Below, piece after piece: positions 1 to 37,248 of a stretch of 37,248 nt of DNA. Position 1 is the first letter of the stretch; every line of letters begins with the position of its first letter. Under the pieces are notes generated by a model. That model searched no databases, was not told the DNA's origin, and saw only the letters and a program-made list of their open reading frames with translations. Location: assembly GCF_014137945.1 (NCBI RefSeq), contig NZ_JACGWX010000011.1:1-37248 (forward strand), read 5' to 3'. The translations under genes and the position numbers were made by a program. The DNA comes from Microcella alkalica. Lineage in GTDB: Bacteria; Actinomycetota; Actinomycetes; Actinomycetales; Microbacteriaceae.

Positions 1-667
1 TCACGAGCAGGCACACGAGCAGCACGCCGGGGAAGGTCGGGTCGCGGCGAGCGGGAACGGGGATCTCCCCGGTCGCGAGGCTCACGCGGTGGTCGACGGC
101 CGGCAGGAAGCGAAGCACGAGGAACGCCAGCAGCACGACCGAGGCGGCGATGATGCCGAACGCCGAGCGCCAGCCGAGCGCCTGCCCGATCGCGGTGCCC
201 ACCGGGACGCCGAGCACGAACGCCGTCGTGCCGCCGGCGCTCGTCACGGCGACCGCGCGGGCGATCTGGTGGCGCGGCACGAGGTGGCCGGCGTACGCGC
301 CCGCGATCGCCCAGAACAGGCCGTGCGCGAGCCCGCCCAGCACGCGCGCGCCCACCAGCAGCTCGTAGCTCGGCGCGATCGCGGCGAGCACGTTGGCGAG
401 AGCGAACACCCCGAGGACGCCGATCAGCAGCCACTTGCGCGAGTAGCGGTGCGTGAGCGCGGCGAGCGGGGCGGTCGTGAGCGCGACGGTCGCGGCGAAG
501 ATCGTCACGAGCAGGCCGATCTGAGACTGGCTGACTTCGAGGTCGCGGGCCATGTCGGGCAGGAGGCCCGTCGGCAGGAACTCGCTCGTGACCAGGACGA
601 AGATCGCGACGGCGAGCGTCAGCAGGCCGATCCACGGGAACGGGCGATCGGGGTGCGGGGCGGTCAT
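1..667 (-). CDS. MFS transporter, DHA1-type drug/metabolite exporter (partial)
   Basis: The reverse strand reads as one open frame from an ATG at 667 to the left edge, so only about the first 222 residues are present. After a short polar start (MTAPHPDRP) come alternating hydrophobic segments typical of six to seven membrane helices. The loop after helix 2 has the MFS motif-A-like basic stretch HRYSRKWLL, and later helices are rich in Gly/Ala (GARVLGGLAHGLFWAIAGA), as in proton-driven DHA1 exporters of the AraJ/Bcr type. The substrate cannot be read from the sequence. It lies 69 bases downstream of a TetR-family gene on the same strand, so the pair probably forms one transcript and the regulator probably controls the exporter. 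The C-terminal half lies outside the window; nothing suggests the gene itself is broken. Confidence 0.85.
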   Translation of the reverse strand, partial: MTAPHPDRPFPWIGLLTLAVAIFVLVTSEFLPTGLLPDMARDLEVSQSQIGLLVTIFAATVALTTAPLAALTHRYSRKWLLIGVLGVFALANVLAAIAPSYELLVGARVLGGLAHGLFWAIAGAYAGHLVPRHQIARAVAVTSAGGTTAFVLGVPVGTAIGQALGWRSAFGIIAASVVLLAFLVLRFLPAVDHRVSLATGEIPVPARRDPTFPGVLLVCLLV

Positions 668-736
668 AGAGCACGGCTTTCGCGGTCGGCGTGACGGGCC
701 GACAAGAACGGGGAGCCTCGAGTCGAGGCTCCGTGT

Positions 737-1321
737 CTACGCTAGTCGGCTCGTCGGCTCGTCGCGCGACACCGTCATGGCGAGCGCGGTGGCGGTGAGC
801 GCCGCACCACCGAACTCCCCCGGCGACGAGTCCTCGGCGACGGCGAGCTGCTGGAGGCCGATGACCGCAGCGAGCGCGATCGTCGCGCGACGGGCTGCCT
901 CTGACTCGTCGAAGCCCACCTGAACGAGAAGCTCCGAGAGGTCGTCGATGCGGCGGCGGGAGACGCGCAGCACCGCATCGCCGACGCCTTCCTCCGACGC
1001 CTCGACGTACAGCCTGGCCTCGCCGCCCCGGTGGGGGGCGGAGGCCGCGACGGCGGCGAAGAGCGCGGACAGTCGGCCCCGCGCATCCCCCCCGGCATCG
1101 GCGGCTCGGATGACGGCATCGGTCTGCTCCGCCTCCCACCTCCGCATGACGGCGGCCACGAGGTCCTGCCGGTTTCCGAAGTGCCAGTAGAAGGACCCTT
1201 TGGTGGCACCGAGATCTCTCCCGACGACTTCCACGCGCACGGCGCGCAGCCCGCCGCTCTGGAAGCGGGCGTATGCGGCGTCGGTCCAGGCCTGCGCCGA
1301 TGCCGTGGTTGCTCTCGCCAT
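737..1321 (-). CDS. TetR/AcrR-family transcriptional regulator
   Basis: This 194-residue protein has the usual TetR length. The N-terminal helix-turn-helix lies at about residues 10-55 and ends in the hallmark GATKGSFYWHF, followed by the variable ligand-binding and dimer domain. The recognition helix is ordinary, but the second helix has VEVVGRDLG where many relatives have a more Ala-rich segment. It is probably a repressor whose ligand is unknown. Downstream on the same strand is the MFS exporter; divergent upstream is a frameshifted DUF2867 gene. The shared 50-base spacer holds three CCGTAyGs-type repeats, so the protein probably autoregulates and controls both directions. The ATG at 1321 is supported by a TAGCGT box (1329-1334) seven bases upstream, which would give a leaderless message. 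Family assignment is firm; ligand and targets are inferred. Confidence 0.93.
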   Translation of the reverse strand: MARATTASAQAWTDAAYARFQSGGLRAVRVEVVGRDLGATKGSFYWHFGNRQDLVAAVMRRWEAEQTDAVIRAADAGGDARGRLSALFAAVAASAPHRGGEARLYVEASEEGVGDAVLRVSRRRIDDLSELLVQVGFDESEAARRATIALAAVIGLQQLAVAEDSSPGEFGGAALTATALAMTVSRDEPTSRLA

Positions 1322-1322
1322 G

Positions 1323-1365
1323 TTCCGTACGCTACCGTATGGCTCACATGCGGCACCGTACGGAA
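1323..1365. promoter_or_regulatory. Divergent promoter with repeated TetR-type operator half-sites
   Basis: TTCCGTACG (1323-1331) is perfectly inverted at 1357-1365 (CGTACGGAA), and a third related block, ACCGTATGG, lies at 1334-1342. The first two blocks are ten bases apart, one helical turn. On the reverse strand, TAGCGT (1329-1334) makes a plausible -10 for the TetR gene and is covered by the first repeat. This is an operator candidate by position and symmetry only. Confidence 0.5.
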
Positions 1366-1374
1366 GGGCGCGAC

Positions 1375-1846
1375 GTGCAGATCTCCGCAGGAGAGCCGAT
1401 CTTCCGATCGGCGGTGTTCACCGACATCCCGGCCCCCGACTACGCCGACCTGTCGATCGTCGCCCTGCCGCAGGGGGCGCTGACGGATCCGCGCATGTGG
1501 GCGGAGGCGATCTTCGACGCCGCGAGCAGGCCGCTGTGGGTGAAAGGGGGCCTTCCTCGCGCGCGAGCTCCTCGCCCCCCTCACCGGAGTGCCGCGCGGG
1601 GATCGCGATGTCTTCACTGTCCGTGCCGTGCCCGGCGATGAGGCGCTACTCAGCATCGAGGATCGCCACCTCGGCTTCCGCGTGGGCGTGGGGGTGGATG
1701 CGCGGGCTCGGCTCGTGCGCGTCGTCACGGCCGTGCGTCTGAAGGGCTGGCGGGGTCGGGTGTACTTCGCACCGGTGCGCCTCGCGCATCCCCTCGTTGT
1801 CGACGCGATGCTCGCGCGCGCCTGCCGGAGACTCGCCGCCGAATAG
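1375..1846 (+). pseudogene. DUF2867 family protein, disrupted by a +1 frameshift
   Basis: Two overlapping frames together give one DUF2867-like protein of about 157 residues. The first frame starts at GTG 1375 (GAAGGG about 8 bases upstream; ATGs at 1339 and 1348 are alternatives) and reads cleanly to LWVK at 1545. The second frame then continues GAFLARELLAPLTG and on through the conserved C-terminal part (DRHLGFRVGV, VVTAVRLKGWRGRVYF) to the TAG at 1846. The switch falls in the A3G5 run at 1543-1550: removing one base restores the whole frame. Without correction the first frame ends at 1641 in low-complexity Arg/Pro sequence. DUF2867 has no established reaction. It is divergent from a TetR gene across a shared operator, so it may be a target of that regulator. 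The shift may be a sequencing error, a recent mutation or slippage. Confidence 0.75.
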
Positions 1847-1849
1847 GGT
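1844..1849 (+). promoter_or_regulatory. Putative -10 box for leaderless purU
   Basis: TAGGGT lies six bases before the purU GTG at 1856, the spacing of actinobacterial leaderless promoters. Its TAG is also the stop codon of the DUF2867 frame. The sequence between has no well-placed strong Shine-Dalgarno motif, although GGGTGAG could act as a weak one. Confidence 0.4.
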
Positions 1850-1855
1850 GAGTGG

Positions 1856-2713
1856 GTGACAGACACCCCCCACCACTGGATCGTCACCCTCGTCTGCGAC
1901 GACCAGCCCGGCATCGTGCACGCCGTCACGGGCGCCATCGTCGAGGCCGAGGGGAACATCACCGAGCTCCAGCAGTTCTCGAGCCACGAGTCCGGCCGGT
2001 TCTTCCTGCGGCTGCAGACCGAGACCCTCGCCGATCACGACCGCGTCGCCGCCGCCCTCGCTCCCGTCGTCGAGCACTACGGCATGGATTGCCGCATCGA
2101 CCGCGTCGGTCGGCCGCTGCGCACGCTCGTGCTCGTCTCCAAGGCCGCCCACTGCCTCAACGACCTGCTCTTCCGCCAGCGCGCCGGGCAGCTGCCGGCA
2201 GAGATCCCGCTCGTCATCGGCAACCACCCCGAGCTCGGCGAGCTCGCGAGCTTCTACGGCGTGCCGTTCGAGTCGCGGCCCGTCACGACGCCGGAGGAGA
2301 AGGCGGCCTTCGAGGCGCGCATCCTCGATGTCGTCGAGCAGCACGACATCGAGCTCGTCGTGCTCGCGCGGTACATGCAGATACTCTCCCCCGAGCTGTG
2401 CGCGCGCCTCGCCGGCCGCATCATCAACATCCACCACTCGTTCCTGCCCGGGTTCAAGGGCGCGAACCCCTACAAGCAGGCGCACGCACGCGGCGTGAAG
2501 CTCATCGGTGCGACGGCTCACTTCGTCACGAGCGACCTCGACGAGGGCCCGATCATCGAGCAGAACGTCGTGCGCGTCGACCACTCGCGCAGCCCCTCCG
2601 AGCTCGTGGCGATCGGTCAGGACGAGGAGAGCCGGACTCTCAGCCAAGCCGTCACGTGGTTCGCCGAGGATCGCGTGCTGCTCGATGGACGCCGCACCAT
2701 CATCTTCAAGTAG
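1856..2713 (+). CDS. purU: Formyltetrahydrofolate deformylase
   Basis: PurU hydrolyses 10-formyltetrahydrofolate to formate and tetrahydrofolate in the cytoplasm, balancing one-carbon pools. The 285-residue length matches the family. Residues 1-80 form an ACT domain (start WIVTLVCDDQPGIVHAV), which separates it from PurN, and residues about 90-280 form the formyltransferase fold. The catalytic stretch NIHHSFLPGFKGANPY and the later TSDLDEGPII with its conserved Asp are intact. Translation starts at GTG 1856; MTDTPHHW is the natural N-terminus. nagA begins 11 bases after the stop and is probably cotranscribed, although the two reactions are not obviously linked. purN and purH, which also use 10-formyl-folate, are 17 kb away. 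Confidence 0.95.
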   Translation: MTDTPHHWIVTLVCDDQPGIVHAVTGAIVEAEGNITELQQFSSHESGRFFLRLQTETLADHDRVAAALAPVVEHYGMDCRIDRVGRPLRTLVLVSKAAHCLNDLLFRQRAGQLPAEIPLVIGNHPELGELASFYGVPFESRPVTTPEEKAAFEARILDVVEQHDIELVVLARYMQILSPELCARLAGRIINIHHSFLPGFKGANPYKQAHARGVKLIGATAHFVTSDLDEGPIIEQNVVRVDHSRSPSELVAIGQDEESRTLSQAVTWFAEDRVLLDGRRTIIFK

Positions 2714-2724
2714 AGGAGGCGCTC

Positions 2725-3873
2725 GTGGCCACGACGCTCGTTCACGGCTGCGACCTCCTCGACGCGAGCGGCCGGCGAGCCGGCTGGGTGCTCCTCGACG
2801 GTCCGGCGATCGCCGCGACCGGCATCGAGGGGCGGGATGCCCTGCCTGCCGCCGCGACGGTGATCGCGCTCCCCGGCGGCACCCTGACCCCCGGGTTCAT
2901 CGACCTGCACGGGCACGGGGGCGCCGGCGCCGGCTTCGATGAGGGAGCGCAGGGCATCGCCTCGGCGCTCGCGGTGCATCGCCGGCACGGGACGACGCGC
3001 TCGGTCATCTCGCTCGTCGCGAACCCGATCGAGTCGCTCGTCGGGAGCCTTCGCCTCATCGCCCGCCTCGCGGCCACCGACCCGACGATCGTCGGCGCGC
3101 ACCTCGAGGGCCCGTTCCTCGCTCCTGCGCGACGGGGAGCGCACGCCGCGGAGCACCTGCTCGCCCCCGAGGAGGACGTTGTCGAGATCCTCCTCTCGGC
3201 CGCCGCCGGAGCTCTCGTCCAGGCGACGATCGCGCCCGAGCTGCCAGGGGCGATGGAGGCGATCCGCCGCCTCTCCGGTGCCGGCGTCGTCGTCGGAGTG
3301 GGTCACACCGAGGCGGACGAGACCACGGCGCGCGCGGCGTTCGACGCCGGAGCGCGACTGCTGACGCACGCGTTCAACGCGATGCCGGGCATCCATCACC
3401 GCGCCCCCGGCCCCGTCGCCGCCGCCATCGACGACGACCGCGTGGTGCTCGAGCTCGTGCTCGACGGCGTGCACGTGCACCCCTCGGTCGCCCGCATCGC
3501 CTTCCGCTCGGCGCCCGGGCGCATCGCGCTCGTGACCGACGCGATGGCGGCGGCGGGGAGCGCCGACGGCTTCTACCGGCTCGGCAGCCTCAACGTGACC
3601 GTGCAGGGCGGCATCGCGCTGCTCAACGGCACGTCGACGATCGCCGGGTCGACCCTGACTCAGGATGTCGCGCTGCGCACGGCGATCTCGGCCGGCATCG
3701 GCGAGGTCGCGGCGGTCGAGGCCCTGACGACGACGCCCGCGCGAGTGCTCGGCCGTCAGCGCGAGTGGGGGATGCTCGCCGCGGGCTTCGCGGCCGACCT
3801 CGTGGCGCTCGACGCCGACCTCCGAGTCGAGCGGGTGTGGGCCGCGGGCGAGCCCGTGCCGCTCGACGCCTGA
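2725..3873 (+). CDS. nagA: N-acetylglucosamine-6-phosphate deacetylase
   Basis: NagA removes the acetyl group from N-acetylglucosamine 6-phosphate, giving glucosamine 6-phosphate for cell-wall synthesis or glycolysis. The product is 382 residues, the usual size. The GTG start at 2725 has GAGGAGG (2713-2719) ahead of it. The amidohydrolase motifs appear in order: GFIDLHGHGG, AHLEGPFLAP (metal-binding Glu), VGHTEAD, THAFNAM, DGVHVH and LVTDAM with the catalytic Asp, ending in the family's AGFAADLVALD. It follows purU closely. No nagB or amino-sugar transporter is in the window. A strong hairpin follows the stop and separates it from the convergent protease gene. Confidence 0.95.
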   Translation: MATTLVHGCDLLDASGRRAGWVLLDGPAIAATGIEGRDALPAAATVIALPGGTLTPGFIDLHGHGGAGAGFDEGAQGIASALAVHRRHGTTRSVISLVANPIESLVGSLRLIARLAATDPTIVGAHLEGPFLAPARRGAHAAEHLLAPEEDVVEILLSAAAGALVQATIAPELPGAMEAIRRLSGAGVVVGVGHTEADETTARAAFDAGARLLTHAFNAMPGIHHRAPGPVAAAIDDDRVVLELVLDGVHVHPSVARIAFRSAPGRIALVTDAMAAAGSADGFYRLGSLNVTVQGGIALLNGTSTIAGSTLTQDVALRTAISAGIGEVAAVEALTTTPARVLGRQREWGMLAAGFAADLVALDADLRVERVWAAGEPVPLDA

Positions 3874-3917
3874 CGGCACGGCGCCCCGCTCACGATCCCC
3901 GCGCGGCTCCGCGCGTG

Positions 3918-3957
3918 ACGACGACCCGGGCCTCCTGAACAGGACCCGGGCCGTCGT
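3918..3957. terminator. Bidirectional terminator between nagA and the subtilase gene
   Basis: ACGACGACCCGGGCC and GGACCCGGGCCGTCGT pair into a stem of about 15 bp with two mismatches and a loop of roughly nine bases. There is no U-tract, as is common in GC-rich actinobacteria. It lies between two convergent genes and can serve both. Confidence 0.7.
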
Positions 3958-3975
3958 GGCAGTGCAGCCGAAGGG

Positions 3976-6900
3976 CTAGAGCTTCGTCTTGCCCTTCGGC
4001 TGCACGGTCACGGGCGCACTCTCGGCGCTCGCGGTCTCACCGTCGGCGTTCGTCGCTGTGACGACGACCGTCAGCTCCGAGCCGACCCACGACTGCTTGA
4101 GTCGCAGACTCTCCGACGCGGCCTTCCTGATGGGCTCGCCGTCGAGGAACCACTGGTAACTGAGCTCGACGCCCTCCTGGTTCCACGTCCCTGCAGTCGC
4201 CGTGACCGTCGAGTTCGCCGTCGAGGCGCCCTCGATGACCGGAGCCTGGACCGCCTCGAGCGGCGCCGCTCCCGACTCGACCGTGACGACCGTCCTCGCT
4301 CCCGTGTCGCCGTAGCTCACGAGGCCGATGTAGGTCGACTCGGCCTCGAGGCCGCTCCACGACGCTGTGTACGTCGACTCCACCCCCTGCTGGCCGGCGA
4401 TGACGGCCGGGTCGAGCGCGAGCTCGGCGCCCCCGTCGACAGCCGAGGTGATCGTGAGATCCCAGCTGACCGTGCCGGGCGCCGAGTAGACGTCCGCGAG
4501 CACGAGGTACTGACCGGCCTCGGGGTTCGGCAGGTCGACGCGCTCGTCCGCCGCGCCCGTCGCCGAGAACCACAGCGCGATTGGCTGACCGGCATCGTCG
4601 AGCAGGTACACGTAGAGGTCGAGGTCGGCCGTGTCGTCGAGGGAGTCGAGGTCGAAGCGCGCGAGCGCCGTTACCGCGGGCACCTCGACGAGGTACTCGA
4701 CAGCGTCGCCGGTCACGCCCGAGCCGGAGTTCGCCGACCCGGGGTCGTTCGGATCGGCGAGGAGCTGGCCGCGCGAGAGGCCCGTCGTGCTGAGCGCGAT
4801 GTCGCCCGTGCCGCCCGGCGTGACGCTCACGTCGACCGACCCGGCGATTCCCTCGCCGGCGACCTCGGCAGCGGCGATGATCGTGACCGGCTTGGCCGCG
4901 AGCGGCGACCGCACCGTGGTCTCACCCGAGGTCCAGGTCAGCGACCCGGAGGAGTAGGCGTCGAGAGGAGCCGTCGTGCGCGTGAAGGTGACAGTGAAGG
5001 TCGCCGACTCTCCTACCGCCGCGAAGCTCAGCGTCGAGGGCTCCACCGAGACGTCCATGCCCGCCATGCCCTGCACCGAGGCGGTGAAGGTGCCGGCCTG
5101 CGTGGCCGTCACCGTGCGGGTGACGGTCTCCGGCGCGGTCATCTCGCCGACGGCGATGGACGCGAGGTTGAGGTCGCTCGGGTCGATCGGGTCGACGGTG
5201 TCGCCGAGCTCGAAGCCGACGCCCTCGATGTAGCTGTACCAGTCGGCGAGACCGTTCAGGTAGAGCAGACCCGGCTCGAAGAACCGCGTTGGGTCGGCGT
5301 GTCCCGCGCCCTGCGTGAAGGGATCGGTGAGCGCGGAGCCGTCGACCTTCTTGGTGTCGTAGGCGGTCGTCATGATCGCCGACTTCACCTCGGCGGGCGT
5401 CGCGTTCGGACGCTCTCCCAGGTACAGCAGCGCGAGGCCGGCGATGTGCGGAGCCGACATCGAGGTGCCGCTGAGGAAGTTGAACGTCGGCGTCTCGCCA
5501 GCGCGATTCGACGTCGCGGCGAGAATGCCGACGCCGGGCGCCGAGATGTCGGGCTTGATGATGTCGCTGCCGTCGGCCATGACCGGTCCGCGCGACGAGA
5601 AGCCGGCGACCTGCGGAACGGCCGTCACGACGTCGGTCGAGTTGCCGAACGCCATGCTGACGGTCGCTGCCTCGGTCGCGGCGTACGCGCGAACTGCGTC
5701 GCGGTACTGACTGTTGAGGTGGATGGTCGGCACCGAGTGCGCATCCGCGTCGACCGAGCCGGGCGTGGCGTTGACGAGAATCATGCCGATGCCGCCCACG
5801 CGGGCCACCTCAGCGGACTTGGCGACGCGGTCGTAGACGCCGCGATCGCAGACTATGACCGTCCCTGCGGCGACCTTGCTCGCGTCGAGCGAGTTCGGCG
5901 CGCACAGCCTCACATCGGCTGCCGTGGCGCTCGCGGAGCCGAGCACGTCCGAGAGAACGAGCGCTCCCGTCGTCGGCTCCGCCCCCGCGGCCATGTCGAC
6001 GGTGATCGACGCGCCGGCGAAGGCCTTCCCGTCACCGAGCGTCGCCGTCGCCTCGAACGAGGGGATGGTGCTCGCGGCAACCGTGGTGATCCAGGGGCTC
6101 GCGTTGTCGAGCGTCGAGGCGCCGGGGCCGGAATTGCCTGCCGAGGCCGAGACGAAGACGCCCGCGGCGGCCGCCCCGAGGAAGGCCTGGTCGATGATCG
6201 ACACCGTCGAGTCGGCGCCGCCGCCGCCGATCGAGTAGTTGATCACGTCGACGCCGTCAGCGGTCGCCGCGTCGATGCCGGCGAGCAGGTCGCTCGTCGC
6301 GCATCCGTCGTCGGCCGATGTGGTCGGGTCCTTGCCGTTCCAGCAGACCTTGTACGACGCGATCTTGGCGCCGGGAGCGACGCCCGAGATGGTGCCGAAG
6401 TCGATGCCCTTGACGCTCGCGTCGACGAGGTGGTTGCCCGCCGCGGTCCCCGCGGTGTGCGAGCCGTGGCCGTCGCCGTCGCGCGGCGAGAGGAACTCGC
6501 CCGGCCCGGTCGAGGCGTCGCCGATGTTCTCGGCTCCGAAGCCGTCGACGAAGTAGCGCGCTCCGATGAGCTTCGTCGAGCAGTCGCCGGCCGTGAACTG
6601 GGCGCCCGTCTCGCAGATGCCGGTGAAGGTCTGGCCGTCGGCCTTGGCGAACACGATCGAGTCGCCGTCGCGGTAGGGCGCGTCGCCCGCCGTCGTGCCG
6701 AGCGGCTCGCCTGCGAAGGACGGGTTCTCGGGCGCGATACCGGTGTCGAGCACGCCGATGACGATGCCCGCGCCCGCGCTCTCGGCGCCGCCGACCTGCT
6801 CCCACACGCCGCCAGGACTCTCGAGACCGAGGAACTCGGTGCCGGGGACGGAGGTGATCTTGAGGAGCTCGTCGGGCGCCATCGCCACGACATCGCGCTG

Positions 6901-7335
6901 CGCGGCGAGCTTCGCGGCCTGCACGGCCGTGAGCTCGACCGTGAAGGCGTTGACGGTGGTGGTGTACGAGACGTCGACATCGGCGTCGACGGTCGCGGCC
7001 ACCTCCTTCTGCTGCTGCCTGAGGTACTGGCGGTACTCGGCGACGGCCGACCCCTTGGAGTTGAGCTGCTCGCCCTTCTTCGGAGCGGTGCGCTCGAGTC
7101 CCGAGACGCCGCCTTCGTAGGTGGCGACGGCGTCCTCCGCGAGGAGGACGACGTAGCGCCCGTCCTCGAACGGGGCGACCATCGCCGCGGTGTCGAGCGG
7201 CGCCGCGGACGACGTCAGCGGCGCCGCGAGCACGCCCACAGCGACGAGCGCGGAACCGATTGCGAGAGAGAGGAATGAACGGATGGGGTGGAGTGCCGGG
7301 GTACGGCGTGCCCTTGGTGTCACAGCGTTGTGCAT
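3976..7335 (-). CDS. Secreted S8 subtilisin-like serine protease with PA and C-terminal Ig/PPC-like domains
   Basis: This large exported endopeptidase has 1119 residues from ATG 7335. An N-terminal Sec signal (basic RRTPALHPIRS, then a hydrophobic run to SSAAP, about residues 1-45) precedes an I9-type propeptide. The subtilase domain has the complete triad: Asp in GVLDTG (about 196), His in DGHGSHTAG (about 288) and Ser in GTSMSAPHIAG (about 625), plus the oxyanion Asn in SASAGNSGPG. The long gap between His and Ser fits an inserted PA domain. The C-terminal third has an Fn3-like region, a PPC-like segment (LDSLDDTADLDLYVY) and a final Ig-like repeat (SYQWFLDGEPI) ending in PKGKTKL, probably for wall or substrate binding. 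It probably degrades extracellular proteins. The frame extends to a TTG at 7422, but that start would bury the signal peptide; GTG 7323 is a possible alternative. Confidence 0.93.
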   Translation of the reverse strand: MHNAVTPRARRTPALHPIRSFLSLAIGSALVAVGVLAAPLTSSAAPLDTAAMVAPFEDGRYVVLLAEDAVATYEGGVSGLERTAPKKGEQLNSKGSAVAEYRQYLRQQQKEVAATVDADVDVSYTTTVNAFTVELTAVQAAKLAAQRDVVAMAPDELLKITSVPGTEFLGLESPGGVWEQVGGAESAGAGIVIGVLDTGIAPENPSFAGEPLGTTAGDAPYRDGDSIVFAKADGQTFTGICETGAQFTAGDCSTKLIGARYFVDGFGAENIGDASTGPGEFLSPRDGDGHGSHTAGTAAGNHLVDASVKGIDFGTISGVAPGAKIASYKVCWNGKDPTTSADDGCATSDLLAGIDAATADGVDVINYSIGGGGADSTVSIIDQAFLGAAAAGVFVSASAGNSGPGASTLDNASPWITTVAASTIPSFEATATLGDGKAFAGASITVDMAAGAEPTTGALVLSDVLGSASATAADVRLCAPNSLDASKVAAGTVIVCDRGVYDRVAKSAEVARVGGIGMILVNATPGSVDADAHSVPTIHLNSQYRDAVRAYAATEAATVSMAFGNSTDVVTAVPQVAGFSSRGPVMADGSDIIKPDISAPGVGILAATSNRAGETPTFNFLSGTSMSAPHIAGLALLYLGERPNATPAEVKSAIMTTAYDTKKVDGSALTDPFTQGAGHADPTRFFEPGLLYLNGLADWYSYIEGVGFELGDTVDPIDPSDLNLASIAVGEMTAPETVTRTVTATQAGTFTASVQGMAGMDVSVEPSTLSFAAVGESATFTVTFTRTTAPLDAYSSGSLTWTSGETTVRSPLAAKPVTIIAAAEVAGEGIAGSVDVSVTPGGTGDIALSTTGLSRGQLLADPNDPGSANSGSGVTGDAVEYLVEVPAVTALARFDLDSLDDTADLDLYVYLLDDAGQPIALWFSATGAADERVDLPNPEAGQYLVLADVYSAPGTVSWDLTITSAVDGGAELALDPAVIAGQQGVESTYTASWSGLEAESTYIGLVSYGDTGARTVVTVESGAAPLEAVQAPVIEGASTANSTVTATAGTWNQEGVELSYQWFLDGEPIRKAASESLRLKQSWVGSELTVVVTATNADGETASAESAPVTVQPKGKTKL

Positions 7336-7612
7336 CCTTCGTGTGGAGGGGGGCGCTGCAGAAACAGGTGTACTGCAACCGTGGATTGGCTCACCATATG
7401 GCCCGCAAAGGGGGGTGGACAACCTTTTCTATTGCAGTCGTGTCAAGTTCTCCTCGCACTCGCGCGGCGCGCGTTCACCCCGCGTCGAGCAATCGTCCCG
7501 ACCGACCACAGCGAATACCCATCAAGCGCCGGGATGCTGGATCCTGGTCACCCGGCGACCAGCCACGGTCCGCCGCCCCGCCCGCCCTCGACCACCGTCG
7601 CCCGGAGACCCC
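7336..7612. promoter_or_regulatory. Divergent control region, subtilase / flavin module
   Basis: This 277-base spacer separates the subtilase gene (reverse) from the FMN lipoprotein gene (forward). The reverse strand contains an exact TTGACA hexamer at 7446-7441, but no convincing -10 follows at 17-18 bases. CTGGTC (7544-7549) is inverted at 7557-7562 (GACCAG), a possible operator upstream of the flavin genes. Promoter positions are uncertain. Confidence 0.3.
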
Positions 7613-8065
7613 ATGACTCGCTCGTCCCGCCTCCTCGCAGCCCCGCTCTGCGCGACCGCCGCCGTGACCCTGTTGGGCACGCTGAGCGGTTGCGCCGCGG
7701 GCGACGTATCCGGGGCTCCCGCACCCACGGAGCCCGCCACGGGCGCCGACGCCGACACGTCCGCGGCCTACGAGGACGGAGGCTATGCGGCGACGGGCGA
7801 GTACCAGAGCCCCAACGGCGGCGAGAGCATCATCGTCGAGCTCACGCTCGAGGGCGACATCGTGACCGACGTCGTCGTCACGACCAACGCCAACAACCCC
7901 ACGACCCAGCGATTCCAGAACGAGTTCGCCGGCGGGATCGCCGCCGAGGTCGTCGGCAAGGACATCGACACGCTCGAGGTCACCCGCGTCGCCGGCTCAT
8001 CGCTCACGAGCGGCGGATTCCGGCAGGCCATCGAGACGATAAAGGCGGATGCCCTCGTCGGCTAG
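7613..8065 (+). CDS. FMN-binding domain lipoprotein (covalently flavinylated electron carrier)
   Basis: The 150-residue product starts at ATG 7613 (CGGAGA upstream). A lipoprotein signal ends in the lipobox LSGC with Cys27, then a Pro/Thr/Ala-rich linker, then an FMN_bind domain at about 55-148 (GEYQSPNGGESIIVELTL; VVTTNANNPTTQRFQNEF). Domains of this family carry FMN esterified to a Thr or Ser by ApbE, usually in an SGAT-like motif. Here the aligned stretch is VAGSSLTSGGF, so the acceptor would be Ser130. The ApbE gene overlaps its end by 17 bases, and a membrane flavin reductase follows. The protein is probably anchored on the outer face of the membrane, taking electrons from the membrane partner and passing them to an unknown acceptor. 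Confidence 0.9.
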   Translation: MTRSSRLLAAPLCATAAVTLLGTLSGCAAGDVSGAPAPTEPATGADADTSAAYEDGGYAATGEYQSPNGGESIIVELTLEGDIVTDVVVTTNANNPTTQRFQNEFAGGIAAEVVGKDIDTLEVTRVAGSSLTSGGFRQAIETIKADALVG

Positions 8066-8948
8066 CGCTGGCGACGCCTGGCTCTTCGAGGCGATCGGCA
8101 CCGCCTGGCGCATCGACGCCGACCGACCGCTCGACGATCGCGACCGCGTTGCTGTCGCCGATCGCGTCGAGCGCTTCGACCGCGACTGGTCGCGCTTCCG
8201 CGCCGACTCCCTCGTGTCCCGGATCGCCGCCGCTCGCGACGGCGGCACGTGGGCGCTGCCGGACGACGCCGCGCCGCTCCTCGCGCTGTACGCGCGGCTG
8301 CACGCGCTCAGCCGCGGGCGGGTGAGCCCGCTCGTCGGCGCCTCCCTCGAGCGGCTCGGCTACGACGCGGCCTACCGGCTGCGGCCGGCCGGCGACGCGA
8401 TTCCCGCACCGGAGTGGGAGGAACTCCTCGACCTGACGACCGACGACGCGGGCGAGCTGCGGCTCACGACCCGGCGCCCCGTGCTGCTCGACGTCGGCGC
8501 GGCCGGGAAGGGCCACCTCGTCGACATCGTCGGCGACCTCCTCGCGGCGCGCGGCGCGACGGAGACCGTCGTCGACGGCAGCGGCGACATCCGCCACCGG
8601 GGCGGGGCGAGCATCCGCATCGCCCTGGAGAACCCCGCCAACCCGTCGAAGGCGGTCGGCGTCGTCGAGCTGCGCGATGCGGCGCTGTGCGCGTCGTCGC
8701 CCCAGCGACGCGCGTGGGGCGACGGACTGCACCACATCATCGACGCCGTGACGGGGCTCCCCGTCGGCGGCGTCATCGGCACGTGGGCGATCGCGCCGAC
8801 GGCGCTCGAGGCCGACGGGCTCGCGACCGCGCTCTTCCTCGCCGAGCCGGGCGACCTGGAGGCGGAGTTCGCATTCTCGTGGGCAAGGATGTTCAGCGAC
8901 GGCCGCCTCGAGGCGAGCGCGAACTGGGAGGGCGAGCTGTTCCGATGA
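8049..8948 (+). CDS. apbE: FAD:protein FMN transferase (ApbE family)
   Basis: ApbE cleaves FAD and attaches FMN covalently to Thr/Ser of FMN-binding domains, using Mg2+. The 299-residue protein has family landmarks: RFRADSLVSRI near the N-terminus, DVGAAGKGHLVDIV (the Gly/Lys FAD-binding segment), VDGSGDIRH and the metal-site region WAIAPTALEADGLATALF with conserved Thr/Ala/Asp. No signal peptide or lipobox is visible, unlike many secreted ApbE proteins, so it may act in the cytoplasm or the true start may be elsewhere. ATG 8049 lies inside the upstream gene, and the stop overlaps the next start as ATGA. Such translational coupling strongly implies it modifies the neighbouring FMN lipoprotein. 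Confidence 0.94.
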   Translation: MPSSASAGDAWLFEAIGTAWRIDADRPLDDRDRVAVADRVERFDRDWSRFRADSLVSRIAAARDGGTWALPDDAAPLLALYARLHALSRGRVSPLVGASLERLGYDAAYRLRPAGDAIPAPEWEELLDLTTDDAGELRLTTRRPVLLDVGAAGKGHLVDIVGDLLAARGATETVVDGSGDIRHRGGASIRIALENPANPSKAVGVVELRDAALCASSPQRRAWGDGLHHIIDAVTGLPVGGVIGTWAIAPTALEADGLATALFLAEPGDLEAEFAFSWARMFSDGRLEASANWEGELFR

Positions 8949-10429
8949 GAGCGACCGTGGATGCCGTGACCGGCCGCGCGAGCATGTACCGCCTGGCGAC
9001 GATCGCCCTCGCCGCCGTGCTCGCGATGGGCCTCCTGCTCGGTGCGCTCGACATCATCGGCCCCGACCCGATCGGACTCCTCGCGACGCTCGGCGTCGTG
9101 GGTGTCGCGACGCTCGGCGCGAACGAGATCGCCGCCAGGGCCGCGCGCGTCGTCCCGCATCGCGAGTCGAGCGTCATCACCGCCCTCATCATCGTGTGCC
9201 TCGTGCCACCATCCGTCGCGACGCTCGATCTCGTCGGCGCCGCGGCGGCCGGCGTCATCGCCTCGCTGTCGAAGTACCTGCTCGTCTGGCGCGGGCGCCA
9301 CATCCTGAATCCCGCAGCGACGGGCGTCTGGGTCGCCGGGCTGCTGGGGCTCACTGTGGGCATCTGGTGGATCGCGACACCCGAGATGCTGCCGATCGTC
9401 GCGCTCGGCGCCCTCCTGCTGCTCGATCGCACGCGTCGGCTCGACATCGGCGTCGTGCTGGTCGCGCTCACGGTGGCGATCATCGGCACGCGCCTCGTTC
9501 TCACCGGCGCCACACCGCTCGACGCGTACCTCTCCGTCTTCGTCGTCTACCCCGTCGTGTTCCTCGCCGGGTACATGCTCTCCGAGCCCATCACGCTGCC
9601 GCCGCGACGCTGGCAGCAGTGGCTCACGGCCGCGGTCGTGGCCGTCGCGTTCTCCATCCCATTCTCGTTCGCCCTCGGACCGGTGCTCATCTACACCTCG
9701 CCCGAGCTCGCGCTCCTGCTTGGCAACGTCGTCGCGTTCGCCGTCTCGCGGCGGCCCGGTTTCGCACTGCGCCTCACGGGAAAGCGCGCGCTCTCGCCGA
9801 CCGCGACGGAGTTCCGCTTCGCGCCCACGCGCCCTGTTCGCTACGCCGCCGGCCAGTGGCTCGAGCTGCACCTGCCGCACGCGGCCGACATCCGCGGCAC
9901 GCGCCGCGTCTTCTCGATCGCCTCGGCGCCGTCGGCGGCGATCGGCGACTCCCCCGAGATCGCGATCGGTCTGCGCATGCCCGAGCAGGGCTCCTCGTTC
10001 AAGCGCGCGCTCGCCGCCCTCGAGCCAGGGTCCCTAGTGCGCGCGACGCAGGTGAGCGGCGACTTCCTCCTCCCCCGAGACCCGGCGCAGCCCGTCGTGC
10101 TCGTCGCCGGCGGCATCGGCGTGACCCCGTTCGCGAGTCAGCTCGACGAGCTGCGTCGCCGGGGCGAGGAGCGCGACGTCGTGATCGTGGTGATCCCCTC
10201 GGGCGAGGACGAGATCCTGTACGAGGAGGTCATCGAGGACTCGGGCGCGCGCGTCGTGAGGCTCACGCGCGGGGAGCTCACGGCCGAAGGGCTGCGCGAG
10301 GCCGTGCCCGATATCGCGCGGAGACGCGGCTACGTGTCGGGCGCTCCCGGGCTCGTGGCGGCCGGGCGGACGGCGCTGCGCGCGGCGGGCGCGAAGCGCG
10401 TGCGCACCGACTATTTCGCCGGGTATTAG
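8945..10429 (+). CDS. NqrB/RnfD-like membrane protein fused to an FAD/NAD(P)H ferredoxin-reductase domain
   Basis: This is a 494-residue two-part protein. Residues about 15-265 form eight or so membrane helices with the RnfD/NqrB-like segment HILNPAATGVW between helices. Residues about 275-494 form a ferredoxin-NADP reductase domain: FAD-binding RRVFSIASAP, pyridine-nucleotide motif LVAGGIGVTPF, and the terminal YVSGAPGLV ... TDYFAGY. The predicted path is NAD(P)H to FAD in the cytoplasm, across the membrane part, to the external FMN lipoprotein. The start codon overlaps the apbE stop by four bases, so the three proteins should be made together. Whether it pumps ions or carries a membrane flavin cannot be seen; no SGAT flavinylation motif occurs in the membrane part. 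Function is inferred from domains and context. Confidence 0.88.
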   Translation: MRATVDAVTGRASMYRLATIALAAVLAMGLLLGALDIIGPDPIGLLATLGVVGVATLGANEIAARAARVVPHRESSVITALIIVCLVPPSVATLDLVGAAAAGVIASLSKYLLVWRGRHILNPAATGVWVAGLLGLTVGIWWIATPEMLPIVALGALLLLDRTRRLDIGVVLVALTVAIIGTRLVLTGATPLDAYLSVFVVYPVVFLAGYMLSEPITLPPRRWQQWLTAAVVAVAFSIPFSFALGPVLIYTSPELALLLGNVVAFAVSRRPGFALRLTGKRALSPTATEFRFAPTRPVRYAAGQWLELHLPHAADIRGTRRVFSIASAPSAAIGDSPEIAIGLRMPEQGSSFKRALAALEPGSLVRATQVSGDFLLPRDPAQPVVLVAGGIGVTPFASQLDELRRRGEERDVVIVVIPSGEDEILYEEVIEDSGARVVRLTRGELTAEGLREAVPDIARRRGYVSGAPGLVAAGRTALRAAGAKRVRTDYFAGY

Positions 10430-10509
10430 CCCGGTCGGAGGGCGCGCGCGGAGCAACCGCCGCTTCGGAGAGCAGCAGGACACGGTGCTGATTCGCCGTG
10501 CGCGAAACT

Positions 10510-10536
10510 CTGGCACTCGACAATCGAGAGTGCTAA
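10510..10536. promoter_or_regulatory. CIRCE operator (HrcA site) over the hsp20 promoter
   Basis: CTGGCACTC, nine bases, GAGTGCTAA matches the CIRCE consensus TTAGCACTC-N9-GAGTGCTAA with two left-arm mismatches. A fitting -10, TAAATT (10534-10539), lies 18 bases after CTGGCA, so a bound HrcA repressor would cover the promoter. Confidence 0.85.
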
Positions 10537-10546
10537 ATTACTCGTA

Positions 10547-10567
10547 GTTGAGTCGCCCCGACTCAAC
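10547..10567. promoter_or_regulatory. HAIR-like operator (HspR site) at hsp20
   Basis: GTTGAGTC, five bases, GACTCAAC is a perfect inverted repeat. It agrees with the HAIR consensus CTTGAGT-N7-ACTCAAG except for the outermost base pair. It lies ten bases after the CIRCE element, at or just after the expected transcription start, and about 50 bases before the hsp20 ATG. Confidence 0.75.
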
Positions 10568-10616
10568 ACACGAGACACCTCCCGGGTCCTCCGGGAATCG
10601 CGCAAAGGAGACGAGG

Positions 10617-11039
10617 ATGACCATGTTCTTCGACCCGTTCCGCGAGCTCGACCGCGTGGCCGGCACCCTGCTCGACCGCCGTGAGAGCCCGCGACTCATG
10701 CCGATGGACGTCTACCGTGACGGCGAGCACTTCGTGCTTAGCGCCGACCTGCCCGGCGTCGACCCCGGCAGCGTCGACGTCGACGTCGACGGCCAGCTGC
10801 TGACCATCCGCGCCGAGCGCACTCCGCGCTCGACCGAGGGAGTGCAGTGGCTCACGCGGGAGCGACCGGCGGGCGCCTACCTGCGTCAGATCACGCTCGG
10901 CAAGGACATCGACACCGAGGCGATCTCGGCTCACTACGAGAACGGCGTGCTCAGCGTCATGCTGCCGGTGCTCGAGAAGGCGAAGCCGCGCAAGATCAGC
11001 ATCGCCACCGCGAGGGACCGCGCGGAGGTCACGGCCTAG
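10617..11039 (+). CDS. hsp20: Small heat-shock protein, Hsp20/alpha-crystallin family
   Basis: The product is an ATP-independent holdase that binds unfolding proteins in the cytoplasm. The 140-residue chain starts MTMFFDPFRELDR at ATG 10617, with AAAGGAGA well placed upstream. The alpha-crystallin domain covers about residues 35-130: YRDGEHFVLSADLPGVDPGSVDV at its start, DGQLLTIRAER and the ENGVLSVMLPV strand with the conserved Gly-x-Leu. The C-terminal tail KAKPRKISIATA holds an IxI-like motif used in oligomer assembly. The gene is monocistronic, with CIRCE and HAIR operators upstream and a strong hairpin downstream, so heat induction through both HrcA and HspR is expected. Confidence 0.95.
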   Translation: MTMFFDPFRELDRVAGTLLDRRESPRLMPMDVYRDGEHFVLSADLPGVDPGSVDVDVDGQLLTIRAERTPRSTEGVQWLTRERPAGAYLRQITLGKDIDTEAISAHYENGVLSVMLPVLEKAKPRKISIATARDRAEVTA

Positions 11040-11090
11040 CCGACGCGATCGACGCGCGACGCGGGACGGCGCGCCCGCGCGGAACACGAC

Positions 11091-11120
11091 GGATGCCCGT
11101 GGCGCTGGCCACGGGCATCC
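11091..11120. terminator. Bidirectional terminator between hsp20 and icd
   Basis: GGATGCCCGTGGC (11091-11103) pairs perfectly with GCCACGGGCATCC (11108-11120) around a GCTG tetraloop, giving a 13-bp stem between convergent genes. Confidence 0.85.
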
Positions 11121-11138
11121 GGTCGGTTCTGCGGTCGG

Positions 11139-12356
11139 CTACGCGCCGAGGCGCTCCTTCAGGTTCGCGTCGAGGGCCTCGAGGAAGTCCTCCGTGGTCA
11201 TCCACGCCTGGTCGGGGCTCACGAGCAGGGCGAGATCCTTCGTCATCTTGCCGCTCTCGACGGTCGTGATAACGACGTCCTCGAGGGTCTCGGCGAAGGT
11301 GATGAGCTCGGCGTTGCCGTCGAGCTTGCCGCGGTGCATGAGTCCGCGCGTCCACGCGAAGATCGAGGCGATCGGGTTCGTCGACGTCGGCTTGCCCTGC
11401 TGGTGCTGGCGGTAGTGGCGCGTGACGGTGCCGTGGGCCGCCTCTGCCTCCACGATCGCTCCGTCGGGGGTCGTCAGCACGCTCGTCATGAGGCCGAGCG
11501 AGCCGAAGCCCTGCGCGACCGTGTCGGACTGCACGTCGCCGTCGTAGTTCTTGCAGGCCCAGACGTAGCCGCCCTCCCACTTCATGGCCGAAGCGACCAT
11601 GTCGTCGATGAGGCGGTGCTCGTAGGTGATGCCGGCGGCCTCGAACTGGTCCTTGAACTCGGCGTCGTAGATCTCCTGGAAGATGTCCTTGAAGCGGCCG
11701 TCGTAGGCCTTCAGGATCGTGTTCTTAGTCGAGAGGTACACGGGGTAGTTGCGCGCGAGGCCGTAGTTGAGCGAGGCGCGCGCGAAGTCGCGGATCGACG
11801 AGTCGAGGTTGTACTGCACCTGCGCGATGCCGTCGCCGGGCGACTGGTAGACCTCGAACTTCTGCGGCTCGCCGCCGTCCTTCGGGCTGAACTCAACGGT
11901 CAGAGTGCCCTCGCCCTTGAACAGGAAGTCGGTCGCGCGGTACTGGTCGCCGAAGGCGTGACGGCCGATGATGATCGGCTTGTTCCAGCCGGGGACGAGG
12001 CGCGGGATGTTCGAGATGATGATCGGCTCGCGGAAGATGACGCCGCCGAGGATGTTGCGGATCGTGCCGTTCGGGCTCTTCCACATCTTCTTGAGGCCGA
12101 ACTCCTCGACCCGCGCCTCGTCGGGCGTGATCGTCGCGCACTTGACGCCGACGCCGTGCTTCTGGATGGCGTGGGCCGCGTCGATCGTGACCTGGTCGTC
12201 GGTCTCGTCGCGGTGCTGGATGCCGAGGTCGTAGTACTCGAGCGTGACGTCGAGGTAGGGGTGGATGAGGCGGTCCTTGATGAACTGCCAGATGATGCGG
12301 GTCATCTCGTCGCCGTCGAGCTCGACGACGGTGCCTTCGACCTTGATCTTCTGCAC
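11139..12356 (-). CDS. icd: NADP-dependent isocitrate dehydrogenase
   Basis: Icd oxidises isocitrate to 2-oxoglutarate and CO2 in the TCA cycle, making NADPH. The 405-residue protein is the homodimeric, eukaryote-like type, not the longer monomeric enzyme of some actinobacteria. Diagnostic stretches are [24 protein letters not shown] (isocitrate phosphate site), [21 protein letters not shown] with metal-binding Asp, and [12 protein letters not shown] plus [15 protein letters not shown] at the cofactor and clasp region. Translation starts at GTG 12356 with AAAGGA upstream. A palindrome at 12472-12485 overlaps the predicted -35, and a similar one precedes sucC, suggesting joint control of TCA genes. 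Confidence 0.97.
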
Positions 12357-12448
12357 AGGGATCCTTTCGCACGTTCACGGGCGTCGAGGTGGTCGACGGC
12401 CCGGGGCCGCGATGGCGGCCGATCGGGGGCACGGTGAGGCCCGGGTCG

Positions 12449-12485
12449 ATCCTATCGCCTCGGGCCATCTCTCTCGACGTCGAGA
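12449..12485 (-). promoter_or_regulatory. icd promoter with overlapping TCTCGACGTCGAGA palindrome
   Basis: On the reverse strand TCGAGA (12477-12472) and TAGGAT (12454-12449) are 17 bases apart, good -35 and -10 candidates. The -35 lies inside the perfect 14-base palindrome TCTCGACGTCGAGA at 12472-12485. A bound protein would block icd transcription. The palindrome centre is also 52 bases before the divergent GNAT start, so it may affect both genes. Confidence 0.6.
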
Positions 12486-12518
12486 TAAATCGGTCGGATG
12501 CTCGGCTCGGGTTCTGAC

Positions 12519-12524
12519 TACCCT
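12519..12524 (+). promoter_or_regulatory. Putative -10 box for a leaderless GNAT mRNA
   Basis: TACCCT ends six bases before the ATG at 12531, and no Shine-Dalgarno motif intervenes. That spacing puts +1 at the start codon and favours ATG 12531 over the upstream in-frame ATG 12498. Confidence 0.5.
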
Positions 12525-12530
12525 GGGGTC

Positions 12531-12983
12531 ATGGGCGATCTGAGACTGGAAGAACTGTCGGCGAGGACCATCGTGGCTGCGAACGGCCTCACCCTCAGGC
12601 CCGGGCAGGAGCAGTTCGTCACTCCGGTCTCGTACTCGGCCGCTGACGCCTATCTCAACCCGACGACCACGTGGGCGCGCGTCGTGCTCGACGGAGACGA
12701 GGTCGTCGGCTTCATCCGCGGGAACTTCGACCCCGATCACGAGCGCCCCGAGTTCCGCAGCTGCATCTGGCGCATCAACGTCGACGCGACCAAGCAGGGT
12801 CGCGGCGTCGGCCGGTTCGCCGTCCGCGAGCTCGCCCAGGAGGCCCGATCGCGCGGCTTCGAGACCGTCTCGGTCATCTGGGAGACGGGCGAGGAGGGCC
12901 CGGGCGAATTCTTCCGCCGCCTCGGCTTCGAGGAGGTCGGAGAGACCGAGTACGGCGAGAAGATCGGGTCGCTGCCCGTCTGA
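12531..12983 (+). CDS. GNAT-family N-acetyltransferase
   Basis: This 150-residue single-domain acetyltransferase should transfer acetyl from acetyl-CoA to an amine. The core strands and the CoA-binding motif are visible: VLDGDEVVGFIRGNF (strand 4 region), CIWRINVDATKQGRGVGRFAVRELAQEA (motif A, with QGRGVGR contacting CoA pyrophosphate) and FFRRLGFEEVGE (motif B). The WRINVDATKQGRG pattern resembles diamine or polyamine acetyltransferases of the SpeG/PaiA kind, but the substrate is not certain. The ATL repair gene overlaps its stop (TGATG), so both are made from one transcript. Confidence 0.88.
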   Translation: MGDLRLEELSARTIVAANGLTLRPGQEQFVTPVSYSAADAYLNPTTTWARVVLDGDEVVGFIRGNFDPDHERPEFRSCIWRINVDATKQGRGVGRFAVRELAQEARSRGFETVSVIWETGEEGPGEFFRRLGFEEVGETEYGEKIGSLPV

Positions 12984-13309
12984 TGAGCGAGTCGCCTCTC
13001 GACTTCGCCGCGTTCGTGCACGTCATCGTCGACGACATCCCCGCCGGCCGCGTCATGACCTACGGCGGTGTCGCCGCCGAGCTCGGCTCGCTCGGCGCGC
13101 GCGCCGTCGGGCGCATCCTCGCCACCTCCGATGGCTCGGGGCCGTGGTGGCGCGTCATCGGGGCCGATGGGCGCCCGCCCGCCGGGCACGAGGCCGACGC
13201 GCTCGCTCACTACGAGGCAGAGGGCACTCCCCTGCGCTGGGTGGGGCGGCGCGGCGAGCCCGACGCGTACCGCATCGATCTCGAGGCGGCGCGGCACCGC
13301 CTCAGCTGA
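12983..13309 (+). CDS. Alkyltransferase-like DNA base-flipping protein (ATL / MGMT DNA-binding domain)
   Basis: The 108-residue protein equals the DNA-binding domain of O6-alkylguanine-DNA alkyltransferase: IPAGRVMTYGGVAAELG (helix-turn-helix with the Arg finger and Tyr) and RAVGRILATSD. Where true methyltransferases have PCHR with the acceptor Cys, it has PWWRVI. Trp in place of Cys defines ATL proteins, which bind and flip O6-alkylguanine and hand it to nucleotide excision repair instead of repairing it directly. The start ATG overlaps the stop of the GNAT gene. It is complete for an ATL. No Cys is available, so alkyl transfer can be excluded. Confidence 0.9.
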   Translation: MSESPLDFAAFVHVIVDDIPAGRVMTYGGVAAELGSLGARAVGRILATSDGSGPWWRVIGADGRPPAGHEADALAHYEAEGTPLRWVGRRGEPDAYRIDLEAARHRLS

Positions 13310-13530
13310 GCCGCGCGGCGGGGCCCGCGAGCGGCCGCCGGAGGGCGCGCGAGCGTTCGCCGAACAGGCGCGCGCGATGCTTCGGCGCATGTCTGCAGGA
13401 CCGACACCTCAGCACGGCGCGCCCCGAGCAGGGCGCAGACGCGGCGCGCCCCGATCGACTGTCGGTGGCAGCGACGACCGTGCGGCTCCCGCGCTGCCCG
13501 AGTCGCTCGCACGGGACGACCGGCGCCCCT

Positions 13531-13553
13531 TACACTCGATGCAAGCGCTTGCA
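13531..13553 (+). promoter_or_regulatory. Amylase promoter with LacI/MalR-type operator
   Basis: TACACT (13531-13536) is a plausible -10. The perfect 14-base palindrome TGCAAGCGCTTGCA (13540-13553) starts four bases later, over the expected transcription start. Its central CG flanked by CAAG/CTTG is typical of LacI-family operators, including those for maltose regulators of Gram-positive bacteria. No LacI gene lies in the window. Confidence 0.65.
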
Positions 13554-13575
13554 GACCGCACGAAGGAGTGTCCCG

Positions 13576-15081
13576 ATGCACCGCACCCGTTCCCTCCGCG
13601 CCCTGCGGGGGGCACTCTCCGCCGGCTCTGCCGGAGCCCTCCGGGCCGCCCTCGCCGGGCTCGTCGCCGCCGTGACCCTCGGGCTCGCGGCCTGCAGCCC
13701 GGCCCCGTCGTTTCCGGAGCCGGCGGACCGACGCGACGCGGGCATCCTCATGTTCCAGTGGACGTGGGATGCGATCGCCGCCGAATGCCCGACCCTGGGC
13801 GAGATCGGCCTCGACTGGGTGCTCACGAGCCCTCCGCAGGAGCACGTCGTCGGCCCGCAGTGGTGGGTCGCCTACCAGCCCGTGTCGCACCGCATCGAGT
13901 CGCGGCTCGGCTCGCGCGAGCAGTTCGCGGCGATGGTCGAGTCGTGCGGCGAGGCGGGCGTCGACATCGTCGCCGACGCGGTCATCAACCACATGTCGGG
14001 GCAGGACGACCCTGGCGTCGGCTGGGCGGGCAGCGAGTACGACCACTACAGCTACCCGGGGCTGTTCGCGCCGGAGGACTTCCACCGCTGCACCGAGTCG
14101 CCGACGGGCGACATCATCGACTACCGTGATCGCGACGAGGTGCAGCGCTGCGAGCTCGTGAACCTCGCCGACCTCGCGACCGGCACCGACGGCGTGCGCG
14201 AGCGGCTGCGCGCCTACCTCGACGACCTGCTCTCGCTCGGGGTCGCGGGCTTCCGCATCGACGCGGCCAAGCACATGCCGCCGGAGGACATCGCCGCGAT
14301 CGTCGACGGCCTGCCCGAGGGCACGCGGATCTACCAGGAGGTCATCCGCGGCCAGGGCGAGCCCATCCAGCCGGAGGAGTACGCCGAGGCTGGCCCCGTC
14401 TGGGAGTTCTCGTACGCGCGCACCCTGACGAGCATGGTCGAGAGCCGATTCCTCAACCCGGACGTGCGCTTCGGCCCCGAGGGCCGCACGCTGCCGAGTG
14501 AGCGGGCGATCTCGTTCGTCGACAACCACGACACCGAGCGCAACGGCGAGACGCTCTCCTACAAGGACGGCGAGGCGTACGCGCTCGCGACCGCCTTCCT
14601 GCTCGCCCACCCGTACGGCACGCCGCAGCTCACCTCCGGCTACGCCTTCGAGGGGCGGGATGCCGGGGCCCCCGCCGACGGCGAGGGTCGCGTCGTCGAC
14701 GCCTCGTGCGCGGATGCCCCCCGCGGGCCGCAGCCCCGCTACGAGCCCGGCACGTGGGTGTGCCCGCATAACTGGGATCTCGTCCGCGGCCTGCTCGTCT
14801 TCCGCGCGGCGGTCGGAGACGCTCCGCTCACCGATGCGACCGAGTTCGAGGCGCGCGAGCTGCGAAGCGTCTCGGGCTTCGGCCGCGGCGCCTACGGGTT
14901 CGTCGCCTTCAACGCGGGCGCCACGAGCGCGACGGCGACCTTCGGCACGTCGCTCGTGCCCGGCCGGTACACCGACGCGGTGTCGGGCGCGGTGATCGAG
15001 GTCGACGGCGATGGCCGCTTCACGGCCGAAGTGCCGGGGCTCGGCGTGATCGCGCTGCACGTCGGCGCGGTCGAGCGCTAG
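13576..15081 (+). CDS. Lipoprotein alpha-amylase, glycoside hydrolase family 13
   Basis: This is a 501-residue extracellular enzyme expected to hydrolyse alpha-1,4-glucan. ATG 13576 has GAAGGAG upstream. The signal peptide ends in lipobox LAAC with Cys40, so the enzyme should be anchored outside the membrane. The GH13 conserved regions are all present: DIVADAVINH (I), GFRIDAAKHM with the Asp nucleophile (II), IYQEV with the acid Glu (III) and SFVDNHDTER with the transition-state Asp (IV). The C-terminal part is the short all-beta domain C; no carbohydrate-binding module is seen. It is monocistronic, with a LacI-type operator, so maltose or malto-oligosaccharide induction is likely. A lipid-anchored amylase would keep products near the cell. 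Confidence 0.93.
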   Translation: MHRTRSLRALRGALSAGSAGALRAALAGLVAAVTLGLAACSPAPSFPEPADRRDAGILMFQWTWDAIAAECPTLGEIGLDWVLTSPPQEHVVGPQWWVAYQPVSHRIESRLGSREQFAAMVESCGEAGVDIVADAVINHMSGQDDPGVGWAGSEYDHYSYPGLFAPEDFHRCTESPTGDIIDYRDRDEVQRCELVNLADLATGTDGVRERLRAYLDDLLSLGVAGFRIDAAKHMPPEDIAAIVDGLPEGTRIYQEVIRGQGEPIQPEEYAEAGPVWEFSYARTLTSMVESRFLNPDVRFGPEGRTLPSERAISFVDNHDTERNGETLSYKDGEAYALATAFLLAHPYGTPQLTSGYAFEGRDAGAPADGEGRVVDASCADAPRGPQPRYEPGTWVCPHNWDLVRGLLVFRAAVGDAPLTDATEFEARELRSVSGFGRGAYGFVAFNAGATSATATFGTSLVPGRYTDAVSGAVIEVDGDGRFTAEVPGLGVIALHVGAVER

Positions 15082-15126
15082 CACGCGGCGCCGGCACTGC
15101 GGAGCCGGACCCCGCGCACCGCAGCC

Positions 15127-15150
15127 GCGCCGCGGCCCGCGCCGCGGCGC
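15127..15150. terminator. Hairpin between amylase and ABC exporter genes
   Basis: GCGCCGCGGC and GCCGCGGCGC form a perfect 10-bp stem with a CCGC loop between convergent genes. It has no U-tract. The rest of this GC-rich spacer (15082-15263) shows only the 14-base tandem repeat listed separately. Confidence 0.6.
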
Positions 15151-15215
15151 ACGTGCGTTCCGGCGTCCACCGTGCACCTCGGCGCACGGGATCCGCCGAA
15201 AGGCACGGTCCGACC

Positions 15216-15243
15216 GCGGACTGCGTGCCGCGGACTGCGTGCC
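15216..15243. repeat. Tandem duplication of a 14-base unit
   Basis: GCGGACTGCGTGCC occurs twice head-to-tail at 15216-15229 and 15230-15243, in the intergenic region just after the convergent hairpin. There are only two copies, and I see no associated function. Confidence 0.8.
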
Positions 15244-15263
15244 GCGCGGGTCCGCGCCCCGCG

Positions 15264-17072
15264 TCAGACGAGCGACTCGCGCCAGGCGGCGTGCAGCTGC
15301 GCGAACTTGCCCGAGCCCGCGATGAGCTCGGCCGGCGTGCCGTCCTCGATGACCTCGCCGTGCTCCATGACGAGCACGCGGTCGGCGATCGCGACGGTCG
15401 AGAGCCGGTGGGCGATGATGACCGCGGTCCGGTCGGCGAGCAGCGTCTGCAGACCGAGCTGCACGAGTCGCTCGCTCGGGATGTCGAGCGACGCCGTCGC
15501 CTCGTCGAGGATCAGCACGACCGGGTCGGCGAGGAACGCGCGCGCGAACGAGATCAGCTGCCGCTGCCCCGCCGAGACACGACCGCCGCGCTTGTTCACG
15601 TCGGTGTCGTACCCATCGGGCAGCGACTCGATGAACTCGTGCGCTCCGACCGCGCGCGCTGCCGCGACGATCTCGTCGCGCGTCGCCTCCGGTTTGCCGA
15701 GCGCGATGTTGTCGGCCACGGTGCCCGAGAACAGGTAGGCCTCCTGCGTGACCATGACGATCGCGCGGCGGAGGTCCTTGGGGTGGAGCTTCCGCAGGTC
15801 GACGCCGTCGAGCGTCACCGACCCCTCCGTGGGGTCGTAGAAGCGCGCGATGAGCTTCGCGAGCGTCGACTTGCCCGCGCCGGTCGTGCCGACGAGCGCG
15901 ATCGTCTGCCCCGCCGGGATGGTGAGCTCGAGCCGCGGAATCACGACCGAGTCGTCGTTGTACGAGAAGCGCACCTGGTCGAAGCGCACGGCTCCGCGCG
16001 CCTTCCACAGGTCGATCGGCGTCGTCGGGTCGGCGACCGAAGGGGCCTCCTCGAGCACGCCCGAGATCTTCTCGAGCGCGGCCGCGGCCGACTGGTACGA
16101 GTTGTAGAACATCGCCATCTCCTCCGCCGGGTCGAAGAACCGGCGCGTGTAGAGCAGGATCGCGATGAGCGCCCCGATCTCCAGGTCGCCCTGGAGGATG
16201 CGGAACGCGGCGACGAGCAGCACCGCGGCTACCGTGATGTTGCCGATGAGGACGAGCCCCGGGTCGTAGATGCCGAACACCTGGATGACGCGCGCGTTCG
16301 CGTGCCGGTAGTCCTCGACGAGCTCGCCGAAGTGCTCCTCGTTGCGCTTCTCCTTGCGGAACGCCTTGACCGCGCGGATGCCCGTCATCGTCTCGACGAA
16401 CTGCACGATGAGGCGCGCGGAGGCCACGCGCGTCTGCCGGAAGAGCTTCTGCGATCGCACCTGGAACCACCGCGTGAGCACGAGCAGCGGGATGAGCGCG
16501 ACCGCGAGCACGAGCCCGGAGGTCGGGTCGAGCAGCACGAGAGCCGCCGCCGTGAACCCCATGTAGAGCGCGCCGGAGACGAGCTGGGTGAGCCCCGAGT
16601 CCAGCAGCTCGCGGATCGAGTCGAGGTCGCTCGTCTGGCGCGCGATGATGCGGCCCGACGTGTACGACTCGTGGAACTCCAGCGACAGCCGCTGCGTGTG
16701 GAGGAACACGCGCTTGCGCAGATCCAGGAGGATCGCCTGGCTCAAGCGCGCCGACATCACCTGGAACAGGGCGATGAAGCTCGCGCCGGCCACGCCGGTC
16801 AGCAGGTACGCGCCCACATACAGCCACACGGGCATCCAGTCGCCCTGATCGCGCAGCGCCGGGAGGCCGCGGTCGATGCCGAAGGCGATGAGCGCCGGCC
16901 CGGCGACCTGCAGCGCCGTCGACAGCACGATCACGGCCATGGTCGCGACGACCCGACCGCGGACCGGCCGCACGAGCGACCCGAGGAGGCGCAGCGAGCG
17001 CGCGCGCATCTGCCGCGACTCGGCCTTCGAGAAGTCGTCGCGCTCCTCGCCCTCGACACCGGTGACGCTCAT
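15264..17072 (-). CDS. ABC exporter half-transporter, subunit with canonical Walker B
   Basis: The 602-residue subunit has six membrane helices (about residues 35-330) fused to an ATPase domain (about 365-600), the type-IV exporter layout. Walker A is GTTGAGKST, the Q-loop region VTQEAYLF, and Walker [12 protein letters not shown] with the catalytic Glu. The signature is VSAGQ instead of LSGGQ. Its start overlaps the stop of the other half-transporter by four bases. In heterodimeric exporters one subunit gives a full catalytic site and the other a degenerate one; here this subunit supplies the intact Walker A/B and the partner supplies LSGGQ. The substrate is unknown; relatives export drugs, lipids or peptides. 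The charged N-terminal tail ([11 protein letters not shown]) is cytoplasmic. Confidence 0.93.
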
Positions 17073-18988
17073 CGCTTGACCTCCCCGTCGCGCTCGATGA
17101 CGCGCGACTCGCGGTCGACGGCCTCGCGGCGCCGACCCTCCTCCTCGGCGAGCTTGAGCTCGCGGTCCTCGCGCTCGATCTGGGCGAGCTCCTCGTCCTC
17201 GAGCGACGAGATGACGTAGCGGTAGTGCTCGTTGCGCTTGAGCAGCTCCGAGTGCGTGCCGACGTCGGTGATGCGCCCCTCCTGCAGCAGCGCGACGCGG
17301 TCGGCCATCTGCACGGTCGAGGGACGGTGCGCGACGATGAGGCCGGTCGTCGTCGCGAGGACGCGCCGCAGCGCCGCCTCGACGAGCGCCTCGGTGTCGA
17401 CGTCGAGCGCCGAGAGCGGGTCGTCGAGCACGAGCACCGCCGGGCGCGCGGCCACGGCGCGAGCGAGCGCGAGGCGCTGCCGCTGGCCGCCGGAGAGGCT
17501 GAGCCCCTCCTCGCCGACCATCGTGTCGACGCCGTCGGGCAGGCGGTGCACGAAGTCGGCCTGAGCGATCTCGAGCGCCTCGGTGAGAACCCGGCCCGCT
17601 TCGGCCCGCGTCGTCGGGTCGTCGCCGGCGAGCTCGGGCCGACCGAGCAGCACGTTGTCGCGCACGCTCGCCGAGAACAGCGTCGCGTCCTCGAACGCCA
17701 TCGCGATGTGCCGACGCAGCTCTTCGCGCGTGAGCTGGCGGATGTCGACGCCGTCGAGCAGCACTCGCCCGCTCGTGACGTCGTACAGGCGCGTCGCGAG
17801 CGCCGTGAGCGTCGTCTTGCCGCTGCCGGTGATGCCGACGAGCGCCATGGTCTCGCCGGGCTCGAGGGTGAGGTCGATGCCGTCGAGGGTTCCGGGCTGG
17901 TCGATGGGGGCATCCTGGTATCGGAATACGACGTTCTCGAAGGTGAGCCGCCCCTCGGGCGAGGCGATCGTGACCGGATGCGCGGGGTCGGTGATCGCGT
18001 TCACCTCGTCCATGACCTCGAAGAACCGGTCAGCCGCCGAGCGCGTGTCGAACGTCATGGCGAGCAGGAACCCGATCGACTCCACTGGGAACCGCAGGAC
18101 CGTGGCCGCCGCGAAGAAGGCAAGCAGCTCGCCGACCGTGATCTCGCCCGCCGCCGCGAGCCCGACGCCGCCGAGCAGGCTGAGCGCGAAGGCGACGTCG
18201 GGAACGAGGATGAGCCAGAACCAGATGCCGGCGATCGCGCGAGCCTTCTCGATCTCGGTCGAGCGCAGCAGCTCGGCCTGATCGGCGAACTTCAGCAGCG
18301 AGTGCTTGCCGCGGCCGAACGCCTTGAGCACCCGGATGCCGTGCACGCTCTCCTCGACGGCGGTCGCGAGGTCGCCCTGCTGATCCTGCGCGCGGCGCGC
18401 GACGACCGAGTACTTCTTCTCGAACAGGTAGCCGTAGACCCACAGCGGCGCCGAGCAGGCGAGGAAGAGCAGGCCGAGCCAGATGTTGAAGTACACGAGC
18501 AGGCCGAAGCCGATGACGATCGTCACGATGTTGACGACGAGCAGCACGAGGCCGAACGAGATCCACCGGCGGATGAGGTTGAGGTCGCTCACGGCGCGCG
18601 AGAGCAGCTGGCCCGACTGCCAGCGGTCGTGGAAGGCGACGGGGAGGTCCTGCAGCTTCGCGTAGAGGCCGTTGCGCATGCGCGCCTCGATGTGGGTGCC
18701 CGGCGTGAGCACGAACCAGCGGCGCAGTGCGATCATGACGGCCTCGAGCACGCCGAGCGCGAGCACGATGATGACGGCGGGCACGATCGCGTCGCCGACG
18801 CCGGAGGAGAGCGGCCCGTCGACGAGGTGCTGCAGCACGAGCGGGATCGCGAGCGCGACGACGCCGGCGAGCAGGGCCGCGACCATGCCGAGGTAGATGC
18901 GCGGCATCGCCGGCTTCGCGTACGGGTACAGCCGGGCGATGGCCCTGGCCGTGCTCAAGCGGGATCGGTCGTGCTGCGTCGTCGACAT
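17069..18988 (-). CDS. ABC exporter half-transporter, subunit with degenerate Walker B
   Basis: The 639-residue subunit has six membrane helices (about 30-320) and an ATPase domain (about 350-590). Walker A is GITGSGKTT, the signature is canonical LSGGQ, but Walker B reads [11 protein letters not shown], with Asp in place of the catalytic Glu. That substitution is the mark of the non-catalytic site in heterodimeric exporters such as TM287/288. The C-terminal tail after residue 600 is strongly charged ([24 protein letters not shown]) and may form a coiled coil. It is the first gene of a two-gene operon, with RBS AGAGGA before ATG 18988 and a candidate promoter at 19125-19154. Pairing with the downstream 602-residue subunit is nearly certain; the substrate is not known. 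Confidence 0.93.
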
Positions 18989-19124
18989 GGTGGTCCTCTG
19001 GCGGCGCGCTCCGGTCGTGTCGGGGCGCGCATCGAAGCGGGGGATGCCGCAGTCAGGTGGCGGATGCTGGTGGCGGGTGGTGCGGTGCCTGGCCGCGATC
19101 GGGCGCGTCGCAGCAGAGCCTTTC

Positions 19125-19154
19125 AGCCTAGACCCGTCGGCGAGGGATTGTCGA
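19125..19154 (-). promoter_or_regulatory. Putative promoter for the ABC exporter operon
   Basis: On the reverse strand TCGACA (19154-19149) and TAGGCT (19130-19125) are 18 bases apart, upstream of the 639-residue subunit and just after purH. Confidence 0.4.
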
Positions 19155-19178
19155 CACCGGCGTGGGCGCGAGCCGGGC

Positions 19179-20774
<1,596 letters not shown>

Positions 20775-20817
20775 GAGGATGCTCCTGGGGTGTGGGTGGG
20801 GTGATGGAGGTGCGGGT

Positions 20818-21402
20818 CTAGAGACCGGCGAGGTCGATCTCGCCCGTGGCGATGCCGCGCACGGTGTCGATGAGAAGCCGGCGCTCGACGGGCTTGATGC
20901 GCTCGTGCAGGCTGTGCTCGGTGTCGCCGGGGAGCACGGGGACGCGCTCCTGCGCGAGGATCGGCCCGGAGTCGACGCCCGCATCGACGACGATGACGCT
21001 CGCGCCGGTCTGCTCGACGCCGGCCGCGAGCGCGTCGCGCACGCCGTGGGCTCCGGGGAACTCGGGCAGGAAGGCCGGGTGCGTGTTGATGACGTTCGGC
21101 GCGAGCGCGTCGACGACCGTCGCGGGCAGCAGGCGCATGAGGCCGCTGAGCACGACGAGGTCGGGCTCCCACTCGCGGATCGTCGTCAGCAGCTCATCCC
21201 CCCACGCCTCGCGCGACGGGAACGACGAGTACGGCACCGTGAAGCTCGGGATACCGAACGCCTCGGCGTGCGCGAGCCCATCGGCCTCTCGATCGGCCCC
21301 CACCGCGACGACGTGCGCGGGATAGTCCGCGTGGGCCGACGCCTCGAGCAGAGCGCGCAGGTTCGACCCGCCGCCCGAGATCAGAACGACGACCCGCAGC
21401 AC
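20818..21402 (-). CDS. purN: Phosphoribosylglycinamide formyltransferase (GAR transformylase)
   Basis: PurN transfers a formyl group from 10-formyl-THF to GAR, the third step of purine synthesis. The 194-residue length is typical. Motifs are [16 protein letters not shown] (phosphate loop), the folate site LSGLMRLL, the catalytic [20 protein letters not shown] with Asn and His, and [14 protein letters not shown] with the catalytic Asp. It starts at GTG 21402. TAGCCT ends six bases before it and overlaps the stop of the DUF6350 gene, so a leaderless transcript is possible besides read-through. No ACT domain is present, which separates it from PurU at 1.9 kb. Confidence 0.96.
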
Positions 21403-21408
21403 GCTCCC

Positions 21409-21414
21409 AGGCTA
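21409..21414 (-). promoter_or_regulatory. Putative -10 box for leaderless purN
   Basis: TAGCCT on the reverse strand ends six bases before the purN GTG. Its TAG is the stop codon of the preceding DUF6350 gene. The intervening GGGAGC touches the start codon, too close for a normal Shine-Dalgarno site. Confidence 0.4.
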
Positions 21415-22650
21415 CTCGCTGCGCGGATGAGCATCGGACGCCCGCGGAGCCCACGGCACCCGCACCCCGCCGGCGAGCAGCCCGAGCGCCGCGCCGACGA
21501 TCGTCTCGACGAGCATCCATGCCCCGACGGCGACCGGGTCGGGGCCGATCGTCGCCAGGCGCCCCGGGCCTGCCGCGCCCGCCGCGATCCAGGCCGAGAA
21601 CGCGGCGAGGATGCCCGCGGCGAGCGCCGCCGCCCCCGCCGTCGCGAGCGCCCAGAGCTCCGGTCGCCGACCGAGGCCGAGCGCGGCGACGAGCCGCGGC
21701 CGCACGATCACGCCGGCGACGAAGGCGGCGAGCACGGGCACGAGGACGACGACGAGCCCGGGGCTCGCCTCGCTCGTGGGCAGCGCTCCGAGCAGCGGGA
21801 TCGCCGGGAGCGGCCCGACGATCGTGCCGAGCGGCGAGATCGCCGACCCGGTGCCGATCGCAAAGCCCGGCCCGATGAGCCACGAGGTCGTCCAGAGCAC
21901 GACGGTCGGGATGAGCGCGAGCTGCCCGACCGTGAGGGCGATGCCGCCGAGCACGTCGGCCTGCACGCTCTCGTAGAGGGCGATGACCTGGCCATAGCCG
22001 GCGATGAGCGCGGCGGCGGTGACGACTCCGGCAGCGCCGATCACGGTGACGACGGCTCCGCCGCCGATGCGCAGCGCCGAGCCGATGATGCCGCGGGCGA
22101 GTGCCGGGATGCGCTCGAGCAGGGCATCCGCCCGCTCGCGCCACGGACCGCGCGAGCCGAGCGAGGCGAGGCCGAAACCGAGGGCGAAGACGAGGGCGGG
22201 GAAGAGCGCCGTCTGCCAGCGCGAGATGAGGGCGGCGGGGTGGCTGGCGCTGAGCGCCGCGAGCCCGCCGATGACGAGGATGCCCGCGATCGCCACAGCG
22301 CCGCCGAGCGCCCGGTGCGGCTCGCCGAGCGATCGTCGGCCCGTCTGCCACCCGGCGAGCAGCGTGAGCGTCGCGAAGCCGAGAAGTGCGAGGGAGACGA
22401 GGAACGGCTCGGCCGCCTCCTCGGCGCCGACGGCCGCCGCGGTCATGGGATCGAGGGTGAACGTGACGTCGGCGCCGTGGCCGATGGCCCAGATGTCGAC
22501 CGCGGCGCGCCAGAACGGCAACCAGTCGAGCTGGAAGCCGAACTGCACGGCCCACATCACGGTGAGGATCGAGAGGGGGATGCCGATGCCGATGCCGACC
22601 ACGAGGAGCGCCTCGAGAGCGGAGAAGAGGACGGTCGACCGGCGGTTCAT
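21412..22650 (-). CDS. DUF6350 integral membrane protein
   Basis: The 412-residue, very hydrophobic protein has roughly nine to ten predicted membrane helices separated by short charged loops (GWQTGRRSLGEPHRAL; LGSRGPWRERADALLERIP). I recognise it by composition and context as the DUF6350 membrane protein that many actinobacteria encode next to purN; its function is unknown. The best start is ATG 22650 (MNRRSTVLFSALEALL), a positive-inside N-terminus. TAGGCT (22664-22659) lies eight bases upstream, a possible own promoter with almost no leader. Its stop overlaps the putative purN -10. It follows dhaM by only 23 bases. Confidence 0.8.
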   Translation of the reverse strand: MNRRSTVLFSALEALLVVGIGIGIPLSILTVMWAVQFGFQLDWLPFWRAAVDIWAIGHGADVTFTLDPMTAAAVGAEEAAEPFLVSLALLGFATLTLLAGWQTGRRSLGEPHRALGGAVAIAGILVIGGLAALSASHPAALISRWQTALFPALVFALGFGLASLGSRGPWRERADALLERIPALARGIIGSALRIGGGAVVTVIGAAGVVTAAALIAGYGQVIALYESVQADVLGGIALTVGQLALIPTVVLWTTSWLIGPGFAIGTGSAISPLGTIVGPLPAIPLLGALPTSEASPGLVVVLVPVLAAFVAGVIVRPRLVAALGLGRRPELWALATAGAAALAAGILAAFSAWIAAGAAGPGRLATIGPDPVAVGAWMLVETIVGAALGLLAGGVRVPWAPRASDAHPRSE

Positions 22651-22673
22651 CGGGGGCGAGCCTACCGGCGGGG

Positions 22674-25178
22674 CTAAGTCGCCAAGGCCTCCCGCGCCGC
22701 CGCGCGCGCGGCCGCCGGGTCGGTCGCCGCGCACGCAGCCTCGGCCGCCGTGCGGCACTGCGCGAGCGTCGCGGACGACACGATCGCCCCCACCGCGGTG
22801 ATCGCGCGCGCCGCCATCGACAGGCTCGTCACGCCGAGCCCGACCAGCACGGGCGCGAGCGCGGGGTCGGCCGCGGCCTCGCCGCACACCCCCACCGGCG
22901 TGCCCGAGCGGGTGCCCGCCTCGCCGATGAGGCGGATCGCGCGGAGCACCGCCGGCTGCCACGGGTCGGCGAGGTGCGCGAGCTCGCCCGACATGCGGTC
23001 GGCGGCCATCGTGTACTGGGAGAGGTCGTTCGTGCCGATGCTCACGAAGTCGACGACCGCGCACAGCTCGTCGGCGACGAACGCCGCCGCGGGCGTCTCG
23101 ATCATGACGCCGACCGTGCGGTTGCCGGCGGCGCGGGCTCGCGCGACGAACTCGGTCGCCTCGGCGACGGTCGCGATCATCGGGGCCATGACCCAGGCAT
23201 CCGCCTGCTCGGCGTCGGCGGCGCGCGCGATCGCGCGCAGCTGCGCATCGAGCACCTCGGGGTCGCGGCGCGAGGTGCGGTAGCCGCGGACCCCGAGCGC
23301 GGGGTTCGGCTCGTCGTCGGAGGTGAGGAACGGCAGGGGCTTGTCGCTTCCGGCGTCGAGGGTGCGGACGACGACGCGGCTGCCGACGAAGGCCGCGAAG
23401 ACCTCTCGGTAGGCCGCGACCTGATCGTCGACGCTCGGCTCGCGCGTACGGTCGAGGAAGCAGAACTCGGTGCGGAACAGCCCGACGCCCTCGGCACCGC
23501 GCTCGACGGCGCGGCGGATGTCGCGCGGGGCTCCGACGTTCGCGCCGAGGACGATGCGGTGCCCGTCGGCGGTCTGACCCGGGCCCTCGAACGGAGGCAG
23601 GGTGATGACGCCCGTCGCCGTTGCGCGAGCGCCCTCGTCCGGCTGGACGATGAGCTCGCCCGTGTCGCCGTCGACGAGGACGACGGTGCCGTCGGCGAGC
23701 GCCGTGGCCCCTGCCGCGCCGACGATGGCCGGCAGACCCAGCTCGCGGGCGAGGATCGCCGTGTGGGAGGTCGGGCCGCCCTGCTCGGTGACGATCGCGA
23801 GGCAGCACTCCGGGTCGAGGCCCACGGTGTCGACGGGGGCGAGGTCGTCGGCGACGAGGATGAACGGGTGATCCCGCTCGGGGACCCCCGGCCGCTCGAC
23901 CCCGGTGAGCCGAGCGATGATGCGGTCGCGCACGTCGACGAGGTCGGTGACGCGCTCGGCCATCCGGCCGCCGAGTTCGCGATACTGCGCCGCGGTGCGC
24001 CCGAGCTCGACCCAGACGGCGCGCTCGGGCGTCGCGCCCTCGTCGCGCACGAGAGCCTCGGCGGCGCGGTGCAGAGCGGGATCGGCGGCGATCGCGGCGG
24101 TCGCCACGAGCACGTCGCGGCGCTGGCCGCTGAGCATCTGCGCGGTCGCGTGCATCTCTCCCGCGACGGCGAGCATCGCCTCGCGCAACCGGGTCGCCGC
24201 TCCGTACCGCGCGTCGGCGGGGATGCGCACGGCCGGGTCCGGCTCGTCGGCCGCGTGCACCATGACAGCGACGGGTCCGACGACGCGGCCGGAGCTCACG
24301 CCGAGCGGATGGGAGGGCGTCTCGTGCGAGGGATGCGCGGCGGGCTGCACCTCCGCGGGCGCGACGTCGAGCTCGGCGAGCTCGGCGAGCTCCTCGCCGA
24401 AGCCCGACTCGATGAGGGCGCGCACCTCCTCGACGGCGGCGGCCGCGCCCGCACCGGTCGCGGCGATCCGCACGCGCGTGCCCGGCCCGGCGCCGAGGAC
24501 GGCGATGCCGATCGGGCTCGTCGCGTCGACCGGGCCCTTCGCATCGGTCGCGAGGGTGAGGGCGACGCCGCGCTCAGCGACGAGCCCGGCGATCACGGCC
24601 GCCGGGCGGGCGTGCAGGCCTGCCACGTTCCGGACGACCGCCTCGGCGATCGCGGGCGGGGGCGCGGCGGAGGCGAGGTCGCCCGCGGCGGCGGGCGGGG
24701 CATCCGCCCGATCGCCCGGATCGTCGACGGCGCGCTGATCGTCGTCGGCGGCCGCGTCGCCCAGCTGCTCGCTCTTGGGGCGCAGGGCTGCGAGCGCCTC
24801 GGTCGCCACCGCGTCGAGATCGGCGCCTCCGGCCGCGCGCACTATCGCCGCGAGGAGCCCCTCGACGAAGGGCGCCGAGATGAGCCGCACTCGCAGCTCG
24901 GGGTCGGCGACGAACTCGAGCGCCATCTCGGCGCTCATGACGGCCGAACCGAGATCCATGAGCACGACGACGCCCGCACCGCCCGCACCGACCTCGAGGA
25001 TCGCCTCCGACACGCGGACCGCGTCGGTGCCCGTACCGCCGTCGGGCGTGCCCGCCGCGATCGCGATGGGCGGCGGGTCGCCCGCCACCATCTCGAGCGC
25101 GAGGGCCACGGCCGCCTCGGCGAGGGGTCGGCTGTGCGAGACCGCGACGATGCCGACGCGGGGGGATGCGCCGCTCAC
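22674..25178 (-). CDS. dhaM: Dihydroxyacetone kinase phosphotransfer protein DhaM fused to HPr and full PTS Enzyme I
   Basis: The 834-residue protein carries phosphate from PEP to the ADP held in DhaL. Domains in order: EIIA-like DhaM domain, residues 8-135, with active His15 in VAVSHSRPLAEA; acidic Ala/Pro linker; HPr domain about 175-262 with His189 in NVAGLHARPAAV; Enzyme I about 292-834, with phospho-His472 in EQGGPTSHTAI, the PEP-site stretches VGLFRTEFCFLDR and SIGTNDLSQYTMAADR, and the catalytic Cys in VGVCGEAA. E. coli DhaM stops after a partial Enzyme I lacking the PEP domain; here the whole Enzyme I is present, so the protein should work without separate PtsH or PtsI. It starts at GTG 25178, overlapping the dhaL stop (GTGA). 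Confidence 0.94.
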   Translation of the reverse strand: MSGASPRVGIVAVSHSRPLAEAAVALALEMVAGDPPPIAIAAGTPDGGTGTDAVRVSEAILEVGAGGAGVVVLMDLGSAVMSAEMALEFVADPELRVRLISAPFVEGLLAAIVRAAGGADLDAVATEALAALRPKSEQLGDAAADDDQRAVDDPGDRADAPPAAAGDLASAAPPPAIAEAVVRNVAGLHARPAAVIAGLVAERGVALTLATDAKGPVDATSPIGIAVLGAGPGTRVRIAATGAGAAAAVEEVRALIESGFGEELAELAELDVAPAEVQPAAHPSHETPSHPLGVSSGRVVGPVAVMVHAADEPDPAVRIPADARYGAATRLREAMLAVAGEMHATAQMLSGQRRDVLVATAAIAADPALHRAAEALVRDEGATPERAVWVELGRTAAQYRELGGRMAERVTDLVDVRDRIIARLTGVERPGVPERDHPFILVADDLAPVDTVGLDPECCLAIVTEQGGPTSHTAILARELGLPAIVGAAGATALADGTVVLVDGDTGELIVQPDEGARATATGVITLPPFEGPGQTADGHRIVLGANVGAPRDIRRAVERGAEGVGLFRTEFCFLDRTREPSVDDQVAAYREVFAAFVGSRVVVRTLDAGSDKPLPFLTSDDEPNPALGVRGYRTSRRDPEVLDAQLRAIARAADAEQADAWVMAPMIATVAEATEFVARARAAGNRTVGVMIETPAAAFVADELCAVVDFVSIGTNDLSQYTMAADRMSGELAHLADPWQPAVLRAIRLIGEAGTRSGTPVGVCGEAAADPALAPVLVGLGVTSLSMAARAITAVGAIVSSATLAQCRTAAEAACAATDPAAARAAAREALAT

Positions 25179-25819
25179 GACGCCGTGACCTCCGCGAGGG
25201 CGTCGAAGAGCAGGGCGGTCGACGTCGCGCCGGGGTCGAGGTGGCCGGCGCTGCGCTCTCCGAGATAGCTCGCGCGACCCTTGCGGGCCACGAGCGGCTC
25301 GGTCGCGTCGCGACCGGCCGCGGCGGCGTCGCGGGCCGCCGCGGTCGCCTCCGCGAGGGACGCGCCCGAGGCGATCGCGGCATCCATCGCATCGAGGGCG
25401 GGGGCCATCGCGTCGAACATCGTCTTGTCGCCCGCCTCGGCCTTGCCGCGGGCGACGACGCCGTCGAGCCCGGCTCGGAGGGCGGAGGAGAGCGCCGCCG
25501 CATCGCACTCCGCGACCGCACCGGCCGTCATGCCGAGACGCAGGAAGAGCGTGCCGTAGAGCGGCCCGCTCGCCCCGCCGACCGACGTGACGAGGGTCAT
25601 CCCCACCGTCTTGAACAGCTCGTCGGCGGTCGTGGCGGGCGAGGCGCCCACCTTCTCCATCACGGCGGCCATGCCGCGGGCCATGTTGGCCCCGTGGTCG
25701 GCGTCGCCGATGGCCGAGTCGAGCTCGGTCAGGTACGACCTGTGCTCGGTGACTCGGTCGCGGAAGGCGGCGAGCCAGGCGGTGAAGCCCTCGATCGTGA
25801 TGGTGTCGGTGGTGCTCAT
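25175..25819 (-). CDS. dhaL: Dihydroxyacetone kinase ADP-binding subunit DhaL
   Basis: DhaL keeps ADP/ATP tightly bound through two Mg2+ ions and phosphorylates dihydroxyacetone held by DhaK; DhaM recharges the nucleotide. The 214-residue protein has the family hallmark DSAIGDADHGANMARG, whose Asp residues bind Mg2+, then GGASGPLYGTLFLRLG (phosphate loop) and the terminal KGRASYLGERSAGHLDPGATS. GAGGAGAA precedes ATG 25819. It sits 76 bases after dhaK and overlaps dhaM by four bases, giving the usual dhaK-L-M order. Confidence 0.96.
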   Translation of the reverse strand: MSTTDTITIEGFTAWLAAFRDRVTEHRSYLTELDSAIGDADHGANMARGMAAVMEKVGASPATTADELFKTVGMTLVTSVGGASGPLYGTLFLRLGMTAGAVAECDAAALSSALRAGLDGVVARGKAEAGDKTMFDAMAPALDAMDAAIASGASLAEATAAARDAAAAGRDATEPLVARKGRASYLGERSAGHLDPGATSTALLFDALAEVTAS

Positions 25820-25895
25820 GGTTCTCCTCGGTCTCGGCGTCGGTGCCGGGGTGGCAGGCAGTGCGGGGTGCGGGAGGTCGCGGCGGCGCTCTCGG

Positions 25896-26894
<999 letters not shown>

Positions 26895-26980
26895 GAGGCC
26901 GGGGGTCCTTCCTTCTTCGCAAGGTATCCGTGGTCGCATCGCCGCGTCAGAGAGCGCAGTCACCGTCGACGATTCCCGTA

Positions 26981-26990
26981 TCCAATTGGA
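26981..26990. promoter_or_regulatory. Operator-like palindrome in the dhaK / iclR divergent region
   Basis: TCCAATTGGA is a perfect 10-base palindrome in the most AT-rich part of the 194-base divergent spacer (26895-27088). A second, looser dyad, TCTCGATAATGTCGAATA, follows at 26996-27013. IclR-family proteins often bind such pairs of short palindromes. Their use here is inferred from position. Confidence 0.4.
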
Positions 26991-27088
26991 ACGGTTCTCG
27001 ATAATGTCGAATATGCTCCGATCGACCGGGGGTGTCAAGAGTCGGTCGACGACTCCCAGAACCTGCTCGATGACGAGAGGAGGCACGC

Positions 27089-27859
27089 GTGATCCAGGCC
27101 ATCGACCGCGCCGCGCGCGTGCTCTCCTCCCTGCAGGGGGCGCGTCACCTGGGCATCACCGAGCTCGCGGGGATCCTCGATCTGCCGCCATCGACCGTCC
27201 ACGGCATCGTCAAGTCGCTGCAGCAGCACGGGCTCGTCGCGAAAGAGCCCGGCGGTCAGCGGTACATGCTCGGCCCCGCCCTGCTGAAGCTCTCGAACGT
27301 CTACCTCGACACGCTCGACGTGCGCGCCCGCGCGATGCGCTGGACGCGCGAGCTGGCCCGCCGCACCGGGCTCTCGACACGGCTCGGAGCGGAGCTCTTC
27401 GACGAGGTCATCATCATCCACCACAACCGCCGTCCCGACGGCAGCCAGCAGATGCTCGAGACGGGCATCACCATCCCCGTGCACGCCTCGGCCCTCGGCA
27501 AGGTGCTCCTCGCCTACCACCCGACGGCCGCCGACGAGCTGCTGGCGCGGGAGCTGCGCAGCCTCACGGGCGACACCATCACCGACGCGGCGGCGCTGCG
27601 CCTCCAGCTCGCCCAGGTCGTCGAGCGGGCTCTCGCCGTCGAGGTCGACGAGGCGGTGCTCGGCGAATCGTCGGTCGCCGTACCCGTCGCCGACCGCAGC
27701 GGTGCGGTCATCGCCGCGGTCTCGGTCGTCATGCCCTCGAGCGAGTGGCCACCCGAGGCGGGCGTTCTCAACGACCTGCGCGAGACGGCGCGCAACATCT
27801 CGCGCGAGCTGGGCTGCGCGACGTGGCCGCCGGCGGTGCGGCCGCGCGACGACGACTGA
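27089..27859 (+). CDS. IclR-family transcriptional regulator, probable dha operon regulator
   Basis: The 256-residue protein has the IclR layout: winged helix at about 1-65 (AARVLSSLQGARHLGITELAGILDLPPSTVHGIVKSL and the wing GGQRYMLG) and the effector-binding domain at about 75-250 (LETGITIPVHASALGKVLLAY; ESSVAVPVADRSGAVIAAVSVV). It starts at GTG 27089 behind AGAGGAGG. It is divergent from dhaKLM, which it probably controls in response to dihydroxyacetone, glycerol or a phosphate of these; this role is inferred from position. It is convergent with sucD across a terminator. Confidence 0.93.
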   Translation: MIQAIDRAARVLSSLQGARHLGITELAGILDLPPSTVHGIVKSLQQHGLVAKEPGGQRYMLGPALLKLSNVYLDTLDVRARAMRWTRELARRTGLSTRLGAELFDEVIIIHHNRRPDGSQQMLETGITIPVHASALGKVLLAYHPTAADELLARELRSLTGDTITDAAALRLQLAQVVERALAVEVDEAVLGESSVAVPVADRSGAVIAAVSVVMPSSEWPPEAGVLNDLRETARNISRELGCATWPPAVRPRDDD

Positions 27860-27880
27860 GGGCGTGGCGCACGCGCTCTC

Positions 27881-27986
27881 CCGTGAGACCCGCGCCGAGC
27901 ATCCGTCGCGCGCGTCTCACGGCGTGCACGACCGACGGCCCCGCCGCTCACGAGGAGCGACGGGGCCGTCGGGCGTGCGGATGCTC
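27881..27986. terminator. Compound terminator between iclR and sucD
   Basis: The main hairpin pairs CCGACGGCCCCG (27932-27943) with CGGGGCCGTCGG (27961-27972), extended by CGCT/AGCG after one mismatch. An outer helix pairs GAGCATCCG (27898-27906) with CGGATGCTC (27978-27986). A competing helix pairs CCGTGAGAC (27881-27889) with GTCTCACGG (27914-27922). The main stem should terminate both convergent genes. Confidence 0.75.
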
Positions 27987-27987
27987 G

Positions 27988-28890
27988 CTAGAGCGCCGCG
28001 ATGATCTCGCGCATGAGGGCGGCGGCCTCGCTCGGCGTCTTGCCGACCTTGACGCCTGCGGCCTCGAGTGCCTCCTTCTTGGCCTGCGCCGTACCGGCCG
28101 AGCCGGAGACGATGGCGCCAGCGTGACCCATGGTCTTGCCCTCGGGAGCCGTGAAGCCCGCGACGTACCCGACGACCGGCTTGGTGACGTTGGCCGCGAT
28201 GAAGTCGGCTGCGCGTTCCTCGGCGTCGCCGCCGATCTCGCCGATCATGACGATCGCCTTCGTCTCTGGGTCGGCCTCGAACGCCGCGAGGGCGTCGATG
28301 TGCGTCGTGCCGATGATCGGGTCGCCGCCGATGCCGATCGCGGTCGAGAAACCCAGATCGCGCAGCTCGTACATCATCTGGTAGGTCAGCGTGCCCGACT
28401 TCGACACGAGACCGATGGGGCCCTTGCCGGTGATCGTCGCCGGCGTGATGCCGACGAGCGACTCGCCCGGCGTGATGATGCCAGGGCAGTTCGGGCCGAT
28501 GATGCGGGTCGTGCCGCCCTTGGCCGTCGCGTGCGCCCAGAGCTCGGCCGAGTCGAGGACGGGGATGCCCTCGGTGATGATGACGAGGAGCGGGATCTCG
28601 GCGTCGATGGCCTCGATCGCCGCATCCTTCGCGAACGCCGGGGGCACGAAGGCGATGGAGACGTCGGCGCCCGTGGCGGCCATCGCCTCGGCGACCGTGC
28701 CGAAGACGGGCAGCTCGACGGTCGACCCGTCGGCCGCGGTGTGCGAGACGGTCGTTCCGGCCTTGCGGGCGTTGACGCCGCCGACGACCTGCGTGCCCGC
28801 CTTGAGCATGAGCGCAGTGTGCTTGGTGCCCTCGCCGCCCGTGATGCCCTGGACGATGACCTTGGAGTCCTTGTTGAGGAAGATCGACAT
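27988..28890 (-). CDS. sucD: Succinyl-CoA synthetase alpha subunit
   Basis: The alpha subunit binds CoA and carries the phospho-His in the succinyl-CoA to succinate step that makes ATP or GTP in the TCA cycle. The 300-residue protein starts [21 protein letters not shown] (Rossmann CoA-binding fold), has [14 protein letters not shown], and the active-site loop [11 protein letters not shown] with the phosphorylated His. It lies 11 bases after sucC, with AAGG before ATG 28890, in the standard sucCD operon. Confidence 0.97.
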
Positions 28891-28901
28891 GTTCGCGTCC
28901 C

Positions 28902-30065
28902 TTACTTCGCAGCCAGCTCGGCGGCCTTGTCGGCGCCCTCGTCCATGGAGCTCGCGATCGTCACGAGCGGGTGGTTGGCGTCGGCGAGGATGCGACGGCC
29001 CTCCTCAACGTTGTTGCCGTCGAGGCGCACGACGAGCGGCTTGGTCGCCGTGTCGTCGAGCATCTCGAGGGCCTTCACGATGCCGTTCGCGACGGCGTCG
29101 CACGCGGTGATGCCGCCGAACACGTTGACGAACACGCTCTTGACCTGCGCGTCGCCGAGGATGACATCGAGCCCGGCGGCCATGACCTCGGCCGAGGCGC
29201 CGCCTCCGATGTCGAGGAAGTTGGCGGGCTTGACGCCGCCGTGCTTCTCGCCCGCGTAGGCGACGACGTCGAGCGTCGACATGACGAGCCCGGCGCCGTT
29301 GCCGATGATGCCGACCTCGCCGTCGAGCTTCACGTAGTTGAGGTCGTGCTCCTTGGCCTTCGCCTCGAGGGGGTCGGTGGAAGCCTTGTCCTCGAGCGCG
29401 GCATGGTCGGGCTGACGGAACGCTGCGTTCTCGTCGAGCGTGACCTTGCCGTCGAGGGCGACGATCGCTCCAGAGCCCGTGAGCACGAGCGGGTTGACCT
29501 CGACGAGCGTCGCGTCCTCCTTCACGTACACCTCGTAGAGGGCGACGAACACGGGGGCGACCTTCTCGACGAGCTCGGTCGGGAACTTCGCCTCGACCGC
29601 GATCTCGCGCGCCTTGTCGAGGTCGATGCCGCGACCCGGGTCGACCTCGACGCGCGCGAGCGCCTCGGGGCGCTCCTCGGCGAGCTGCTCGATCTCCATG
29701 CCGCCCTCGTAGCTGCAGAGCGCGAGGTAGCTGCGGTTGGCCCGGTCGAGCAGGACGGAGAAGTAGAACTCCTCCTTGATGTCCGCTCCGGCCGCGACCA
29801 TGACGCGCTTCACGATGTGACCCTTGATGTCGAGGCCGAGGATCGTCTGCGCGGCCGCCTCCGCCTCATCAGGGGTCTTGGCGACCTTGACGCCGCCGGC
29901 CTTGCCGCGGCCTCCGGTCTTGACCTGCGCCTTGACGACCGTCACGCCGCCGAGCTTCTCGGCCGCGGCGCGGGCTCCCTCAGGGGTGTCGGCGACGATG
30001 CCAGCGAGCACGGGAACGCCGTGCTTCTCGAACATGTCGCGTGCTTGGTATTCGAAAAGATCCAC
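28902..30065 (-). CDS. sucC: Succinyl-CoA synthetase beta subunit
   Basis: The beta subunit holds the nucleotide and gives specificity for succinate. It is 387 residues from GTG 30065 ([19 protein letters not shown]); the frame continues upstream without family sequence, and GGGAAG stands before this GTG. The ATP-grasp domain has [29 protein letters not shown] and [21 protein letters not shown]. The C-terminal ligase domain has [10 protein letters not shown] and [12 protein letters not shown]. Two tandem palindromes upstream resemble the one at icd, so a common TCA-cycle regulator is likely. Confidence 0.97.
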
Positions 30066-30133
30066 GCTCTGCTCTTCCCATCCACGTGCGATGTACGTAG
30101 GAACCGGCCGGCGGTTCTCGGTCTCGAGGTGGT

Positions 30134-30165
30134 TCGACGTCGAGAGATCTCTCGATGTCGAGAGA
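30134..30165. promoter_or_regulatory. Tandem TCGAyGTCGA palindromes upstream of sucCD
   Basis: TCTCTCGATGTCGAGAGA (30148-30165) has 8-base arms around a two-base centre. Immediately beside it is TCGACGTCGA (30134-30143), with AGA continuing on one side. Centres are 18 bases apart. Both match the core at the icd promoter. They lie about 70-100 bases upstream of the sucC start. Confidence 0.6.
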
Positions 30166-30259
30166 AACGGCCTCGTCCAGGGTACTCCCGTCCGACGGCC
30201 CCGATGACACGCCTCCGAGCGCGGTCGCAGGGTCTGCGCAAGGTGCGGACGCGCGGTCG

Positions 30260-31870
30260 TCAGGCGTCGCGGCGGACGACGAGCACAGTGACGTCGTCGG
30301 GCGCGATCCCGCGGGCGCGCGTTCGCATCGCCTCGACGATCTCGGCGGCGCTGTCGGCGAGCATCGTGATCGTCGTGACGCTCTCGAGCGCCTCCGGCAC
30401 CCCGTCGTACAGGTCGAGCACGCCGTCGCTCACGCTGATGAGCGCATCGCCCGGCTCGATCGTCACCGTCTGCGGGATCCACTCGGTCTCGATGTCGACG
30501 CCGAGCGGCGGCGACGTCGACTTCAGCCGATCGACGGTGCCGTCGACGCGCGCGATGAACGTGAGGCCGTGCCCCGCGTCGACGAACGTCAGCTCGCCGG
30601 AGTCCATGTCGAGGCGGCCGTGGAACAGCGTGACGAAGAGCCCCGTCGAGTCGAGGTCTCCGGTGAGGGATGCGGCGGCCGCGTCGACCGCGCCGGCGAC
30701 GTCGCCGAATCGCGCCGCCGATCGCAGCACCGCCCGCACGGTGGCGGCGATGATCGCGGCCCCGATGCCCTTGCCCATCGTGTCGGCGAGCGTGAAGGCC
30801 GCGCCCTCCCCGACCGGGTACCAGTCGTAGAAGTCGCCCCCGACGGCGCGGGCGGGCAGGCACATGCCCGCGATGTCCCACCCCGGCATGCTCAGGAGCT
30901 GCTGCGGCAGAAGGCCCTGCTGCACCTCGGCGGCGCGACTTAGCTCCTGACTGACCGAGAGCTCCTGCTGCACCCACGCGGCGAGGTCGCGCAGCATCGC
31001 CGCCTCGCGCTCGCCGAAGTGCCGGGGCTTGGCGTCGTAGACGCAGAACGAGCCGATGCGCTCGCCGCCCGGCGCGTAGAGGGGGTGACCGGCGTAGAAC
31101 TCGAAAGCGCCGGGGATGGCGATGCTCTCGAACCCGGGTGCGACGGTGAGGTCGGCGACGACGAGCGTGTCATCGGACTCGATCGTGATCGCGCACGCCG
31201 AGCTCTCGCGCCGCACCTCGGTGCCGAACGGTCCCACCATCGACTTCGACCACTGCCGGTCGCGGTCGATGAGGTTGATCGCCGAGCCGGTGACGCCGAA
31301 CAGCTGCTGCGCGAGCCGCGTCACGCGGTCGAAGCGCTCCTCCGGTAAGGTGTCGAGGATCGCGAGCCCCTCGAGCGCGCGCTGTCGCGCCATCTCGTCG
31401 ATGACGCCGCTGATGGAGACCGAGGGGAGGCCGCGCGCCGGGGTGAGCACGTCGCGCGACGCCTCGCGCGCGCGCACGAGCGTCCAGTGGTTGAAGCCCT
31501 CGACTCGGCGGTGCTCGACCGAGTCGACGAGCGCCTGGATCATCGGGATGCCGCGGCCGTGCTCGGCCATCGGCTCGGGCATGCCACGGCTGTGCAGACC
31601 GACGTCGTCGACCTCTCCCCCGTCGCTCAGGGTCGCCTCGATCCGCTCGTCGTAGACGACGATCGTGAGGGCGAACGAGACGGGGTTGCCGCGATTGGCG
31701 TACTGGATGACGTTCGCCGTCAGCTCGATGACGGCGGTCTCCACGGACATCCTGTCGGTGGGGTGCACGTCGGGCACGACCGCCCAGATGGACTCGATGG
31801 CGGAGTGGACGGTGTCGACGGTGTCGGGCGGGGAGGTGATGCGCAGAGTGCGCGCCACCATGTCAGCCAT
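30260..31870 (-). CDS. Fused anti-sigma-type ATPase / GAF / PP2C (SpoIIE) phosphatase
   Basis: The 536-residue signalling protein has three parts. Residues about 5-135 are an RsbW/SpoIIAB-like ATPase: [19 protein letters not shown] is the N box, SDGGEVDD a degenerate G1 box and [11 protein letters not shown] the G2 box. Residues about 160-305 are a GAF sensor ([30 protein letters not shown]). Residues about 320-535 are a PP2C/SpoIIE phosphatase with metal ligands in [25 protein letters not shown] and PDDVTVLVV. It overlaps the STAS antagonist gene by eight bases, unless ATG 31861 is used. Kinase and phosphatase activities in one chain could set the phosphorylation state of the STAS protein in response to the GAF ligand. 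No sigma factor is nearby. Confidence 0.9.
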
Positions 31871-32198
31871 GCGGGTAGGCCTCGGCGACGCTCTCGAACG
31901 AACGCAGGGTCGCGTTCATGTTGGTCAGATCGAGGACGAGGACGACCTGCTCGGTCGGGTTGACGAGCACGAGGTCTCCGTCGGCCTCGCGCGCCGCCTT
32001 GAGTCCCCAGACGAGAGCGCCGAGACCTGAGGAGTCGAGGAACGACGTCTTCGACAGGTCGACGGCGATCGACGCGCTGTTGGCGACGATCGCCTCGTGG
32101 ATGGCCTCGCGCACGCGCGCGGCGGTGACCATGTTCAGGCGGCCGTCGAGGGCGAGCTCGGTGACTCCGCCGGGGTGCTGGATGGACACGAGATCCAT
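31863..32198 (-). CDS. STAS-domain anti-anti-sigma factor (SpoIIAA/RsbV-like)
   Basis: This 111-residue single STAS domain starts MDLVSIQHPGG at ATG 32198, which has AAGGAGA five bases upstream; earlier in-frame ATGs lack this. The conserved switch loop KTSFLDSSGLGALV carries the phospho-acceptor Ser56 after Asp55. Unphosphorylated, such proteins bind an RsbW-like kinase and free its sigma factor or other partner. It is encoded just ahead of the fused ATPase/phosphatase, and the overlapping frames suggest tight coupling. The final target is not in the window. Confidence 0.93.
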   Translation of the reverse strand: MDLVSIQHPGGVTELALDGRLNMVTAARVREAIHEAIVANSASIAVDLSKTSFLDSSGLGALVWGLKAAREADGDLVLVNPTEQVVLVLDLTNMNATLRSFESVAEAYPHG

Positions 32199-32255
32199 GG
32201 TCGTCTCCTTCATCGGATGATCGTCAGACCCATTGTGGTGCGTGCGGGCGGGCGG

Positions 32256-32276
32256 GGCCGGCAACGCGCGCCGGCC
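32256..32276 (-). terminator. Hairpin after pcrA
   Basis: GGCCGGC (32256-32262) pairs perfectly with GCCGGCC (32270-32276) around a seven-base loop, 40 bases past the pcrA stop and ahead of the STAS gene on the same strand. Confidence 0.45.
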
Positions 32277-32315
32277 GGGGTGTTCGCGGCGTGGTCGGGG
32301 GCGGGCGGTCGCCGC

Positions 32316-34709
32316 TCAGATCTTCTCGATCGGGGCGATCTTGATCAGGAGCCTCTTGCGGCCGGCCGACTCGAACTGCACCTCGGCGATGCTCTTCGGC
32401 CCGGTGCCCGTGACCGTCGTCACGCGCCCCTCGCCGAAGTCGACGTGACGGATGCGGTCGCCGGCCGCGAGGGTCAGGTCGCCGTTGTCGCGCACGGTCG
32501 CGGTGACGCGGTTCGCCCACTCGGTCTTGGGCTTCCCGAGCGGGAGGGAGGTGCCGTAGCTGAACTGCTCGCGGCCGCTGCGGGTCGTGCCGAGCGATCG
32601 TTGGCTCGACGTCGAGCGCATTCCCATGCCCGGGGCGTCGCGCCAGTCGATGAGCTCGGTGGGGATCTCCTGGAGGTACCGGCTGGGCGCGGCGACCTGC
32701 GTGTCGCCGAAGGTCGAGCGCGTCATCGCGAGAGAGAGGTGCAGCTTCTTGCGGGCGCGGGTGATGCCGACGTAGAACAGGCGCCGCTCCTCCGCGGGGC
32801 CGCCCGGCTCGCTCGCGCTCATCTGGTGCGGCAGGAGGTTCTCCTCGACCCCGGTGATGAACACGGCGTCGTACTCGAGCCCCTTCGCTGTGTGGAGCGT
32901 CATGAGCGACACGGTGCCGCTGGAGTCGTCGAGGTCGTCGGCCGCGGCGACGAGCGCGACCTCGGTGAGGAAGTCGACAAGTCGACCTTCCGGATTGTTG
33001 CGCTGGAACTCGCGCGTCACCGCCACGAGCTCCTCGACGTTCTCGGCGCGCGCCTCGTCCTGCGGGTCGCGGCTCGCGCGCAGGAGCTCGACGTACTTCG
33101 TGCGCTCGAGGATGGCGGTGAGGACGTCCGGGACGAGCGCAGTGTCGATCGTCGCGGTCGCATCGTCGAGGATCCCGGAGAGGTCGAGGATGGCCGCCGT
33201 TACCTTCGGTCCGAGACCGAGAGCCGCGGCATCCCCCAGCGCATCGCGCATCGTCCCGCCCAGCTGATCGGCGTGGAGGGCGAGGGCGGTCTCGGTCGCC
33301 GGCCCGATGCCGCGCTTGGGGGTGTTCAGGATGCGCCGCAGCGCGAGCGCGTCTGCAGGGTTGGCGACGGCGATGAGGTACGCCATGGCGTCCTTGATCT
33401 CGGCGCGCTCGTAGAACTTCGTGCCGCCGAGCACCCGGTACGGCAGGGCCGAACGGATGAAGATCTCCTCCAGCGCGCGGGTCTGGGCGTTGGTGCGGTA
33501 GAACACGGCGATCTGGTTGTACGGCACGCCCTGCTCATGGATCTTCTGGATCTCGTCGGCGACGAACTGCGCCTCGTCATGCTGGCTGTAGCCGGTGAAG
33601 CCGACGATCCGGTCGCCCGCCCCGACCTCGGTGAAGAGGTTCTTGGCGATGCGGTCGAAGTTGTTGCCGATGACGGCGTTCGCAGCGTCGAGGATCGTCT
33701 GCGTCGAGCGGTAGTTCTGCTCGAGCAGGATCACCTCGGCGCCGGGGAAATCGCGCTCGAACTCGACGATGTTGCGGATGTCGGCGCCGCGGAACGCGTA
33801 GATCGACTGGTCGGAGTCGCCGACGACCGTGAGGGCCGCGGCGGGGATGCCCCCGGTCGCGTCGGTCTCGATGCGGGTGTCGGCGGGCACGTGCTGCGGC
33901 TCGACCGCCCGCGTCAGCTCGCGGATGAGCGCGTACTGGGCGTGGTTCGTGTCCTGGTACTCGTCGACGAGGATGTGGCGGAACCGCCGCTGGTAGAGCG
34001 CCGCGACCTGCGGGAAGGCGCGGAACAGGTACACCGTCTGGGCGATGAGGTCGTCGAAGTCGAACGCGTTCGCGCGCGCGAGCTCGGCCGAGTAGCGGCG
34101 AAACACCTCGAGGAACATGACCTCGGTCGGGTCGTTCGGGTTCAGCTGCCTGCTGTAGCCCTCCGCGTCGATGAGCTCGTTCTTCAGGCGCGAGATCTTG
34201 CCGGCGGCCGCGCTCACGGTGAGGCCGAGGGTGTCGGCCTGGAGGTCCTTCACGATGCGCTTGATGAGCGCGCGCGAGTCGGCCGAGTCGTAGATCGTGA
34301 ACGCCTGCGTGAACCCGAACTGCTGCGCCTCGCGACGGAGGATCCGCACGCAGGCCGAGTGGAACGTCGAGATCCACATGCCGTTCGCGGCCTCGTGGCC
34401 GATGAGCTGCCCGACCCGCTCGCGCATCTCGCCCGCGGCCTTGTTCGTGAACGTGATGGCGAGGATCTGGCTCGGCCAGAGCTCGCGATCGCGCAGCAGC
34501 CGTGCGATGCGGCGCGTCAGCACGCTCGTCTTGCCGGAGCCCGCGCCCGCGACGATGAGCAGCGCGTCGGCGCGCGACAGCACGGCGGCGCGCTGCTGCG
34601 GGTTGAGCCCGGCGAGCAGCGGATCGTCGGTCGCGGCGGGCGCGGGCTGCGACCGCGGCGGGGGCGCGAGGCCGGGGATGTCGAGTGACTCGTCGGGCAG
34701 GAAGGACAT
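32316..34709 (-). CDS. pcrA: ATP-dependent DNA helicase PcrA/UvrD
   Basis: This superfamily-1A 3'-5' helicase of repair and replication restart has 797 residues. The motifs appear in order: LNPQQRAAV (Q motif), VAGAGSGKT (Walker A), ITFTNKAAGEM (Ia), ILVDEYQDTN (II), VVGDSDQSIYAFRGA (III), LLEQNYRST (IV), VSLMTLHTAKGLEYDAVFI (V) and YVGITRARKKLHLSLA (VI). The C-terminal region ends in a Tudor-like RNA polymerase-interaction fold (AAGDRIRHVDFGEGRVTTVTG). The N-terminal 30 residues are Pro/Ala-rich and poorly conserved. TAGACT lies nine bases before ATG 34709 on the reverse strand, a possible promoter for a nearly leaderless mRNA. It is divergent from the DUF559 gene, with repeat element A between. 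Confidence 0.97.
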   Translation of the reverse strand: MSFLPDESLDIPGLAPPPRSQPAPAATDDPLLAGLNPQQRAAVLSRADALLIVAGAGSGKTSVLTRRIARLLRDRELWPSQILAITFTNKAAGEMRERVGQLIGHEAANGMWISTFHSACVRILRREAQQFGFTQAFTIYDSADSRALIKRIVKDLQADTLGLTVSAAAGKISRLKNELIDAEGYSRQLNPNDPTEVMFLEVFRRYSAELARANAFDFDDLIAQTVYLFRAFPQVAALYQRRFRHILVDEYQDTNHAQYALIRELTRAVEPQHVPADTRIETDATGGIPAAALTVVGDSDQSIYAFRGADIRNIVEFERDFPGAEVILLEQNYRSTQTILDAANAVIGNNFDRIAKNLFTEVGAGDRIVGFTGYSQHDEAQFVADEIQKIHEQGVPYNQIAVFYRTNAQTRALEEIFIRSALPYRVLGGTKFYERAEIKDAMAYLIAVANPADALALRRILNTPKRGIGPATETALALHADQLGGTMRDALGDAAALGLGPKVTAAILDLSGILDDATATIDTALVPDVLTAILERTKYVELLRASRDPQDEARAENVEELVAVTREFQRNNPEGRLVDFLTEVALVAAADDLDDSSGTVSLMTLHTAKGLEYDAVFITGVEENLLPHQMSASEPGGPAEERRLFYVGITRARKKLHLSLAMTRSTFGDTQVAAPSRYLQEIPTELIDWRDAPGMGMRSTSSQRSLGTTRSGREQFSYGTSLPLGKPKTEWANRVTATVRDNGDLTLAAGDRIRHVDFGEGRVTTVTGTGPKSIAEVQFESAGRKRLLIKIAPIEKI

Positions 34710-34780
34710 GACCGCCCAAGTCTAGGTCGCACCCCCGACGCACACCGCCCGGCCCGAGCGCAGCATCCGCCCGCGTTGCT

Positions 34781-34865
34781 GACCAAATGAAGGGACGGGA
34801 AGGTCGCTTGAGGGCGCGTCTTACCGACACGCCGCCTTCACGCCGGGAGCTCCCTTCATTCGGTC
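34781..34865. repeat. Palindromic element, copy A (85 bp)
   Basis: GACCAAATGAAGGGA (34781-34795) is inverted at 34851-34865 (TCCCTTCATTCGGTC, one mismatch). Inside, GGCGCGTC (34813-34820) and GACACGCC (34826-34833) form an inner hairpin. Copy B at 35836-35931 shares both arms, the inner hairpin and the same 37-base spacing of the right half. On the reverse strand both mismatches of copy A become G-U pairs. The rest of the pcrA / DUF559 spacer (34710-34957) shows no gene. Confidence 0.85.
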
Positions 34866-34957
34866 GGCCACTCCTCCCCATTCGGCGTCGACGAGAAGGA
34901 TCACCTGCGGGCGGCTCGCGCGCTTCACGTGCGCCTCGCCTCACCGATCATCGAAAC

Positions 34958-35806
34958 GTGGTGATCGAGGAACTGATCCGACGAGCAGGCGGTTCGGTCT
35001 CGACCGCTGAGTTGCACGGAGCCGGAATCGGAAAGGCAGAGCTCGCGCGGCTGCTGCGGGAAGGTCGCCTCTGGCGAGCGCGCGAAGGCTGGTACGTGGC
35101 ACGAGGTACCGCACCTGCCGTCGTGCAGGCCGTGCGGGTCGGCGGCGTGCTGACCTGCGCGCGAGCGCTAGAGGCGCACTCCCTCTGGAGCGCCCGGCAG
35201 GCTGGCGTGCACGTTCGCGTCCATCACTCCGCCTGCAGGCTGCGCGCGCCGCGCGACTCCCGACGCCGACTGGCAACCCAATCCGACCACTCCGCGGTCG
35301 TCCACTGGTCGCCGGGCTCGATCGATTCCACTCGCCTGCTCGCCGGACCGCTCGACGCACTCGACGACTACTTCGCGTGCACCGACAGGGACCATGCGCT
35401 CGGTGCGCTCGACTCGCTCATCCGCCTCAACCGTGGAAGGGCATCCGCGCTCTGCGATCGATTCGGCGTGCGCGAGTGGGAGGGCGTCGACGGCGGTTGC
35501 GAGTCCGGCATCGAGACGATCTTCTTTGTCCGGATGCTCCGCCTCGGGGTCTTCCCACACCGCCAGGTCCCTCTCCCCGAAGTGGGACGAGTGGACTTCC
35601 TCCTCGGGCGATCCCTCGTCGTCGAGGTCGACGGACGCAGCTTTCACGACCTGGAGGCATCGTTCGAGTCCGACCGCTCGCGCGATGCGGCGATCAGCGA
35701 CGGGGGCCGCCGGCCGCTCAGGTTCAGTCACGATCAAGTCCTGAAGCGCTGGGTCGAGGTGGAGCGCGCCGTGCTCGGTGCGCTGGCGCGGGGGGATCAC
35801 CTCTAG
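34958..35806 (+). CDS. DUF559 (Vsr/PD-(D/E)XK-like) endonuclease-domain protein with AbiEi-like N-terminal winged helix
   Basis: The 282-residue protein starts at GTG 34958 (or GTG 34961); neither has a Shine-Dalgarno site. Residues about 1-60 look like the AbiEi antitoxin winged helix (GGSVSTAELHGAGIGKAELARLL; EGWYVARG). The C-terminal 100 residues match the DUF559/very-short-patch-repair nuclease fold: Glu186 in SGIET, Asp213 in GRVDFLLG, Glu223 and Asp225 in VVEVDGRSFH, and His230. These are the expected metal-site positions, so the enzyme may be active. No toxin or methylase gene is beside it. It is bracketed by the two copies of the palindromic element, between pcrA and glpQ, which suggests an inserted unit. 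The biological role is unknown. Confidence 0.82.
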   Translation: MVIEELIRRAGGSVSTAELHGAGIGKAELARLLREGRLWRAREGWYVARGTAPAVVQAVRVGGVLTCARALEAHSLWSARQAGVHVRVHHSACRLRAPRDSRRRLATQSDHSAVVHWSPGSIDSTRLLAGPLDALDDYFACTDRDHALGALDSLIRLNRGRASALCDRFGVREWEGVDGGCESGIETIFFVRMLRLGVFPHRQVPLPEVGRVDFLLGRSLVVEVDGRSFHDLEASFESDRSRDAAISDGGRRPLRFSHDQVLKRWVEVERAVLGALARGDHL

Positions 35807-35835
35807 TGCGAAGCGCCGCTGCCGCTCCGACGTCG

Positions 35836-35931
35836 CGCTCGACGAAATGAAGGGAGACACTCCATCGTCGACGGCGTGTCAGAGCCGACACGCCGCCTCT
35901 GCACTGCCCGCTCCCTTCATTTCGTCGAGCG
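35836..35931. repeat. Palindromic element, copy B (96 bp), near-perfect
   Basis: A 21-base arm, CGCTCGACGAAATGAAGGG followed by AG (35836-35856), is inverted without mismatch at 35911-35931. Inside, CGGCGTGTC (35872-35880) and GACACGCCG (35887-35895) form a perfect 9-bp hairpin with a six-base loop. It resembles copy A in arms, inner hairpin and spacing. It lies 30 bases after the DUF559 gene stop and 30 bases before the convergent glycerophosphodiesterase stop, so it could also act as a terminator for both. Confidence 0.9.
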
Positions 35932-35960
35932 GGTCGGCGCGAGGCCAAGCGGCGCGCGCT

Positions 35961-36971
35961 TCAGTCGGCGGCGAGCGTCGCCCGCGCCTCAAGCGCCAGA
36001 TCCGGGTGGTCGGCGAACACGCCGTCGAGGCCCGCGCCCATGAGCGTGCGGAACCACGTCATCCAGTCGCCGTGCGCCGAACCGCCGGAGCCGATGCGCA
36101 GCGGGCCGGGCAGGAAGCGGTTCTCGGGCCGGAGCGTCCACGAGAAGACGGAGAGCCCCTCCGCGTGTGCGCGGTCGACGAGGTCGCTCACGACAACCGG
36201 TCCGCCCCGCGAGGCGGGAGCTGCGACGAGCGCGGTGGGGACGCTGATGCCGTCGACCTCGCGCGCGAGCCGCGCGAGCCCCGCGCTCGTGAGGTGCCCC
36301 GAGTACGAGAGCGCCGCCGCTCCGAACTGCGCGACGAGGTCGGCGGGCGACCCCTTCCTCTCGAGCAAGAACACGTACCGCGCCTCGACCCCGCGCTCGC
36401 GCAGCAGACCGAGCACCGACTGCTCGAACGACTCCACGACGAGGGGGGCGGCCGGCCTCCAGGCTGCGACCTCGGCGGCGAACATCTCGTCGAGCGGAAG
36501 GCCCAGCGCGGCGAAGTGCGTCGCGTGCTTGATCTCGGCGACCATGCCCACGGGCCGGGGCGCCGCATCCAGGATCGCCATGAGGTCGCGCAGGCGCAGG
36601 ATCGGATACCGCCCGTCGAACCGGGATGACGCCTGGCGCACCGCCGGCAGCCGCTCGCGGGCGCGCAGCGTCGCGAGCTCGCCCCACGTGAAGTCCTCCG
36701 TGAACCAGCCGGTGAGTCGCTCGCCGTCGATGACCCGAGTGGTGCGCCGGTGGGCGAACTCGGGGCGGTCGGCCACGTCGGTCGTCCCGCTGATCTCGTT
36801 CTCGTGCCGCAGCACGAGCACACCGTCGCGCGTCGCGACGATGTCGGGCTCGATGGCGTCGGCGCCGAGGGCGATCGCAAGCTCGTACGCGGCTCGGGTG
36901 TGCTCGGGCCGGTAGCCGCTGGCTCCGCGGTGGGCGACGACGAGCGGCTGCGCGCGCGTGGGCTCGATCAC
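35961..36971 (-). CDS. Glycerophosphodiester phosphodiesterase
   Basis: The 336-residue GDPD-family enzyme (GlpQ/UgpQ type) hydrolyses glycerophosphodiesters from lipid turnover to glycerol 3-phosphate and an alcohol. The catalytic and metal residues are in VVAHRGASGYRPEHT (His and Arg-Gly), GADAIEPDIVATRDGVLVLRHE (Glu-x-Asp and the second His) and AEIKHATHF (Glu/Lys). Further along are VVESFEQSVL, FSWTLRPEN and GLDGVFADHPDLA. No signal peptide is visible, so it is likely cytoplasmic. The frame opens at ATG 37004, but GTG 36971 sits seven bases after a TAGGGT box on the reverse strand and directly precedes the domain, so I chose it. Confidence 0.9.
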   Translation of the reverse strand: MIEPTRAQPLVVAHRGASGYRPEHTRAAYELAIALGADAIEPDIVATRDGVLVLRHENEISGTTDVADRPEFAHRRTTRVIDGERLTGWFTEDFTWGELATLRARERLPAVRQASSRFDGRYPILRLRDLMAILDAAPRPVGMVAEIKHATHFAALGLPLDEMFAAEVAAWRPAAPLVVESFEQSVLGLLRERGVEARYVFLLERKGSPADLVAQFGAAALSYSGHLTSAGLARLAREVDGISVPTALVAAPASRGGPVVVSDLVDRAHAEGLSVFSWTLRPENRFLPGPLRIGSGGSAHGDWMTWFRTLMGAGLDGVFADHPDLALEARATLAAD

Positions 36972-36978
36972 GGCGACC

Positions 36979-36995
36979 ACCCTACGGGGTAGCCT
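36979..36995. promoter_or_regulatory. Divergent leaderless promoters
   Basis: The reverse strand has TAGGGT (36984-36979), seven bases before GTG 36971 of the phosphodiesterase. The forward strand has TAGCCT (36990-36995), seven bases before ATG 37003 of the DUF4190 gene. The two -10 boxes are only five bases apart, so the promoters should compete. Confidence 0.5.
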
Positions 36996-37002
36996 GCCGA
37001 GC

Positions 37003-37248
37003 ATGATCGACGGGATGCCCGCCCTGCGCCCCGGCCCGACCGACGCCGCACCGCCCGCGCCGCCCGCGCGAGCCGCGCGCCTGAACCCGCTCGCCGTGCT
37101 CGCCCTGCTCCTGGGAATCCTGCTCAGCCCCCTCGCCGCCCTCTTCGGTCACCTCGCCGCCGGCCAGATCACCCGGTCCCACGGCGCCGAGCGTGGGGCC
37201 GTCCTGGCGTGGGTCGCGATCGGGCTGGGGTGGCTGTGGCTCCTTCTG
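37003..37248 (+). CDS. DUF4190-type small membrane protein (partial)
   Basis: The first 82 residues are present; the gene runs off the right edge. A Pro/Ala-rich cytoplasmic start (RPGPTDAAPPAPPARAARL) leads into a hydrophobic segment LAVLALLLGILLSPLAALF, the loop GHLAAGQITRSHGAERG and a second hydrophobic segment. That pattern, with AAGQI between two helices, matches DUF4190 membrane proteins common in actinobacteria. The function is unknown. TAGCCT seven bases before the ATG suggests a leaderless mRNA. Confidence 0.75.
   Translation, partial: MIDGMPALRPGPTDAAPPAPPARAARLNPLAVLALLLGILLSPLAALFGHLAAGQITRSHGAERGAVLAWVAIGLGWLWLLL

Follow-up and report, generated by a model that had tools for sequence, protein, structure and literature searches.

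AbiEi/DUF559 nuclease genes between cognate palindromes in Microcella alkalica and its relatives: candidate REPtron-like units built on an unrelated enzyme

RAYT genes were recognised because each lay between two inverted REP sequences, which were also dispersed and co-diverged with the gene, as set out in four reports (PMC2817692, PMC3686654, PMC8266576, PMC3733652). AbiEi proteins are described as controlling their own expression through inverted repeats to which they bind; the two 23-bp repeats bound by AbiEi are spaced by 3 bp, and in each pair of Rv2827c repeats the spacing is 13 bp (PMC7319586). The locus of Microcella alkalica considered here is, on balance, probably one member of a large family in which an AbiEi/DUF559 gene lies between two palindromes with lineage-specific arms, accompanied by solo copies with the same arms, and which spreads through cutting by the nuclease and copying by repair. 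The protein family is found in 208 of 299 Microbacteriaceae genomes at E <= 1e-20, and in 129 of 296 genomes of a class-wide sample that includes Microbacteriaceae at E <= 1e-15. In the open-access literature, no described role for this protein family was found, nor any description of DUF559 genes with cognate palindromes.

The window, that is, the whole stretch of DNA that was analysed, comprises 37,248 bases and is contig 11 of a 2.74-Mb genome. Within it, an AbiEi_4 + DUF559 gene for a protein of 282 amino acids (34958..35806, plus strand) combines an N-terminal AbiEi-like winged-helix half with a C-terminal PD-(D/E)XK nuclease resembling Vsr and I-Bth0305I. The two palindromes of the original prediction are present where it had placed them, with the extent of copy A widened from 34781-34865 to 34777-34869. 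As it had also stated, copy A is intergenic between divergent genes, namely the enclosed gene and the pcrA helicase gene on the minus strand (32316..34709). Copy B (35836..35931) is intergenic between the enclosed gene and a convergent gene for a GDPD-family phosphodiesterase (35961..37004, minus strand), and both of these host neighbours are outside the unit. The outer arms of copy A, each a half-site, span 34779..34797 (plus strand, with a degenerate inner end) and 34849..34867 (minus strand), and enclose inner stems at 34812..34821 and 34825..34834 (both plus strand). In copy B, the outer arms span 35839..35857 (plus strand) and 35910..35928 (minus strand), and the inner stems 35872..35881 and 35886..35895 (both plus strand). 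The common arms and inner GGCGyGTC/GACACGCC stems predicted for the two copies were recovered, as was the 21-bp perfect outer stem of copy B over 35836-35931. Compared with dinucleotide shuffles, the folding of copy A has z values of -3.5 (plus strand) and -6.1 (minus strand) and that of copy B -7.3 and -6.9, with none of 200 shuffles equalling either copy. An ATG at 34787, inside the outer arm of copy A, is in frame with the DUF559 gene and would extend it to an open frame of 339 amino acids; alignment favours the GTG at 34958 as the start.

Copies A and B are not products of chance, because the genome contains 13 clear copies of the element, these two among them. The element is about 93 bp long and consists of two inverted half-sites, each made up of TCGACSRAATGAAGGGAGC, some 14-15 free bases and CGGCGTGTCG. 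Among the 26 half-elements of the 13 copies, the outer half-site has the consensus TCGAC[C/G][A/G]AATGAAGGGAGC and the inner one CGGCGTGTCG. The distance from the GGGAG end to the inner stem is 15 bases in 25 of the 26 halves and 14 in the other, the spacer sequence itself being free, and the facing halves of an element are separated by 3-4 bases. A covariance model built from the 13 copies, to which copies A and B score 67.3 and 88.1 bits, finds 17 places in this genome at E < 1e-6, and a later search with it added C6:28079 (E 7.6e-4) for a total of 18; a further place at E 0.10 is excluded from these counts. Fourteen places have the arm type of the window (the 13 clear copies and C10:38997), and four have a second type near CCAAATGCAGG (C3:150275, C3:135036, C4:155863 and C6:28079). 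All 13 clear copies are intergenic, with seven between convergent, four between co-directional and two between divergent genes, as judged by a simple, unpublished gene caller of our own that called the DUF559 gene at A and B in part. In the 155 kb around these copies, CGGCGTGTCG occurs 21 times on both strands, compared with no occurrence of one scrambled word. The same inner word recurs in palindromes with very different outer arms, including one at a locus outside Microbacteriaceae (L296), and may be read by something common to several arm types.

In the original prediction, G-U pairs in copy A were taken as a sign that an RNA fold was being kept. G-U pairing on the minus strand of copy A is indeed observed, but this applies to copy A alone, and the 13 copies do not bear out a maintained fold. 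Their left spacers do not complement the right ones (a sum of 65, compared with a shuffled mean of 72.5), and their arms show no excess of pairing (92.8%, compared with 92.4% when the right arms are redealt, 117 of 500 shuffles being as high). The RNA-structure reading of the element was dropped on these grounds, and the suggested guide-like role is not supported. Since the spacers are free and pairing is not in excess, the constraint within this one genome lies on half-site sequence and spacing rather than on pairing, a pattern that would fit a DNA site read by a symmetric pair of proteins. These data also bear on the explanation that the palindromes are ordinary bidirectional terminators or RNA structures with an accessory gene nearby by chance. 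The stems are strong and seven of the 13 copies lie between convergent genes, as terminators might; however, two copies lie between divergent genes, the arms are specific to gene lineages, the dispersed families are sequence-specific, the own-genome family has no pairing excess, and Rfam gives no match at gathering score across the window. This explanation is thus largely contradicted already, and we consider it very improbable.

Among the 299 Microbacteriaceae genomes, the covariance model has matches in 15, several with the same inner stem and other outer arms; matches in G260, G110, G113 and at G137:670158 resemble other palindromes and were left out of the element family. An AbiEi_4 + DUF559 gene lies between two copies in three of these genomes (G039, G199 and G244) and beside one copy in another (G085). 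As these first genes were met through the element, which is a biased start, loci were gathered anew by protein sequence alone, yielding 82 of which 80 were kept, with two of them (L094 and L128) repeating the loci of G074 and G039. Palindromes were then sought without any motif, counting every perfect inverted repeat whose arms were 12 bp or longer and separated by 25-85 bases. Their density is 1.306 per kb within 500 bp of the protein match (102 in 78,096 bp), compared with 0.041 per kb farther away (21 in 517,735 bp), and 59 of the 80 loci have one nearby. With arms of at least 14 bp, 65 are near and four farther away, the near ones belonging to 43 of the 80 loci.

A set of 78 genes was assembled from the window gene, the four loci found through the element and 73 of the 80 protein-derived loci, after excluding five without a clean frame and two duplicates. 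By a loose criterion, 70 of the 78 lie no more than 600 bp from a palindrome, 53 of them with one on either side, and the other eight have none; this criterion is unspecific, with 65 of 136 control genes from the loci also having such a palindrome by chance. Strong palindromes are found at 61 of the 78 genes compared with 15 of the 136 controls. Furthermore, an equal arm on both sides is seen in 40 of the 53 genes with palindromes on each side, compared with 7.4% of 2,756 cross-locus pairs, and none of 2,000 shuffles reaches the observed mean. Counted over whole sets, this corresponds to 40 of 78 genes and one of 136 controls, although the loci are not all independent, because many of the Microbacterium loci occupy one chromosomal place. 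In 29 genes, the equal arms belong to strong palindromes on both sides. The window gene itself is counted among those without equal arms (score 6), because a chance 111-bp repeat upstream was taken instead of copy A. Palindromes are located 3' of the gene in 62 of the 78 cases and 5' in 61, and as individual palindromes are symmetric, the orientation of a flanking pair is undefined. Outside Microbacteriaceae, three of 18 DUF559 loci (L278, L289 and L296) lie between same-arm palindromes; of the rest, the majority have a single palindrome nearby and some have none.

The 80-locus density and the comparison of 78 genes with 136 controls both tie the palindromes to DUF559 genes. The REP/RAYT-like layout with a PD-(D/E)XK partner, as first proposed for this locus, is thereby strongly supported, with cognate palindromes of lineage-specific arms at DUF559 genes of many genera. 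The layout also recalls REPtrons, as described in two reports (PMC2817692, PMC3733652), such that the palindromes could instead be a known REP/RAYT or IS-derived repeat whose tyrosine transposase is encoded elsewhere, the DUF559 link being coincidental. This is scarcely credible given that link in both the 78-gene and control tests, the own elements of about 93 bp with no GTAG tag, and the absence of a Y1 transposase domain from the enclosed gene and the 78 proteins, in which only the DUF559, MTES_1575 and AbiEi families match at E <= 0.001. Membership of the enclosed gene and the 78 proteins among RAYTs was likewise rejected for want of a Y1 HUH domain.

Within single genomes, the arms differ between paralogues. 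The M. alkalica genome has seven matches to the protein alignment, two of which are pieces of one broken gene, leaving six places. The gene at C1:539356 has the CAATTCAGGAC arm on both sides, that at C4:229444 has ACTCCGGAGA on one side, and a frame-broken nuclease paralogue (C1:173800-174551) has GCCAGATGCAGGC on one side. The four dispersed copies of the second type in this genome resemble the arm of the broken paralogue. Across the genus, 25 of 30 gene loci were scanned for palindromes, and at least six of the 25 have no convincing one (C2:339021 and C1:437884, a partial match, in M. alkalica; G137:2171778; C1:127709 and C1:1564300 in G074; and C24 in G275, which is incomplete). In G137, dispersed GTGCACAAATGCAGGA copies match the arms on both sides of the gene at 882991, and the dispersed GTTCGCTCATTCGGGCGC copy in G235 corresponds to the gene at 1610605. 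Where palindromes were found, paralogues of one genome bear different arms, and in the cases checked, dispersed copies match a resident paralogue.

Dispersal was also followed with strict patterns. The pattern AACTCAGG-N45..75-CCTGAGTT has 2-25 copies, flanking ones included, in 13 of 16 genomes, 12 of which were picked because their gene flanks bear a related arm, and its reversed control has none in all 16. CAAYTCAGGA-N48..78-TCCTGARTTG has 6, 16, 6, 20, 12 and 18 copies in six congeners, again with flanking ones included, and none in four genomes (three of them small) without a protein match at 1e-20; the control is absent from all 10. Copies of this second pattern lie mainly near their cognate gene: in G235, 12 of the 18 non-flanking copies are no more than 100 kb away, as are all five in G137, which none of 20,000 random placements equalled in closeness; as one gene lineage inherited in one genus, these are not independent cases. 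In M. alkalica, all five non-flanking copies listed are within about 55 kb of the gene. The clusters occupy C1:1045715-1202098 in G235, C1:1224548-1269656 in G137 and C1:484852-560145 in M. alkalica. Other families are genome-wide, as with CAACTCAGGAA in G074 and the AACTCAGG pattern in G305 and G303. Near-identical palindromes 137-205 bases apart were observed at C2:34244, 34382 and 34519 in G039 (L074), C1:717202 and 717407 in G305, and C32:87102 and 87271 in G303, and may be likened to small BIME-type arrays.

The Pfam matches of the window protein are weak, with DUF559 above the cut-off and AbiEi_4 below it. Its AlphaFold2 model (pLDDT 93, pTM 0.88) has as its best Foldseek match the AbiEi antitoxin 6y8q (E 5.8e-5), the sole match with E < 0.001. 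The closest solved nuclease fold is the catalytic domain of I-Bth0305I (3r3p; E 3.3e-3, TM by target 0.81), and Vsr (1cw0) matches with E 0.088. Vsr-like homing endonucleases such as I-Bth0305I go by the name EDxHD. Across the 78 proteins, Pfam matches comprise REase_MTES_1575 (PF18741) in 62, DUF559 (PF04480) in 60 and AbiEi_4 in 25, and the active-site residues are nearly invariant (E186, D213 and D225 each in 77, D239 in 76, E223 in 75 and H230 in 70). The PADLOC matches, to AbiEi, homing endonucleases and others, are weak.

The more alike two of these proteins are, the more alike are their arms (Spearman 0.313 over 61 genes, with none of 1,000 permutations as high and species phylogeny uncorrected). 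For the N-terminal half (residues 1-120), the partial correlation with the arm given the nuclease is 0.287, and none of 500 permutations is as high, phylogeny being again uncorrected. For the nuclease given the N-terminal half, it is 0.014 (170 of 500 permutations), and given only residues 1-50 it is 0.083 (10 of 500). By these sequence comparisons, the arm tracks the N-terminal AbiEi-like half and not the nuclease domain. Between arm types, changes in one arm are accompanied by changes in the other, with 92.9% of 1,499 cells paired compared with 74.1% when shuffled, in an alignment that was fitted to structure and hence leans towards pairing, and with 254 cells changed on both sides compared with 66. 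The 23-bp inverted repeats of AbiEi would be a close precedent for inverted half-sites of the length found in the element.

Comparison with the congener G074 separates what is held from what drifts. Five of its six copies are at places orthologous to copies in M. alkalica, which makes a large share of the dispersal ancient and vertically inherited; for the sixth (L084), no counterpart was found among the M. alkalica stretches compared. The flanks of these five are mostly 87-92% identical, and within the copies, identity amounts to 97/100 in the inner stems, 162/190 in the arms and 57/139 in the spacers. With stems and arms conserved and spacers diverged at orthologous places, it is the half-sites that are maintained and the remaining sequence that drifts. 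The copies in M. alkalica are also not recent, since their spacers are free. When seven of these were sought in G074 stretches, C6:25597 was present, C1:113671, C6:68027 and C6:76516 had no copy at their counterparts, C6:136789 had left only a half-arm, and C6:57375 and C6:107751 had no orthologous junction that could be found. One of the absences ends at CTAG repeats, which deletion explains equally well.

The fixed half-sites and diverging spacers suit an explanation in which nothing moves, the flanking palindromes being operators and the dispersed ones genomic sites in a chromosomal binding network of a resident, DNA-binding AbiEi/DUF559 regulator or nucleoid-type protein. Such a network could serve autoregulation as in AbiE systems or the tethering of a defence nuclease. 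The AbiEi autoregulation through inverted repeats described in the cited report (PMC7319586) and the clustering of one family near its gene favour it as well. However, only two of the 13 copies lie between divergent genes and seven lie between convergent ones, where operators would be poorly placed, palindromes are equally common 3' and 5' of the gene, presence varies among congeners, one unit has been swapped, and other families are genome-wide. We therefore treat a static network as a serious but rather unlikely explanation.

The pcrA-glpQ junction, at which the window unit resides, differs among the congeners. In G074, the DUF559 gene lacks its N-terminus, a lone half-arm being followed by sequence from about residue 40, and copy B is present. 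Both half-arm scars of G074 break just inside GGG or GGGAG (L082, about 16810-16900, which is the pcrA-glpQ case, and L195, about 18984-19030), and from these two cases only, the position of the break possibly hints at that of cutting. In three of five congeners (G235, G189 and G275), the junction has neither the DUF559 gene nor either palindrome; relatives that lacked the gene and kept both copies, or copies with no link to DUF559 genes, would, in the terms of the original prediction, have made the unit a coincidence, and both checks turned out in its favour. In G137, the gene at the junction is diverged, and its palindrome is degenerate and differs in arm type. The empty sites are heavily diverged, with no evident common target sequence discernible, and no insertion bearing a target-site duplication was recognised. 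In addition, none of the 23 indels listed in a search for solo elements in similar flanks near the 80 loci has inverted arms longer than 10 bp.

Two Plantibacter records, L098 and L104, have flanks that are 96.2% and 97.7% identical, and the block between them is alignable only in 275 bases of the gene (76% identical), with arms that differ (CGGTTCACAACTCAGGAG and CCTTTCTCAGGA). In L098, flank identity stops at 3779 and the first palindrome begins at 3781, while the last palindrome stops at 5083 and identity resumes at 5090; the margins in L104 are about 20 bases. As these margins are so narrow, the swapped block is the palindrome-gene-palindrome unit and hardly more. This swap, together with presence and absence among congeners, suggests but does not prove that the unit is mobile, as was first suspected. 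There is no sign of a vehicle, given that two of 72,556 plasmid records and one of 50,697 phage records have matches, all of them partial. The two plasmid records label these proteins antitoxins.

A homing-type selfish gene could account for several of these observations. Its nuclease would cut a target in strains that lack the unit, repair would install the block, and solo palindromes would be remnants that have lost the gene. The closest solved nuclease fold is indeed that of a homing endonuclease, blocks differ at one place between the Plantibacter records, pcrA-glpQ is empty in three of five congeners, and the G074 scars show decay by deletion. On the other hand, the M. alkalica genome has 14 places but one gene found with that arm, the copies are compact and symmetric with no trace of a gene, and the empty sites share no evident target, making homing of this type improbable.

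The best reading is a REPtron-like unit, in which a gene is accompanied by dispersed palindromes cognate to it and the enzyme is an unrelated one. The association of element and gene family, the matching arms, the dispersal, the constraint on half-sites and the tie of the arm to the N-terminal half are all observed in the data. We infer that the nuclease spreads the palindromes, with the AbiEi-like half binding, the Vsr-like half cutting and repair copying. The AbiEi-like domains of two (or four) protein molecules would contact the inverted half-sites, in the manner of AbiEi antitoxins on their 23-bp inverted repeats, and the Vsr/homing-endonuclease-like domain would nick or cut in or beside the element, perhaps when extruded as a cruciform. 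Through repair of the break, a further intergenic site would then acquire a copy of the palindrome or of the entire unit. Selection, or recognition itself, would maintain resident copies, as their half-sites are constant and the remaining sequence drifts. For these palindromes, the system would then play the part supposedly taken by RAYT transposases for REPs, using a wholly different enzyme. More specifically, there is about an even chance that it represents an independently evolved actinobacterial counterpart of REP/RAYT, in which multi-paralogue AbiEi-wHTH/Vsr-like nucleases with private palindromic addresses bind, cut and copy their cognate dispersed palindromes, or copy the whole unit, within the chromosome, in some families mainly near the gene. 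For a common, little-studied nuclease family, cognate palindromes suggest what the substrate and the recognition domain probably are, together with a reaction that can be tested. They may also offer a second, non-homologous case of how extragenic palindromes arise and are kept, a question that REPs still pose. Should it be possible to read the arm code from the N-terminal half, these loci would furthermore provide a natural series of matched protein-site pairs.

Several known systems resemble this one in part. The N-terminal fold matches that of AbiEi 6y8q, a binder of inverted repeats beside its own gene in AbiE type IV toxin-antitoxin systems; unlike in AbiE, no AbiEii toxin gene adjoins the window gene, whose neighbours are pcrA and the GDPD gene, a nuclease domain is fused, and the palindromes are also dispersed. 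I-Bth0305I and Vsr share the catalytic fold (3r3p, with an E value of 3.3e-3 that is not < 0.001) and conserved acidic residues, whereas here the gene is free-standing between host genes, an AbiEi-like half is fused and palindromes flank it. The REase_MTES_1575 and DUF559 families take in most of the 78 proteins, yet their names and the literature found make no mention of palindromes. TIRtrons with their TIRYTs, as described (PMC3733652), likewise have a nuclease gene bounded by long inverted repeats, some copies of which are dispersed, but theirs is a tyrosine transposase and the ends are terminal inverted repeats rather than whole palindromes.

The closest likeness is to REPtrons, with which these loci share a gene between palindromes of the same class, dispersed extragenic copies, several classes per genome, co-divergence of enzyme and palindrome, and tandem neighbours. 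In contrast to the HUH tyrosine transposase of REPtrons, the enzyme here is an AbiEi-wHTH fused to a PD-(D/E)XK nuclease. The elements are about 65-105 bp long rather than 20-40 bp with GTAG or CGTC tags, which are absent from the consensus ends of the M. alkalica elements. The window family additionally has two nested stems and spacers of constant length, and copies number from a few to tens by the strict patterns, compared with hundreds for REPtrons. The layout is of a known sort, and the enzyme and the repeat are unrelated to those of REPtrons. As layout and dispersal agree while the type of enzyme and the type of repeat do not, these loci are an analogue of the REPtron rather than a member of that group.
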